Made by a program: the position numbers and the translations under genes. Below, piece by piece: positions 1-64,000 of a stretch of DNA of 64,000 bases. Source of the DNA: Bacillota bacterium (lineage in GTDB: Bacteria > Bacillota > Limnochordia > Limnochordales > ZCTH02-B6); assembly GCA_017656145.1 (NCBI GenBank), contig JACDOI010000002.1, forward strand, positions 1 to 64,000, given 5' to 3'. The stretch's first letter is position 1. Every line of letters begins with the position of its first letter. Below the pieces are notes generated by a model, which made no database searches, had not been told where the DNA came from, and saw nothing but the letters and a program-made list of their open reading frames with translations.

Positions 1-337
1 CAAAACCGATGGCCAAACCCGCCACCCCTGCCGCGGCGAGAAGGGAAGCGGTATTGATGCCGAGCCCGTCAAGGATCATGACGCCGGCCACGAAGTAGAT
101 GCCGTAATGGGCAATGCTTTTGACCAGTGACGCGATGGTGCGGCCGCGCCGCTCATCCAGGTGACGAAGCCGGGTGCCGTCGTCGGCGAACACCCGGTCG
201 ATGATCCGTGCGCTGACCGCCACCGCCACTCGGGCCAAAACGGCGATGATCAGGATTTGCAGCAACGTCTGGCCCGCTTGCACCAGCGTATCGAAGCTTA
301 GTCCCTCGGGCCAAATCCCTCGAACGAACTCCCCCAC
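1..337 (-). CDS. Mechanosensitive ion channel (MscS) family protein, partial (C-terminus off window)
   Basis: Reverse-strand translation ...ADDGTRLRHLDERRGRTIASLVKSIAHYGIYFVAGVMILDGLGINTASLLAAAGVAGLAIGF, the MscS pore-helix signature; GTG start near 337 with purine-rich sequence upstream. Confidence 0.75.
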   Translation of the reverse strand, partial: MGEFVRGIWPEGLSFDTLVQAGQTLLQILIIAVLARVAVAVSARIIDRVFADDGTRLRHLDERRGRTIASLVKSIAHYGIYFVAGVMILDGLGINTASLLAAAGVAGLAIGF

Positions 338-467
338 GAAGCGCCCACCTTGTGCCCTCCGCGCGACCGCCGCCGGCGCCCGCACCGGTTTTGCCGTTGT
401 AATACGGCTCGCGGGTTCGTCTTACCTTCTAGGGAGTGTACCCGCGGGCACTATTCCTTTACCGCGG

Positions 468-683
468 TCACAATCCCTTGGCCAAACCGCGTTGGGCCTT
501 GGCCGTCCGGATCAACCGCCAGCGGGCTTGCCAGCGCTCACGCTCGGTCAACGCCGCCCACGGTGCGCTGTCCCCATGCCCGCAACTCCCGGCCGGTGAC
601 TCGGGACGAGCCGGCGCCCCGCACCGCCGGCAAAACGCCCCGGCGTGCCACGGCGCCCCGGTCCGGACTATCGGAGCCGCCAT
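468..683 (-). CDS. Small zinc-ribbon-like hypothetical protein
   Basis: ORF with CRRCG...SCGHGD motif; GGGAGG RBS-like sequence before ATG 683. Confidence 0.45.
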   Translation of the reverse strand: MAAPIVRTGAPWHAGAFCRRCGAPARPESPAGSCGHGDSAPWAALTERERWQARWRLIRTAKAQRGLAKGL

Positions 684-816
684 GCCGCTCACCTCCCGTT
701 CGGTCGCTCACGAGCCATGAGCATATCACGTCCGGTGCCCGTTGACCAGCCCCGGATGGCCGCTTCCCGAGCCGCGGGGTAGGGGGAACGGTCCGCCAAC
801 GGCCTCCGCATCGTTT

Positions 817-1314
817 CTAAACGAGATTGGGAAAGCCGATCTGGCGCAGCGCCTCGTAGGCTACAAGGGCGACCGCGCTGGCCAGGTTGAGGGAGCGGAA
901 CCCCGGCCGCATGGGGATGCGGACTACTGTGCCCGGATAGTTCCCCAAAATGTGGTCCGGCAGTCCCGTGCTTTCCTTTCCGAAGACGAGAAAGTCCCCG
1001 GGCCGGTAGCGGACCTCCGTGTACGGCCGGACGCCTTCGGTGGCGACAAAGAAGAGCCGAGCGCCCGGGTGGCCGGCGATCAACTCGTCAAAGGAGTTGT
1101 GGTAGATGACCGGCAACGCATGCCAGTAGTCGAGCCCGGCGCGGTGCAAGGTCCGATCGTCGGTGGCAAATCCCAAGGGGTGGACGAGGTGCAAAGTCAT
1201 GCCGGCACAGGCGCACGTGCGGCCGATGTTTCCCGCATTGGCTGCGATCTCCGGCTCTACAAGAACGATGTTGAACGGCACAGGCCTGGCCCCTCCCGAA
1301 ACGCCCCGGCCCAA
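817..1314 (-). CDS. trmL: tRNA (cytidine(34)-2'-O)-methyltransferase (SPOUT)
   Basis: FNIVLVEPEIAANAGNIGRTCACAGMTLHLVHPLGF...; SPOUT/TrmL motifs including FGKESTGLP and IPMRPGFRSLNLASAVA. Confidence 0.93.
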   Translation of the reverse strand: MGRGVSGGARPVPFNIVLVEPEIAANAGNIGRTCACAGMTLHLVHPLGFATDDRTLHRAGLDYWHALPVIYHNSFDELIAGHPGARLFFVATEGVRPYTEVRYRPGDFLVFGKESTGLPDHILGNYPGTVVRIPMRPGFRSLNLASAVALVAYEALRQIGFPNLV

Positions 1315-1465
1315 AGGCCGGACCCCGCGTCATCCCTGCGAATTGTATCCCCGCGTGGACCGCGCGCGCAACGCCCGGTCCGCCCGGAACGGCCCATGGC
1401 GCCGGGTTCGAGCACCTTCATCCGCCGCCCGTGGTACAATCGTAGGATGTAAGGAGGAGACGGCA

Positions 1466-2701
1466 GTGCCGGTCAAAAGCCAACAACATCCCCGCCTGAT
1501 GGACGACATCGTCGTATTCGGCATGCCCGACGCGGACACCGTCGCCCAAATTCGCCGCTGCGCCGCGCCGGAGGAAACGGCCGGTGCCGTCTTGTGCGCC
1601 GACGCCCATAAAGGGTACTCGATGCCCATCGGCGGCGTCGTGGCGTACCGGGGCCTGACGTCGCCGTCGGGAGTTGGTTTCGACATCGGGTGCGGAAACA
1701 AGGCGGTTCGCACCAATCTCAAGGTCGCCGACGTCCGCCGGGATTTGCCGCGGCTGATGGACCGGATTTTTCAGCGGATCAGCTTCGGCGTCGGCCGCAA
1801 GAACCCGGAACCGGTGGACCACCAGCTGTTCGACGACCCCCGCTGGAACGTGCACCCCAAAGTTGCGGCCCTAAAGGATCTGGCCCGCAGCCAGCTGGGC
1901 ACCGTCGGCGCCGGCAACCATTATGTGGATCTTTTGGAGGAACCCGCCACGGGAGACTTGTGGGTAGCGGTCCACTTCGGTTCCCGGGGTTTTGGCCACA
2001 AAACGGCCAGCGGCTTTTTGAACCTGGCCGCGAACCGGCCCTTCGACGCCCCGATCCGGGGGGAATCCATGGACCATCCGCCCACCCTCCTGCGCCTGGA
2101 CACAGACCTCGGCCAAGCGTATCACGCAGCCATGGAACTGGCCGGCACGTACGCCTATGCCGGCCGGGATCTGGTGGTGGACCAGGTGCTGGCCATTCTC
2201 GGCGCCCGGGCGACGTTTGAGGTGCACAACCACCACAATTTCGCGTTCAAAGAGGTGCACAACGGTGAGGAGCTCATCGTGGTGCGGAAAGGGGCGACGC
2301 CCTGCCATCCGGGCCAGGTCAGCTTCATCGGCGGCAGCATGGGCGACATGTCGGTGATCGTCCGGGGAAAGGACAGCGCGGCGGCCCGGGCGTCGTTGTT
2401 CAGCACGGTCCACGGTGCCGGCCGAATCATGAGCCGGACTCAGGCAGCCGGGAGGTGGCGCCGGGTCCGGGGCCGGAGGGTGCGGGAAGGCGGCGCGATC
2501 TCCATGGACGCGGTTCACCGCCAGCTCAAAGCGATGGGGATCGAATTGCGGGGCGGCGGGCCCGATGAGGCGCCCGCGGTGTACCGTCGGCTTCAGGAAG
2601 TGCTCGACGCGCACCGCGAGACCTTTGACGTGCTGCACGTGTTGCGCCCCGTCGGGGTGGCCATGGCCCCGGCGGACGAGTTCGATCCGTACAAGGACTA
2701 A
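1466..2701 (+). CDS. rtcB: RtcB family RNA ligase
   Basis: CADAHKGYSMPIGGVVA, GVGFDIGCGNKAV, GAGNHYVD, HGAGR.MSR motifs; AAGGAGG RBS before GTG 1466 (listed ORF over-extended). Confidence 0.9.
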   Translation: MPVKSQQHPRLMDDIVVFGMPDADTVAQIRRCAAPEETAGAVLCADAHKGYSMPIGGVVAYRGLTSPSGVGFDIGCGNKAVRTNLKVADVRRDLPRLMDRIFQRISFGVGRKNPEPVDHQLFDDPRWNVHPKVAALKDLARSQLGTVGAGNHYVDLLEEPATGDLWVAVHFGSRGFGHKTASGFLNLAANRPFDAPIRGESMDHPPTLLRLDTDLGQAYHAAMELAGTYAYAGRDLVVDQVLAILGARATFEVHNHHNFAFKEVHNGEELIVVRKGATPCHPGQVSFIGGSMGDMSVIVRGKDSAAARASLFSTVHGAGRIMSRTQAAGRWRRVRGRRVREGGAISMDAVHRQLKAMGIELRGGGPDEAPAVYRRLQEVLDAHRETFDVLHVLRPVGVAMAPADEFDPYKD

Positions 2702-2816
2702 ACCCGCAGCATCCGTGGGGTGCTTTGATCCCCTACCGCTCGGCCGCCTGTTGCTCCGACCGGCCGCGGTGTATCCCAGCGGAGGACCGCTTCCCGTTCA
2801 CCCGTCCGGAAGCCCC

Positions 2817-2966
2817 TTAGCGCCGCCAAAAGAGGAGCAGCCACAGCCCGGCGGACACGACCACCGTCGCGACCCAGATGGCCCGCCACCAGAACCGCTC
2901 GGACCGGGCTGCCCGTTCCCGCAAGTTCCTGAGTTCCCGCGCCGCCTGCTGCCGGTCGCTGCTCAT
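2817..2966 (-). CDS. Small single-TM hypothetical protein
   Basis: MSSDRQQAARELRNLRERAARSERFWWRAIWVATVVVSAGLWLLLFWRR: charged N-terminus plus one TM helix. Confidence 0.4.
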   Translation of the reverse strand: MSSDRQQAARELRNLRERAARSERFWWRAIWVATVVVSAGLWLLLFWRR

Positions 2967-3252
2967 CACCGCATCTCGCCCCCCCGTCCCCCCGGCGGCG
3001 GGGTCAACCGGGCCCGCGACCCGCGTGCTCGGGCATGACCCGCCGGCCCCAAGCCGTGGCCTTCCCGCGCCAAACGATTCGTTGTTTATCTTATAGTTCA
3101 TTAACACTCTTCTGCTTCCTCCGCCGCCGGGCTTCCCCGTGCGCCGGCCGCGGGGCAGTCCGTACACCCGGCAGGAACCCGCGCCGGTCCCGGGGAAAAT
3201 GGAACTTCGCGGCGCCTCGGCGCCCAAGCCTGGGGCAAGGAGCGTCGAAACG

Positions 3253-4200
3253 ATGGACCCGTTCGACTACGCCGCCCCCAGCTCCCTGGATGAAGCTATC
3301 CGGCTGCTGGCAGAGGCGGATGGGGCGGCCCGCCCTTTGGCCGGCGGCACAGATCTCATTCCGCAGCTTTCGGAAGGACGCCGCCGGGCCCGCTTGGTGG
3401 TCGACGTCAAGAACATCCCGGAACTCCGGCAACTCCGCTTTCATCCGGCTGAAGGATTGACCATCGGGGCCGCGGTGACCTGTGCGGAGCTGGCCGAAAG
3501 CCCGGTGGTACGCCAGCTGTATCCGGCCGTCGCGGACGCGTGCTCGCTGATCGGTTCGGTCCTGATCCAACACCGGGCCAGCCTCGGCGGCAACCTGGCC
3601 AATGCGGCGCCCAGCGCCGACGGCGTTCCGCCGCTCATCGTCCACAGGGCCGCAGTGCGGATCGCCGGGCCCGATGGGGTGCGGGAAATGCCCGTCGAAG
3701 ACGTGTGCGTGGGACCGGGGATGACAGCGCTGGCACCGGGCGAACTCATCGTCGCCTTTCGCATATCCCCGCCGCCTGAGGCCACGTCCTCCTGCTACGT
3801 GCGGTTTACTCCCCGGCAGGAAATGGACATCGCCGTGGCTGGAGCCGCGGCCGCGGTGACCGTTGATCCGTCGACCGGGCTTTGCCGAACAGCCGTCATC
3901 GCCTTGTCGGCCGTGGCGCCCACGCCGGTGCGGGCGCCGGAAGCCGAAGCGTACCTTGCCGGAAAACCGCTGACCGACCCGCACCTGGAAGCCGCCGCCC
4001 GGCTGGCGGTCCGCTCAGCCCAGCCCATCTCGGACGTGCGGGCAAGCGCCGACTACCGCCGGCATCTTGTGACCGTCGTGACCCGCCGGGCGCTTCTTGG
4101 CGCCCGAAATCGGCTGGCGGCGGACGGGCGGCACGGGACGTCTCCCGGTGCGGCCGGGCCGAAGGAGGGATTGTCCGGTGTCGCGGAAGGTGGCCGTTGA
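3253..4200 (+). CDS. Molybdenum hydroxylase FAD-binding subunit (CoxM/CutM family)
   Basis: PLAGGTDLIPQL, IGAAVTCAELA, ASLGGNLANAAPSADG motifs; followed by Fe-S and Mo-binding subunits. Confidence 0.92.
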   Translation: MDPFDYAAPSSLDEAIRLLAEADGAARPLAGGTDLIPQLSEGRRRARLVVDVKNIPELRQLRFHPAEGLTIGAAVTCAELAESPVVRQLYPAVADACSLIGSVLIQHRASLGGNLANAAPSADGVPPLIVHRAAVRIAGPDGVREMPVEDVCVGPGMTALAPGELIVAFRISPPPEATSSCYVRFTPRQEMDIAVAGAAAAVTVDPSTGLCRTAVIALSAVAPTPVRAPEAEAYLAGKPLTDPHLEAAARLAVRSAQPISDVRASADYRRHLVTVVTRRALLGARNRLAADGRHGTSPGAAGPKEGLSGVAEGGR

Positions 4201-4687
4201 GGCCGTCATCAACGGCGCTCCGCAGGCGTTTGTGTGCGAGCCCCGGCAGACGCTGCTCGAGGTGTTGCGGGAAGGGCTCGGCCTGACGGGCACCAAGGAA
4301 GGTTGCGGAAACGGCAATTGCGGCGCGTGCTGCGTGCTCCTGGACGGCCGCCCGGTCCCTAGCTGCCTGGTCTTGGCGGTCGAAGCGGCCGGCCGGGATA
4401 TTCTGACGGTCGAAGGGCTGGCCGAAGGAGAGCTCCACCCGCTCCAGCAGGCGTTTTTGGAGCACGGAGCGCTGCAGTGCGGCATCTGCACCCCCGGATT
4501 TCTGATAGCCGCCAAGGCGCTACTGGACAAAAATCCGCAACCGGCGGAGCAGGAAGCCCGGGCATGGCTGGCCGGCAACTTGTGCCGCTGCACCGGCTAC
4601 GACAAGATCATCCGGGCCGTGTTGGATGCGGCCGGCCGCTTGCGCTCCGTGGACCCCAACCCGAAAGAGGAGGCCCATCCGGCATGA
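4178..4687 (+). CDS. Molybdenum hydroxylase 2Fe-2S subunit
   Basis: CGNGNCGACCVLLDG and QCGICTPGF...NLCRCTGYDKI cluster motifs; GTG start overlapping previous gene. Confidence 0.93.
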   Translation: MSRKVAVEAVINGAPQAFVCEPRQTLLEVLREGLGLTGTKEGCGNGNCGACCVLLDGRPVPSCLVLAVEAAGRDILTVEGLAEGELHPLQQAFLEHGALQCGICTPGFLIAAKALLDKNPQPAEQEARAWLAGNLCRCTGYDKIIRAVLDAAGRLRSVDPNPKEEAHPA

Positions 4688-7041
4688 CGCTGGCGCAATC
4701 CCGCTCCTACCGAGTGATCGGGACCCGGCCGGTTCGGCACGACGGCGTCGACAAGGTCACCGGCCGGGCCCAGTACGGCGCGGACGTGCGCCTGCCTGGA
4801 ATGCTGTACGGCTGCGTCGTCCGTAGCCCCTACCCCCACGCCCGGCTGCGCGCGATCGACACCAGCCGGGCCGCGGCCCATCCCGGAGTCAAGGCGGTCA
4901 TCACCGGAGCGGACATGCCTGCCATCGACACGAACGCGGTGGCCGACCTGGGCGAGGGGGCCATCGAGCTCAAATTCGCCAGCCTGCTGATCATGGCCCG
5001 GGACAAGGTGGTCTTTCGCGGCCAGCCGGTAGCCGCGGTGGCCGCGGTCAGCCCTCAGGCCGCCGCCGAGGCCGCCCGCCTCGTGGAGGTCGACTACGAA
5101 CCGTTGCCCGTCGTGACCGACGCGCTGGCCGCCATGGAGCCGGGATCGCCCCGCGTCCACGACGACCTGTACACCGTCGTCCCCGGGGGCAGCCGCCGGG
5201 ACTCGCCCAGCAACATCGCCTTGCACGTCCAGTACGAGCGGGGCGACGTGGAGGCGGGCTTTGCCGGCGCCGACGTGGTGGTGGAGCGGGAATTCCGCAC
5301 CGCGATGGTCCACCAGGGGTATATCGAACCGCAAAACGCCACCGCGGCCTGGGAGCCCGGCGGCCGGCTAACCGTGTGGACCAGCACCCAAGGCGCGTTC
5401 TCCGTCCGGCAGCAGCTGTCGGACTTGCTGCAGATTCCGGTGGGGCGGATCAAGGTGGTCCCGATGGAGATCGGCGGCGGGTTCGGCGGGAAGATCCAGG
5501 TTTACCTGGAGCCCCTCGCGGCTCTCTTGTCCCGCAAGGCGGGACGACCGGTGAAGATGTGGATGAGCCGGGCCGAAGTGTTCACCGCCACCGGTCCGGG
5601 ACCGGCAACGTACATCCGTCTCAAGATGGGCGTCACCCGCACCGGGGACTTGACCGCCGCGGCGATGCGGCTCGTGTACGATGCGGGCGCATTTCCCGGT
5701 TCGCCCGTCGGATCCGCGTGCATCACCGGATTGTCTCCTTACCGCATTCCGCATTTCCGCATCGACGGGTTCGACGTGGTGACCAACAAACCCCGGGTGC
5801 AGGCGTACCGGGCGCCGGGCGCGCCGCCGGCCGCGTTCGCAGTCGAAACGGTCCTCGATGAGCTGGCCGAAGCCATCGGGATGGATCCGATCGAGCTGCG
5901 CCTGCGCAACGCAGCGGCCGAAGGCGACCGGATGACCAACGGTGTCGCGTTCAACCGCATCGGCTTTAAGGAAGTGCTTGTGGCGGCCAAAAACCACCCG
6001 CACTACCGGGCCCCGCTCCCTCCGGGCGCCACAGGCCGGGGCGTGGCGGCCGGATTCTGGATGAACGGCCGCGGCACGTCCACCGTCCATCTAACCTTCA
6101 ATCCCGACGGCACGGTCAACTTGATCGAAGGCTCGACCGACATCGGTGGCAGCCGGGCGTCACTGGCCATGATCGTCGCGGAGGAGTTGGGGCTTGACGC
6201 GCACGATGTGAAGCCTGTCGTCGCGGACACCGATTCGGTAGGCCACACCGACGTCACCGGCGGAAGCCGGGTGACGTATTCGACGGGCGTCGCCTGCCAC
6301 CGGGCGGCCCTCGATGCCATCGCACAGCTGAAACCGCGCGCGGCCCAGCTGCTCGATGCCAATCCCGGAGATGTCGAGTTCGGGGGCGGAGAGTTTTGGG
6401 TGTCCAGTGAACCCCGGCGCCGCATTGGCATCAAAGAAGTCATCGCAAAGCTGGGCAAGACGGGCGGCCCCATCGTTGCCCGGGGCGTGTCCCGGGGCCT
6501 GGCGATGGCCCCCGGGTTCGGCGTGCACATTGCCGACGTGCGGGTTGATCCGGAAACCGGCAAGGTGGACGTCGTCCGCTACACGGCCGTGCAGGACGCG
6601 GGCAAAGCCATCCATCCGACCTACGTTGAGGGCCAGCTGCAGGGCGGCGCGGCCCAAGGCGTGGGCCTGGCGCTGTTTGAGGAATACGTGTTCGAAGACG
6701 GCATCCTGCGCAACCCCAGCTTCCTGGACTACCGGATGCCGACGGCGCTCGATTTGCCCATGATCGACACGGTCATCGTCGAGGTTCCGGCATCCGACGG
6801 TCCCTACGGGGTGCGAGGCGTCGGCGAGGTGCCCATTGTGCCGCCGGCAGCCGCCATCGCCAACGCGATCTACCGGGCCGCGGGCGTTCGGCTGCGGCAG
6901 CTGCCCATGACGCCGGAAAACGTGTGGCGGGCTTTAGCTGGGCGGGACGCGGCCTTGCCGAGCACGCCTAAAGCGGCGCCGGATGCAGCAATGGCGGCAA
7001 CAAAGGAACGCCGGGCGGAGCCGCCGGGGACCTCCGGCTAA
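4684..7041 (+). CDS. Xanthine dehydrogenase/aldehyde oxidase family molybdopterin-binding subunit
   Basis: GGGFGGK, AYRAPGAPPAAFAVE, GVRGVGEVPIVPPAAAIANAI motifs; ATGA overlap with the 2Fe-2S subunit gene. Confidence 0.92.
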   Translation: MTLAQSRSYRVIGTRPVRHDGVDKVTGRAQYGADVRLPGMLYGCVVRSPYPHARLRAIDTSRAAAHPGVKAVITGADMPAIDTNAVADLGEGAIELKFASLLIMARDKVVFRGQPVAAVAAVSPQAAAEAARLVEVDYEPLPVVTDALAAMEPGSPRVHDDLYTVVPGGSRRDSPSNIALHVQYERGDVEAGFAGADVVVEREFRTAMVHQGYIEPQNATAAWEPGGRLTVWTSTQGAFSVRQQLSDLLQIPVGRIKVVPMEIGGGFGGKIQVYLEPLAALLSRKAGRPVKMWMSRAEVFTATGPGPATYIRLKMGVTRTGDLTAAAMRLVYDAGAFPGSPVGSACITGLSPYRIPHFRIDGFDVVTNKPRVQAYRAPGAPPAAFAVETVLDELAEAIGMDPIELRLRNAAAEGDRMTNGVAFNRIGFKEVLVAAKNHPHYRAPLPPGATGRGVAAGFWMNGRGTSTVHLTFNPDGTVNLIEGSTDIGGSRASLAMIVAEELGLDAHDVKPVVADTDSVGHTDVTGGSRVTYSTGVACHRAALDAIAQLKPRAAQLLDANPGDVEFGGGEFWVSSEPRRRIGIKEVIAKLGKTGGPIVARGVSRGLAMAPGFGVHIADVRVDPETGKVDVVRYTAVQDAGKAIHPTYVEGQLQGGAAQGVGLALFEEYVFEDGILRNPSFLDYRMPTALDLPMIDTVIVEVPASDGPYGVRGVGEVPIVPPAAAIANAIYRAAGVRLRQLPMTPENVWRALAGRDAALPSTPKAAPDAAMAATKERRAEPPGTSG

Positions 7042-7089
7042 AGCGGTGCGGCTCTGGCGCAAGCGCGCATCAGGGGAGGTTCGACCGTT

Positions 7090-7431
7090 TTGCCGAGGAT
7101 CTGGGTTCCCAGTCCCATGCGGGACGCCGTAGGCGGCCGGGCCACCGTGGAAGTGGACGGTGAAACGGCCCGGGAAGCGCTGGAAGCCCTCATGGACCGC
7201 TTCCCCCAAGTCCGGGAGCGCCTGTTGGACGCCCGCGGCGCTCTCTCGCCCCACCTCGCGGTGCTGGTCGACGGAACCGAACTGGAAAGCCTCGACACCC
7301 CCCTCCGTCCCGACAGCGAGCTGGTCATCACCCCGGCGCTGGGGGGAGGGGTTTGCCCGGCGCCGTCCCCGGCACGCCTGCGGGCCCCGGCGGCTCGCCG
7401 GCCGGATCGACGGGCTCGTCGACGTCCCTGA
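7090..7431 (+). CDS. MoaD/ThiS-family ubiquitin-like protein with C-terminal extension
   Basis: Ubiquitin-like MoaD pattern ending VITPALGGG, followed by about 26 extra residues before the stop. Confidence 0.65.
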   Translation: MPRIWVPSPMRDAVGGRATVEVDGETAREALEALMDRFPQVRERLLDARGALSPHLAVLVDGTELESLDTPLRPDSELVITPALGGGVCPAPSPARLRAPAARRPDRRARRRP

Positions 7432-8086
7432 GCTCGCCGGCGTCGATGGGCAAGGTCCGCAGGGCCCGACCGAGACTGAGAAGCACCGCCCGGCCACCGC
7501 GGTCGCCCTCGAGCTCGAGGAACGCGGGCCACACCGGCCGCCGCACGACGCAGGGCGGGCCCGGCTTGCCCGGGCCGTAGAGGGCTGCGGCGGCCAAAAC
7601 GCCCGGAGTGAGGGCCAGTTGCGCGAGGCGGGCCACGGTGCGGGGCCGCACGAACGGTTGATCGGCGAGCAATACCGCGGCTGCCTGTTGCCCGCCGGCC
7701 ATGACCGCCCGGATCCCCGCAATAAGCGATGAGGCCTGGCCGGCCGCGTAGTCGGGGTTGTGCGCCAAGCGAACCCCGGGCAAGCCCGCGAGAACCGCCT
7801 CGACTTCCGGCGCGCCGTACCCGGTCACGACCCAAACGGGCCCAAGGCCGGCCGCAAGGCAAGTCGCGGCCACCCGGCGGACCATGGGCTCGCCGCCGCA
7901 CGGCATCACCTGCTTGAGCCGCCCCATCCGGGTCGCCCGGCCCGCCGCGAGAACGATCGCGGCCACCGGCAGCGGGGCGGGGTTCTGTTGTCCTCCGCTT
8001 GTTGCGCCTGGCGTCGCATTCATTTCCAACATCAAGTTCTCGATGAACCTCGCTCCGCCTGCCGACCCACCCATTCGTGCAGGCAT
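7328..8086 (-). CDS. MobA-like NTP transferase / molybdenum cofactor cytidylyltransferase (MocA-like)
   Basis: AAIVLAAGRATRMGRLKQVMPCGGEPMVRR, NPDYAAGQASSLIAGI, LLADQPFV motifs; exact start uncertain. Confidence 0.85.
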   Translation of the reverse strand: MPARMGGSAGGARFIENLMLEMNATPGATSGGQQNPAPLPVAAIVLAAGRATRMGRLKQVMPCGGEPMVRRVAATCLAAGLGPVWVVTGYGAPEVEAVLAGLPGVRLAHNPDYAAGQASSLIAGIRAVMAGGQQAAAVLLADQPFVRPRTVARLAQLALTPGVLAAAALYGPGKPGPPCVVRRPVWPAFLELEGDRGGRAVLLSLGRALRTLPIDAGELRDVDEPVDPAGEPPGPAGVPGTAPGKPLPPAPG

Positions 8087-8097
8087 GACTCAACAAC

Positions 8098-8127
8098 TTG
8101 ACTGTTTTGAGGAAATATCAGTATACT
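8098..8127 (+). promoter_or_regulatory. Predicted sigma70-type promoter with palindromic operator over the -10
   Basis: TTGACT - 18 bp - TATACT; perfect palindrome CAGTATACTG at 8119-8128; upstream of ABC transporter operon. Confidence 0.6.
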
Positions 8128-8234
8128 GTTTCCAGCCGACTTAATACTTGTCTTTTTACTAATATTGCGCGTCGGCTCGCCGGCCCGATGCAGTAGCCGG
8201 GGACCGCCTTGCCCGCGCCCAAGGAGGTTCGCCC

Positions 8235-9170
8235 GTGCCAAACACTGCCCAACGCACCGTCGCCGCGGTGGCCGCACCAAGGACGAAGCGCCGCCTTTTG
8301 GACCGGGACCGGTTCTTGGGCTCTCTTCTCCTGTCGCCGGCGGTGCTGTACATCGCGCTGCTTGTGGGGTTTCCATTTCTCTTCGCGATTTATCTCAGCT
8401 TGACCGACGCCACCGTGGGCCGTCCGGTGGGCGCGTTCATCGGCCTTGACAACTTCCGAGAAATCATCGAAAGCCGCGGGTTTCGCGCCGCCCTGCGCAA
8501 CACGTTCGTGTTCACCTTCGTGTCCCAGGCCGTCATCCTGGCCTTGGCCAACAGCCTCGCCCTGGCGCTGCAGCGGGACTTCCGGGGCAAGGGCCTCGTG
8601 CTGTTTCTCATCCTGCTGCCGTGGGTGGCGCCGGTTTCGCTCAGCACCATCGGCTGGCTGTGGATCTTCCACTCTCGCTTCAGCCTCATCGACTGGGTCT
8701 TGCGACAGCTTGGCCTTTTGGAAGGCAACCTTTTTTGGCTGGGCCGGCCGGATCTGGCCATGATCGCGATCATCGTCGTTCATGTGTGGCGCATGTTCCC
8801 GTTTTCCACGGTCATTCTCATGGCCGGCCACAGCGCCCTGCCCAAGGACGTGCTGGAGAGCGCCCAAGTGGACGGGGCCGGATTTTGGCGGCAGTTGTTC
8901 CAGATCCGGCTGCCGCTGCTTTTGCCCATCATGAGCGTGGCCGTCCTGTTCAGCACCGTGTTCACATTTGCAGACATGACGGTCGTGTACGTGCTCACCC
9001 GGGGCGGGCCGTTTGACACGACGCACGTGCTGTCGAGCCTGGCGTACTTCCGCGGCATCTTCGGCGGAAACTTGAGCATCGGCGCGGCCATTTCGCTGTT
9101 CCTCTTTCCCGTGCTGCTCATCGCCGCGGTGCTCATCCTGCGCCTGGCCCGGCGGACGGAGGTGACATAA
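8235..9170 (+). CDS. Carbohydrate ABC transporter permease (MalF/UgpA-type)
   Basis: Six TM segments and EAA-like loop (LESAQVDGAGFWRQLFQIRLPLLLPI). Confidence 0.9.
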   Translation: MPNTAQRTVAAVAAPRTKRRLLDRDRFLGSLLLSPAVLYIALLVGFPFLFAIYLSLTDATVGRPVGAFIGLDNFREIIESRGFRAALRNTFVFTFVSQAVILALANSLALALQRDFRGKGLVLFLILLPWVAPVSLSTIGWLWIFHSRFSLIDWVLRQLGLLEGNLFWLGRPDLAMIAIIVVHVWRMFPFSTVILMAGHSALPKDVLESAQVDGAGFWRQLFQIRLPLLLPIMSVAVLFSTVFTFADMTVVYVLTRGGPFDTTHVLSSLAYFRGIFGGNLSIGAAISLFLFPVLLIAAVLILRLARRTEVT

Positions 9171-9171
9171 C

Positions 9172-10032
9172 TTGGCCGCAGTGGCCGGAAACCGCGCCCG
9201 CCGCCTCGCCTTGCGGACGGGGCACATCCTGGTATTGGTTTTGTTCGTGCTCTTCACGGCGACACCGTTTGCATGGATGCTCATCACCGCCTTCAAGCGG
9301 GACAGCGACTTGTACAACCCGGACAACAACCCGTTTTGGTTCAACGAGCCGCCGACCCTCGAGCATTGGGCATACGTCTTCCAGCGGACGCCGTACCTTC
9401 AATGGTTGCTCAACACCGCCGTGGTAGGCCTGGCCGTCATCCTCATCACGCTCGCGCTGGCCTTGCCCGCAGCATACAGCCTGTCGCGGCTTTTGGGGCG
9501 ATGGGGCGAGCGGCTTGGCATTGCCATCTTCCTCGTATACCTGGTGCCGCCGACCCTGTTGTTCATCCCGATGGCCCGGGTCGTCAGTTCCCTGGGCTTG
9601 CAAAACACCCTCTGGTCGCTGATCGTCGTCTACCCAACCATCACCATTCCGTTTTCCACGTGGCTGTTGATGGGGTTTTTCAAGTCCATCCCCCGGGATT
9701 TGGAGGAAGCAGCTATGATCGACGGCTGCAGCCGGCTTGGGGCGCTTCGCCGGGTGGTGCTCCCCCTGGCCGTGCCCGGCATTGTGACCGTCGTCATCTT
9801 CAGCTTCACCCTTTCGGCGCAGGAGTTCATTTACGCCCTGACCTTCGTCACGTCCACCGCGGTCAAAACCGTCAGCGTCGGCGTCCCGCAGGACATGGTC
9901 CGGGGCGACATCTTCTACTGGGGTCCGCTGATGGGCTCAGCGTTTCTGGCCAGCGTCCCCGTGGCCGTGCTCTACTACCTGGTGCTGGATCGGTTTATCG
10001 CAGGCTTCACGACCGCCGGCGCGTTCAAGTGA
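9172..10032 (+). CDS. Carbohydrate ABC transporter permease (MalG/UgpE-type)
   Basis: EAA-type loop LEEAAMIDGCSRLGALRRVVLPLAVPGI; adjacent to MalF-type permease. Confidence 0.9.
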   Translation: MAAVAGNRARRLALRTGHILVLVLFVLFTATPFAWMLITAFKRDSDLYNPDNNPFWFNEPPTLEHWAYVFQRTPYLQWLLNTAVVGLAVILITLALALPAAYSLSRLLGRWGERLGIAIFLVYLVPPTLLFIPMARVVSSLGLQNTLWSLIVVYPTITIPFSTWLLMGFFKSIPRDLEEAAMIDGCSRLGALRRVVLPLAVPGIVTVVIFSFTLSAQEFIYALTFVTSTAVKTVSVGVPQDMVRGDIFYWGPLMGSAFLASVPVAVLYYLVLDRFIAGFTTAGAFK

Positions 10033-10159
10033 GCCCGGCGACCGAAAGGGAAAGGGGGCGGTGCCACCGGCGGGAGCTTGCGGAACCGGGGCAGCGGAAG
10101 CGCACCGATTCAAAGACGGCGACGGCGCACGTTCAGTCTGACACAGGAGGTGTTCGACG

Positions 10160-11719
10160 GTGTGGCGGACGAGGACGACCAGGCGGGATTTCCTCAGGAC
10201 GGTGGGCGCCGGGGCGCTGGCCGCGGGCGTGCCGATTCTCGGCCGCGGGCCTTCCCGGGCGGCGGCCCAGGGGGGCAGGCGACTGCGGTTGCGGATTTTG
10301 CAGTGGCAGCACTTTGTCCCTCCCTATGACGATTGGTTCAACAACGTGTTCGCTCCCCGGTGGGGCGAGCGCCACAACGTCGAGGTCGTCGTGGACAACG
10401 TCGGACTGGCGGACTTACCGGCCATTGCAGCGGCCGAAGCGGCCCGGGTGGCGGCCGGGCAAGATCCGGGACACGACATGATCCAGCATTTGAGCCCTCC
10501 GGCGGCGCTGGAACCGCAGGTCATCGATCACGGCGACCTGATCAAGGAGTTGCTGGCGTCTTCTCATCCCGCCAGGCCGGGCGGCGTCGGCAACTACACC
10601 AAACTCGCTCATCTCAGCACGTACAACCCGGTGACCGGCAAGTACTTCGGCTTTTCCGACAACTTCGTCCCCGACCCCATCCACTACCGCGCCGACTTGT
10701 GGCGGCAGGCCGCCGCTCAACTGGACGGCTTCGACGGCGTTCACGCCTTGAACGGCCCCGTCACGTGGCACGACATCTTGCGGGCGGGCCGGGTTCTCAA
10801 GCGCATGGGGCACCCGGTGGGCTTCGGGCTGTCGCAGGAGTTGGACAGCAATATGATCCTGCGGGCCATGATGTACTCGTGGGGCACGGCTATCCAAGAC
10901 CAAGACAGCAACGTCGTCCTGGACAAGCCGCCCTTCCGGGAAAAGACGCTCGACCTGCTCCGGTTTGTCAAGCAGCTGTATGAGGAAGCCATGTTCCCCG
11001 GCGTGTTCGCCTGGACCGCGGCCAGCAACAACGAGGAGTTTTTGGCCGGCCGGCTGTCGATGGCCGCCAACGCGATCTCCATCTCCCGCACGGCCCAAGC
11101 GGCGGCGCTGCAAGCCCTTGAGCGCGGCGAAAACCCCGAGACTTCGCCCGCGATCCAGTTCGCGGTCAACACGGAGATCACGTCGCTCGCGCCGGCAGGC
11201 CCCGAAGCGGCCCGGGGACTTGAGCACGTCATGGGCGTCTACGCCATTTGGGACACCGGCAACACTGCGGTCATCGACGCGGCCCAGCAGTTGCTGTTCG
11301 ATCTGGTGCACAGTTTCGATCCCGACGTGGCCGAGGCCGAAGGCTGGGGTCCGGGCAAGTTCGTCGCGAGCCAAGCGTACGACTACCCGACCTTCGACAA
11401 CGCCATCCCGGCCCAAAAGCGCCTGGCGTTTTTGCGCAACGACCCGATATACGCCCCCATCGCCGAGGCGACGGGCGACCGGCCCAACAAGCTGGAGAGA
11501 GTCGAGGCGGCCATGGACTGGGCGCTCCACGTCGGTTGGCCCGGACCGGCCAACGCGGCCATTGACGAGGTATTCAACACGTTCGTCATCCCGGTCATGT
11601 TCGCCCGGGTCGCCCAGGGCATCGACCGGCCGGAGGATGCGTTGGATGAGGCGGCCCGCCAGATCCGCAGCATCTTTAACAAGTGGCGCCGGGAGGGACT
11701 GGTCGGAGGAACGTCATAG
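10160..11719 (+). CDS. Extracellular solute-binding protein, Tat-exported
   Basis: N-terminal twin-arginine signal TTRRDFLRTVGAGALAAG; downstream of two permeases. Confidence 0.82.
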   Translation: MWRTRTTRRDFLRTVGAGALAAGVPILGRGPSRAAAQGGRRLRLRILQWQHFVPPYDDWFNNVFAPRWGERHNVEVVVDNVGLADLPAIAAAEAARVAAGQDPGHDMIQHLSPPAALEPQVIDHGDLIKELLASSHPARPGGVGNYTKLAHLSTYNPVTGKYFGFSDNFVPDPIHYRADLWRQAAAQLDGFDGVHALNGPVTWHDILRAGRVLKRMGHPVGFGLSQELDSNMILRAMMYSWGTAIQDQDSNVVLDKPPFREKTLDLLRFVKQLYEEAMFPGVFAWTAASNNEEFLAGRLSMAANAISISRTAQAAALQALERGENPETSPAIQFAVNTEITSLAPAGPEAARGLEHVMGVYAIWDTGNTAVIDAAQQLLFDLVHSFDPDVAEAEGWGPGKFVASQAYDYPTFDNAIPAQKRLAFLRNDPIYAPIAEATGDRPNKLERVEAAMDWALHVGWPGPANAAIDEVFNTFVIPVMFARVAQGIDRPEDALDEAARQIRSIFNKWRREGLVGGTS

Positions 11720-11757
11720 GCGCTCAGAGGCCGGGAAATCATGCAAAAGATACCGGT

Positions 11758-11800
11758 CCGGGAGGTTCCGGCCCCGCCGGAGCCTCCCGGTTTGTCTTGT
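11758..11800 (+). terminator. Rho-independent terminator
   Basis: CCGGGAGGTTCCGGC-CCC-GCCGGAGCCTCCCGG hairpin (about 15 bp, one wobble) followed by tttgtcttgt. Confidence 0.8.
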
Positions 11801-11843
11801 CCATGCAGCGGCCTGGACTCGCGGGTTTCCCCCGCTCCCCGAG

Positions 11844-13145
11844 CTAGCGGCTGCGGAACCAGGCATCCACCGCCATGTACTGGCTGAGGAAGTACGGATT
11901 GAGGGCGATTCCCACCACGATGGCCACGATCACCAGCGTGAGGGCGATGGCCACCCGGCGCACGAGGAGGGGCCGGCGGGAGCTGCGCCAGACGAGGGGC
12001 AGAATCACCAGCGCGCTGGCCAGGCTTGACAAGACGACCCCCGAACCAGCCACCACGGGTTCGATGCGGCCCAGCGCCACCAGATTGGCGGCGGTCGCCG
12101 CTGTCGAGGCGCTGGATACCAGGCCGCCCGCGAGGCTGACAGCATAAAACCCGAAGCTGCCCGCGACATGTTGCGCCAGCGCGCCCAGGACGGTGATGAC
12201 AGCGAACAACAGCCCGAATTGGAGAGCAGAGGCGAGGGAGAAGGGCGACTCCACCTCGATGGCCGGCGGCTCGACGCCCTCCCGCCCCCGGCCTCTCAGG
12301 GCGAGAAACAATGTCACCATCATCATCAACCCCACCGGCAACACGCCCGCGGGAAGGGCCGCCGGGGCAAAGATGGCCAGCGTCAGGCCGTTTCTCAAGA
12401 AAGCCGCGGTCTTGGCCAGCATAATGCCGCGAAACGCCAGGTCCTCCACGGCCGGGTCCCCGTCTCGGGCCTTTTCCGCGAGGGCGATGGCCGTCGCTTG
12501 GGAGTTGACAAGGCCTCCGAAAAAGCCAGTGAATACGACGCCCCGGGCGCCGTACAGCTTGAGCAAGATGTAGTTGCCGAAGCTGATGGCGCTGATGAGC
12601 ACCACCATCGTCCACACGCTGCGCAAATTGAACAGGTTATAGGGATCTACCGGTCCGTCGGGCAGGACAGGAAGGATCACGAAACTCAACAGCAGCAAGG
12701 TGAACGCCGCGTGCATCTCGTTGCGCTGCAGGTGATGGGTAAACAGCACCAGCTCTTCTTTCCAGCTCAACAGGAGCAGTACGAGAATCGTCACCGCCAC
12801 CGGCAAAAACAGCTGGCCTTGAGCGACCAGCATACCCACGACGGTCATCAAAAAAAGGGCTACCGACGTGGTGGATTCGACGCCCGACTCCTTGCGCAGG
12901 GCGTTGATGTTGAACACGACCACGATGACGGCAACGAACGCGAGGCTGGCCAAGGCGAACGGCGCCCCCAGGCCCCAGGACAAAAAGCCGAGCAAGCTTG
13001 CGAAAGCGAACGTCCTCAAGCCGACTTCTTTGCCGGCCCGCTCCCGCTCCAGCCCTACCAATAAGCCCAGCCCCAACGTGATGGCCAGGTTCCACAGGGT
13101 CATGTACGACAGGTCGTCACCCACGGCAAAGACTCCTTGGAACAA
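11844..13145 (-). CDS. MgtC/SapB-like DUF4010 integral membrane protein
   Basis: N-terminal GLGLLVGLERERAGKEVGLRTFAFASLLG MgtC-like motif and multi-TM C-terminal domain. Confidence 0.85.
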   Translation of the reverse strand: MFQGVFAVGDDLSYMTLWNLAITLGLGLLVGLERERAGKEVGLRTFAFASLLGFLSWGLGAPFALASLAFVAVIVVVFNINALRKESGVESTTSVALFLMTVVGMLVAQGQLFLPVAVTILVLLLLSWKEELVLFTHHLQRNEMHAAFTLLLLSFVILPVLPDGPVDPYNLFNLRSVWTMVVLISAISFGNYILLKLYGARGVVFTGFFGGLVNSQATAIALAEKARDGDPAVEDLAFRGIMLAKTAAFLRNGLTLAIFAPAALPAGVLPVGLMMMVTLFLALRGRGREGVEPPAIEVESPFSLASALQFGLLFAVITVLGALAQHVAGSFGFYAVSLAGGLVSSASTAATAANLVALGRIEPVVAGSGVVLSSLASALVILPLVWRSSRRPLLVRRVAIALTLVIVAIVVGIALNPYFLSQYMAVDAWFRSR

Positions 13146-13161
13146 ACTTTTTTACGCTTCT

Positions 13162-14451
13162 TCAGTCAGATGCCGAATTCCTGGTTTGCCGGGACTGTTC
13201 TCCCGGCAAAAGCCAGGAGCGGGCCACAAGCAGTCCGACCACGGAGAGGACAAACGACATTGCCGGAATCCAGTCCAGCCCGGCGGCGTCGGCCAGCATC
13301 CCACCCAAGAGGCTGCCTAACGCGCCGGCCAGAGCCGACGTGCCCTCGTACACCCCCACGGCTTCTCCCCGGCGCTCCACAGGGGTGCGGCGCGCGAGGC
13401 TGCCGGTGGCGCCGGTGGACAAGAACGGAAACACGGGCAACCCGAACAGCACCGCGGCCACCACCGGATCGCGCCACACCGTCATGATCCCGTACATGAT
13501 CGCATATGCCCAGCAACCTGCAACGAACACCTGTTCCGGCCCTCGCCGGTCTGCCGCACGGCCCAGCGGGCCGATGATCCCAACGCCCAAAAGGCTCGCG
13601 GCTCCGAGGCTTAGGCCGAGCCACTCGGGAGCGCCGTCCAAGTACTCCGTCAAGTACGGCCCGATTACGGCGAAAAACGCCTCGTTGCCGGTGGAGGTCA
13701 GCATGATCACGGTGCAAAGGGCGGTGACGGCACGGAATTGCCAGATCGTGCCCGCCGACGCTCTCGCGGCCTGCCGGGAGGTCGAGCCCCGCTCCAGTTG
13801 CCCGATCTCGGCCCAAGAAGCGTTCTCGAACCCAATCGGGCCGGCCCCCGCCCTTCCGGACGGCTCCGCTACTTGCCGCCGCCTGACTGTAGCCGCGGAC
13901 CAGAGCGCCGAACCGCCGGCAAGCCCCGCGGTCAGCCAATACCCTAAGGATATGCCGGCAAGGTCCAACCCGCTTATCAGGGCGCCCGTACCCATGCTGC
14001 CCAGCGTCCAGCCGACGAACCGCATCCGGTACAGCCCCGCGGCCGCTTCGGACGGCCGCTCGGGACAAAGCAACGTCAGCCAGCTGACGCCCAGCGGCAC
14101 CACCGCGGCTTGAACCGCGGACCAAAACACCGTCCCCGCGATGAAGGCCGCCGAACCGCTCGCCATGGGAAGAAGCGCCAACCCCGCTGCGCTGAAGGCC
14201 AAGCTCCAGGCCACAAGCGGCAGCGGATTCCCGAACCGATCGCCCAGCCGGCCCCAAAGTGCGGCGAAGCCGAACCAGACAACGCCCGTCAGAGCCAGCA
14301 TCAGCGTGGTCACCGCCAGGCTGGGCTCACCCAAGACTTGGCGCATGTACAGCGGTCCGTAGCCGAACACGGCGGCGCTGGCGGTCCCTTCGATCATGGC
14401 AGCTCCGAGAACAGGGGCGCGCTCTGCGGCTCCGGTCGCAAGCTTCTTCAC
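13162..14451 (-). CDS. MFS transporter
   Basis: 12-TM-like hydrophobic pattern; WGRLGDRFGNPLPL and GRAADRRGPEQVF loops. Confidence 0.85.
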   Translation of the reverse strand: MKKLATGAAERAPVLGAAMIEGTASAAVFGYGPLYMRQVLGEPSLAVTTLMLALTGVVWFGFAALWGRLGDRFGNPLPLVAWSLAFSAAGLALLPMASGSAAFIAGTVFWSAVQAAVVPLGVSWLTLLCPERPSEAAAGLYRMRFVGWTLGSMGTGALISGLDLAGISLGYWLTAGLAGGSALWSAATVRRRQVAEPSGRAGAGPIGFENASWAEIGQLERGSTSRQAARASAGTIWQFRAVTALCTVIMLTSTGNEAFFAVIGPYLTEYLDGAPEWLGLSLGAASLLGVGIIGPLGRAADRRGPEQVFVAGCWAYAIMYGIMTVWRDPVVAAVLFGLPVFPFLSTGATGSLARRTPVERRGEAVGVYEGTSALAGALGSLLGGMLADAAGLDWIPAMSFVLSVVGLLVARSWLLPGEQSRQTRNSASD

Positions 14452-14488
14452 GGCAGCTCACCGCAAGGACATAATGACCCCGGGGCCA

Positions 14489-14974
14489 TCAACCAGAGAC
14501 CGGGCGGCGGGCCACATCGACCACCCGGCCCCCCGTGATGCGCACAAGCTCCCTGGGCGCGATGGCAAACATGCTGTTGGGCGTCCCCGCGGCCGCGTAC
14601 ACCGTCTCGTATTGCAACAGATCCTCGTCCACCAAAGTCGGCAAGGATGAGGGATGACCGACCGGAGGCACCCCGCCGATGGCAAAGCCCGTCGCCTCTC
14701 GCACCGTGGCCGGGTCGGCCCGCTCCACCGGCGCCCCGAGCAACGCCTCGAGCTTGCCGGTGTCCGCCCGGTTCGCGCCGGAAACGAGCACGAGCACGGG
14801 GTTTCCCCCCGCCACAAAGACAAGGCTCTTGACGATTTGTCCGACAGAAGTGCCCACCGCGTCGGCCGCTTCCTGGGCTGTGCGGGTGCTTTCCGCAAAC
14901 TCCCGGATCTCGATGTTCACACCCACTCGGCCCAGGGCCGCCCGCACCCGCTCCACCGCGTGCACCGCGCCCAC
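14489..14974 (-). CDS. YbaK/EbsC-family aminoacyl-tRNA deacylase
   Basis: DAVGTSVGQIVKSLVFVAGGNPVLVLVSGANR, GFAIGGVPPVGH, AGTPNSMFAI motifs; AAGGAGG RBS before GTG 14974. Confidence 0.88.
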   Translation of the reverse strand: MGAVHAVERVRAALGRVGVNIEIREFAESTRTAQEAADAVGTSVGQIVKSLVFVAGGNPVLVLVSGANRADTGKLEALLGAPVERADPATVREATGFAIGGVPPVGHPSSLPTLVDEDLLQYETVYAAAGTPNSMFAIAPRELVRITGGRVVDVARRPVSG

Positions 14975-15189
14975 GATCCCGCCTCCTTCTCCCGGCTGCC
15001 GGCCCGCACGGCCGGTCCTGCTGCTCGTACCCGCATTGGATGATATCCCCGTCCTTTCGGCGCCCGGAGGCCGGAACCCTGTCGGGTGGCAGGGGAGGAC
15101 CGGCGCATGGAGAACATAGGTTATGGAGTATCGCATGGCGGGTTTCAGCGACCTCGTCTCCGATGCCGCGGCTTTTCCGTACAAAAAGG

Positions 15190-15495
15190 AGAATGTCGCG
15201 TGTACGGACCCTCGCAGTCGCTCCAGTTGATCGGCCTGGAGCCATCCTGGTCCTGCTGGACGCTGACGAGCAATGCCCTGCACAGCTGGCTCAACGATTC
15301 CTTCATAAGGCCCAATCAGCAGCCGGGAATATACCGTTGCGAATGGTGTTTGCCAAAGCGGAGTACGAAGCGTGGTTCCTCGCCTCGCTTCCTGCTTTGC
15401 GCGGGTTTCGAGGCATCGTCGAACATCCTACCGTTCCCGATGATCCGGAGGCTGTGCGCGGTGCAAAAGAATATCTCTGGAGGGAGTTCATATAG
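15190..15495 (+). pseudogene. DUF4276-family remnant
   Basis: GAILVLLDADEQCPAQL...LRMVFAKAEYEAWFLASLPALRGFRGI...PEAVRGAKEYLWREF matches the family core as remembered, but expected N- and C-terminal parts are missing. Confidence 0.6.
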
Positions 15496-15506
15496 GAGGC
15501 GCACTC

Positions 15507-16043
15507 ATGGGTTTCGTTCCGCCCCAAGACGACGATGAGCTGGAGATGCGGGAACGGGCGTGGCGCCGGCTGGCGGAAGACCGCATTCAGGAAGCCATGG
15601 CCAACGGCGCGTTCGACAACTTGCCCGGCAAGGGACGACCCCTCGATCTCCGGGAGAACCCGTACGTGCCGCCCGAACTGCGCTTGCCGTACAAGCTGCT
15701 GAAGGACGCCAGCTGCGCGCCCGACTGGATCGAGCTGGACCGGAGCGTGCGGTCCGCCCGGGAACGCGTGGACGCCTTCCAGCGCCGCCATGTGGAGTGG
15801 CTGCGCCGTCAAGTTCCGGGCCGCGACGACGCGGCCGTCATTAGCTGGCACCGCCGCATGCGGCAGGAGTTCATGCGCCGGCTGGACGACCTGAACCACC
15901 AGATCGACCGCCTGAACCTAGTCGTGCCGCAGCTTGTGCTGCAGCGGCCGCGCGTCGATGCGGCAGAGGCCTTGCGGCGGTTCGACGCCCAATGCCGGGC
16001 CGCGTATCCACCCCTCGGCGAGACGCCGGACCCGCCGGATTAG
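15507..16043 (+). CDS. DUF1992 (DnaJC28-like conserved domain) protein
   Basis: AEDRIQEAMANGAFDNLPGKGRPLDL...LPYKLLKDA motif. Confidence 0.88.
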   Translation: MGFVPPQDDDELEMRERAWRRLAEDRIQEAMANGAFDNLPGKGRPLDLRENPYVPPELRLPYKLLKDASCAPDWIELDRSVRSARERVDAFQRRHVEWLRRQVPGRDDAAVISWHRRMRQEFMRRLDDLNHQIDRLNLVVPQLVLQRPRVDAAEALRRFDAQCRAAYPPLGETPDPPD

Positions 16044-16157
16044 CCCCGAAACCGGGCCAGGGCCTTGGTTGTCTTCTTCCTTCTGGATTATCGCGCGGAA
16101 TTATCGGATTCGCCTCCCAGGATTTCCCCGGGTGCTTGTGGAAGTATTCGATCCGAT

Positions 16158-16171
16158 AATTGGTCTAACCA
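16158..16171 (+). promoter_or_regulatory. Candidate FadR/LldR/PdhR-type GntR operator
   Basis: AATTGGTCTAACCA contains the palindrome TGGT-N3-ACCA, about 30 bp upstream of the GntR gene start. Confidence 0.6.
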
Positions 16172-16201
16172 CCTATCCAATTGTCGGGAGAGTACGGTCG
16201 T

Positions 16202-16912
16202 ATGGCTCAGGCGGAACGGCTCGTTCCCGTCCGCAGCCGCCGCATGGCGGAATCCGTCATCGAACAGCTCGTCAACCTGATCCGGCAAGGCAACCTACAT
16301 CCCGGCGACCGGCTGCCTTCCGAGCGAGAGCTGGCCCAAAAGCTTCGCGTCAGCCGGGTTGTCGTCCGGGAAGCTCTGATGTATATGCAGCAGGCCGGAA
16401 TTGTGCACACCCGGCACGGTTCCGGCACGTATGTGTCAGGAGGGTTCGGCGACGATCGGACAGCTTGCGCGGATTCCGCCGCGCAAGACAGGCTGACATG
16501 GCTGTTTGAGTTTCGACTTGGAGTGGAGGGCGAAGCCGCCGCCCTAGCCGCCCGGAGGGCGTCCGGCACCGAGCTCAAGCAACTGGCGCAGGCGCTGGAA
16601 CGCCTGCAGTCAGAGGTCGCCGGGGGCCGTTTGGGTGTGGAAGCCGATTTCGATTTCCATGTGGCGATTGCCCGGGCTAGCGGCAATCCTTACCTCGTCT
16701 CTTCCCTCACGAATGTGACGGATCTTTTGATGCGTTCCGTCACTGTCAGCCGGGTCCGCTCGCTGGCCGTTCCCGGGCGACCCGAGACCGTGCTGGCGGA
16801 GCACCAAGCGATCTACAACGGCATCGCCGCGGGGAACGGCGAGGCTGCCCGCCATGCGATGCGGGAACACTTGCAGGCCGCGCTGGGGCGGCTGCTGGCA
16901 CAAGGGGAGTGA
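16202..16912 (+). CDS. FadR/GntR family transcriptional regulator
   Basis: Winged HTH GDRLPSERELAQKLRVSRVVVREALMYMQQAGIVHTRHGSGTYV plus FCD-like C-terminal domain. Confidence 0.93.
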   Translation: MAQAERLVPVRSRRMAESVIEQLVNLIRQGNLHPGDRLPSERELAQKLRVSRVVVREALMYMQQAGIVHTRHGSGTYVSGGFGDDRTACADSAAQDRLTWLFEFRLGVEGEAAALAARRASGTELKQLAQALERLQSEVAGGRLGVEADFDFHVAIARASGNPYLVSSLTNVTDLLMRSVTVSRVRSLAVPGRPETVLAEHQAIYNGIAAGNGEAARHAMREHLQAALGRLLAQGE

Positions 16913-18408
16913 CAATCGTGTCCAATGCAGTAGTGCGCGAGCTCAAAAGCCTCCTCGGCTCCGATCAGGTGCTGGTGTCGCCGGCTGATCGGATCGCATA
17001 CAGCTATGACGCAACGTACATATCCAATTTGCCGGATGTCGTCGTTTTCCCCCGCGACACCGAGCAGGTCCGCGCTGTTCTTCATGTAGCCCGGCATCAC
17101 CAGATTCCCGTCTACCCCCGCGGCAGCGGAACGGGCCTCAGCGGCGGGTCGGTGCCTTTGGGCGGCATCGCCATCGTCATGACCCGGATGAACCGGATTT
17201 TGGAAATCGACCGCTCCAGCCTGCTGGCCCGGGTGCAGGCCGGCGTGCTCACCGCGCACCTCAAGGAAGCCGTGCGCGCCCACGGGCTGTTCTATCCCCC
17301 CGACCCGGGCAGCGGACGCATCTCCACCATCGGCGGGAACATCGCCGAGAACGCGAGCGGGCCCCGGGGGTTCCACTACGGAGGTACCGGACGATACGTC
17401 CTAGGGTTGCAGGTAGTCCTCGCGGACGGAACGGTCCTGGAGACGGGCGGGCGCACCGCCAAAAACGTCACCGGCTATGATCTGACAAGCCTCTTTGTCG
17501 GCTCCGAGGGAACCCTGGGCATCGTCACCGAAGCTACGCTGAAGTTGCTTCCGCCGCCGCCGCCGGCCCGCGGCACGCTGGTGGCGTCGTTCCCCGATGT
17601 GCACAGCCTCGGGCGGGCCATCGGCGAGCTGGCCGCCCATCCTGCCCGCCCCATGAGCCTGGAGATGGTGGACGCCCACTGCCTGGCGGTGCTCGGCGAT
17701 GAACGGCCTCCGGAGATCCCTCAGGATGCTCAAGGAGCCGTCCTCTGCGAGGTGTTGGATTGGCCGGAGGCTTTAGCCGGGCGCCTTGAGAAACTCGCGG
17801 ATGTGTGCCGCCGGGAGGGCGCGATCGCTACTGTGGCCACCGCAGATCCCGAAACACAACACCGGGTTTGGGCGATGCGGGAAGCTCTCTCACCGGCCAT
17901 CGCCCGGATCAAGCCGACGAAGATTTCGGAAGACGCCACCGTGCCCATCGGCTCGATTCCCGACTTTCTCGCCGACCTGGAGGGCATCCGAAAACGCTGG
18001 GAGATCAACCTCCTCGTCTTCGGCCATGCGGGCGACGGCAATTTGCACCCCAACATCATCTGCGATGAGCGGGACGAGGACGAGATGCGACGGGTGCGCC
18101 AAGCCATCGATGACATTTTCGCTGCCGCGCTCAAGCGCAAAGGCACCCTCAGCGGCGAACACGGCATCGGCCTTTTGAAGCGCCCCTACATGCGGAGCGC
18201 TCTCCCGCCCGCGACCCTGGAGGCGATGCGACGCCTGAAACAGTTTTTTGACCCCGACAACCTGCTGAATCCCGGAAAGATTTTTCCAGATCCGTCTGGC
18301 CACCCGGCCCCGCAGCCGGCTCAAGACACCCGCTCGGCCTCCAAAAGCGGACCGGGCTCCGAACACGACCCGGGACAGCTGAAAACGAGGGAGGGTCGGC
18401 CGGCATGA
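16909..18408 (+). CDS. glcD: FAD-linked oxidase, glycolate/D-lactate dehydrogenase (GlcD type)
   Basis: PRGSGTGLSGGSVP, GGNIAENASGPRGFHYGGT, GHAGDGNLHPNI, GEHGIGLLK motifs. Confidence 0.9.
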   Translation: MTIVSNAVVRELKSLLGSDQVLVSPADRIAYSYDATYISNLPDVVVFPRDTEQVRAVLHVARHHQIPVYPRGSGTGLSGGSVPLGGIAIVMTRMNRILEIDRSSLLARVQAGVLTAHLKEAVRAHGLFYPPDPGSGRISTIGGNIAENASGPRGFHYGGTGRYVLGLQVVLADGTVLETGGRTAKNVTGYDLTSLFVGSEGTLGIVTEATLKLLPPPPPARGTLVASFPDVHSLGRAIGELAAHPARPMSLEMVDAHCLAVLGDERPPEIPQDAQGAVLCEVLDWPEALAGRLEKLADVCRREGAIATVATADPETQHRVWAMREALSPAIARIKPTKISEDATVPIGSIPDFLADLEGIRKRWEINLLVFGHAGDGNLHPNIICDERDEDEMRRVRQAIDDIFAAALKRKGTLSGEHGIGLLKRPYMRSALPPATLEAMRRLKQFFDPDNLLNPGKIFPDPSGHPAPQPAQDTRSASKSGPGSEHDPGQLKTREGRPA

Positions 18409-19850
18409 GCACCCCCGAGCTCGGGCGCGCGCGGGCGGAAACGTCCCGCTGCATTCACTGCGGGTACTGCCTGCCCGCTTGCCCTACATACCAAGTGTTC
18501 GGCCAGGAAAAGCATTCGCCGCGGGGGCGCATCCAACTGGTCAAGGCGTGGGCCGAAGGCAGGGCCCCGTTGGACTCAAGCCTCGAGGAGGCCCTCGACT
18601 TATGCCTTGGCTGCCGGGCTTGCGAAACGGCGTGCCCGGTCAACGTGGAATACGGGATCATCTTGGAGGATGCCCGGGACGAACTGGCCCGGCTCCGCCG
18701 CCTGCGCCCAATCCAAATGCTTCTCAGGCCGGTTCTCCGGCATCTGGTTGCCCATCCCCGCCGGCTCCGTTTTCTAGCCCGGGCGGCCGGCCGGCTGCTC
18801 CGGAGCCGGGTAGGACGCGGCGTGCACTCCGCGGCCGCACGCCGGCCCGGTTCGTGGATGGCCGCGGCCCTGACCTTTCTTGACGCTCTTCCCCCTCCCA
18901 ATGGGCGCGACGCCGTGGAGACCGTCGCTGGCCCCGGCCAACCGGGTTTGACCCCGGTCGAACCGCCGGGCACTCACCGGGCAACTGGCAGCGCTTCGCA
19001 AGGCGAAGGGGCCACCGGCCGACGGGTGGCCCTCTTCCTCGGTTGTGCGCAGGAAGGCCTGTTTCCGGAGGTCAACCGGGCCACGGCCGGGCTGCTTCGA
19101 AAGGCCGGTTTCGATGTGGTGGTGCCGCGGGGCCAAGGGTGCTGCGGCGCTCTCCATCGCCACCAGGGGGACGAGCAGCATGCGCGCGCCCTTGCCCGGC
19201 GCAATTTGCAAGCCTTCGGCGCTCTCCCAGGACCGCTGCCGTACGATGCGGTGGTGTTCAACGCTGGAGGCTGCCTCGCGTGGATCAAGGAGATGGCTTC
19301 CCTTTTCCAACCGGGTACGCGAGAGCGCCTGGCCGCGGAGCGCCTGGCCCAAAGCGCGCAAGACGTATCCCAGCTCCTTCACGCAATCGCGTTCGAATCG
19401 AAAGACCGCCCGGGTGAACCGCGGGCACAGGCTCCAGCCGACGCGCCGCCCGCACCGGCTGAACCGGGCCGGAAACCTTTGCGCGTCGTATACCAGCCGT
19501 CCTGCCACCTGACCCATGTGTGCGGCGTCCAGGACGCGCCTCTAAAACTCCTCCAAGCGCTGCCCGGAATCGACGCAACTTTGCCGGCTGACGGCGGCAG
19601 TTGCTGCGGTTCGGCGGGCATTTACAACGCGCTGCATCCTGAGGCGTCCGCCGCGATCCTGGCGCGCAAGATGGAACATGTGGCATCCAAACAGCCCGAC
19701 GTTATCGTCACGTCGAATCCCGGCTGCCACTTGCAAATGCTGGCCGGCGCGAAAGCCCACGGACTCGCCGATCGCGTCGTCGTCATGCAACTGCCGGAAT
19801 TCCTGGCATGGTACCTTTCCGGCTCCCGGAAAGGAAAAGGGGACGGTTAG
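18405..19850 (+). CDS. glcF: Fe-S oxidoreductase, glycolate oxidase iron-sulfur subunit type (GlcF-like)
   Basis: CIHCGYCLPACPTY, CLGCRACETACP ferredoxin motifs; CCG-type motifs (GCCGALH, GGSCCGSAG); ATGA overlap with glcD. Confidence 0.9.
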   Translation: MSTPELGRARAETSRCIHCGYCLPACPTYQVFGQEKHSPRGRIQLVKAWAEGRAPLDSSLEEALDLCLGCRACETACPVNVEYGIILEDARDELARLRRLRPIQMLLRPVLRHLVAHPRRLRFLARAAGRLLRSRVGRGVHSAAARRPGSWMAAALTFLDALPPPNGRDAVETVAGPGQPGLTPVEPPGTHRATGSASQGEGATGRRVALFLGCAQEGLFPEVNRATAGLLRKAGFDVVVPRGQGCCGALHRHQGDEQHARALARRNLQAFGALPGPLPYDAVVFNAGGCLAWIKEMASLFQPGTRERLAAERLAQSAQDVSQLLHAIAFESKDRPGEPRAQAPADAPPAPAEPGRKPLRVVYQPSCHLTHVCGVQDAPLKLLQALPGIDATLPADGGSCCGSAGIYNALHPEASAAILARKMEHVASKQPDVIVTSNPGCHLQMLAGAKAHGLADRVVVMQLPEFLAWYLSGSRKGKGDG

Positions 19851-19877
19851 ATCATGGGCCTCCGCGGCCGAGAACGT

Positions 19878-20510
19878 TCAGCGTTCCCGCCGATGGCGCA
19901 GCGTGGCCGCGAGTTTTGTGGCGATCATGTCGATGGCGACTTCGTTGAAGCCGCCTTCCGGAATGATGATGTCCGCGTAGCGCTTGGAGGGCTCGACGAA
20001 TTCGAGGTGCATTGGGCGCACCGATTTCAGATACTGATCGATCACCGATTCCAGCGTCCGCCCCCGTTCGACGATGTCCCGCTTTAGGCGGCGCAGCACC
20101 CGCACATCCGCGTCGCAGTCGACAAACAGCTTAATGTCCAGGCGCCGTCGGACCTCGGATTCCCAAAGCACCAGCAACCCTTCGACGATGACGATGTCTT
20201 TCGGTTCCACCCGGACGGTCCGGGGCGCCCTGGTGTACGTGCGAAAATCATAGACCGGCCGTTCCACCGCCTGGCCGGCCATCAGCTGGTCGAGGTGCCG
20301 GATCATGAGCTCGGTGTCGAATGCGGTGGGATGGTCGTAGTTCACCTTGCGCCGCTCTTCCAAGGGAATGTGATCTTGATTCTTGTAGTAGGCGTCTTGT
20401 TCGATGACGGCCACCGTCGCCTGCGGCACCCGGTTGAGGATGGCCCGCATGACCGTCGTCTTTCCGGATCCCGATCCTCCCGCGATGCCGACAAACACCG
20501 GGCGCGGCAT
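19878..20510 (-). CDS. udk: Uridine kinase
   Basis: [14 protein letters not shown]-loop, [39 protein letters not shown]; internal ATG at 20510 preferred. Confidence 0.92.
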
Positions 20511-20737
20511 AAGCCTTTCCCCCCTGCCGCTCCCAAGAATACCAGAAGGGGGCGCCGCGGGAAAGGCCAAAGGGCAAGGGCGCGCATGCCCGGGAGGAAA
20601 CCCGGCCTCTCCCAAGAATGGTACGCGGGGCGGCGGAAGGCATCGCCCCGAGGAGACACCACCGCCGGCAGGCAGCCCGCCGGCGGGATCCGGGCGCACG
20701 GCAAAGGGCGCTCTAGCCAGCCAGAGGAGATGATCCG

Positions 20738-21835
20738 ATGCAGCCAGTAGTCCGGCCCAGCTCCCCGTCGGACGATTCCGCCCGCAACGGTTCGGCTCCC
20801 CGCGGTTCCATGGGGCCCGCTCCGGGGGAAAACCCGGCCGGAGCGGCCGGTTCCTTCGGCCGGCGGTTTTCGATTGAGCCGGGCGCCCGCCCGGACAATC
20901 CCGGCGTCCCGCTGGATCTCGATTGGGTGAAGGCGGTTCGGGTCAACCGCAGCGCCGTAGAGCGCCGGGCGGCGACGCTTCCGGCCCGGCGGACGGTGAA
21001 AAAGCAATGGCAGGTTGCCTGGTTGCTGCGAGCCGTGCAGGTCTTAGACTTGACCACGTTGTCCGGCGACGATACCCCCGGCCGCGTGCGGCGGCTGTGC
21101 GCGAAGGCCCGCCAGCCGGTGCGGCCGGACCTGCTGGCGAGCCTCGGGGTCGCCGGGCTGCCCTTGCGGGTCGCGGCCGTGTGCACGTGGCACGAACTGG
21201 TCCCGGCCGCGGTGGAAGCCTTGCGGGACTCGGGCATTCCGGTGGCGGCGGTATCCGCCGGGTTCCCCGCTGGGCTCAGCCCCCTCGCCCAGCGGGTGGC
21301 GGAAATCCGCGCGTCGCTCGCGGCCGGCGCAGACGAGATCGACATCGTCATCTCCCGCCGTCACGTGCTCACCGGCGACTGGCGGGCGCTTTACGACGAG
21401 GTCAGGGCGTTTAAGGAGGCTTGCGGCCAAGCCCACCTCAAAGCCATCATAGCCGCCGGGGAACTGGGTACCCTTGCCAACGTCGCCCGGGCGAGCCTGG
21501 TGTGCATGATGGCCGGCGCCGATTTCGTCAAGACATCGACCGGCAAAGAGGCGGTCAACGCGACATTGCCGGTGGGGCTCGTCATGGTGCGGGCCATGCG
21601 GGACTACATGGAACGCACCGGGCACCGGGTCGGGTTCAAGCCGGCCGGCGGCATTCGCCAGGCCAAGGACGCGCTGGCCTGGATGTTCCTCATGAAAGAA
21701 GAACTGGGCGTTCCGTGGCTTGGGCCGGGCCTCTTCCGCCTGGGGGCGAGCGGCCTGTTGAACGACATCGAACGGCAGCTCGAGCACTGCGCCACCGGCC
21801 GCTACTCCGCCGCCCACCGCCATCCCATGGTGTAA
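20738..21835 (+). CDS. deoC: Deoxyribose-phosphate aldolase
   Basis: [47 protein letters not shown] active-site motifs. Confidence 0.92.
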
Positions 21836-21919
21836 TCGGCCGCCGGCAGGCTGCTGTGCCGGCGCCGGGATCGAACGGCGCGAGGAGTTGAGGCGGGTGG
21901 AAAAGCGAGGCGAACGCGC

Positions 21920-24319
21920 GTGAAGATCAGCCGGATTCTGACGACGATGGAATACGGCCCGGCCCCGGAGGACGATAAACCCGTCCGTTCGTGGCTGACC
22001 GAGCGCCAGGGCCGGCTGGGGCTGTTCATCGGCGGCCAGTGGCGCCGCCCGGCGGGTGCTGAAGAGATTGCGTCCGTCAATCCGGCCACCGGCGAAACGC
22101 TCGCGCACATCGTTCAAGCAAGGCCCGAGGACGTGGACGACGCCGTTGCCGCGGCCCGGGAGGCCGCACCCGGTTGGGCGGCCTTGCCGGGGCACGTGAG
22201 GGCGCGCTACTTGTACGCTCTGGCTCGGCAAGTGCAAAAACACGCCCGGTTTCTGGCGGTCCTCGAGACGCTGGACAACGGCAAGCCTATCCGGGAAACC
22301 CGCGACATCGACATCCCCCTTGCGGCCCGCCATTTTTACCACCATGCCGGCTGGGCCCAGCTCTTTGAGACCGAGTTCGCGGGCTTCCGGCCCGTAGGCG
22401 TCGTGGGGCAGATCATTCCGTGGAACTTCCCGCTGCTGATGCTTGCGTGGAAAATCGCCCCGGCCTTGGCTGCGGGCAACACGGTGGTGCTCAAGCCGGC
22501 CGAGCTCACCTCCTTGACGGCGTTGGCCTTCGCCGAGCTGTGCCAGGAGGTCGGCCTGCCGCCGGGCGTGGTCAATATCGTCACCGGCGACGGCCGCGCC
22601 GGGGAGCTCATCGTCGATCACCCAGGCATCGACAAGGTGGCGTTTACCGGGTCCACGGCCGTCGGCCGAATCATCCGGGAGCGGACCGCAGGCTCGGGCA
22701 AGCGGCTGTCGCTGGAACTCGGCGGAAAGTCGCCGTTTATCGTCTTCGACGATGCCGACCTGGACAGCGCCGTCGAAGGCGTCGTGGACTCCATCTGGTT
22801 CAACCAGGGCCAGGTGTGCTGCGCGGGTTCGCGCCTTTTGGTTCAGGAAAGCATCGAAGACGCGTTCATCGCCAAGCTCAAAGCCCGCATGGAAACGCTG
22901 CGGGTGGGCGACCCCCTAGACAAGGCGGTGGACATCGGCGCGATCGTGTCGCCGGTGCAGCTTGCCCGCATCGAGCAGCTGGTCCAGCAAGGTCAACAGG
23001 AGGGCGCCGCCTTATGGCAGCCGTCCTGGTCCCGCCCGGAGAAAGGGTACTTCTATCCTCCCACTCTGTTGACCGGCGTCGCGCCGTCGGCCACCGTCGC
23101 CCAGGAGGAAATCTTCGGCCCGGTGCTGGTGGCCATGAGCTTTCGCACGCCCGCCGAGGCGGTGGCGCTGGCCAACAACACCGTCTATGGGCTTGCGGCC
23201 AGCATTTGGACCGAGAACGTCAACCTGGCTTTGGACATGGCCGCCAAGATCGAGGCGGGCGTCGTCTGGATCAACTGCACCAACGTGTTCGACGCGGCGG
23301 CCGGTTTCGGCGGCTACAAGGAGAGCGGTTTCGGCCGGGAAGGCGGCCGGGAGGGGATGTGGGAGTACGTCAAGCCCGCGTGGGACGATCTCCCCCAAGA
23401 ACGCGCCTCTTCCCCGGCCAAAGCCGCCGGGGAACCGGCGGGGACGACCCCGGAACGGGCTGCCGGCATCCCCCCCATCGACCGGACGCCCAAGATGTAC
23501 ATCGGCGGGCGCCAGGTGCGGCCCGACGCCCCGTACTCGCGGCACATCGCGGGAGCTGCCGGGCGCCCCCTCGGCGAGGTCGGTGAAGGAAACCGAAAGG
23601 ACATCCGCAACGCGGTCGAGGCCGCGCGCAAAGCGGCAGGCTGGCGCACCGCCTCAGGGCACCAGCGGGCCCAGGTGCTCTACTACGTCGGCGAAAACCT
23701 GGCCGCGAGGCGGAACGAGTTTGCCGAACGCCTGCGGGCCATGACCGGGTGCGCGCTGGAGGCCGCGCTCAAAGAAGTGGACAAGGCCGTGGAGCGATGG
23801 TTTTCGTACGGAGCATGGGCGGACAAATACGACGGGATGGTGCACCATACCCTTGCGCGCCACATGACCCTGGCCGTCCCGGAACCGGTGGGCGTCATCG
23901 GCATCGCGTGCCCCGACGACTGCCCGTTGCTCGGGTTCGTATCCCTGGTGGCCCCGGCAGTAGCCATGGGCAACAGCGTCGTCGCGATCCCATCGGAACG
24001 GCACCCGCTCGCGGCCACCGACTTGTACCAGGTGTTCGACACCTCCGACGTTCCGCCAGGGGTTGTCAACATCGTCACCGGCGCCCGGGATCCGCTCGCC
24101 CAAGTCCTGGCGCTGCACGACGGCGTCGATGCGGTGTGGTACTTCGGCTCCCGCGAAGGGAGCCGGATGGTGGAGCAAGCATCCGCCGGCAACATGAAAC
24201 GAACATGGGTGAACTACGGGCGGAACCGGGACTGGTTCAGCCGGGACCAAGGCGAAGGTCGCGAGTTTTTGCGGGAAGCGACCCATATCAAAAACATTTG
24301 GATCCCGTACGGCGCCTGA
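21920..24319 (+). CDS. Two-domain aldehyde dehydrogenase (ALDH16-like; second domain lacks catalytic Cys)
   Basis: Domain 1: LELGGKSPFIVFDDADLD and NQGQVCCAGSR. Domain 2: second ALDH Rossmann-like region with ASAGNMKRTWVNYGRNRDWF and no catalytic Cys. Confidence 0.88.
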   Translation: MKISRILTTMEYGPAPEDDKPVRSWLTERQGRLGLFIGGQWRRPAGAEEIASVNPATGETLAHIVQARPEDVDDAVAAAREAAPGWAALPGHVRARYLYALARQVQKHARFLAVLETLDNGKPIRETRDIDIPLAARHFYHHAGWAQLFETEFAGFRPVGVVGQIIPWNFPLLMLAWKIAPALAAGNTVVLKPAELTSLTALAFAELCQEVGLPPGVVNIVTGDGRAGELIVDHPGIDKVAFTGSTAVGRIIRERTAGSGKRLSLELGGKSPFIVFDDADLDSAVEGVVDSIWFNQGQVCCAGSRLLVQESIEDAFIAKLKARMETLRVGDPLDKAVDIGAIVSPVQLARIEQLVQQGQQEGAALWQPSWSRPEKGYFYPPTLLTGVAPSATVAQEEIFGPVLVAMSFRTPAEAVALANNTVYGLAASIWTENVNLALDMAAKIEAGVVWINCTNVFDAAAGFGGYKESGFGREGGREGMWEYVKPAWDDLPQERASSPAKAAGEPAGTTPERAAGIPPIDRTPKMYIGGRQVRPDAPYSRHIAGAAGRPLGEVGEGNRKDIRNAVEAARKAAGWRTASGHQRAQVLYYVGENLAARRNEFAERLRAMTGCALEAALKEVDKAVERWFSYGAWADKYDGMVHHTLARHMTLAVPEPVGVIGIACPDDCPLLGFVSLVAPAVAMGNSVVAIPSERHPLAATDLYQVFDTSDVPPGVVNIVTGARDPLAQVLALHDGVDAVWYFGSREGSRMVEQASAGNMKRTWVNYGRNRDWFSRDQGEGREFLREATHIKNIWIPYGA

Positions 24320-24386
24320 CGTCTAGTTGAGGGGTTCGCGCCATGTGCGCGCGGTCTTGACGGTTTACTTCGGAAGGAGCGTGTCT

Positions 24387-25073
24387 ATGGTCGCCACCGG
24401 CCAAGCCGCCGGGAAACCGGCCGCTTTCCGCATCAAAGACTGCTCGCTGGTTTCCATCGCCACCGGCCGCCATGCCCAAAATCTCCGCGAGTTGCGGGAT
24501 CATCTCGCGGCGGTGGACGCCCTGTGCGTGTACAACCACTTCTGGCTCAGCCGGCTGCGCCCGCTGTATGACGACGTCGAGTACAGCAACGATTTCGCCG
24601 CCTGGGCCCACCGGGCCTTGAACGACGATGTTCTCGGCGAGCGGCTGTCCATGGTGGACCCGTCGATGTTCGACGACCTGGAGGAACTGCGCCAGGAAGT
24701 CCTAGACTTGGTGGAGACCCGGCTCGATGAGCGGGAATTGGTCCCTTGGGCCCGGCCGGGACACCGGTTTGATTTCATGCATTCCCAAATGGTCATCTTC
24801 GACACCCGGCGGCAGATCGAACGGCCAGAAGACCTGCCTGAGGCGGTCGCCAAGCTGTCACTGGGCAGCGTTTTCTATCACGCGCTGGACGCCCGGCGCC
24901 GGAACCCGCACGGCTGGGACGACTTCCGGGCTTGGCTGGCTGGGTTTCCGGAGGATTACAGCCAGCTGTTTCAGCGCCTTGAGAGCGTTGACTGGTACTT
25001 CCTCACCTTGGCCGACTTGCGGGACACCCTCGTCGCCGTCTTCACGGAACACTTCGGAGGGAAACGTTCATGA
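24387..25073 (+). CDS. DUF5752-type conserved protein
   Basis: VSIATGRHAQNLRELRDHLAAVDALCVYNHFWLSRLRP...; precedes a TreT-type glycosyltransferase with ATGA overlap. Confidence 0.7.
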   Translation: MVATGQAAGKPAAFRIKDCSLVSIATGRHAQNLRELRDHLAAVDALCVYNHFWLSRLRPLYDDVEYSNDFAAWAHRALNDDVLGERLSMVDPSMFDDLEELRQEVLDLVETRLDERELVPWARPGHRFDFMHSQMVIFDTRRQIERPEDLPEAVAKLSLGSVFYHALDARRRNPHGWDDFRAWLAGFPEDYSQLFQRLESVDWYFLTLADLRDTLVAVFTEHFGGKRS

Positions 25074-26338
25074 CAGGGCCGGTTCCTGCCCAAAGCGAGC
25101 AACTGTCGGTGGATGCGTACGCGGCCGTCGCAGGAGAAGACGTCATTTTGCAGCTGCGCCGGCTGGCCGAGCCCCTGGCCGGCAAACGGGTGGTGCACGT
25201 CAACTCGACCCGCCAGGGCGGAGGCGTGGCCGAGATCCTCGCCAAGATGATCCCGCTCATGCGGGATCTAGGGCTTGATGCCCGCTGGGAAGTCATCACC
25301 GGCACCCCGGATTTCTTCCAGTGCACCAAGGGATTCCACAACGCCCTTCAGGGCGACCGGGTGGAGATTCCCGACCGGTTGCTGGCGGTATATGAGGACG
25401 TGAACCGCCAGAACGCCGATGCGCTGCGGGACGTGCTCAAGGACGCGGATTTCGTGTTCGTCCACGATCCGCAGCCTGCACCCCTGCTCCACTTCACCGG
25501 CACCCGGTCGGGCAAGTGGATTTGGCGGTGCCACATCGACGCGAGCCGCCCCCAGAGAAACGTGTGGCGGTACTTGCGGCGGTTTGTGAGCGGCTACGAC
25601 GCGAGCGTGTTCTCGCTGCCGGCCTTCACGCAATCGCTTCCCCATCCCCAGTACGTCATCCCGCCCAGCATCGACCCGTTGAGCGACAAGAACCGGGAGC
25701 TCGAACCGGCCGAGGTGGCCGGCGTCTTTGATCGGTTCGGGATCGACCCCGACCGACCCATGATCCTGCAGGTATCCCGGTACGACCGGTTCAAGGATCC
25801 CATCGGCGTGATTCAGGCGTACCGGATGGCCAAGCGCTACATCCCCGGCTTGCAGCTGGTGCTGGCCGGGGGCGGCGCCGACGACGACCCGGAAGGCGAG
25901 GCGGTGCTGGCTGAAGTGCGCACGGCGGCCAACGGCGATCCGGACATTCACATCCTGGTTTTGCCGCCGGACTCCCACATGACCATCAACGCCTTGCAGC
26001 GGGCGGCGGATATCGTCTTGCAAAAATCGCTCAAGGAGGGGTTCGGGCTGACGGTATCCGAGGCCATGTGGAAGCGCAAGCCCGTCATCGGCGGCAACGT
26101 GGGCGGCATCCGGCTACAGGTGATCAATCACCAGACCGGCTTCTTGGTCAACTCGCCAGAAGGGGCGGCGTTGCGCATCCGGTACCTATTGCACAAGCGG
26201 GACAAGCTCGAGAAAATGGGCGAGCGGGCACGGGAATACGTGCGGACCAACTTTCTCCTCACCCGCCACCTGCGGGAGTACTTGACCATGATGCTGGGCC
26301 TCATGCACGGCAACGCGCCCCGCATCGAGCTCAGCTGA
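25070..26338 (+). CDS. Trehalose synthase/phosphorylase-type GT4 glycosyltransferase (TreT-like)
   Basis: VVHVNSTRQGGGVAEILAKMIPLMRDLGLDARWEVI, QVSRYDRFKDPIGVI, SLKEGFGLTVSEAMWKRKPVIGGNVGGIRLQV. Confidence 0.88.
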   Translation: MTGPVPAQSEQLSVDAYAAVAGEDVILQLRRLAEPLAGKRVVHVNSTRQGGGVAEILAKMIPLMRDLGLDARWEVITGTPDFFQCTKGFHNALQGDRVEIPDRLLAVYEDVNRQNADALRDVLKDADFVFVHDPQPAPLLHFTGTRSGKWIWRCHIDASRPQRNVWRYLRRFVSGYDASVFSLPAFTQSLPHPQYVIPPSIDPLSDKNRELEPAEVAGVFDRFGIDPDRPMILQVSRYDRFKDPIGVIQAYRMAKRYIPGLQLVLAGGGADDDPEGEAVLAEVRTAANGDPDIHILVLPPDSHMTINALQRAADIVLQKSLKEGFGLTVSEAMWKRKPVIGGNVGGIRLQVINHQTGFLVNSPEGAALRIRYLLHKRDKLEKMGERAREYVRTNFLLTRHLREYLTMMLGLMHGNAPRIELS

Positions 26339-26417
26339 AGGCGGCCGGCCGGCCCAAGGCGCCTCCTGCCCGTCCGGGCCGGCCGGCAACCCGGCGACGG
26401 ACGGAGGGGGGCACCGC

Positions 26418-27563
26418 GTGAGCGGAAGCGAGTTGCGGCAAGATCCGGCCACCGGCCGGTGGGTCATCGTCGCCCCGGCCCGAGCACGGCGGCCCGGGGC
26501 CGAACGGGCACGGCCCGATTTCAGGAAGGCGGGGCCGAAGCCGGAAAGAAGCGTTATCTCCGCCCGCGATCCGATTTGCCCCTTTTGCCCGGGCAACGAA
26601 GAGCAGACGCCGCCGGAGGTCTATCGCCTCCCCGGGAAGGCCGTCACCGGGGCGGTGGGCGGAACCGTGCCGGCGGGCGACGGGAACGGGGCCCGCTGGC
26701 CGGGCGACGGGGCGTCACAAGCCCCTTGGCGGGTGCGGGTGGTGCCCAACCGGTTTCCGATGTTGTCGCCGGCGGAGGGTCCCCAGCGCAGGTCCCGACA
26801 GAAAAAGGCGGCCCGGGAACCCGGTGGGGTTTGCGGCTCCGGCCCGTTTGCGGCCCGCCCGGCCGCGGGCGCCCACGAGGTCATCATTGAGACGCCTGAC
26901 CACAGCCGCCATCCGGCCGATATGGAAGACGACGAGCTCGCCGCCGTGCTGGGAATTTACCGGGAGCGCTACCGGGCGCTGGCATCCCGCCCTGGGATCC
27001 GGTACGTGTCGTTGTTTCGCAACCACGGCCGGGAAGCAGGCGCTTCCCAGGCCCATCCGCACGCCCAGGCGGTCGCCCTGCCGTTGGTGCCGCCCGATGT
27101 CCGGGCCCGATGGCGGGCGGCCGCTCGCTACGCCCGGCGCACCGGCCGTTGTCTCTACTGCGACCTTTTGGAAGCCGAGCGAGACGCCCAAGCCCGCTGG
27201 CTATGGGATAACGGGGCGTTCGCAGCCTTTTGCGCCCACGCGCCCCGGGTTGCGTACGAAATGTGGGTGGCTCCGATCCGCCACCAAGCCGACTTCGCCC
27301 TGGCCCGCGACGACGAGCTCGCGCTCTTGGCGCAAGCCCTCGGTCGAGCGCTCCGGGCGCTCAAGCGGCTCTTGGACGACCCTCCCTACAACCTGGTGCT
27401 CCTTTCGGGCTCCCCTGCCGGGGACGGCCTCCGGTTTCACTGGCATTGGCAGATCCTGCCGCGCATGACCCGCCCGGCCGGTTTCGAACTCGGCACCGGA
27501 ATGGCGGTGGTGCCGGTCACACCAGAGCAAGCCGCCAGCGACTTGCGGTCCTTCACCGGATGA
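26418..27563 (+). CDS. galT: Galactose-1-phosphate uridylyltransferase
   Basis: CPFCPGNEEQTP, RVVPNRFPML, FRNHGREAGASQAHPHAQ, HWHWQILPR motifs. Confidence 0.9.
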   Translation: MSGSELRQDPATGRWVIVAPARARRPGAERARPDFRKAGPKPERSVISARDPICPFCPGNEEQTPPEVYRLPGKAVTGAVGGTVPAGDGNGARWPGDGASQAPWRVRVVPNRFPMLSPAEGPQRRSRQKKAAREPGGVCGSGPFAARPAAGAHEVIIETPDHSRHPADMEDDELAAVLGIYRERYRALASRPGIRYVSLFRNHGREAGASQAHPHAQAVALPLVPPDVRARWRAAARYARRTGRCLYCDLLEAERDAQARWLWDNGAFAAFCAHAPRVAYEMWVAPIRHQADFALARDDELALLAQALGRALRALKRLLDDPPYNLVLLSGSPAGDGLRFHWHWQILPRMTRPAGFELGTGMAVVPVTPEQAASDLRSFTG

Positions 27564-27846
27564 CGAATCCGCCCGGGAGGGAGCCGCTGGGAGCAGGAAG
27601 TTCATCGATCCGCTCGACGCGCGCTCCGGGAGGCCCGAAGAGCAGCTGACGGGCCAGCTGCTCGAGCAAAGCGGGCGGTCCTTCGGCCAGCACCTCCACC
27701 GTCCCGTCAGGCAAGTTGCGGGCGTACCCGCTCAAGCCCAGAGCGCGGGCGTGCCGGGCGACGAACACCCGGAATCCGACCCCCTGGACCCGTCCCCGGA
27801 TTCGCCACGCCCGCCGGACGGCCGGCGTTTCGGCCTCCGATGCCAT
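27553..27846 (-). CDS. Acylphosphatase
   Basis: RIRGRVQGVGFRVFVARHARALGLSGYARNLPDGTVEVLAEG; internal ATG 27846. Confidence 0.92.
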   Translation of the reverse strand: MASEAETPAVRRAWRIRGRVQGVGFRVFVARHARALGLSGYARNLPDGTVEVLAEGPPALLEQLARQLLFGPPGARVERIDELPAPSGSLPGGFVIR

Positions 27847-28040
27847 CAGGATCCCCCCTTTGTCGCCCAGCCGTGTCCCGGCGCCCGTATGCCGGGTCCC
27901 AGCTGGAATGGTTCCGCATTGCCGGGAGCAGTCCCTTGCCCTATACTGGGGACGGCCCCATAGCCGGATCCGTGCCGGCCGGTCCCCGGCCGGTACGCTG
28001 GGACCCCAAAGCGGGGCTGAACGCTTGGGAGGGTAGCGCG

Positions 28041-28940
28041 TTGAACGTCCCACCGGACAATGATCGGGGAGCCAAGGGGATCGCTCGCACCCGCTGGCCG
28101 GCCGTCCGGGCGACGCTCTCGGCGTACGCCGGCATCACCGCCGGCGTGACATTGGTGGCCCTCGGGCTCAACTGGTTTCTCGTCCCCAACCGGCTGGCCG
28201 CGGGCGGCGTCAGCGGCCTCGCGGTCGTTCTCCATCACCTCTTGTCGGTGCCGGTGGGCGCGACGATGCTTCTGGTGAATGTTCCCTTGTTCGCCGCGGC
28301 CGCCCGAGTGCTCGGCGTTTCCTTCGGGACCCGGAGCATCTACGGGTTCGTCGCGCTGTCGCTTTTGGTGGACGCCTTAGCCCCCTACGTCCGGCCCCTC
28401 ACCCAAGACCCGGTGCTGGCCGCGATCTACGGCGGCATCTTGACCGGCATCGGGGTCGGGATCACATACCGCCTGGGAGGTTCGACGGGCGGCACGGCCG
28501 TCGCGGCCCGGATGATTCACCATTACACGAAGATCGGCACCGGCCGGGCCATGCTTTTGGCCGACGGGCTGGTCATCCTGGCAGGCGGTCTGGCATTCGG
28601 GCCCGAGCTGGCGCTGTACGCTTTGCTGTCGGTGTTTCTCACCATTTACGTGATCGACCTTTTGGAGCAAGGAACGCCGTACGCGAAGGCGGCGTTCATC
28701 GTCTCCGACCGGCCGGAAAAGCTCAGCGAACTCGTCCTGCACGAACTGAACCGGGGAGCCACGGCCTTGCAGGGCCGGGGCATGTACACAGGCCGGGAGC
28801 GGGAGATCTTGTTCGTCATCGTCTCCCGGGACGAGGTCGGCCGCCTCAAGCAGCTCGTCCGCCAGGCCGATCCTAACGCCTTCGTGGTCATCACCGACGT
28901 CCACGAAGCGCTGGGGGAAGGGTTCCGCAGGCTGGCATGA
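28041..28940 (+). CDS. YitT family membrane protein (DUF161/DUF2179)
   Basis: Multi-TM N-terminus (LNWFLVPNRLAAGGVSGLAVVLH; YRLGGSTGGTAVAARMI) plus DUF2179-like C-terminus; TTG start inferred from GGGAGGG RBS. Confidence 0.87.
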   Translation: MNVPPDNDRGAKGIARTRWPAVRATLSAYAGITAGVTLVALGLNWFLVPNRLAAGGVSGLAVVLHHLLSVPVGATMLLVNVPLFAAAARVLGVSFGTRSIYGFVALSLLVDALAPYVRPLTQDPVLAAIYGGILTGIGVGITYRLGGSTGGTAVAARMIHHYTKIGTGRAMLLADGLVILAGGLAFGPELALYALLSVFLTIYVIDLLEQGTPYAKAAFIVSDRPEKLSELVLHELNRGATALQGRGMYTGREREILFVIVSRDEVGRLKQLVRQADPNAFVVITDVHEALGEGFRRLA

Positions 28941-28968
28941 CGGGCTACCCGGGAGCGGACCGGTTCTC

Positions 28969-29844
28969 TCAATGGCGCGGCAGCGCGTGCCGGGCTTGCC
29001 TGGACAAAGACAAACGCGGCGGTTGGCGGGACTTCCCGGCGGAAGCCAGCCGCTTCATCTTCTCGTAGAGCGCCTGCGTTTCCGGACTCGGGTACAGCCC
29101 AAACTCCTCGTACAGCAGCCGGGCGCACTGGCGGTACTGAACCGCGGCCTCGCCGTAGCGTCCTGCCCGGATAAGATAGGCGATGACGGCCTGGTGGAGC
29201 TCCTCCCGGCAAGGATCCCGCTTGAGAGCTGCCCGGCAGAGGCTGATGCTTCCGGTGTAATCGTTGTGCAGGCGTACCATGAGGGAAGACGCCCGCAGCA
29301 CGGCGCCAAAGTAGAGTTCGAGGAAATGTTCCCGCGGGCCGGCGGCCCAGTCCTGATAGGCGTCTTCCGGGCAAAAATCCCCCCGGTACAGGGACAGGGC
29401 TTGCCGATACAGCCGGCAAGCTTTTTCGTCGTCCCGACCCTCCGCCTCCTGGGCCTCGCGGCAGAGGCGCTCAAACTGCTCGATGTCCACCCAGCACCCG
29501 TCGCCGGTTTCAAACCAGTACAGCCCGGCCGAATGCTGGATGAACACTGGCCTGCGCGGGCTTGGGCCGTTGGCCCGGGAGCCGGGCTCGATCAACTGCC
29601 GCAGGAAGTAGACCACGGTGTGCAGATTGTGGCTGCCCTTCTCCGGGTCGTCGATTTCAGGCCACAGCAATTCGATGAGGACATCCTTCGGAACCCTCTG
29701 GCCCCTCCGGGATACCAGATACTTGAACAGCGTCAACGCTTTCCGCGACTTCCACGCGCGCAAGTGCAGCTCCTCGCCGTCCCGTTCCAGGTAGAACGGG
29801 CCCAGCAAGCGAACCCGCACAGCGCACTGATGCGGCTCCGGCAT
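28969..29844 (-). CDS. SARP/BTAD-family transcriptional activator
   Basis: Wing-HTH VRLLGPFYLERDGEELHLRAWKSRKALTLFKYLVSRRGQRVPKDVLIELLWPE plus bacterial transcriptional activation domain TPR region. Confidence 0.85.
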   Translation of the reverse strand: MPEPHQCAVRVRLLGPFYLERDGEELHLRAWKSRKALTLFKYLVSRRGQRVPKDVLIELLWPEIDDPEKGSHNLHTVVYFLRQLIEPGSRANGPSPRRPVFIQHSAGLYWFETGDGCWVDIEQFERLCREAQEAEGRDDEKACRLYRQALSLYRGDFCPEDAYQDWAAGPREHFLELYFGAVLRASSLMVRLHNDYTGSISLCRAALKRDPCREELHQAVIAYLIRAGRYGEAAVQYRQCARLLYEEFGLYPSPETQALYEKMKRLASAGKSRQPPRLSLSRQARHALPRH

Positions 29845-30037
29845 CGAAACACTCCTCCCTGCCCCGCGTCATGACGGCCGCTCGCCCAGAAACTTAATCG
29901 ATTGCCACATTATCGATTCAAGACAATCCGCAACAGAGTGTTGCCCCACTGGCGGGCGGGAGTTTTCCCCGCTGCCGGAGGGAAATCCCTCCTCTCCTAG
30001 GAAAGGAGCCGGCGAGAACCGCCTGCTACGGGCAGGG

Positions 30038-30238
30038 TCAATCCCTGTCGATGGCCGCATCGCCCCGCAGTGCATGTTCGTCAATGAACCGGACCACCTC
30101 CACGAAATTGCGAAACGTCCTTGCGGTTCCGCTTTGCACGTGCTGGATCCGCCCCCGCCAGTCACCGTCGGGCGTACGCAATACCCGGATGACAAAGGTG
30201 CTGTAGAAATTTCGCGATTTTGCGGTGGGCGAAGGCAT
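30038..30238 (-). CDS. Small conserved-looking hypothetical protein
   Basis: 66-aa ORF FVIRVLRTPDGDWRGRIQHVQSGTARTFRNFVEVVRFIDEH; co-directional, 33 bp after the barrel gene. Confidence 0.5.
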   Translation of the reverse strand: MPSPTAKSRNFYSTFVIRVLRTPDGDWRGRIQHVQSGTARTFRNFVEVVRFIDEHALRGDAAIDRD

Positions 30239-30271
30239 TCGGCGGCCCTCCCCCGGCAGCGTTTTATGGTT

Positions 30272-31132
30272 TCAGAAATAGAACGTGAATCCGATCACGA
30301 TCGCGCGCCCGCCCGCCTCGTCGTAGACATCCACGTCGAGGCGAAACGTTTCAAGCTGGAACCCAAGACCCGCATACGAAAAGGGGGTCTTGGAACCGCT
30401 TGCCAGATGCTGGCCGATGCGGGCGAGAATGTTGCCGAACCGGCCCTGCAAACCGACATGGAACAAGCCCTCGGCAAGCGGGTCTGACAGGTCGGAGTGC
30501 ACGTAGTCGGCCCCCAGGGTCAAGCGGCCCAAGTCCACGGCCAGGCCGACCGCGGCAGACAAAGGAAACTGATCGGCTCGCGCGCCGTTGCCCCATCGGA
30601 TCGCGTTGCGCACGACAGCTCCCAAAGTTACCCGCTCGCTGGCCTGCGCCTGCAGGCCGACATCCACCAGCCACGCGTCAACCTCGTCTCCGGAGCGGCC
30701 CGCGAGGACGCTGTATCTCAAGTTGATGCCCACGGCCGCACGTTCGCCCAAGTCCTGGGCTATCGAATACACGTACTGCTTCAACTCTCCCGTGCCGTCG
30801 GACATCTTGTAGTAGGCCAGCTGGCCGGAGCCGAGGCCCGTATCGGGCTCCAGGTAGTTCAACAGATGACCCTTCAGCGCCCAATCCGCCAGGGGGCTGA
30901 GCACCTGGGCCCGGACTACGAAGCGGTCAAGCCATCGCAGCGCGGCCGGGTTGGCGAACACGCCCGGCGAGTCGCCCATAACCGCCGTAAAACCGCCCCA
31001 TCGGGCAGGGACCAGCGCCTTGTCGGTCGGGCTGGCGAACGCGGCGCCGCTTGTAGCCGCCAAAACGATGGCGGCCGCCAGCGCCCAGCACAAGCCCGGT
31101 TTCGACATTCTTGCGGCACTAAACCGCCCCAT
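30272..31132 (-). CDS. Putative outer-membrane beta-barrel protein (PorV/PorQ-like)
   Basis: Signal peptide, alternating beta-strand pattern, C-terminal FTFYF (terminal aromatic, BAM-type signature); ASPTDKALVPARWGGFTAVMGDSPGVFANPAAL typical of OMP P1-like barrels. Confidence 0.65.
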   Translation of the reverse strand: MGRFSAARMSKPGLCWALAAAIVLAATSGAAFASPTDKALVPARWGGFTAVMGDSPGVFANPAALRWLDRFVVRAQVLSPLADWALKGHLLNYLEPDTGLGSGQLAYYKMSDGTGELKQYVYSIAQDLGERAAVGINLRYSVLAGRSGDEVDAWLVDVGLQAQASERVTLGAVVRNAIRWGNGARADQFPLSAAVGLAVDLGRLTLGADYVHSDLSDPLAEGLFHVGLQGRFGNILARIGQHLASGSKTPFSYAGLGFQLETFRLDVDVYDEAGGRAIVIGFTFYF

Positions 31133-31174
31133 CGTACCGTCCTCCCCGTACGCCCGGGCCCATAGGCCTGGGGC

Positions 31175-32413
31175 TTAGATGGTTTCCTGCAAAATGTGCG
31201 GCGTAATGAAAATCAGGACTTCGCTCTGTTCCGCGGTCGTGCGGGTGCTGCTGAACAACCGGCCGAAAATGGGCAGGTTCCCAAGGATCGGAACCTTTGA
31301 AGTGGTCTCCGTTTCGATCTCTTGCAACAGACCGCCGATGCCAAACGTCTCGCCGTCCCGCACCCGGACAGTGGTGCTCACTTCCCGCCGGCCGATGACC
31401 GGCAGGTCATCTTGTCCCTTCCCCTGAACGTCGCTGACGTCCGGCGCGATCTCAAGGACGATCACCCCATCGTCGGCGACGCGGGCGGTGATTTCCAAGG
31501 AGACGCCGGCCTCGATGGCTTCCAATCGGGTGACGGGCGATGTGTCCGTCCCCGTTACGATGCGGTAGTAGTTCATCTTGCCGATGAACAGCGTCGCCTT
31601 CTTTCCCTCCAAGGCTACCAGGGACGGATTGGCCCGGATTCGCGCGTGCCCGCGCTCGACCTCGGTGCGCAGTTGCATGAGGAAACGGTCAAGGCCGCCT
31701 GTCAACGAGTACCCGATGGTCCCCACGAGCTCGTTGAACGACACCTGCGTGCCCACCGCCCGCTCGTCCGCGCTGGCTTGCTCGGTCCAGCTCCAGTCAA
31801 GCCCCAGCGCTTTGCGCCCCTCATCGGTAATCTCCGTTACGAGCGCATCGATGCGGATTTGGTGAGGAGCAACGTCCAGCCGCCTGATGTCCGCCGCGAT
31901 GCGCTCGACGACGTCCGGAGCGCCCGAGACGATGACGCTGTTGGTCTGCGTCTCGGCACGGACCAGGTCCCGGAACGGTTCTGCCAGGAGCGACGGAACC
32001 TCATCGGCCGGCAAATGGTGCAATTTCACCCGTTCGGTGACGCTCAGCACGTGAAACAAGGGGCTGTCCGGCTCAACGGAACCCACGAGATAAAATCCGT
32101 CCATCCACCGGTATGTGTAGCCGTTGGGCAGCAAGACCCGGGACAGCGCTTCCGGAAGCGGCACGTCCTCAAGATCGATGGTGACAAACCCGGTCACCGT
32201 CGCGTCCGCCAAGATCGGAACGCCCGTCTCAAGGGAGATATCCGCGAGGACGTCTCCGATGAAGGTATCATAAAATGCGTTGTTCACCCGAACATCTACG
32301 GGTTCGGGCAAGCTGGCGCCCTCCGCGCCTTGGGCCAGCCCGGTCCCCGCGAGGGCGACGCTGATGGCCAAAACGATGAACGCCGTCCGCTCAATTTTCG
32401 CCTGCGACCTCAT
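31175..32413 (-). CDS. Type II/III secretion/PilQ-like secretin
   Basis: STN-like domain, N1-like repeat (TNSVIVSGAPDVVERIAADIRRLD), secretin core (PVIGRREVSTTVRVRDGETFGIGGLLQ...VPILGNLPIFGRLFSS...SEVLIFITPHIL). Confidence 0.9.
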   Translation of the reverse strand: MRSQAKIERTAFIVLAISVALAGTGLAQGAEGASLPEPVDVRVNNAFYDTFIGDVLADISLETGVPILADATVTGFVTIDLEDVPLPEALSRVLLPNGYTYRWMDGFYLVGSVEPDSPLFHVLSVTERVKLHHLPADEVPSLLAEPFRDLVRAETQTNSVIVSGAPDVVERIAADIRRLDVAPHQIRIDALVTEITDEGRKALGLDWSWTEQASADERAVGTQVSFNELVGTIGYSLTGGLDRFLMQLRTEVERGHARIRANPSLVALEGKKATLFIGKMNYYRIVTGTDTSPVTRLEAIEAGVSLEITARVADDGVIVLEIAPDVSDVQGKGQDDLPVIGRREVSTTVRVRDGETFGIGGLLQEIETETTSKVPILGNLPIFGRLFSSTRTTAEQSEVLIFITPHILQETI

Positions 32414-32436
32414 CAAGGTGATCTCCCCGCTTTCGG

Positions 32437-34179
32437 CTAATCGTCCGGATGACCCTCCTGAACCCGGCCGCTGTCGTCGACTCGGATGCCGATCTGTTGC
32501 CGCAGCACACTGCTGCCGTCGGGTTGCGGGATGTCTACCGCGATCCGGTACCATCCCGGCTGCAGACCGCTGTCGAATTCCACCAAGACGAACCGGCGGT
32601 TGGCTGGCAAGACCGGGGTGCCCGTTCGGACGTTCTGGCGCTCCACCGCCTCCCACTGGGCTTCCCGCACGATGATCAAATCGCCCACCTCTTCCTCCGT
32701 TCGCGGAACGTACCGCTGCAGGGTGGCAAACCCCGCGACCTCACCGTGCACGCTGCCCCCGTTGAAGAGGGTCATACCGACGCCGAGACGATTCGTGCCC
32801 GGAATCAATCCCCATTCCACCTCCTCTAGAACGAATTCCGGCACCGCCCCCTGCCCCAGCGTCAACATGGCCTCAACGTACGACTCACTGACGACGCTTT
32901 CGGACTCGCCGCCCGCGACCGGACGGCCCTGCACGCGTATCAGCGCGTAGCGTCCGCCGGCGGGTTGACCTTCCGGAACCCGAAAGCTCACCAGCACGTT
33001 GCGGCGCTGGCCGGGACGCAAGGTGAACTGAGCTGGTCTTACGGTGGTCCAAGGAGCGGCCGAGTACGGGCGTTGCTCACCACGGTCCGCCAATACCGGC
33101 TGTCCTCCCTCATCGTGTAGGAGATGCGCCACCGAAACGGAAAACGCGACGTCCACATTGTCGTCGTTGCGCACGGTGATGCTCGCGGTCCGGTGCCCGT
33201 GCCTTGGTATTTCAAGGAGAATTTGGCTAGGTGCCGTATGGAAGAGGACAGTTCTTCCGCCGATGACCGTCGCTTGACCGTTCGTATCGCCGGCGATGCT
33301 GAACGGCATCCGGGCCACCACAGGCCGGCCGGCACCGTAGTGCACTCGGACTTCCATCTCGTAATCGCCCGGCGGCAGCGCGCGCAGGACGGACACCGCG
33401 TCGACCGTGGCCCCGGGGATGATGACGCCGCGGCCCGAACCCAAGGGCACGCTGCGCACCCGGCGCCCGTCGCGGCCGCGCAAAATGAGCTCGCCGCGCG
33501 CGGCGACGTGGATGTCGCCGGCATTGGTCAATGTCGCGGCGAACATCGTCGTGTCCTGGCCAAATCGGGCGGCCACATCGGCGGATGCGGAAGCGGGCAC
33601 GACCCGCAGTTCGCTGATTTCCAACAGTTGCCGATGCTGGCGTCCCACCGTAATTTCCACCGCCACCACGATCTGCGGTGAGAAGTGAACCGCCAGCGGG
33701 ATGCCGGCCGGCCTGTCCGGCGGCACTGCCTCAATGACTAGGGCGGCAAAACCGGACGGCGGCGCATCCCGCGGCACCCGCACTTGACCGGCCAGGCGTG
33801 TCCAATCGCCCGGCCGCAATGTGAGCTCTTGGCGCTCCAATTCGATCCAAGACGACGCATCAAAGCGCCCGATACCGTCCGGAGCTGGCTCATAGCTCCC
33901 CCTGCGGGTTTCCCGCAACCCCGTAACGAACGCCCGGATGTCCACTGACTCCGAGTAGTGCTCGTTCACCAGCGTCACGTCAAACGAAAGGGTGGATCCT
34001 CGCTCGCCGCTCAACTGGACGAGCAGCGGGCTCACGGTGACGCTGGGGCCTTGCGCAAAGACTTCGGGAGCCGTCATGAGGCACACGGCCGCTGCGAACA
34101 CCGCCGCCAAAGCCGCAAGTCCCCGGGGCGTCGTAATCCCGTGATTTCGACCTTTCTCCATCGTTTTTCTCGCCACCAT
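32437..34179 (-). CDS. Secreted/periplasmic protein with two PapD-like/Ig-like domains
   Basis: N-terminal signal peptide (LAALAAVFAAAVCLMTAPEVFA); duplicated W...TLRPG...VRVP...PxGxxAL block. Confidence 0.6.
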   Translation of the reverse strand: MVARKTMEKGRNHGITTPRGLAALAAVFAAAVCLMTAPEVFAQGPSVTVSPLLVQLSGERGSTLSFDVTLVNEHYSESVDIRAFVTGLRETRRGSYEPAPDGIGRFDASSWIELERQELTLRPGDWTRLAGQVRVPRDAPPSGFAALVIEAVPPDRPAGIPLAVHFSPQIVVAVEITVGRQHRQLLEISELRVVPASASADVAARFGQDTTMFAATLTNAGDIHVAARGELILRGRDGRRVRSVPLGSGRGVIIPGATVDAVSVLRALPPGDYEMEVRVHYGAGRPVVARMPFSIAGDTNGQATVIGGRTVLFHTAPSQILLEIPRHGHRTASITVRNDDNVDVAFSVSVAHLLHDEGGQPVLADRGEQRPYSAAPWTTVRPAQFTLRPGQRRNVLVSFRVPEGQPAGGRYALIRVQGRPVAGGESESVVSESYVEAMLTLGQGAVPEFVLEEVEWGLIPGTNRLGVGMTLFNGGSVHGEVAGFATLQRYVPRTEEEVGDLIIVREAQWEAVERQNVRTGTPVLPANRRFVLVEFDSGLQPGWYRIAVDIPQPDGSSVLRQQIGIRVDDSGRVQEGHPDD

Positions 34180-34248
34180 CTGCCACCCCACACCGGATGC
34201 GGCGGATGCCTGACAATACCGGCAGCCCGCCGCACGAAAGCTTCGGTC

Positions 34249-34279
34249 CGGCAAGTCGCCCAGGGGGGTGCCGAACCCC
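34249..34279 (+). repeat. Left arm of inverted repeat flanking secreted-protein gene
   Basis: CGGCAAGTCGCCCAGGGGGGTGCCGAACCCC; about 28 of 30 positions match the reverse complement of 35161-35190, with one 1-nt gap. Confidence 0.8.
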
Positions 34280-34329
34280 TCGGCCGCGCACCGGATGTTA
34301 ACCGGTGAGCCTTTGATAGGCGCTAAGCG

Positions 34330-35088
34330 CTACTCTTCGAGGAACCCGCCGTCTTCCGGATCCTGCCACTCCGCCAGGTTTTGAAGGGCGAGCCGCACAG
34401 ACCCCACCGAGAAGTAATCCGAGACCGAGTTGGAGTTCCCGACCTCGATCATCTCCCACAGCGTAAATTCCTGTCCGTAGTGCAGATCGCTTGAGTGGGT
34501 GATGGATTTCTCGTACAGAGCGCCGTTTGTCTCGTCGATGGTCCCCCGGCCCCACGATTCGCCCGGGTTCGGCGGGGTGGTGGGGGAGACATAGCCGTCG
34601 GAGATATACGCCCACTTGGCGATGGTAGTGGTGTAGCCGTGGTCATCGGGATAGCCGGGCAGGTCGTCAACGAATTGATCTTCGGCGTCGGGTATCCACA
34701 CCTTCAGCATCACATCGCTGTTGCTGGCGACAGTGATCCTGACGGAGTCCGACGCGTACTTGCCCGGCTTGAGAACTTCCCAGTACTTGTAGTTGCTGCT
34801 CAGCGTCAGCTGACCCCACTGCCCGACAGAGATGTGGTTGGCAAACGGCAGTTCCAGGCACGGTCCGTTGCAGGACGTGGTGAGTGATCCCAACTCCTCC
34901 GAGATGACATTGAAGCTGCGGGCTAGCGAAGCAGCTTCCCAGACGTTGTTCTCCGCGTCGTACTGGTATGTGGGCGCTGGGACTCCACTCGCCTTCGGGT
35001 CTTCCAGCATCCTTTCGTCCGCCTCTGCGAAGCCGACGCTGGCAAGGGCCAATACGGCCGCCAACGCCAACAACGACCGGATCTTCAT
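34330..35088 (-). CDS. Putative secreted surface/fibre subunit A
   Basis: Signal peptide MKIRSLLALAAVLALASVGFAEA; YKYWEVLKPGKYASDSVRITVASNSDV; C-terminal LWEMIEVGNSNSVSDYFSVGSVRLAL. Confidence 0.6.
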   Translation of the reverse strand: MKIRSLLALAAVLALASVGFAEADERMLEDPKASGVPAPTYQYDAENNVWEAASLARSFNVISEELGSLTTSCNGPCLELPFANHISVGQWGQLTLSSNYKYWEVLKPGKYASDSVRITVASNSDVMLKVWIPDAEDQFVDDLPGYPDDHGYTTTIAKWAYISDGYVSPTTPPNPGESWGRGTIDETNGALYEKSITHSSDLHYGQEFTLWEMIEVGNSNSVSDYFSVGSVRLALQNLAEWQDPEDGGFLEE

Positions 35089-35160
35089 CCTCACTTTCCT
35101 CCTCCTTAATCGGAGCGCGGTCTTGTGTGCCGCTCCGCGTACTCGCACTCCTCAGCGTTC

Positions 35161-35190
35161 AGGGTTCGGCACCCCCCTCGGCGCTTGCCG
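35161..35190 (-). repeat. Right arm of inverted repeat flanking secreted-protein gene
   Basis: Reverse complement CGGCAAGCGCCGAGGGGGGTGCCGAACCCT matches the left arm at 34249-34279. Confidence 0.8.
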
Positions 35191-35228
35191 AATCACAAGG
35201 CGCATCCCGTGACTCCGCTCTTGTCCAG

Positions 35229-36167
35229 TCACGTCCGCTTGCGGCAGACCGGGATAACCACCACCTTTCCGTGACCGACGTAGTCGGACGTTTGGTGCTG
35301 GACGCCGACGTTTAGCCGGTTCCAGACGACGATCTCTTCCCCGGCCAGGACGTCCTCCAAAAAGAGGCTCAAGGTCAGAGTGTTGAACTCCTCAACCGGC
35401 ATCCAGCCCAATCCCGACTCAACGTCGTCCAATGTCCGACCGATCCCGTATGAGATCTCAATGGGGGGAGCGCCCGGGTCGGCGACGTAGCGCGCGTCGG
35501 TAAAGTCCTTGAAGGCGACGATGGCGGGAGCCGTGCCGTGCACCCGGAATCGGAACGCCTCGGCGGCATAGATTCCAGGCTTGAGGATGTGCCAGTAAGA
35601 GATGGACGTCAGCGAGCCCTCAGCCATGCACCGGCAGGTGGCCGGACCCGAAACCCGTCCGGTGTCGGATCGGGGGCCAGCCTTGACGCCGACTTGAAGG
35701 TCGTCGACGACCGGCCACTGGCCCTGGAGGGTGAACTCGAACAAGACACCCATCGAGTTGGTCTTATCCACCTCGACCTCGAACTTGATTCCGTGGACTC
35801 GAGTCGTCGGATCCGTGCCTATCTCGTATTTGCGCCTGCCGTGGTTGTAGGGAAGCTCTCGCCAAACGCCTTCATCGACGACCATGTAGCGAACAGAAAC
35901 GATGGAACGCTTGTCGACGCACAATTCAAGGGTCCAATGGCTTAGGTCCCGGAACTCGCGCCCGTCCTTGCCCGGACCTTGCACCAGGTACGTCCATGTG
36001 GACTGACCGGGTACCGAGTTGTCGATGAAGTGCAGGCTCACCGTGAACCCCAGCAACGAGTCGGGCTCAGCCGCGTGGACCAGGCGACCCCGGGCGTCCA
36101 TCCCAGCAAGGCAAGCCAAAAGGCCCATCCATACAACCCATCGAAACAGCCGTCTGCCAAAACCCAT
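35229..36167 (-). CDS. Putative secreted surface/fibre subunit B (related to subunit A)
   Basis: Signal peptide; WTYLVQGPGKDGREFRDLSHWTLELC; ISYWHILKPGIYAAEAFRFRV; C-terminal VWNRLNVGVQHQTSDYVGHGKVVV. Confidence 0.6.
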   Translation of the reverse strand: MGFGRRLFRWVVWMGLLACLAGMDARGRLVHAAEPDSLLGFTVSLHFIDNSVPGQSTWTYLVQGPGKDGREFRDLSHWTLELCVDKRSIVSVRYMVVDEGVWRELPYNHGRRKYEIGTDPTTRVHGIKFEVEVDKTNSMGVLFEFTLQGQWPVVDDLQVGVKAGPRSDTGRVSGPATCRCMAEGSLTSISYWHILKPGIYAAEAFRFRVHGTAPAIVAFKDFTDARYVADPGAPPIEISYGIGRTLDDVESGLGWMPVEEFNTLTLSLFLEDVLAGEEIVVWNRLNVGVQHQTSDYVGHGKVVVIPVCRKRT

Positions 36168-36461
36168 CCGCCGCGCGTCCTTTCGTCAAACCCCAGCTGG
36201 CTTGGTGAAAAACCTTCCCGCTGCGTCCACCGTACACCCGGGAACTCATACGACACTCTACTGTCACTCAAACAAAGATCGAATTTTGAACATTTTTGTG
36301 TTCCCGATGTTTCGCCGCCGGCGGGGCGATATGGACAGTCCGGCTCATTCGTCCAAGATGGACGAAGCGTAGGCTGGGGATCGATTCGTACGATGGTTTT
36401 GCGAGGCGGCCGCCTTTCTGGAATTCGCGATATTCACGATGACAGAGAGGGAGTGGATTCG

Positions 36462-36800
36462 ATGATGTGGCGGAAGGTTATCGCTGCGTCGCTCATCGTG
36501 TTGATCGCGACGGCTGCGCCCACGCAAGCCCTAGCCGGTGCCGCCCGAGCCGAAGCAGCCCAACGGCCTCCGGCGGCCCTGGTCTTGCCCCAGGGAGCGG
36601 AACTGGACGAGGAGGAACTGGACCAAGTCCAAGGCAAATTCTTCAAAACCGTTCTGGTCGGGGCGGTTTCCGGAGTCGTCGTCTACTCCGCCGGCAAGCT
36701 GTACGACCGGCTGACCACCGGCAGGTGGTCGTGGAGTTGGCGCGAGGCGGGCCGCGCAGCGTTCACGGGTGCCGTTGCCGGCTTCATGGGCCGTTGGTAG
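36462..36800 (+). CDS. Putative secreted peptide with bacteriocin-like leader motif and Gly-zipper C-terminus
   Basis: Hydrophobic N-terminus MMWRKVIAASLIVLIATAAPTQALA, then ELDEEELDQVQGKFF, then VGAVSGVVVYSAGKLYDRLTTGRWSWSWREAGRAAFTGAVAGFMGRW. Confidence 0.55.
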   Translation: MMWRKVIAASLIVLIATAAPTQALAGAARAEAAQRPPAALVLPQGAELDEEELDQVQGKFFKTVLVGAVSGVVVYSAGKLYDRLTTGRWSWSWREAGRAAFTGAVAGFMGRW

Positions 36801-36891
36801 ACCGAGACCGGTAAAGCAACCATGCGCCCGAGGGCGGACGGGGCCGGCCGGGGTCCCGTCCCCCAGTCTGGGCCGTCGCGGGAGAATCTCC

Positions 36892-37056
36892 ATGAACTGG
36901 CGCAAGGATTTAGTCCGTGCGGCTCTGTTTGCGCTGGTGTTCGCGCTGTTGGGCCATGTCGTGGTCCCTATGCCGCTGCCCCGGGCCCTGGCGAGCGGCA
37001 TCATGGCCGGCATCGTCTGGGTGATCCTCGGCCATTGGGCGCGCCTGTTCCGTTGA
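36892..37056 (+). CDS. Small two-TM hypothetical protein
   Basis: MNWRKDLVRAALFALVFALLGHVVVPMPLPRALASGIMAGIVWVILGHWARLFR; directly downstream of the 36462 peptide. Confidence 0.45.
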   Translation: MNWRKDLVRAALFALVFALLGHVVVPMPLPRALASGIMAGIVWVILGHWARLFR

Positions 37057-37197
37057 TTGCGGCAGGCGCCCGGGTACCCGACGGCAGGCGAGGCCGGCTG
37101 TAACCACGGGTCGGGGCGGGCGCTCAGGGCCGGCCCGCCCCCGCTCAAACCGGAACCGATGCTGCTTTCGATGCCGTTTGATGCGGCCCCGGGCGAC

Positions 37198-37698
37198 TCA
37201 CTGAGCCGCCCTGGCGGCCGCCAATGCCTTGTCGTAATCGGGGTGATCGGTCACCTCCGGCACGTACTCGACGTAGGTGATCGTGTTGCTCGAATCGACC
37301 ACGAAGATGGCCCGGGCCAGCAGGCGCAACTCCTTGATGAGAACGCCGTAGTTTTGGCCGAACGACGCCTCCCGGTGGTCGGACAGCGTCTGCACGTTCT
37401 CGATACCTTCCGCGGCGCACCACCGCTTTTGGGCGAACGGCAAGTCCATGCTGATGACGAGCACCTTGACGTTCCCGAGCTTGGCCGCCTCCTCGTTGAA
37501 CCGCCGGGTCTCGGCGCTGCACACCCCGGTGTCCAGGGACGGCACCGAGGCGATGAGGCGCACGCCGGATGTGTCCTTCAAGGTCACCGTGGACATATCG
37601 TTGGCCACCACGGTAAAATCGGGAGCCTTCTGCCCCACTTCCACCGGCTTGCCCAAAAGCGTCACGGGATTGCCCCGCATGGTCACTTGCGGCATCAC
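37198..37698 (-). CDS. tpx: Thiol peroxidase (atypical 2-Cys peroxiredoxin)
   Basis: APDFTVVANDMSTVTL, SVPSLDTGVCSAETRRFN, SMDLPFAQKRWCAAEGI. Confidence 0.95.
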   Translation of the reverse strand: MMPQVTMRGNPVTLLGKPVEVGQKAPDFTVVANDMSTVTLKDTSGVRLIASVPSLDTGVCSAETRRFNEEAAKLGNVKVLVISMDLPFAQKRWCAAEGIENVQTLSDHREASFGQNYGVLIKELRLLARAIFVVDSSNTITYVEYVPEVTDHPDYDKALAAARAAQ

Positions 37699-37882
37699 GC
37701 ATTCCTCCCTGAACCGGTCGTTTGCCTAACCGACAGGCCCATGGTTTCCACGAGCGGCGGATTGAATCCTCCCCGTCGCCGTTCCGACCTCTTAGCGACA
37801 GCGGGCCGTTCCGCATGCGGAACGACGAGCAACCCGGCCACACAAACTGTCTTGAACGTGGCGCCAGCCATCGGCGTCCCGT

Positions 37883-38236
37883 TCACCTGAGCAAGTCCCG
37901 GTAGGCTTCCGGATCGAAGCCCACCACCGCGCGATGTCCCCGGACAGCAACGGGTCGTCGCCACAGGCCAGGCTCCCGGGCCAGAAGCCGCGTCCACTCT
38001 TCATCCGAAAGATCTCGGCCTTCCAGGTCCATTTCCCGGAACCGGCGGCTGCGGGTCGAAACGAGATCCCGCACGCCTCCCGGCAAGAGGCTCGCCAGCT
38101 TGCGGATTTCGTCCTCGGCCGGCAGATCGGCGAAATAGCGGCGCTCGGTCACCTGGGCACCGAGCTCGCCCAGAAACCGCCGGGCCCGGCGGCACGTCGT
38201 GCACTTCGGGTAGTAGTAAAGGGTAACGTCTGGCAC
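37883..38236 (-). CDS. ArsC/Spx family glutaredoxin-like protein
   Basis: VTLYYYPKCTTCRRARRFL CxxC motif; LWRRPVAVRGHRAVVGF; GTG start 38236. Confidence 0.85.
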   Translation of the reverse strand: MPDVTLYYYPKCTTCRRARRFLGELGAQVTERRYFADLPAEDEIRKLASLLPGGVRDLVSTRSRRFREMDLEGRDLSDEEWTRLLAREPGLWRRPVAVRGHRAVVGFDPEAYRDLLR

Positions 38237-38521
38237 ACCGGCTCCTCCTCTCACGCCGAAACGAGCGCCCGGCAATCGCCCCCTGGGCCTCGGCCGGTTC
38301 TTTCCCGCCGCGCGGGCGGGATTCCTGCCACGCCAACAGCAACTGGCTCAGTGTGCGGTCAATATCCACAGGTGTCCTGACGGGCTTGCCGCGAGCAGGC
38401 GCGACGGTGTCGTTTCTGCCAATTTGTTGTTTTTCGACTTTATCACAGAGAGGAAAACGGGTTGTCTTGTCAAATAGTATCTTGTTACTCGTCTGCTGTC
38501 TTCTGGGGGGAGGTGGGTGAG

Positions 38522-39589
38522 TTGCCGCGCGCACCCGGGCGGCTGCGGGAGCCTTTTCCGGCTCTTCAGCAAGCGTTTTCGGCGATGGTAGACGTAACCA
38601 AGTCCCTGCTGCGCCCGCTAAACCTCAGCTCGGTCCTGGAGCAGATCCTGACTCAGGTGCACAACTTGTTCGGCTATGAGATTTGCTGCATTCTGCTGGC
38701 CGATGAGAATAAAAAAGAGCTCTACATCGCCGCGCAGCGGGGTTACGATCCGTCTATCGCCAAAGGACTCCGTCTTCCCATGGAAGGAAACCGGGGCATC
38801 GTCAGCCGGGCGGCGGCCAGCCGGATCCCGCACTATGCCCCCGACGTGTCCAAAAACCCTCATTACATCGCGGCGAGCCCGGGGGTTCGGTCCGAGTTCG
38901 CGGTCCCCTTGGTCCTGGACGATGAGGTCATCGGCGTGCTCGACGTGGAAAGCCGGGAGCCAGACGCCTTCCCGCGGGAAATCCGGAAAGTGCTGGAGGC
39001 CTTTGCTGCCTTGGCAGCCCTGGCCATTTACCGAGCCCAGCGCCACGAGGAACTCGAGCAGCTGGCGCTGACCGACGGTCTGACCGGGCTGGCCAACAGC
39101 CGAGCTTTCTGGGAAGCCTTGCATCGGGAAATCGCCCGGGCCAAGCGGTTCAACCAGGCACTGACGTTGCTGGTGCTGGAAATCGACAACTTCAAGCGAG
39201 TCAACGATTCTCACGGGCACCTCAAAGGGGATGAAGCCCTGCGCGCGGTGGGCCGCGTCCTGGGGGTCACCTGTCGGGCGATGGACATCGCCGCGCGGGT
39301 GGGCGGTGATGAGTTTGCCGTCATCTTCCCCCAAACAGGCAAGCCTGAGGCGCTCATGGCTGCCAAACGAATCCACCGGGAAGTCAAAGACATCAACCTC
39401 GGCCCCCGGATCCGCCTGACCGCGAGCTTAGGGCTGGCGGCCTTCCCCGAGGACGGCGGCAACCCGAGCGCCCTGTTTGCCGCCGCCGACTGGGCCATGT
39501 ACCGCATCAAAAACCAGGGCGGCGACGGTGTAGCCTGGGTGCCCCCGCCGCCGGCTGAACCGGTTCGTTCGGCCGATGTCCCGTTTTGA
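38522..39589 (+). CDS. GAF-GGDEF diguanylate cyclase
   Basis: GAF-like N-terminus (GYDPSIAKGLRLPMEGNRGIVSRAA...) and VGGDEFAVIFP active site. Confidence 0.92.
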   Translation: MPRAPGRLREPFPALQQAFSAMVDVTKSLLRPLNLSSVLEQILTQVHNLFGYEICCILLADENKKELYIAAQRGYDPSIAKGLRLPMEGNRGIVSRAAASRIPHYAPDVSKNPHYIAASPGVRSEFAVPLVLDDEVIGVLDVESREPDAFPREIRKVLEAFAALAALAIYRAQRHEELEQLALTDGLTGLANSRAFWEALHREIARAKRFNQALTLLVLEIDNFKRVNDSHGHLKGDEALRAVGRVLGVTCRAMDIAARVGGDEFAVIFPQTGKPEALMAAKRIHREVKDINLGPRIRLTASLGLAAFPEDGGNPSALFAAADWAMYRIKNQGGDGVAWVPPPPAEPVRSADVPF

Positions 39590-39626
39590 CCCCGCGCACC
39601 CGTCATGGCGGCTGGGCACCCTTCGC

Positions 39627-40175
39627 TCAGCCGGTCACCCGCCGATACCGGCGCCGGTGGTACACGAGCGGTTCTGCTGCCGAGAAATCCAGCGACACGA
39701 TTTCGCCCACAAAAAGGACGTGGTCGCCGCCGTCGTACCGGTGGCGAGTTCGGCACTCGACGCGGGCCCACGCGTCCTTGAGCAACGGCGCCCCCGTCTC
39801 TCCGAAGGTGTACTCCAGGCCGGCAAACCGGTCCGGTTCGGGACCGGCAAACCGGGCGGACAGCTCTTCCTGCCCGGCCGCCAGGGCATTGACGGCGAAC
39901 CCTGGCGCGGCCTCGAAGTGCGGCAGGCTGCCCGCCTGCCGGGCTAAGGTGAACAACACCAGCGGCGGATTCAAGGATAGAGGGTCAAACGAACTGGCTG
40001 TAAATCCCCGGGGCTGGCCGTCGATGCCGCGGCATGTGATGACGGCCACGGCCGCAGGCCAATTCGAAAACAGTTCTTTAAACTGGGCCGGGTCGATGGT
40101 CACGGGCCCCTTCGCCTCCTCCGGCCACCGCGGGCGGCCAATCTTTTGGGCGGGCGCTTCCGGCGCAAACTCCAC
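39627..40175 (-). CDS. Flavin reductase-like FMN-binding protein
   Basis: FTASSFDPLSLNPPLVLFTLARQAGSLP...FAVNALAAGQEELSARFA; HVLFVGEIVSLD. Confidence 0.9.
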   Translation of the reverse strand: MEFAPEAPAQKIGRPRWPEEAKGPVTIDPAQFKELFSNWPAAVAVITCRGIDGQPRGFTASSFDPLSLNPPLVLFTLARQAGSLPHFEAAPGFAVNALAAGQEELSARFAGPEPDRFAGLEYTFGETGAPLLKDAWARVECRTRHRYDGGDHVLFVGEIVSLDFSAAEPLVYHRRRYRRVTG

Positions 40176-40295
40176 TCTCTAATTTGCCGGTCACGGCCGT
40201 TCCCCTCCTGATCCCGTTTCCAGACCACACCGGATCCGTCATTTTCTTCTCCCTTTTCTTTATCCTGCCGGGTGATGCGCCATCGGTTGGTATGC

Positions 40296-40349
40296 TTGAC
40301 GGCGGACGAGCGGGCAGCGTACACTGAACATAGTCAAACAAGTCTTTGA
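40296..40349 (+). promoter_or_regulatory. cadC promoter/operator
   Basis: TTGACG - 18 bp - TACACT followed by inverted repeat TCAAACAAGTCTTTGA (40334-40349), resembling known CadC-type operators. Confidence 0.65.
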
Positions 40350-40401
40350 ATGATGAGCGGCCCGAACTGCGCTTGGCGACAGCAACGAGCATGGAGGAGG
40401 G

Positions 40402-40875
40402 ATGCGCGTCGTGGCCCTTCAGCACAATCCAGCCAGCCCCCGGGCGGGTCGCCGCTTGGCGGCGCCCGTATGCCAGGTCGAGTCGATCAACGAAATGCTG
40501 GTGGAGCAGCTGCGGCCCGGGGCGGACCGGGCCGCAGCTGCCGCCCCGCTGTTTAAGGCCGTGGCCGACGACGCCCGGGCCCGCATCGTCTGGGCCCTCA
40601 GCCGGGCCGAACTGTGCGTCTGCGATGTGGCGGCCCTCATCGGCACTAGCGTCGCCGCGGCGTCCTACCACCTGCGGTTGCTGCACCGGCTCGGCGCGGT
40701 GCAGTATCGGCGGGACGGCAAAATGGTCTATTACCGGCTGGCCGATCCTCGTCTGGGCCGGATCGTCGAGGCGGCGGCCGGCCTATCGACGGGCCCACCC
40801 GTTGCGAATGCAGCCAACCCGCCGGCAAGATCGTCGCCGGAACGCGCGCGGGCGAAAGCGGTGACGATACGATGA
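40402..40875 (+). CDS. cadC: ArsR/SmtB (CadC-type) metal-responsive repressor
   Basis: LFKAVADDARARIVWALSRAELCVCDVAALIGTSVAAASYHLRLLHRLGAVQYRRDGKMVYYRLAD; ELCVCD metal-site motif. Confidence 0.88.
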   Translation: MRVVALQHNPASPRAGRRLAAPVCQVESINEMLVEQLRPGADRAAAAAPLFKAVADDARARIVWALSRAELCVCDVAALIGTSVAAASYHLRLLHRLGAVQYRRDGKMVYYRLADPRLGRIVEAAAGLSTGPPVANAANPPARSSPERARAKAVTIR

Positions 40876-43049
40876 TCCAGGTCTATCGCGTCGAAGGCAT
40901 CACCTGCCTCGACTGCGCCGCCCGGTTTGAGCGGGCCGTGGCAAGCCTTCCGGGCGTGTCCCGGGCTGTCCTCAACCCCATGGCCGGCCGGCTGGTGGTC
41001 GAAGGCGAGCACCGGCTTTCGGACATCCAGTCAGCGGCCCGCACCGAAGGCTATGTCATCACGCCCGCCCAAGACGGCCCCGCGGTTGCGACACGCGACG
41101 GCAAACCGGCCCGGGTCAACTGGCCCTTGGCGCGGATTGCGGTGTCCAGCGTGGCGTTGGCGGGCAGCATCGGCGCCCTGTTGACCGGGATAGGAGAACC
41201 TTACGCGCGCATCCTGTATGCCGTCGCCATCGTCGCAGGAGCTTGGGGAAACGTTCGCCGGGCCGTGCTGTCGCTTTCCCGGCTGCGGTTCAACACGAGC
41301 GTGCTGATGACTTCGGCCGTCATCGGCGCTGTGGCCATCGGCGAATGGACCGAAGCCGCGCTCGTCGCGTTGTTATTCGGCGTTTCGGAGGCGCTGGAAT
41401 CCTGGACGATGCAGCGGGCCCGGCGATCCCTGCAGCAGCTGGTGGACTTGACGCCCAAAACAGCCCGGGTGCTGACCGAAGAGGGCGAGACCGAACGCCC
41501 GGTGGAACGAGTTGAGATCGGTGACATCCTGACCATCCGCCCGGGCGAACGCATCGCGCTGGACGGCGTCGTCCTCAAGGGAAGCGCATCCGTAGACGAG
41601 GCACCCATCACCGGTGAATCGATGCCCGTCCCCAAGTCCGCTGGGGAACCGGTGTACGCGGGAACGTTTTGTCTCGACGGCCACCTGACCGTGCGGGTAA
41701 CCAAGCCGGCAGCGGGCACAACCATCGCCCGCATCATTCAGCTGGTGGAAGAGGCCCAGAGCCGCCGGGCACAGGCGCAAGCGTTCGTCGATCGGTTCGC
41801 GGCCTACTACACCCCGGCAGTCATGGCCGCGGCGGCGCTGGTGGCCATCATCCCGCCCGTCATATGGGGCGGTCCGTGGGGAACGTGGGTCTACCGGGGT
41901 CTCGCGCTGCTGGTGGTGGCGTGCCCGTGCGCGCTGGTGGTGTCCACTCCCGTTTCCATCGTCAGTGCCATCAGCGCTGCGGCCCGCCACGGCGTACTGA
42001 TCAAGGGAGGCATCCACCTGGAGCAGTTGGGCCGTCTCACGGCTGTCGCGTTCGACAAGACAGGCACCCTCACCGCCGGAAAGCCTGTCATCACCGACGT
42101 CGTGCCGGTAGGTTCGGCCCGGGCCGAAGACGTTCTGGCCGCGGCCGCCGCTTTGGAGTCGCATGCCAGCCACCCCCTGGCCGCGGCCGTCGTAGAAGCC
42201 GCGCGGGCCAGGGGAATTCGGCCGTCTCCGGTCGACGATTTCCGGAACATCCCGGGCCTTGGCGTTCAGGGCACGGTGGGCGGGCAAACGCGGCTGACCG
42301 GCAGCCCCCGGCTGTTGGCCCAGCGCGGCCTTTGGACGCCCGAAACGGCCCGCCTGGCAGCCGAGCTTGAGGAGCAAGGCAAAACGGTCATCGCCGTGGC
42401 CGCCGGCTCACGGCCGTTAGGCCTGTTGGCCGCGGAGGACCGGATGAGGGACGAAGCGCCGGCAGCAGTCGCCGCGCTGCGGCAGGCGGGCATCCGACGC
42501 ATCATCGTATTGACTGGCGACAATGAGCGGGCCGCCCGAAGAGTGGCCGCCCTGACCGGCGCGGACGATGTCCGAGCGGGCCTTTTGCCGGAGGATAAAG
42601 TGGCGGCGGTTCGTGAGCTTTTGGCTGGAAACCGCGTCGCGATGGTCGGCGACGGAATCAACGACGCGCCGGCTTTGGCCGCCGCCACCGTCGGCATCGC
42701 CATGGGCGGCGCGGGCACGGACACGGCGCTGGAGACAGCCGACGTTGTGCTGATGAGCGACGACCTGGGCAAGCTCCCATTTCTGGTCAGGCTCAGCAAG
42801 GCGACCGTCGGCACCATTCGGCAAAACATCGCAATATCGTTGGCCATTAAGGCCGCCGCGGTGCTGCTGGCGTTCTCCGGCTGGCTCACGCTCTGGCTTG
42901 CCATCACGGCCGACATGGGTGCCTCTCTTCTGGTGACGGTCAACGGCATGCGCCTCCTGCGCTTCCGGCCTTCCTTGACCAAGTCAACAGGGGCACTGGC
43001 TGCCGGCCCTTCCCGGCCGGGACTGCCCGAATCCGGGCAAACTGCGTGA
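40872..43049 (+). CDS. cadA: Cd/Zn/Co-type heavy-metal translocating P-type ATPase
   Basis: HMA GITCLDCAARFERAV; CPC in VVACPCALVVSTP; DKTGTLT; GDGINDAPAL. Confidence 0.94.
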   Translation: MIQVYRVEGITCLDCAARFERAVASLPGVSRAVLNPMAGRLVVEGEHRLSDIQSAARTEGYVITPAQDGPAVATRDGKPARVNWPLARIAVSSVALAGSIGALLTGIGEPYARILYAVAIVAGAWGNVRRAVLSLSRLRFNTSVLMTSAVIGAVAIGEWTEAALVALLFGVSEALESWTMQRARRSLQQLVDLTPKTARVLTEEGETERPVERVEIGDILTIRPGERIALDGVVLKGSASVDEAPITGESMPVPKSAGEPVYAGTFCLDGHLTVRVTKPAAGTTIARIIQLVEEAQSRRAQAQAFVDRFAAYYTPAVMAAAALVAIIPPVIWGGPWGTWVYRGLALLVVACPCALVVSTPVSIVSAISAAARHGVLIKGGIHLEQLGRLTAVAFDKTGTLTAGKPVITDVVPVGSARAEDVLAAAAALESHASHPLAAAVVEAARARGIRPSPVDDFRNIPGLGVQGTVGGQTRLTGSPRLLAQRGLWTPETARLAAELEEQGKTVIAVAAGSRPLGLLAAEDRMRDEAPAAVAALRQAGIRRIIVLTGDNERAARRVAALTGADDVRAGLLPEDKVAAVRELLAGNRVAMVGDGINDAPALAAATVGIAMGGAGTDTALETADVVLMSDDLGKLPFLVRLSKATVGTIRQNIAISLAIKAAAVLLAFSGWLTLWLAITADMGASLLVTVNGMRLLRFRPSLTKSTGALAAGPSRPGLPESGQTA

Positions 43050-43111
43050 CCTCCCGGTGCGGGCGCGGTGAGCCGTTGGCGACTTGTGCAAACCGCCAGC
43101 CGCCGGCATCC

Positions 43112-43139
43112 TTAACGTTGGGGCATTAACGCTGGGGCA
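43112..43139. repeat. Tandem 14-bp direct repeat (2 copies, 1 mismatch)
   Basis: TTAACGTTGGGGCA / TTAACGCTGGGGCA; spans the HD-GYP stop codon. Confidence 0.7.
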
Positions 43140-44664
43140 ACTCCCGGAGCCACGCCGCAGGCCCGGTCAGCCGGCGGGCTTGCCCGGTGGGCCCGTCGGT
43201 GGTCAAGCGGGCCCATATCGCCACGCATTCGGGATCGAACTGGGTTCCCGCGTTGCGGAGGATGTACTCCCGAGCCTGCTGGTGAGACCACGGCTCCCGG
43301 TACGCTCGCCGGGACGTCAGCGCGTCGTACACGTCGGCGATGGCCAAAATCCGGGCCAGGAGGGGAATCTGCCGGCCCCGCAAGCCGTCGGGATACCCGG
43401 TTCCGTCCCACCGCTCGTGATGGTGGCGGATGATGGCCAGTTCATCGGGCAAAAAGCCCAGCCGGCTGCACATCTCGTAGCCCGCCACCGGGTGCTCTTC
43501 AATGATTTTCTGCTCTTCAGGGGTCAGCGGGCCGGGCTTGTTGAGGATGTGGTCGGGTACCTTCAGCTTTCCCACATCGTGCACCAACCCGCCGTGCACC
43601 AACGCCACCAGCTGGTCGCTCGACAACCCCATGGCCTCGCCCAACTGCAGCGCCGCCTGCGCGACCCGGTAGCTGTGGCCGGCGGTATACGGGTCCCGGA
43701 CTTCGGTGGCCACCACCAGCGCGCGGACGCTCCCCGCCAGGCCCGTATCGAGCTGCCGCAGCGGATCGGACCGGAACAGCTCGTAGACAGCCTCAGCCAA
43801 CGTACCGCCCTGGGAGTACAAGCGCAGCACGCCCCAGCTCATCACCCCCACCGCGGCCAACAACAAGTAATGGTACGACCACCAGCTGACTCGCCAAAGC
43901 TCACCCCGGACGATGATCCATTCCGCCACCGCCAGCCACCCAGAGGCAAAGACGACTGCCAGAGGAAAATGAAGGCCCGTGGCGACGTACGTCCGCCAGT
44001 AGCGGTTCCCGCTTGCGGCCAACAGCCCGATGGTCGCGACCGCAACGGCCCATTGAAACCGGGGCTGGGCCAACGGGACCGCGTCCCACAGGTGCGGCCA
44101 TCCGAGGCTGGCGGCCACCGTGACGACGAGCACCCCCGCCCACGCGGGCACCAGCCACGCTCGGGCCGCGGACAACTGTTGCAACAGCGGCGACGAGGTG
44201 GAAGCCGACGACAGGGCCATCCAAAGGGCGGTCAGCAAGAGGCTGACTGAGGAACTGGCACCCGGCAATGCGTTGGCCTCAAGCAGAAAGCCGGGCGTGG
44301 CCAGCCCGTGCAGGGCGAACATGAACCCCAGCGACATGAAGCCCAGCGCCAGCAACATGATCTGCAGGTTGCGCTGGCGGCGGGCTGCCATCCCCACTGC
44401 GGTGGCCACTCCACCGGCAGCCAGGGATGTCACCGACACGATTACAAAATGATACAACGATGCCGGGATGAGCGGATCCAGATCCGGGCGTCGCTGGAGG
44501 TACTCGAATGCCAAAAACGGCGCCAGGCACGTTAGGAGCACCAACCCGGCAGTCCACAGCCGCCTCGGACGCACCGTTCCGCTCACCGCCTTCCTGATCG
44601 GCTCCACACCCCGCCCTACTGTTTCGTGCACATTTCCACAGTTTTGCATTCGCATGAAACCCAT
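43126..44664 (-). CDS. Membrane-anchored HD-GYP domain phosphodiesterase
   Basis: Multi-TM N-terminus; VHDVGKLKVPDHILNKPGPLTPEE and HHERWDGTGYPDGLRG. Confidence 0.92.
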   Translation of the reverse strand: MGFMRMQNCGNVHETVGRGVEPIRKAVSGTVRPRRLWTAGLVLLTCLAPFLAFEYLQRRPDLDPLIPASLYHFVIVSVTSLAAGGVATAVGMAARRQRNLQIMLLALGFMSLGFMFALHGLATPGFLLEANALPGASSSVSLLLTALWMALSSASTSSPLLQQLSAARAWLVPAWAGVLVVTVAASLGWPHLWDAVPLAQPRFQWAVAVATIGLLAASGNRYWRTYVATGLHFPLAVVFASGWLAVAEWIIVRGELWRVSWWSYHYLLLAAVGVMSWGVLRLYSQGGTLAEAVYELFRSDPLRQLDTGLAGSVRALVVATEVRDPYTAGHSYRVAQAALQLGEAMGLSSDQLVALVHGGLVHDVGKLKVPDHILNKPGPLTPEEQKIIEEHPVAGYEMCSRLGFLPDELAIIRHHHERWDGTGYPDGLRGRQIPLLARILAIADVYDALTSRRAYREPWSHQQAREYILRNAGTQFDPECVAIWARLTTDGPTGQARRLTGPAAWLRELPQR

Positions 44665-44790
44665 GTTTTTCCTTCACCAGATCCGCTTCCTGGAAACCCC
44701 GGCTCCGTCCCCGCCGGCTCCGTCCCCGCATAGCATAGGAAGCCGGGCGTACCGGCGACCACGACACGGGGAAGACGGGGGAAACCGGCC

Positions 44791-46653
44791 ATGTGCGGCA
44801 TCGCAGGGTGGATTGATTGGGATCGGGATGTGCGTCGGGAGGCGCCGGTGGTGGCGGCCATGGGCGAAGTCCAGGCCTCACGAGGACCGGACGCCAGCGG
44901 CCTGTGGATCGGGCCGACCGCCGGCCTGGCCCACCGCCGCCTGATCGTCGTCGATCCCGAGGGCGGCGACCAGCCCATGACGTTTCGCCGCGGGCGCGAA
45001 ACGTACGTCATCGTCTACAACGGCGAATTGTACAACGGCCCCGAAGTCCGGCGGGAACTCAAACTGTGCGGGTACTCATTCCGGGGTCACTGTGACACCG
45101 AACTGGTGCTCCTGGCCTATGCCCAGTGGGGTCCAGCCTGCCTGAACCGCCTAAACGGCATGTTCGCTTTTGCCATCTGGGAAGACCACAACCAGCGGCT
45201 GTTTCTCGCCCGGGACCGCCTCGGGGTGAAACCGCTGTTCTTCGCGCCCCTAGCCCGCGGCTTTTTGTTCGCTTCGGAAATCAAGGGCCTGTTGGCCCAC
45301 CCGGACATTCGCCCGGAGGTGGACGCAGAAGGCTTGGCGGAAGTGTTCGCGCTAGGGCCCGCCCGCACGCCGGGACATGGAGTGTTCCGGGGTATCCGCG
45401 AGCTCAAGCCGGGCCAGTGGATGCACGTGGAGCGCCAGGGCATGCGCGTGGAAACGTACTGGCGCCTGGAGAGCCGACCGCACGCTGATGATCCCGGCAG
45501 CACCGTGGCCACGGTGCGAGAACTGCTCTCGGATGCGGTCGGCCGTCAGCTGGTGGCCGACGTCCCGGTATGCACCCTCCTCTCAGGCGGCGTAGACTCC
45601 AGCGCCCTGACCGCCCTGGCCGCCCGAAGCGGCGTCCCGGCCGGGGAGGCGCGCTTAGGCTCCGATCGGCCCGTCGACACCTGGTCGGTCACGTATCGGG
45701 ACAACGATCGCTATTTTCGAGCCAGTGACCTGCAGCCGGCCGACGACGGCCCGTGGATCCGGCTGGTCTCCGAGCATCTCGGCACGCGGCACCACACGGT
45801 CGTTATCGACCAGCAGGACCTCGCGGGCGGATTGGTGCAGGCTACCCTCGCCCGGGATCTGCCCGGCATGGCCGACATTGACGCCTCGCTCTACCTGTTT
45901 TGCCGGGAGATTCGCCGGGAGTTCACCGTGGCATTGTCCGGCGAATGCGCTGACGAGATCTTCGGAGGCTACCCGTGGTTTCGCAACGCCGCCGGCGACT
46001 CAAGCGAGGCGTTCCCCTGGTCCCGCCAGCTCTCGGTGCGGGAGGAGATTCTCTCCCCGGCGGTGCGGGAAGTTGTCCGGCCCCGGGAGTACGTCCGCCA
46101 ACGGTTGTCCGAAGCGCTTGAGGAAGTGCCCCGCCTGGAGGGCGAAGACGAATCGGCCCGGCGCATCCGGGAGCTGTTTTACCTCAACATCACCCGCTGG
46201 ATGCCGACATTGCTCGATCGCAAAGACCGGATGAGCATGGCGGTGGGATTGGAGGTCCGCGTTCCTTACTGCGACCACCGGCTTGTGGAATACGTCTGGA
46301 ACGTGCCGTGGGAGATGAAGTGCGCCCGAGGGCGGGAGAAAGGGCTCTTGCGCCAAGCCATGGCAGGATTGTTGCCCGAGGAGGTTCTGTGGCGCAAAAA
46401 GAGCCCTTACCCGAAGACGTACCATCCGGCTTATGGGTCCGCGGTCCGCGATAAGCTCACCGCGATCCTCGCCGATCCCGACTCACCGTTGAACCCGCTC
46501 ATCCACCGGCCCGCGGTGGAGCGAATGCTTTCGGCCGGGCCCGAGATGAACCTGCCATGGTTCGGTCAATTGATGAACGCGACGCAACTTTGGGCCTACC
46601 TCGTCCAGGTCGACACGTGGCTACGGCGATACCGGATTCGGATCCGGATCTGA
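44791..46653 (+). CDS. asnB: Asparagine synthase (glutamine-hydrolyzing)
   Basis: MCGIAGW class II GATase N-terminus; LLSGGVDSSALTALAARSG PP-loop; SGECADEIFGGYPWF. Confidence 0.94.
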   Translation: MCGIAGWIDWDRDVRREAPVVAAMGEVQASRGPDASGLWIGPTAGLAHRRLIVVDPEGGDQPMTFRRGRETYVIVYNGELYNGPEVRRELKLCGYSFRGHCDTELVLLAYAQWGPACLNRLNGMFAFAIWEDHNQRLFLARDRLGVKPLFFAPLARGFLFASEIKGLLAHPDIRPEVDAEGLAEVFALGPARTPGHGVFRGIRELKPGQWMHVERQGMRVETYWRLESRPHADDPGSTVATVRELLSDAVGRQLVADVPVCTLLSGGVDSSALTALAARSGVPAGEARLGSDRPVDTWSVTYRDNDRYFRASDLQPADDGPWIRLVSEHLGTRHHTVVIDQQDLAGGLVQATLARDLPGMADIDASLYLFCREIRREFTVALSGECADEIFGGYPWFRNAAGDSSEAFPWSRQLSVREEILSPAVREVVRPREYVRQRLSEALEEVPRLEGEDESARRIRELFYLNITRWMPTLLDRKDRMSMAVGLEVRVPYCDHRLVEYVWNVPWEMKCARGREKGLLRQAMAGLLPEEVLWRKKSPYPKTYHPAYGSAVRDKLTAILADPDSPLNPLIHRPAVERMLSAGPEMNLPWFGQLMNATQLWAYLVQVDTWLRRYRIRIRI

Positions 46654-48318
46654 ACCCGGCTTTGGCGATACCGGTTCCCCTCCGGATCCGGATACGCTCG
46701 GCCACGGGACACCGGTCAAAAGCTCCCCCGCGTCGAAGCCCGCCAGCTCCAGCCACTCCTCGACGAGGACGTCGGCGGCCTGGAGGTACGCAGCCTGGGC
46801 CAGAGTGAACCCGTATGATGCTTCAAGGCGGGCCTGTTCGGCCTTGGCCAGCGCGGTGGTGGCCCGCAAGACATCGACCTCGGTGGCCATACCGGCTTCC
46901 CGCAGCGCCTCGGCGACCGCCAAGCCTTCCCGCGCAGCCTCCACGCCCCTTAGCGCGGCTTGAAGGCTTTCCCGGGCCGCCTCAAGCCGGGCATAGGCCG
47001 CGATCACGTCGGCCTGGGCCGCCGCTTCCCGCTGTTCCAGCTGCAAAGCCGCCGCTTCGACCTGCAGCTTGGCCTGGGCCAGCTGCGCGTCCCGCTGGCC
47101 GCCGTCCAATATCGGCCACGTCACCTCCAAGCCGGCCATCCAGCTGGGCGACTCGCCCCCGACCGCCATCCCGTCCACAAACTGGCGGGCCGTCATGACG
47201 CTGCCGCCGATGTAGCCGTGACGGTCGACCGAAAGCGTCAGCTCGGCGTCGACCCAGCGGTAACGGCCGACTAGCTGCACGCCGGGCTTGGCCTGTTCCC
47301 GGGCCAAGTCCGCCGCGGCCTGAGCCCGCTCAAGATCCCTTCGAGCCCGTCGAACATCTCCCCGCTCGGCGACATTTTCCAGCGCTGCTTGCAAATCCGG
47401 CCAGACCGCGGGAATGTCCGTCTCCACCACGTTCAGATGCGTGTCCAGGGGTAGACCCAGACTCTGGTTGAGCGCCATGCGGGCCGCCCGGACCTCCCCG
47501 TCCGCCCGCAGCACGTCGGCCAGCGCACCGTACCGCTGGGCTTCCGCCTGGAGCCGGTCGGCCTCGGTGGCCGTACCCTCCCGCACTCGGGCCTGCGTAT
47601 GGCGTTCCAGCGCTTCAGCTTCCGCCAAAGCCGCTTGGGCAACCCGCAACGCCGCCTCGGCGCGCAAAATGCCGTAATACGCCTCCAGGCTCTGCACGAT
47701 CGCGGTTCCCAGGGCGTTCTCGAACTCGTCCCACGCCTGGGCCTCCTCACTGTCGGCCAGCGAGGCGAGGGCCTTTTGGAGCCGGGACTTCCAAAGGGAC
47801 GCCCGCGCCGACAGCGTCACCTGGTATCCTTGCCCCGCCACCTCCTGCCCCCCCGCGCCGGATCCGGCGGCCAGTCCGGCGAGGCTGTCGCAGAGGGCTT
47901 TGTCGAAGACGGACCCAGCGACCGCACACGCCCGGAGTACCGGTTCGAGGTACCCTGCCAGGTCGTCGCCCAGCGCCGGGGCCTGCTCCTGGCCGAACAC
48001 GTACGGCGACCCGCTCACCGAAAGCGACGGCGCCAACGACGCCCGCTGCTCCACGGCCCGGGCCTGTCCCAACGCCAACTGGATCCGGGCCGCCCGCACC
48101 CCCAAATGGTGGATCAGGGCCTGCCGCACGACGTCCACCGCACCGTACTGTTCTTGCCCGGCGCCGGCAACGCCCGGGGCGGGGGATTGTTCCCGGACCG
48201 ACGGCCCGGGCGCTTGGCCCAGTGCTTCGCCGTTCACACTGAGCGCGAGCAAGAACGCTCCCAGCCACGCTGCGACGATGGCCGCCCGGCTCCGCCCTCG
48301 GGCCGCCCGGTGCTTCAT
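46621..48318 (-). CDS. TolC family outer-membrane efflux protein (2)
   Basis: Signal peptide and coiled-coil TolC repeats (LDGGQRDAQLAQAKLQVEAAALQLEQREAAAQADVIAAYARLEAARE). Confidence 0.88.
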   Translation of the reverse strand: MKHRAARGRSRAAIVAAWLGAFLLALSVNGEALGQAPGPSVREQSPAPGVAGAGQEQYGAVDVVRQALIHHLGVRAARIQLALGQARAVEQRASLAPSLSVSGSPYVFGQEQAPALGDDLAGYLEPVLRACAVAGSVFDKALCDSLAGLAAGSGAGGQEVAGQGYQVTLSARASLWKSRLQKALASLADSEEAQAWDEFENALGTAIVQSLEAYYGILRAEAALRVAQAALAEAEALERHTQARVREGTATEADRLQAEAQRYGALADVLRADGEVRAARMALNQSLGLPLDTHLNVVETDIPAVWPDLQAALENVAERGDVRRARRDLERAQAAADLAREQAKPGVQLVGRYRWVDAELTLSVDRHGYIGGSVMTARQFVDGMAVGGESPSWMAGLEVTWPILDGGQRDAQLAQAKLQVEAAALQLEQREAAAQADVIAAYARLEAARESLQAALRGVEAAREGLAVAEALREAGMATEVDVLRATTALAKAEQARLEASYGFTLAQAAYLQAADVLVEEWLELAGFDAGELLTGVPWPSVSGSGGEPVSPKPGSDPDPNPVSP

Positions 48319-49394
48319 CGGTCGTTCATCTCCCGGGCGATCGCCTGGAAAAATTCGGCCCGGGCCACATTGTAGTCGAACACCGCATTGACCGCGCCGG
48401 TGCGGGCGTCGGTCAGCCCGGTCTGGGCCTCAAGCACTTCCAGATCCGTGGCCATGCCGGCCTCAAACAGCGCCTGCACCACCCGCCAGTTTTCTTCCAT
48501 CTCGGCCAGCCGCTGCCGGCTGACGTCAAGCCGGCGGTAGGCGTCCTGCATCTCGTTGTATGCCCGCATGATATCCAGGGTAATGCCCTGCTCCGCCTGG
48601 ACCAGCTGCAGCTTGGCCTGCTCCAGCTTGATGGCCGCCTGTGCCCGGTTCAGCTCCGGCGTGTAATCGTTGGTCGAAAGCTCCAGTTCCTTTTCGGCCA
48701 CCTCGACCCCGATGCGGGCTTGGGCCAGCTCGAGCCGGTTCTCAAGGCCTTCCGCCAAAGCCTCCTGCAGCGAAAGCTCAACGGCCTCCCCGGTTACCAC
48801 GTTTCCGTCCAGCACGACCTCGGTGCCGGCCGGCAAGCCTATCACCTGCAGCAGCCGGGCAGTGGCCAGCGCCAAATTGTCCAGCACTTGCGCCCGGTTG
48901 GCTTCCAGTTCCAGGAGGGACGTCTGGGCCCGCAGAACGTCGACGTCCGTCGCCACCCCGGCGTCCCGGCGGCTCTTGGCCACCTCCAGCTGGCGCCGGC
49001 TCGCCTCCAGCGAGTCGTCGAGAACGGCCAGCAGGTTTTCAAGGCGCAGCACGTCGTAATACGCCGACTCCACTTCGTACGCCACGTTTTGTTCGGTCAG
49101 GGCCAGACTGCGCTGGGCCAGCCGCAGCCCGGCCTCGGCCTGCAGCAGCGTTGCCGGCGACGGGCTGATCAATGCCGAAGCCCGCGCTTGCGCGAGCGCC
49201 GTTTCCGCCGCTTCCACCTCCCGGCGGGCCAGAGCGAGCTGCACGTTGTGCTCAAGGGCAAGCTCTACTGCCCGATGCAAATCCAAGTTTACCGGCTGCT
49301 CATCCTGGGCGCCTGCCGGCACCGTCCCGGCCAAGATCAGCGCCAAAGCCAAGAGCGCTCCTCCGAAGCTCCATCGACGCCTGAAGCCTTTCAT
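48315..49394 (-). CDS. TolC family outer-membrane efflux protein (1)
   Basis: LDLHRAVELALEHNVQLALARREVEAAETAL; duplicated TolC helical repeats; ATGA overlaps with both neighbours. Confidence 0.88.
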   Translation of the reverse strand: MKGFRRRWSFGGALLALALILAGTVPAGAQDEQPVNLDLHRAVELALEHNVQLALARREVEAAETALAQARASALISPSPATLLQAEAGLRLAQRSLALTEQNVAYEVESAYYDVLRLENLLAVLDDSLEASRRQLEVAKSRRDAGVATDVDVLRAQTSLLELEANRAQVLDNLALATARLLQVIGLPAGTEVVLDGNVVTGEAVELSLQEALAEGLENRLELAQARIGVEVAEKELELSTNDYTPELNRAQAAIKLEQAKLQLVQAEQGITLDIMRAYNEMQDAYRRLDVSRQRLAEMEENWRVVQALFEAGMATDLEVLEAQTGLTDARTGAVNAVFDYNVARAEFFQAIAREMNDR

Positions 49395-52300
49395 GCCCGT
49401 ACCTCCTTCTCCGATCCCCTCCGGCCCACCCGGAACACCCGCGCCAGCCAGCCGCCCAGATCGTCGACAATCGTATAAGCGACGGGCACAAATCCCAGCG
49501 TCAACAGGGTGGATACCGTAAGGCCGCCGATGATGACGGTGGCAATCGGTGCGCCCAACTCCGAGCCTTCCCCGATGCCTAAGGCCAGAGGAACCATGCC
49601 GAGCACCGTCGTCAGCGTCGTCATCAATACAGGACGCAGGCGGTTCGAACACCCTTCCAGCATCGCCTCAAGGCGCGACTTGCCCTGCCGCCTGAGCTGG
49701 TTGACCATATCGATCATAACGATCCCGTTATTGACGGCGATTCCAGCCAGCACAATGACGCCGACGAATCCGGGCACACTCAAGGACCGGTTAGAGACGA
49801 CCAGCGCCCACACGACCCCGGTGAAGCCCAGCGGCACCGTCGCCATAATGACCAGGGGATGGACGAGCGATTCAAACTGCGCCGCCATGATCATGTACAC
49901 CAGGACTACCGCCAAAAGCAGCGCGAATGCCAAGTCGCGAAACGCCTCTTCCATTTCCGCGGTGTCGCCGCCGAACCCCCACTCGACATCATCGGGCAAG
50001 TTCATGGCCGACACGACCTTGGCGATGTCCGCCACGACGCTGCTCAAATCCCGTCCCGAAATGTGCGAGTAGACGAATACGACCCGCGACTGGTCCTCCC
50101 GCTCGATCGTCACCGGAGCGACGCCTTCCGCAATGCGGGCAACCTCGCTCAACGGCACGTGGGCGCCGACCGGCGTCGAAATCAGCAATCGCTCTACGGC
50201 CGCGAGGTTATCCCGCCACTCGGGTGCCAGCTGAACCCGGACTTCAATTTCGCTGCCGCCGCCGCCGGGACGGTATTGAGTGGCCACTGCCCCGTCCATC
50301 GCCGTCCGAATGGCCGAAGCGATCTGCGCCACCGTCAACCCGTAGCGGGCAGCCCGGTCCCGGTCGATGACAACCTGCAACTCGGGACGGCCTCGACGGG
50401 TCGACGTCTCCACTTCCCGGGTTCCCGGCACCTCGGCCACCCGGGCCGCCACTGCCTCGGCCAGCTCCAACAGTTGCTCCGTATCCCTTCCTTTGAGCCG
50501 CAGCTGGATGGGCGCCCCGCCGCCGCCACCGCCGCCGGTGTACGGGTTCTCCATCGCGACCAGAATCTCCGCACCGGGGATCGTAGACGCGAACTGCCGG
50601 ATTTCCTCCACAACTTCCTCCGTACTTCTCTCGCGTTCAGACTGTTGGACGAGGTTCACGGCCAGCACGCCCGACTCACTGCTGTCGGAGCCCCCGGCCG
50701 AGGCGTACACGACCTCCACCTCGGGAATACCGGACACAAATTCCTCCAGCTCGCGGACGATCGCGTCCGTCTCCTCCAAGGTGCTCCCGTAAGGCAACCG
50801 CACCCGAACGCCGATGGAGCCCGTGTCGGTCACCGGGAGAAACTCCTGGCCGACCCGGGGAACAAGCAGCACCGCCGAAACAAGCGCGGCCGTTACCACC
50901 AGCACCGCCACATACCGCCGGCGGAGAATCCAGCCGAGAAACGCCCGGTAGCGATCCCGAACCCGATCAAAGAGATCCTTGCGGCTCGCTCCTTCGGCCC
51001 CACCGTATTGGGAAACCGGGATGTTGACCCGGGCGGCCAGCATCGGCACGAAGGTAAGGGCCACCACCAAACTCATCGCCAGGGAGAACACTACCGCGAA
51101 CGACAAGTCCCGGAACAGCTCGGCCGTCAATCCGCCGACGAACACGATCGGAAGAAACACCGCCACGGTCGTGAGGGTGGAAGCCGTCAACGCCATGCCC
51201 ACTTCCCCGGTGCCGTCGATGGCCGCTTCCTTTGGTGCTTTGCCCATCTGCCGGTGCCGCACGGCGTTCTCCAAGGATACGATCGCGTTGTCGACCAGCA
51301 TTCCGACCCCCAGCGCCAGGCCGCCAAGGGACAAGATGTTGAGGGACACGTCCAGGACGTACAGGAAGAAGAATGTCGCCAGTCCCGCGACGGGGATCGC
51401 ACTTCCGATGATCAACGTCGGCCCCAGCGTCCGCAGGAACACGAACAGCACCACCATGGCGATGATGGCTCCCTGCAGGACGTTGTTGGTCACCGACTGG
51501 ATCGACAGCCGGATGAACTCCGCCTCATCCCACACTTCTTGGATGGTGATCTGGTCCCCAAACTCCTCCTGCAGCCGGGCGAGCTCGGCGCGGATCCGGT
51601 CGCTGACCACCACCGTGTTGGCCTGGGCTTCCCGCTGGATCGTCACCGCGACGCTCGGCTGGCCGTTCAGGCGCGAGAGCGTGCGCTGCTCCTTGTAGCC
51701 GTCAACCACCCGGGCGACGTCTTCCACCCGCACGACGCCCGCGGGTCCGGCATGGACGACCGTGCGGCCGATTTGTCCTACATCCGTGAACTCGCCGACG
51801 GTCCGCAGGGTCAATTCCCGCGTCGGCTCCGTCAGCCGGCCTCCGGGCATGTTCAAGTTCCCGGCAGCTACCGCCTGACGCACCTGGTCCATCGTCAACC
51901 CAAAGGCGTTCAACTTTGCCTGGTCGACCTCGATGCGAATCTCCCGCTCAAGGCCGCCGCTGACGTTGACCTGGGCGACGCCTTCAAGCCGCTCCAACCG
52001 GTCGACGATATGGTCTTCCACAAACTGCCGCAAGCTCGCCAGATCATCCATGCCGCCGACGTTCAACTGGTACATCGGCGCCAGCGAGGGATCGAAACGG
52101 AACACCTGCGGTTCACCGGCGCCGTCGGGAAGAAGTCCCCGGATAAGGTCGAGCCGCTCCCGCATTTCCAGCGCGGCGAAATCCATGTCGGTTCCCCAGT
52201 TGAACTGCACTACGACCGTGGACGAACCCGCCGACGACGTGGAGCTGACCTGGTTAACATTGCGCACGGTCGCCATGGCTTCCTCAATGGGGCGGGTGAT

Positions 52301-52486
52301 CTGCGACTCGACCTCCTGGGGACCGACATTTTCGTACTCGGTGATGACCACCGCCGCGGGGAAGTTGAAGTCCGGCAACAGGGCAAGCTCCAGGCGGCCT
52401 AAGGCCACGCCGCCCAGGATCAGCGCGGCAAGGATGATCATGAACGTTGCGATGGGTCGCTGAACGGCAAACCGGGCGATCGACAC
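49391..52486 (-). CDS. RND-family efflux transporter (AcrB-like)
   Basis: VSIARFAVQRPIATFMIILAALILGGVALGRLELALLPDFNFPAAVV; GLALGVGMLVDNAIVSLENAVRHRQMG. Confidence 0.95.
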   Translation of the reverse strand: MSIARFAVQRPIATFMIILAALILGGVALGRLELALLPDFNFPAAVVITEYENVGPQEVESQITRPIEEAMATVRNVNQVSSTSSAGSSTVVVQFNWGTDMDFAALEMRERLDLIRGLLPDGAGEPQVFRFDPSLAPMYQLNVGGMDDLASLRQFVEDHIVDRLERLEGVAQVNVSGGLEREIRIEVDQAKLNAFGLTMDQVRQAVAAGNLNMPGGRLTEPTRELTLRTVGEFTDVGQIGRTVVHAGPAGVVRVEDVARVVDGYKEQRTLSRLNGQPSVAVTIQREAQANTVVVSDRIRAELARLQEEFGDQITIQEVWDEAEFIRLSIQSVTNNVLQGAIIAMVVLFVFLRTLGPTLIIGSAIPVAGLATFFFLYVLDVSLNILSLGGLALGVGMLVDNAIVSLENAVRHRQMGKAPKEAAIDGTGEVGMALTASTLTTVAVFLPIVFVGGLTAELFRDLSFAVVFSLAMSLVVALTFVPMLAARVNIPVSQYGGAEGASRKDLFDRVRDRYRAFLGWILRRRYVAVLVVTAALVSAVLLVPRVGQEFLPVTDTGSIGVRVRLPYGSTLEETDAIVRELEEFVSGIPEVEVVYASAGGSDSSESGVLAVNLVQQSERERSTEEVVEEIRQFASTIPGAEILVAMENPYTGGGGGGGAPIQLRLKGRDTEQLLELAEAVAARVAEVPGTREVETSTRRGRPELQVVIDRDRAARYGLTVAQIASAIRTAMDGAVATQYRPGGGGSEIEVRVQLAPEWRDNLAAVERLLISTPVGAHVPLSEVARIAEGVAPVTIEREDQSRVVFVYSHISGRDLSSVVADIAKVVSAMNLPDDVEWGFGGDTAEMEEAFRDLAFALLLAVVLVYMIMAAQFESLVHPLVIMATVPLGFTGVVWALVVSNRSLSVPGFVGVIVLAGIAVNNGIVMIDMVNQLRRQGKSRLEAMLEGCSNRLRPVLMTTLTTVLGMVPLALGIGEGSELGAPIATVIIGGLTVSTLLTLGFVPVAYTIVDDLGGWLARVFRVGRRGSEKEVRA

Positions 52487-52487
52487 G

Positions 52488-53825
52488 CTACACGTCCTCC
52501 TGGATAACCCGGATCCGCATGCCGTCTTGCAGGAATATGCCGGCCTGCGGTACAATTACCCGCTCGCCGGCCCGCAGGCCGGAGGTGACGGCCACAACGT
52601 TGTCCGCCTCGGCGCCCACAGTGACAGGGCGCTCGCGCGCGACGGCCTCCCCGCCGTTCGATTCCTCGACCACGAAGACGACGGGCCGTCCGCCCCGGTA
52701 GACTACCGCGCTGCGAGGCACGACGGGCGCGGGCGCCTCCCGCTCGAGCTCAACCTCAACCCGAGCCACCATGCCGGGTTTCAGCCGGTGATCGGGATTT
52801 TCCACCGCGAACCGGACGGGAAACACGCCGGCCGTATTGCCCGCCACCGGTGCGACGGCGGTCACCGTTCCCGTTACAGACCCGCCCCCCAGCGCATCCA
52901 CCCGCACCTGTACCGGCTGGCCGACCCGAACCCGGTTCACTTCCCGCTCGCTCAAGCCGGCCTCGATGAGCACCCGGTCGATGTCCACGATGACCGCCAC
53001 CGGCGTACCCGCGGAGACCATCGCGCCAACTTGCGCGGGACGGGAAGCGAGCAATCCGGAAAACGGCGCCCGGATCGTGGCGTCAGCCAGCTGCTGCTCT
53101 GCCAGGCGCACCGCGGCTTCCGCCTGCTCCACCTGGGCCCGGGCGGCCTGGATGTCTTCCTCCGTTGCCCCTCGTTCCAAAAGCGCCAGCCGCTGCAAGG
53201 CGGCCTCGTGCTGCAGGCGGGCCACCTCGTAGTCAGTGCGCGCGCCGAGCAGCGCGTCTTTTGTGACGGCACCCTCTGCGTACAACCGCTCAATCCGGGC
53301 CAACGTCTCTGCGACGCGGTCGAACGATGCCCGGGCTTGTTCCGCCGAAGCCCGGGCCTGCGCGATTTCTTCCTCGGCCGCACCCGCCAAAAGCCGGGCC
53401 AGGTTGGCCTCGGCCGCAGAGAGCTGGGCCCGGCGCTGCTCCAGGTTCAACCGCAACTCGGTATCGTCCAGCTCAACGACAGGCTGGCCGCTGTCGACAC
53501 GGGTTCCCATATCGCCGGCTACCCACCGGACGGTGCCGGATACCTTGGATACCAGCGTCACTTCCCGGTTGGGGGTGACAGTGCCCGTCACGGTCACCCG
53601 GGGGCCGATCGCCTCCTCGGCAACTGTGACTGCGCGCACAGTCACAACTTCCGGCACAGAGGAATTCGCGGCGGCAGAAGACTCCGCCGTGGGCGATGGC
53701 GCAGTCCCGCCGCTGGCTGCCGGGGTCCCGGGCGCAGCCCCCTTGCCGCCAGCCAAGAGCCAGATGCCGACCCCGGCGGCGGCGAAAATGACGATGAGCC
53801 AGGCCAACCGTGCGCGCACGGGCAT
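52488..53825 (-). CDS. RND efflux periplasmic adaptor (MFP/HlyD family)
   Basis: VSKVSGTVRWVAGDMGTRVDSGQPVVELDDTELRLNLEQ; long coiled coil; VLIEAGLSEREVNRVRVGQPVQVRVDA. Confidence 0.93.
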   Translation of the reverse strand: MPVRARLAWLIVIFAAAGVGIWLLAGGKGAAPGTPAASGGTAPSPTAESSAAANSSVPEVVTVRAVTVAEEAIGPRVTVTGTVTPNREVTLVSKVSGTVRWVAGDMGTRVDSGQPVVELDDTELRLNLEQRRAQLSAAEANLARLLAGAAEEEIAQARASAEQARASFDRVAETLARIERLYAEGAVTKDALLGARTDYEVARLQHEAALQRLALLERGATEEDIQAARAQVEQAEAAVRLAEQQLADATIRAPFSGLLASRPAQVGAMVSAGTPVAVIVDIDRVLIEAGLSEREVNRVRVGQPVQVRVDALGGGSVTGTVTAVAPVAGNTAGVFPVRFAVENPDHRLKPGMVARVEVELEREAPAPVVPRSAVVYRGGRPVVFVVEESNGGEAVARERPVTVGAEADNVVAVTSGLRAGERVIVPQAGIFLQDGMRIRVIQEDV

Positions 53826-54033
53826 CCCCCCAAAAAGAACAACTTGCCGCAAACCCCAGAAACACCAATAACGATACAATCACGGTGAGAAATCGTCAAG
53901 CCGGGGACTTAATGCCATCGACCGGAGCACAGTACGCCGGAGGCTGTCCCAAAAACGGCGGTCGCCGGCGGACCAGGCCCCTTCGGCCCGTCGCACCGGC
54001 GACCAATCATCCCTTGCGGGTTTTTCCAGCAGA

Positions 54034-54489
54034 CTATCCCGATGCGGCCGCTGGGGGAACCGTAGCCACCCCGGCCTGGCCTCCCTCCAAAATGCCGACC
54101 AGCGCCCGGAAGATGTCGGATTCGGTGATGATGCCGACTACCCGGTCGCCCTCCACTACCGGCACCCCGCCGATCTTGCGGTCGATCATCAGCCGGGCCG
54201 CCGCTACCAAGTCGGTTTCCGGGGTCACCGTCATCACGTTCCTCGTCATGATCTCGCCGACCTGCACCTTATCCAGCAGGTAGTTGATCTCCCACACCGA
54301 CAAGCTCGTCGCCACCGACGGCGTGGCCCGCATCAAGTCCAACTGCGTCACGATCCCTACCAGCCTGTCCCGGTCCACCACCGGCAACCGGCGGATTTTG
54401 TGCTCCTGCATGAGCCGTTGGGCTTCCCGGATGGAGGTCGTTGGCGCGATCGTGATCGCACCCTTGGTGTACACGTCCCGAACTTTCAT
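54034..54489 (-). CDS. CBS-domain pair protein
   Basis: Two CBS motifs: AQRLMQEHKIRRLPVVDRDRLVGIVTQLDLM; AARLMIDRKIGGVPVVEGDRVVGIITESDIF. Confidence 0.92.
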   Translation of the reverse strand: MKVRDVYTKGAITIAPTTSIREAQRLMQEHKIRRLPVVDRDRLVGIVTQLDLMRATPSVATSLSVWEINYLLDKVQVGEIMTRNVMTVTPETDLVAAARLMIDRKIGGVPVVEGDRVVGIITESDIFRALVGILEGGQAGVATVPPAAASG

Positions 54490-54617
54490 CGACCGCACCC
54501 CCTTGACGGAATCTTTCTATCAATTTGTCGAGGTATCTTCATGGTACCGAATGGCAAAGGAGGCCAATAGAGACATCTTTCCCCACGCCCCGGGGTCGGA
54601 GGTCCCTATTCCGGTTT

Positions 54618-55742
54618 CTACTCCCACGGGTAGGTAACCCGCACGCCTATCCGAGCGCCGTCGCCGCCCAGCGATCGCTCAAACGCCACGCTGATGGCCG
54701 GCAACGGGACAAGCTCAGCCCGTCCCACCAACACCTCTCCCGAAACCCACTCAAGGCTCAGGGCCAGCGCGTAAGCGGGAGCGTAGTCCAACCCCAGTTT
54801 CACCCCGTCAGCGCCTATCCCCGCCCGCACCGACAGCTGATCGCCGGCGGGAAAGCCCAGCTCGTACCCGGTGACCCCGGTCCGCGCCCCCCGCCACCAG
54901 AGCCTATGGACCACGGTACCGCCGGTGTAAGTGGCGATGAACTCCAGTTCGGGACGGCCGCTCCCCATCCAGTACGCGGCGCTGAGCCCAAATCGCGGCG
55001 AACAAGGGTTGCTGAGCACCGGGCGGATAGGAGCGGGACCCCTGGGAACCCGGTTCATGACGGTACCCCGGTGCGCGGCCCAAACCGCCTCGGCGATCTG
55101 CTGATGCCCGCGGCTTGTCGGATGCACGTCGCCCGCGTGAATCCACGTCAGCTCCGCCTCGCGGCCCGCGAAGGCTTCCCCGACGGGGACGGCGGTCACG
55201 CCGAACCGGTGGGCCACATCGCGGATGGTCTTGTTCAGAACGTCCACCCAGCGCCGCTGATCGGCATCTCCCGCCGTGCAAGCGGCCCATGGGTCGTAGT
55301 ACTCGAGGACGTAGATGTCGGCGTCCGTGCCCGATGTGAGGCGAGCCAACATGGCCGCAAGATGAACCTTCAGGCGGGCAATGGCCTCAGCCCGCGCCGC
55401 GGGTCCGGATCCCGCCCGCCGCACGTCGTTGGCGCCGACGTGAATCGTCACCACCGAGGGCAGCGCCTGAACGGCCCGTTCCAACGCGCCCGACGCCAGC
55501 GCGTCCCCGCTTTTGGCCCACGCCTGCCCCAGATTGATCAACCGGACGTCCGGGTCGACGGTCTTGAGCATCGTGTGAAACCGGTACGCGTACCCCCGCA
55601 AAAGATGAGCGCCCACGCCGCGCGCGAGGGAATCGCCCAAGGCCACGTATACGCTGTGCGCGCAGGCGGGCACGACAAGGCCGGCCCAGGCCGCCAAAAC
55701 GCTCAAGGGCAACGCCCACGCCTTGACCCCGAGCCTCCGCAT
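54618..55742 (-). CDS. SGNH/GDSL hydrolase with C-terminal beta-rich domain
   Basis: VYVALGDSLARGVGA (GDS), VTIHVGANDVRRAG (GxND), DVHPTSRGHQQIA (DxxH); about 110-residue alternating beta C-terminus. Confidence 0.8.
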   Translation of the reverse strand: MRRLGVKAWALPLSVLAAWAGLVVPACAHSVYVALGDSLARGVGAHLLRGYAYRFHTMLKTVDPDVRLINLGQAWAKSGDALASGALERAVQALPSVVTIHVGANDVRRAGSGPAARAEAIARLKVHLAAMLARLTSGTDADIYVLEYYDPWAACTAGDADQRRWVDVLNKTIRDVAHRFGVTAVPVGEAFAGREAELTWIHAGDVHPTSRGHQQIAEAVWAAHRGTVMNRVPRGPAPIRPVLSNPCSPRFGLSAAYWMGSGRPELEFIATYTGGTVVHRLWWRGARTGVTGYELGFPAGDQLSVRAGIGADGVKLGLDYAPAYALALSLEWVSGEVLVGRAELVPLPAISVAFERSLGGDGARIGVRVTYPWE

Positions 55743-55839
55743 CCCGCGAGCACCCTCCCAGCCCCGTTCACAGTTCTCCGCAGACGGGCGGCCCGTCCCC
55801 GGCCTCTATCGGAACTGTATGTCCCGGGTCTGGGACGTA

Positions 55840-57243
55840 TTACCGGTTCAAGGCGCGCCCAACGCCCGCCACGGCCCGCTCCCAAGCGTCAAGTCGGTCC
55901 GCGCGAACAACGAAGGTGTGGTCGCTGACCGCGGCCAGACCTGGATGGTAGCCGTCGATGAACACCGCCGCCATGCGAAACCCAGCTTCCGCCTTGGCGG
56001 TCCGGAATCGGTCCAGGAACTCTTGAGGCAACGGGGCGTCGCCGTCGGTGACGAATACGAGGTGGCTCTGATGTTTGACTCCGTTGGACTGAAGGTAATC
56101 AAGCGCGCGAGCCAGAGGCGTCTGAAAATGGGTGCCGCCGTCGAAATCGCAACGCGCCATGGCCAACGCGATCTCGGGCTGGTACGCGCCCGCCGGGACG
56201 TCAAACTCGGCCAGCTCCTGCTCCCCGGAGAAGCATAACCCCAAAAACCGCCGGCCGTCCCGGCGGGCCACATCAAGCAATGCCAGGCCGATCCCCTTCG
56301 CCCACAGAAAGCGGGTTCTGCCCAGCGCGGCCCGGGCGTTCATGCTGCGGGAGACGTCCATGCAACATACGACGGGGCCTGCGGGTAGGCGGGTTTGCCC
56401 CTCGAAACGTTCCTGCAAAATGCGCCGGTGCTCGTACGCTTCCCGGAACAGGTCCTCCAGGTCGGGATCGGAGAGCTTGACCGCTTCTTCCGGAAGAGCC
56501 CGGTCCAAATCGCCCCCTAGCGTGAAGCCGGCGAGTCGAGAGCTTCCCTGTCCCGGCCGGCGGCGCCGCGGCGGGCGCGATGCCGCCCGCAACAGGCTCC
56601 CGAAGCGCAAAAACGCGTCCGTCAGCTCCTCAAAGCCCGGCACCTGCTGCACGGAGCGCAACAGGTTCCAGATGTCGTCGACGGCGTGGACGGTGCGCAC
56701 CCCGGGCCGGATTCCCCATGCGGCCCGAAGCCGCCCGCCAGCCTCCACCGCTTCAACGGCCCGCTCCATCGCCCGCAGCACCCCGTACCCGCCTTCTGAA
56801 TCCATCTCGGCGGCCAACGCCACCGGCGCCCGCCCGGGGCGGGCAAGCCTCAGCCACGCCAACTGGCCCGCCGGTCCAGTTCTGCTCCAGGCCGCCAGCA
56901 GACTGCGCCGAACCGCGGGCGAGCGCCGGTCCGGACTGCAGAGGGCTTGCGCCAGGTGCAGAGCGGCCATCGCGGCCGTGACCGGATCGCCTGCGGTCCG
57001 TTCCCGCAATCGCCGGTATTCCGCGGTCGGCAGCATCGCGGCCAAGATCGCGAAATTCCACGCAAACGCGGGCAACGTCTCGGGGTTCAGTTCGACGGCC
57101 GGCGCGTATAGGGCGAGAAACAGATCTTCCAACAGCAAGGCGGCCTGCGGAGCCCACCGTCCCAGCTCGTCTTCTTCGGCCGCCCACATCGCCGAGCCGG
57201 ACCGGAGGGCTTCGTACACTGCCCGGGAATCGGGATCCGCCAA
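55840..57243 (-). CDS. VWA-domain protein (MoxR partner)
   Basis: VVCCMDVSRSMNARA MIDAS motif; downstream of MoxR-type ATPase; start codon uncertain. Confidence 0.8.
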   Translation of the reverse strand: MADPDSRAVYEALRSGSAMWAAEEDELGRWAPQAALLLEDLFLALYAPAVELNPETLPAFAWNFAILAAMLPTAEYRRLRERTAGDPVTAAMAALHLAQALCSPDRRSPAVRRSLLAAWSRTGPAGQLAWLRLARPGRAPVALAAEMDSEGGYGVLRAMERAVEAVEAGGRLRAAWGIRPGVRTVHAVDDIWNLLRSVQQVPGFEELTDAFLRFGSLLRAASRPPRRRRPGQGSSRLAGFTLGGDLDRALPEEAVKLSDPDLEDLFREAYEHRRILQERFEGQTRLPAGPVVCCMDVSRSMNARAALGRTRFLWAKGIGLALLDVARRDGRRFLGLCFSGEQELAEFDVPAGAYQPEIALAMARCDFDGGTHFQTPLARALDYLQSNGVKHQSHLVFVTDGDAPLPQEFLDRFRTAKAEAGFRMAAVFIDGYHPGLAAVSDHTFVVRADRLDAWERAVAGVGRALNR

Positions 57244-57392
57244 CAGGGGCCGCCCCCGCTCCGGACGGGGCCCAGCCCAGGGCCGGCTGCGGCGCCGCCA
57301 CCGCGGGACCCACTTCGTAACGAAAACGGCCAGCCCGCCTCGCCCCCTTTGTCCATCCCGCCGCGGGTCTTAAGGCAGGCCCCGCCCGCGCC

Positions 57393-58631
57393 CTATAAGC
57401 CCGCGGCCTCGTCCAGCTCCCGCAGGCGGTCGTACGCCCGCTGCAAGTACTGCTCGACAGCCATCTGGTCCGTTTCGGTCACACTTTGCCGGGACAGTTC
57501 CTTTAACTCGCGGATGCGCTCTTCCACCCGCTGCCGGGCTCCAAGGGCCAGCTTGCTGACGTCCGCGGGGCTTTGGGCGGAGCGCCGCCGCTCCTCGAAC
57601 TCCCCGCAGATTTCCAGGATGCGGCTAAACTTGACCGCCGCCCGCTCCTTGACGGCCCGCAGGTAATCTTCCAAAAGCCGTTCCAGCACCGGAATGTCCT
57701 CGGGCTGATCCCACAACATGTGCCGGAGGATGCCGAAATCCCGTTCGCTCACATCATTCCGCCCCGAGAGGAGCGCGGACGTCTGCAGGGCGCGCCGGAT
57801 TTGTTTCCACCGGCGGGGACTGCAGTACAAAGCTTCCGCTTGCATCGCCCTGCGCAAGCGCGCGAGTTCCTCGTACACGGAGACGGGCACCCGCACCTGG
57901 GCGCTCAGCGAAGCCAGGTGGTCCAACTCCTCGATGGTGACCGTCGCCCTCGCGTCCGGCGCGTACGTGCGGAAGTCGATGTCCGGCGTCCAAAGCATCC
58001 GCATGAAGCTGGCGTCGCTTTGCAGGTCGTCGACGACAAACCGGAACAGCCAGCGATCGTGAAACCCGGTTAGGCCCTTCTCCCGCCGCTCCTCGGGCCC
58101 GGGGATGGCATTGGTCGTGCCCATCAACGTCCTGAGCGGAATGGGATGGAACCGGCCCTGCTCCGCGTAAACCCCTTCGTACATCGGGGCCAGCAACGCT
58201 TTGAGCACCGCCTCGTTGCCGTTGTAGATCTCGTCCACGACGGCCACGTGGGCCTCCTGGAGCATGTGGGTGCTCACCCGCCGGCGCTCGCCGTGTTTGT
58301 ACGCGAGGATGTCGACGGGACCGAAGATGTCCTCGATGGTCGAAAACGGCGTCAGCTGGGTGTAGAAAAAGCGGCTACCCCGCAAGTGAGCTGCCGCGAG
58401 CCGCACTTGGGTCGTCTTGGCGATGCCCGGCGGGCCGGCCAGCAACAGATGGCTGCGGTTGATCAGGCAGATCGTAATGGCGCGGGTGACGTCCTCCCGC
58501 TCGAGGATGAGCCGGTTTTGAACCGCCTCCATGTTGCGCACGCGCTCGAGCACGTCCGACGTGTCCGGCGGTCCCGAACCCCGCGACCCAGTCGCTTGTT
58601 CCAGCTCATGCATCTCCTGCGTCGGCCCCAT
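57393..58631 (-). CDS. MoxR-family (RavA-like) AAA+ ATPase
   Basis: LLAGPPGIAKTTQV Walker A; VAVVDEIYNGNEAVLKALL Walker B region; internal ATG 58631. Confidence 0.88.
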   Translation of the reverse strand: MGPTQEMHELEQATGSRGSGPPDTSDVLERVRNMEAVQNRLILEREDVTRAITICLINRSHLLLAGPPGIAKTTQVRLAAAHLRGSRFFYTQLTPFSTIEDIFGPVDILAYKHGERRRVSTHMLQEAHVAVVDEIYNGNEAVLKALLAPMYEGVYAEQGRFHPIPLRTLMGTTNAIPGPEERREKGLTGFHDRWLFRFVVDDLQSDASFMRMLWTPDIDFRTYAPDARATVTIEELDHLASLSAQVRVPVSVYEELARLRRAMQAEALYCSPRRWKQIRRALQTSALLSGRNDVSERDFGILRHMLWDQPEDIPVLERLLEDYLRAVKERAAVKFSRILEICGEFEERRRSAQSPADVSKLALGARQRVEERIRELKELSRQSVTETDQMAVEQYLQRAYDRLRELDEAAGL

Positions 58632-58830
58632 GGCCCGCTTCCTTCCCGCGCCCGGCGGACTGTCGCCCGCCCCTTGCCGGACGGTGCACGGTCGCCGGCG
58701 ACCGGCCGAATCAATTTTATAATAGTACCAACCATTGCCCCGCGATTCCTGCTCGCGGGCGCCGGGCCCCGGGCCGAAACCGCGCCTCGAGCGGGAGGAC
58801 GCCGGCGGGAAAGGGAGAATCTCAACGGCC

Positions 58831-59517
58831 ATGGTCGAGCCACAACGCATCACCGCTCGCATTCGATGGCGCGGTCATCCCTACACGATCACGGGCCGTC
58901 TGGTCCCGTCTTTTCTTGTGGAAAACGGCCGGGTGGTCGTCTTGCTGGATCAGGTCGATCCCGTGCCGCCGGGGATGGACGGATCCCGCCTCTGGGTGGC
59001 CGCAGCTGACGTCGCAAAGCCGCACGAGTTGGACCTCAGGTCCCGGATCTGGGAGCTCCCCGGCGGGCCGGAGAAGGATCGCGCGGCCCGCACCGTGGCC
59101 GTGGCGCTGTCCGAACGGGTGCGGGGCCACGGCATCGAGATCCGGTTGGGCCGGGACCGGCCGTCCGGTGTGGAGCTGGTGTTCGCCATGGACGTGCCGC
59201 TGGACGGTGCCGTCGACTACTTGTGGGGCTTTCAGGCCGCTTGCCGCTACTGTACGTTCCGAGAGCTGCGCTGGCGACCGCCCGCGGTCCATCTGGCTTC
59301 CGCTCAGTTGGACGCACCTCGCCGGGCTCGGGCCGCCCACTCGGCCGCGCAGCTGCCTCTTTGGCTCACAAGCCGCCAGTTTTGGTCCGCCTTCCGCTGG
59401 GAATCGGGACGGCTCGTCCATATCGTCCAGTTTTCCTTGGACGAGCGCCTTCGCCGCACCGTGCAAGCCCGGTTTCACCTGGAAACGGCTCCGGGAACCT
59501 ACGCAACGAACAAGTAA
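58831..59517 (+). CDS. Hypothetical protein
   Basis: Open frame with GGGAG RBS before ATG 58831: MVEPQRITARIRWRGHPYTITGRLVPSFLVENGRVVVLLDQ. Confidence 0.55.
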   Translation: MVEPQRITARIRWRGHPYTITGRLVPSFLVENGRVVVLLDQVDPVPPGMDGSRLWVAAADVAKPHELDLRSRIWELPGGPEKDRAARTVAVALSERVRGHGIEIRLGRDRPSGVELVFAMDVPLDGAVDYLWGFQAACRYCTFRELRWRPPAVHLASAQLDAPRRARAAHSAAQLPLWLTSRQFWSAFRWESGRLVHIVQFSLDERLRRTVQARFHLETAPGTYATNK

Positions 59518-60503
59518 TCAGCCCCCTCGCGCCGTCCCCAGGCGGCCATGCGGGCCCGGATATCTTGCCGGGCGCCCGGAGCGCCCACGGCGGCGATGAC
59601 GAATGCATCCGCATCCTTAACCGATTCCACCGGCAGCACCGGACGTTCGAAAACGGTGCGGCCGATTTTGCCGGGCGAGATGTCGCAAAACGCGGCGATT
59701 TCCACTCCCTCTCGGAGCAACGCCTTGCCCAGCCGCCGACCGGTCATGCCGGCCCCCCATACGACGACCGGTCCTGCCCGCACCCGGGCGTCCCGGGCCA
59801 AGAAGTGGGCCTTGCAGTGGATGAACGCCCGTCGAGCGCAGCGCGGGTCGGCGAACGACAGCCGGTTGGGCCGCATGCGCCAGCCCAAAAGGACCCGCGG
59901 CACCTTTCCCAGCCGGTATCCGGCCTGATGGTACCGCAGCCATAAATCGTAGTCTTCCGCCCACGGCAGCGCCCGGTAGCCGCCAAGCTCAAGCGCCTCG
60001 TCCCTCCGGTACATGGCCGATGGGTGAACGATGGGGCTTTCAATAAAGATTTCGCGGCCGATGCGGTCCGGATCCGTCAAGCAGTTGTTCCACGCCTCGT
60101 AATTGCGGAATGCCGGGCTGACGGCCCGATCCGGAAACGATCGCACCTGGGTTCCCACCACCCCAAGGCTCCGATCGCCCTCAAGAAGCGCCGCCTGGAG
60201 GCGCAGCCGATCAGGGTGTGCAACGTCGTCGGCGTCCATACGGGCGATGAGCGGATAGCGGGCGGCCGCAAGCCCCGCGTTGAGGGCCGCGACGATCCCG
60301 TTGTGAGGGCACAACACCACCCGCACCCGGGGATCCGCCGCCGCGGCGCGCGCGAGCCACTCCCGGCTGCCGTCTGTGGAGCCGTCGTCCACGCAAACGA
60401 TTTCAAGCTCCACTCCCCGCTGGCGCCTTAGGCTCTCAACGGCCCGGGCCAAATACGGGAGGCCGTTGTACACCGGCATGACCGCGCTCACCTTCGGCCT
60501 CAT
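59499..60503 (-). CDS. Family 2 glycosyltransferase
   Basis: VSAVMPVYNGLPYLARAVESLRRQRGVELEIVCVDDGSTDGSREWL; ARMDADDVAHPDRL. Confidence 0.92.
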   Translation of the reverse strand: MRPKVSAVMPVYNGLPYLARAVESLRRQRGVELEIVCVDDGSTDGSREWLARAAAADPRVRVVLCPHNGIVAALNAGLAAARYPLIARMDADDVAHPDRLRLQAALLEGDRSLGVVGTQVRSFPDRAVSPAFRNYEAWNNCLTDPDRIGREIFIESPIVHPSAMYRRDEALELGGYRALPWAEDYDLWLRYHQAGYRLGKVPRVLLGWRMRPNRLSFADPRCARRAFIHCKAHFLARDARVRAGPVVVWGAGMTGRRLGKALLREGVEIAAFCDISPGKIGRTVFERPVLPVESVKDADAFVIAAVGAPGARQDIRARMAAWGRREGADYLFVA

Positions 60504-60672
60504 TGGACCCGCCTCCCCGGTATGGACGCGCCGGCAAGCGTGAACGCGCCGGTTAGAACTATCCACCGGCGCCGGATTCAGTGTAGGATAGAATGGACTA
60601 GCGGACAACTCTGGCCCCCGGGCTACAGTATCGCCAACTACCAGAAGGGCGCACGACAGGCATGGCGGAGAC

Positions 60673-61656
60673 TTAGTCCTGCCGGTTCTCGTAAACCTCG
60701 GGATTGACCACGTGAAGGGGCCGGCGTCCGGCCAAAACGTCCATCACGGCTGTTACTGCCCCGTGGGCCATACGGGCGACGGCTTCCCGGGTTCGGGCGC
60801 CGAGGTGAGGCGTATGGATGACCTTCGGATGTCCGACAAGGGGATGCTGCAGTCCGGGAGGTTCGTGCTCAAAAACATCCAAGGCTGCTCCACCTATCCT
60901 TCCATCGTCCAAGGCCTGTACAAGAGCCACTTCATCGATAATGCCTCCTCGCGCCGTGTTAATCAACAGGGCGCCGGGTTTCAGGCGCGCGAGTTGTTTG
61001 GCACCGATCAAATGGCGCGTTGATTCGGTAAGCGGAACATGCAGGCTGATAACATCCGCTTGGGGCAAAAGGTCCTCCATGGGCGCGAAACGAAGGCCAA
61101 GCTCCTCTTCCGTCTCACGACGGCGCACCCAGTCATAGTACACTACGTTCATCCCCACGGCTCGGGCCAACCTGGCGACCTCAATACCGATTCGCCCAGC
61201 CCCAACCAACCCCAACACTTTCCCCCGCAGTTCCATGCCCAATGGACGTTCCCAACCCCCGCGCCGGACTCCATCATGGGCCATTGGGATGTGGCGGGCT
61301 AAAGCGAACATCAAAGCCAGCGTAAGTTCGGCGACTGCGATACGGTTGGCCCCGGGTGTGTTCGTCACTACGATGCCTCGTTGGCTTGCGGCCACGAGAT
61401 CGACGTTATCTGTACCCGTCCCATAACGGGCGATAACTCGCAACGACGGGCCCGCGCGGTCCATTACCTCACGCGTAACAGGCTCGGTACCTACGATCAG
61501 GCCTGCCGCTCCTGTCACCATCTCCGCCAGCTCCGATTCGGTGAGGGGGTGCCTTCGCTCGTTAAGACAAACGTCGTAGCCTGCTGATACCAGAGGGCTG
61601 AGGTGCTGTGGCGCCTTGCATAGGCTCGTCGGGGTAACGATGATCCGGACAGTCAT
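60673..61656 (-). CDS. D-isomer-specific 2-hydroxyacid dehydrogenase (phosphoglycerate dehydrogenase-like)
   Basis: GKVLGLVGAGRIGIEVARLARAVGMNVVYYD; LLINTARGGIIDEVALVQAL; DVFEHEPP. Confidence 0.92.
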   Translation of the reverse strand: MTVRIIVTPTSLCKAPQHLSPLVSAGYDVCLNERRHPLTESELAEMVTGAAGLIVGTEPVTREVMDRAGPSLRVIARYGTGTDNVDLVAASQRGIVVTNTPGANRIAVAELTLALMFALARHIPMAHDGVRRGGWERPLGMELRGKVLGLVGAGRIGIEVARLARAVGMNVVYYDWVRRRETEEELGLRFAPMEDLLPQADVISLHVPLTESTRHLIGAKQLARLKPGALLINTARGGIIDEVALVQALDDGRIGGAALDVFEHEPPGLQHPLVGHPKVIHTPHLGARTREAVARMAHGAVTAVMDVLAGRRPLHVVNPEVYENRQD

Positions 61657-63224
61657 AATACGGCGCCTCCCCCGGATTCCATCTCTTGCTGCGTGGATGG
61701 AGAGGCGGCGGTTTTTGAAGGAAACAAACTTGCAGCTTGTTCCAGTAAGCGAACGTATCTCTCCACGGCCGGTCGATACGCGCGATGCATCTCCTCACGC
61801 GGTTCGACTCGCTCAGTCGGCTGCACAAAGCGCCGGGCTGTCTCCTTTACATCATCGAAGGCAGCGACTGACCGTCCTGCGATGATGGCGACGCCAAGTA
61901 CCGACCCATCTGCACGGTTCAAGTTCACGTATGGAATATTGAGTACATCAGCCTTTATTTGCTTCCAAAGATAGCTCTTCGATCCACCACCGATCACTCG
62001 TACCTCTCGGAACCGGAGGCCCGGAAACTGTTCCCGCTCAACCCGGAGGTAATACGCGTATTCGTACGCCACGGCCTCCAGCATGGACCGATAAAAATGA
62101 GCAGGCCCGTGATTCCAAGAAAATCCCAGCCATAGTCCCCGAAGAGCAGGATCATTAGGACACACCCGGCCTCCTAAATGGGGTAAAAACAGCAGTCCCT
62201 CCGAACCAGGCGGTACGTGTTCCGCCTGCTTGTCTAGCCACGCGTATGACGAGTCTCTGTCAGATGCCATTTGCATCCATTTATCCCGAAACCAGCGCAA
62301 GTTCAGTCCGCCGCCATTGATGTAGGCCAATGCGTACCACAGGTCCTCCGTTGCGGAACGCGCCGTAAACAAGGTCTGGTGGCGAAGGTCGGGACGAAAG
62401 TCGTCGACCGCAATTGCAAAGACTGCGGCCGTTCCTGCTATATCCAACACCCCCCCTGGATCGACCATGCCTGCGCCGAGAACGCCTGCAGTCGTATCCC
62501 CTGCACCCGCCGCTATCGGCGTCCCGCTCAGAAGCCCACTCTGGCGCGCCGCCTGATCCGTTACGTAGCCAACAATCTCCCACGGTTTGACGATGTGCGG
62601 CAACTTATCCACAGGAACATCGAATAAATCACATAGATCTTGCGACCACGTTAAGTTCTGGTTATCGCTCAAACAAGTAAAGTGAAGATAGGTATAGTCA
62701 ATGAATGCTTCGTCGGCGGTCAAACCAGCCATCTTCCCAGCCACGTAGGCCGCGGGCATAACAAACTTGGCAATGCGGGAAAAGGTCTCTGGTCGCTCAT
62801 GTTTCCACCAGAGAATTTTTGGTCCGTGGCTATAGGTAGGATATCCGCCCGTCAACTCGAGAATCCGGCGCTGATGGCGGCGCATCTGGCGCATGTATGG
62901 GGCACAGCGGGTATCTAGCCACGAGTCGTACGGTATGACTGGCCGCCATGCGGAATCCACGGCGCACACGCCGGCCATTTGACCGGCAAATGCGACAGCC
63001 GCTACATCGCCTCCGCGTACGGCAGCCTGTTCGAGACATGTGCGGATGGCCCGCAAGGCCGAGCCGTACATCTCATCCGGGTCTTGCTCCACCCAACCCG
63101 GGCGGGGATACCGGAGCGTCGTTTCTTCATAGGCTTGGGCAACAACCTGCCCGTCCAAATTGAATAGCGCCGCCTTCGTGCCTGTTGTGCCCAAGTCCAC
63201 GCCCATCACATAATGCTTGCGCAT
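61653..63224 (-). CDS. FGGY-family carbohydrate kinase (xylulokinase-like)
   Basis: MGVDLGTTGTKAALFNLDGQVV; AAGAGDTTAGVLGAGMVDPG; VRVIGGGSKSYLWKQIKADVL. Confidence 0.92.
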   Translation of the reverse strand: MRKHYVMGVDLGTTGTKAALFNLDGQVVAQAYEETTLRYPRPGWVEQDPDEMYGSALRAIRTCLEQAAVRGGDVAAVAFAGQMAGVCAVDSAWRPVIPYDSWLDTRCAPYMRQMRRHQRRILELTGGYPTYSHGPKILWWKHERPETFSRIAKFVMPAAYVAGKMAGLTADEAFIDYTYLHFTCLSDNQNLTWSQDLCDLFDVPVDKLPHIVKPWEIVGYVTDQAARQSGLLSGTPIAAGAGDTTAGVLGAGMVDPGGVLDIAGTAAVFAIAVDDFRPDLRHQTLFTARSATEDLWYALAYINGGGLNLRWFRDKWMQMASDRDSSYAWLDKQAEHVPPGSEGLLFLPHLGGRVCPNDPALRGLWLGFSWNHGPAHFYRSMLEAVAYEYAYYLRVEREQFPGLRFREVRVIGGGSKSYLWKQIKADVLNIPYVNLNRADGSVLGVAIIAGRSVAAFDDVKETARRFVQPTERVEPREEMHRAYRPAVERYVRLLEQAASLFPSKTAASPSTQQEMESGGGAVL

Positions 63225-63241
63225 GGACCGTCACCTCCCGG

Positions 63242-63823
63242 CTATCCTCCGTGTTGCTCATTGGGAATCAGAACGGGTTGCCCGTTTCGTTCCACCACCC
63301 GCATTCCGAAGCCAGTCTCCTCAATGGAACGATAGTCATGGCCGGCTTGCGCGGGGTAGATGGCATAAAAGACGAAAGGTTCATGACCTATGTTGATTGT
63401 CCGATGGGCCCAGTAGGGCGGAACGTAGGCCACCGTTCCGCGCTGCATCTCGAGGTGCGTACACCACCCGTCACGGGTTTGCATCAACAGATATCCTCGG
63501 CCTTGTAGGCCCACGTATACCTCCGCGCACTCCTCACGCACGTGGAAGTGGCCCTTTGTCATGTAAAACTCATCGCCGACTTTGCCGGGATAAATGACTG
63601 TGACACTGTAGAGAAGATGGCCGACCTCCTGGGGCACCTCAATCTCATCTACTCGGTAGACCAGCGGATCTCTAGATTCCAACTCGGCTTTCACTGCATC
63701 GGGATCGCGGTACATGTCGGCCATATCACTTAGATGACGGGTGATTATCCGTCTCGGGTGCCACAATAAACCGTTGTCTAGATTGATATGGGCACTCCAG
63801 GGCATCATTATTTCCGTCATCAT
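63242..63823 (-). CDS. Cupin-type (archaeal-type) glucose-6-phosphate isomerase
   Basis: YPGKVGDEFYMTKGHFHVREECAEVYVGLQGRGYLL...VAYVPPYWAHRTINIG matches the cPGI cupin motif pattern. Confidence 0.85.
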   Translation of the reverse strand: MMTEIMMPWSAHINLDNGLLWHPRRIITRHLSDMADMYRDPDAVKAELESRDPLVYRVDEIEVPQEVGHLLYSVTVIYPGKVGDEFYMTKGHFHVREECAEVYVGLQGRGYLLMQTRDGWCTHLEMQRGTVAYVPPYWAHRTINIGHEPFVFYAIYPAQAGHDYRSIEETGFGMRVVERNGQPVLIPNEQHGG

Positions 63824-63839
63824 CTAACCCCCCTCTTGC

Positions 63840-64000
63840 TTACAACAAGTCAATTCGGATGTGCTTTATCAACAAGTACTCCTCCAACCCGTGCGCGGAG
63901 AGCTCGAGCCCTATACCGCTTTCCTTCCAGCCACCGTAAGGATAGGCAACCTCTCCGCCCGACACGTTGTTGACGCCTACGGTACCGCACTCTAAACGTT
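63840..64000 (-). CDS. Aldehyde dehydrogenase, C-terminal fragment (truncated by window edge)
   Basis: Reverse-strand translation RLECGTVGVNNVSGGEVAYPYGGWKESGIGLELSAHGLEEYLLIKHIRIDLL*, the typical ALDH C-terminus (KESGxGxExG-like). Confidence 0.82.
   Translation of the reverse strand, partial: RLECGTVGVNNVSGGEVAYPYGGWKESGIGLELSAHGLEEYLLIKHIRIDLL

Follow-up and report, generated by a model that had tools for sequence, protein, structure and literature searches.

A dedicated secretin in a conserved gene module of outer-membrane Bacillota, a candidate pathway for a surface fibre

The genes for a two-domain secreted protein, a single-domain secreted protein, a tandem Ig protein and a secretin, usually together with a small barrel, recur as a unit across the outer-membrane Bacillota, and the secretin is dedicated to this module. 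The locus described here lies in a stretch of 64,000 nucleotides (hereafter the window) from the Limnochordales genome G000, which is 2.57 Mb in size and 98.95% complete; the order was sampled by 14 genomes. With modest confidence, we favor the reading that the module is a donor-strand pathway for a surface fibre, in which a fibre would be built from a tip subunit and further subunits, a tandem periplasmic partner would act as the chaperone, and the secretin would serve as the exit.

The seven co-directional genes reported at 28969-36167 by the initial annotation are all present on the minus strand, with their starts refined (Table 1). In gene order, the intergenic gaps are 140, 168, 23, 42, 33 and 193 nt. 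The refined start of the single-domain protein is an ATG with AGGAGGAGG; a 272-aa ORF was rejected for this protein, the start being too early. A 493-aa ORF was likewise rejected for the secretin, since its start falls inside the preceding gene. A search of the window against Rfam gave no match.

Table 1. Positions in the window of the module genes and of the inverted repeat.
Feature	Position	Strand	Basis or remark
Two-domain secreted protein, 312 aa	35229..36167	-	Variable N-terminal domain and C-terminal LKPG (pilin-like) domain
Single-domain secreted protein, 252 aa	34330..35088	-	AlphaFold beta sandwich; Foldseek matches
Tandem Ig protein, 574 aa, with signal peptide and two PapD/WxLIP-like units	32437..34161	-	AlphaFold; WxLIP and CfaA matches; duplication
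Minimal secretin, 412 aa	31175..32413	-	STN, Secretin_N and secretin domains; C-terminal S domain absent
Small outer-membrane barrel, PorV-like, C terminus FTFYF	30272..31132	-	Weak PorV family match
66-aa protein	30038..30238	-	Not conserved; membership doubtful
SARP/BTAD transcriptional activator, proposed regulator	28969..29844	-	BTAD domain
Inverted repeat, 22 nt, 5' arm	35162..35183	none	
Inverted repeat, 22 nt, 3' arm	34257..34278	none	

Conservation of the module was analyzed by comparing the seven proteins with their relatives by tblastn and blastp. The block of the two-domain protein, the single-domain protein, the tandem Ig protein and the secretin was also found in G010, G008, G006, G007, G005 and G004, and in these six genomes the small barrel comes next wherever the contig continues. 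When the tandem Ig protein was searched as a profile, matches were obtained in 58 of 73 genomes of the class and in 76 of 398 genomes sampled from the phylum, single-unit Ig proteins being counted in both. The fetched loci were inspected in six frames. A secretin was present on the same strand in 54 of the 57 loci with a full-length tandem Ig gene; the Ig profile, rather than the secretin, was the criterion for choosing these loci, but the first profile had been made from secretin-linked loci. The distance between the two genes was less than 300 bp in 42 of the 54 linked loci, and the three loci without a secretin were all near contig ends. As an internal control, none of five Ig genes with a single unit (about 250 aa matched) was accompanied by a secretin. 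Each of the 20 loci retrieved through the search of the phylum contained the pair. The co-occurrence in related genomes that had been named as a check on the initial annotation was thus observed across many genomes.

The loci fall into two types. Type 1 has the arrangement of the window, and its order of subunit, tandem Ig protein and secretin is constant. In type 2, the subunits are several secreted proteins of 150-240 aa each, the tandem Ig protein has about 510 aa and the secretin about 400 aa, and a SARP of about 400 aa is frequent. In the place of the type-1 barrel stands a different protein of 400-540 aa, the C terminus of which is barrel-like in some loci. Two modules adjoin each other in G242 and G266 (L157, L158). 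In one further locus, L057, the subunit genes and the barrel are present, but two truncated genes stand there with no tandem Ig gene between them.

The tandem Ig protein is a true duplication. Its two halves align to each other in hhalign at 99.9% (E 3e-33), and four Ig-like domains can be recognised in its confident AlphaFold model (pLDDT 89). Among bacterial PDB folds, the closest matches are to WxLIP and to the fimbrial chaperone CfaA, the latter with a TM-score by target of 0.58 and an E-value of 7e-8. In sequence, the profile matches the WxLIP structure significantly (4.4e-8) and CfaA not significantly (0.26). WxLIP_PGBD was matched by 9 of 31 family members (best 1.9e-5) and not by the window's own protein alone, while PapD_N was matched by none of the 31. 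The duplicated Ig-like blocks proposed for a protein of about 580 aa are therefore real, but the PapD-like label is replaced by WxLIP as the nearest relative. Beyond the signal peptide no hydrophobic helix was found that would serve as a C-terminal transmembrane helix. The top Foldseek matches, ciliary Ig proteins and transglutaminases, were set aside as generic Ig-chain matches (TM <0.3). We propose that the tandem Ig protein is a periplasmic partner of the subunits.

The 312-aa and 252-aa proteins, which had been described as two related signal-peptide proteins, indeed have a YWxxLKPG domain in common. Among relatives of the two-domain protein, the C-terminal subunit domain is kept and the N-terminal region is of very different lengths. 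By analogy with tip adhesins, the two-domain protein is proposed to be a tip or adhesin subunit, and the single-domain protein the major subunit. The AlphaFold model of the 252-aa subunit is a beta sandwich of moderate confidence (pLDDT 75), in which no donor strand was identified. The top Foldseek matches of this model were largely cannulae, PapG, FimG, Csu, Caf1 pilins and TasA; the E-values range from 2e-3 to 0.1, none reaching 0.001, and none of the matches listed exceeds a TM-score by target of 0.54. Most type-2 subunits end in a strand resembling A-G-x-Y-x-x-x-x-T-V-T-V, and their profile matched the CsuE pilin domain at 4.5e-4. The subunits of the two types are related to each other (hhalign 97.9%, in an alignment that is partly signal peptide). 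A search of PDB sequences with the type-1 subunit profile gave no match, and no WxL domain was matched in the subunits.

The secretin shows the Pfam Secretin domain at 1.6e-43, together with Secretin_N and STN, and is the only secretin of G000, in agreement with its description as a stand-alone secretin. Its score for the SctC equivalog of type III secretion, 144.6 bits, is under the cut-off of 238.45. In a tree of 80 secretins, the 54 labelled module secretins and that of L057 formed one clade (SH-aLRT 98), separate from the T4P-linked secretins of the same genomes. In G000, G007, G019, G046, G047, G111 and G222, the module secretin is the sole secretin and no protein of PF00482 is present. 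The GspF/PilC platform (PF00482) was found in none of G000, G007 and G008, the last of which has four secretins. For the GspE/PilB ATPase (PF00437), the best match in G000 has 19.3 bits, under the cut-off of 24.9, and G007 and G008, both single-contig genomes, likewise have no match above the cut-off. No prepilin peptidase or type IV pilin was seen at the locus. Some module genomes carry T4P genes as well; G004 and G005 have a complete-looking T4P locus elsewhere, with its own secretin (L060). The usher (PF00577) was found in none of 39 module genomes, with a positive E. coli control, which excludes an usher located elsewhere in these genomes. The view that this is not a standard T2SS or T4P locus is borne out by the separate secretin clade and by the absence from G000 of a platform and an above-cut-off ATPase, the components that might have used this secretin from elsewhere. 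A secretin search of further contigs gave one unrelated Methylococcaceae match, next to type II/IV-like genes.

The small barrel ending in FTFYF, present as annotated, was identified as PorV-like by a weak match (1.8e-4); two other module barrels matched the PorV family at 1.1e-8 and 3.1e-5. Module barrels scored 21.2 and 35 bits in the PorV/PorQ family of type IX secretion, the cut-off of which is 90 bits. The barrel is poorly conserved across loci, and its profile gave no match in a search of PDB sequences. The activator carries a BTAD domain (1.8e-22), as had been noted. SARP genes were found in 14 loci, in 13 of them with the same orientation as the tandem Ig gene; in related genomes of the order, response regulators and histidine kinases take their place. 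The regulator is thus interchangeable among loci and not a fixed member. The gene for the 66-aa protein exists, but it lies outside the conserved unit and no relative was found in the loci examined; the protein may not be part of the module.

Cultivated Limnochordales have been described as diderm (PMC11456536), and Omp85 is present in G000. The diderm character of G000, as judged from its genes, is supported. All 37 module genomes examined contain Omp85, compared with 3 of 43 genomes lacking the module (raw genome counts, kinship ignored), and the module is associated with the outer membrane. The closed Limnochordales genomes are three, namely Limnochorda pilosa, Geochorda and Carboxydochorda (PMC11456536), and the single-contig genomes in the order are also three (G005, G007 and G008), all of which carry the module. 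Setting these three against three, cultured hosts of the module probably exist.

The major subunit gene, and no other, is flanked by an inverted repeat of 22 nt, of which 21 match. No exact copy of the repeat core was found elsewhere in the genome. Brackets of matched arms were also observed in L091, L160 and L164, and a weaker one in L015; in the majority of the remaining type-1 loci, a strong stem-loop directly follows the major subunit gene. The inverted repeat may serve either for inversion of the segment (phase variation) or for pairing of RNA ends, by which the message for the major subunit would be stabilised. Neither an inverted copy of the segment nor a recombinase next to the locus was noticed.

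In the proposed pathway, the single-domain and two-domain subunits would reach the periplasm by Sec. The tandem Ig protein would hold them there, probably with a strand that completes their unfinished beta sandwich, as is the case for PapD-type chaperones and WxLIP. Donor-strand exchange would polymerise the subunits, and the fibre, or the subunits, would leave through the dedicated secretin, which would take the place of the usher in chaperone-usher pili. The PorV-like barrel may work beside the secretin at the outer membrane. Outward growth would be driven by polymerisation itself, and an ATPase or inner-membrane platform would therefore not be needed. Expression of the genes would be turned on by the SARP and, in relatives, by a response regulator. 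It is worth noting that WxLIP is not a chaperone but a surface protein, and that the secretins used for pili operate with inner-membrane machines; we know of no pilus with a secretin that lacks such a machine. The initial interpretation of a surface-export or fibre system other than T2SS or T4P in a diderm member of the Bacillota is in part supported, apart from the PapD label, the fixed regulator and the 66-aa protein.

The main rival of the fibre reading is a surface coat or S-layer. The secretin would then export folded subunits singly to form a sheet or matrix covering the outer membrane, and the tandem Ig protein would be an exported anchor or linker, the role that WxLIP has in monoderms, and not a chaperone. 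The affinity of the tandem protein to WxLIP, including the WxLIP_PGBD matches, fits such a coat, as does the set of a small subunit, a large one that shares its C-terminal domain, and a two-Ig protein, which mirrors the WxL cluster (PMC10599100). In addition, the Limnochordales strain L945 has an S-layer for which no S-layer gene was found (PMC11456536). However, the subunit fold matches chiefly subunits of linear fibres, no WxL domain was matched, and the tandem protein is without the C-terminal transmembrane helix of WxLIP. We regard a coat as rather unlikely. It is also conceivable, though quite improbable, that the secretin secretes periplasmic proteins of several unrelated kinds in a general manner, the subunits of the locus being only part of its cargo. 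Folded proteins are generally known to pass secretins, and type-2 loci encode several different small secreted proteins; yet the cargo genes in the loci belong to one domain family, and the constant gene order of type 1 does not favor this explanation.

Finally, the secretin could be part of an ordinary type IV pilus or T2SS encoded elsewhere, with unrelated surface proteins as its neighbours. Its secretin domain is bona fide and T4P genes do occur in some module genomes, but the absence of the platform and of an above-cut-off ATPase in G000, G007 and G008, the presence in G004 and G005 of a T4P locus elsewhere that has its own secretin, the separation of the secretin clades and the strict linkage of the tandem Ig gene to the secretin largely refute this explanation, which is highly improbable.

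With chaperone-usher pili (type 1, P, Csu, CFA/I) the module has in common the lack of an ATPase and a gene set of a putative major subunit, a putative two-domain tip subunit, a two-Ig protein proposed to be periplasmic, and an outer-membrane pore; the subunit folds may also be alike. Unlike these pili, it has a secretin as the pore in place of an usher, its two-Ig protein is a tandem duplicate without a PapD_N match, and a PorV-like barrel is added. The monoderm WxL/WxLIP cluster likewise combines small and large proteins having a common C-terminal domain with a two-Ig protein, to which the tandem Ig protein is homologous in sequence. A published AlphaFold2 complex shows the WxL sandwich completed by a WxLIP strand (PMC10599100). 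The module differs from this cluster in its outer membrane, secretin, barrel and two units in tandem, and in having neither a transmembrane anchor nor a WxL domain. The STN and N domains of the secretin are those of type IV pilus and T2SS secretins, whereas G000 has no platform, above-cut-off ATPase or linked pilins, and the secretin is in its own clade. TasA biofilm fibres and archaeal cannulae, which the subunit weakly matches in structure, are donor-strand fibres of secreted beta-sandwich subunits, and to this extent resemble the proposed fibre. TasA, however, has TapA/SipW and no outer-membrane pore, and for the module subunit there was no sequence match.

In the open-access literature, we found no description of a secretin with PapD-like proteins in Bacillota, or of DUF4402 with chaperones. 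Since, in addition, the membership tests placed the locus in no known system, the novelty is at the system level. To our knowledge, secretins serve type II, III and IV machines and filamentous phage as their outer pore, and all of these have inner-membrane parts. If the fibre reading is true, a conserved secretin reserved for pilin-like subunits with a PapD/WxLIP-like partner, and lacking such a machine, would represent a new class of surface-fibre pathway. A more doubtful conjecture is that an usher-less chaperone-secretin pilus was present early in diderm Bacillota and that, once the outer membrane had been lost, a relative of it persisted as the monoderm WxL/WxLIP system; if so, the locus would connect two surface systems thought to be unrelated. 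The module is widespread in diderm Bacillota and offers a testable marker for the losses in the diderm-to-monoderm transition.

The small genes upstream of the module in the window are listed below, together with the inverted repeat at the proposed major subunit gene and with features of related loci. Two genomes, G242 and G266, each carry two adjacent modules (loci L157 and L158), in which the second secretin is short and strongly diverged. An incomplete module was observed in G009 (locus L057, 6999-8606), with a truncated subunit and a truncated secretin between which the tandem Ig gene is missing, owing either to a deletion or to an assembly join.

Features in the window and at related loci
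Feature	Location	Strand	Remarks
112-aa protein gene	window 36462-36800	+	divergent, upstream; start signal-peptide-like
54-aa hydrophobic protein gene	window 36892-37056	+	divergent, upstream
Inverted repeat arms, 22 nt	window 34257-34278 and 35162-35183		bracket major subunit gene only
L110 protein 1, 183 aa			pilin-like
L110 protein 2, 273 aa			single-unit Ig protein
L110 protein 3, 1072 aa			FlgD_ig domain; C-terminal half barrel-like
L162 521-aa protein	4244-5809		adjoins secretin

L110, a second locus of the window's own genome (G000:C28, 3277-7877), contains no secretin. Relatives are present in L024, and L025 is truncated by the edge of its contig; the partner proteins in L022 (964 aa) and L023 (706 aa) both have SdrD-like repeats. 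Two more secretins, adjoining 1575-aa and 1315-aa proteins at loci L055 and L056 of G008, fall outside the module clade. The 521-aa protein of locus L162 has secretin-like N domains followed by a barrel-like half, and lacks the secretin pore.

The core of the inverted repeat is unique within G000. Similar arms were found at loci L091, L160 and L164, and weakly similar ones at L015. The repeat at the major subunit gene could be explained either by phase-variable inversion or by pairing of RNA ends.
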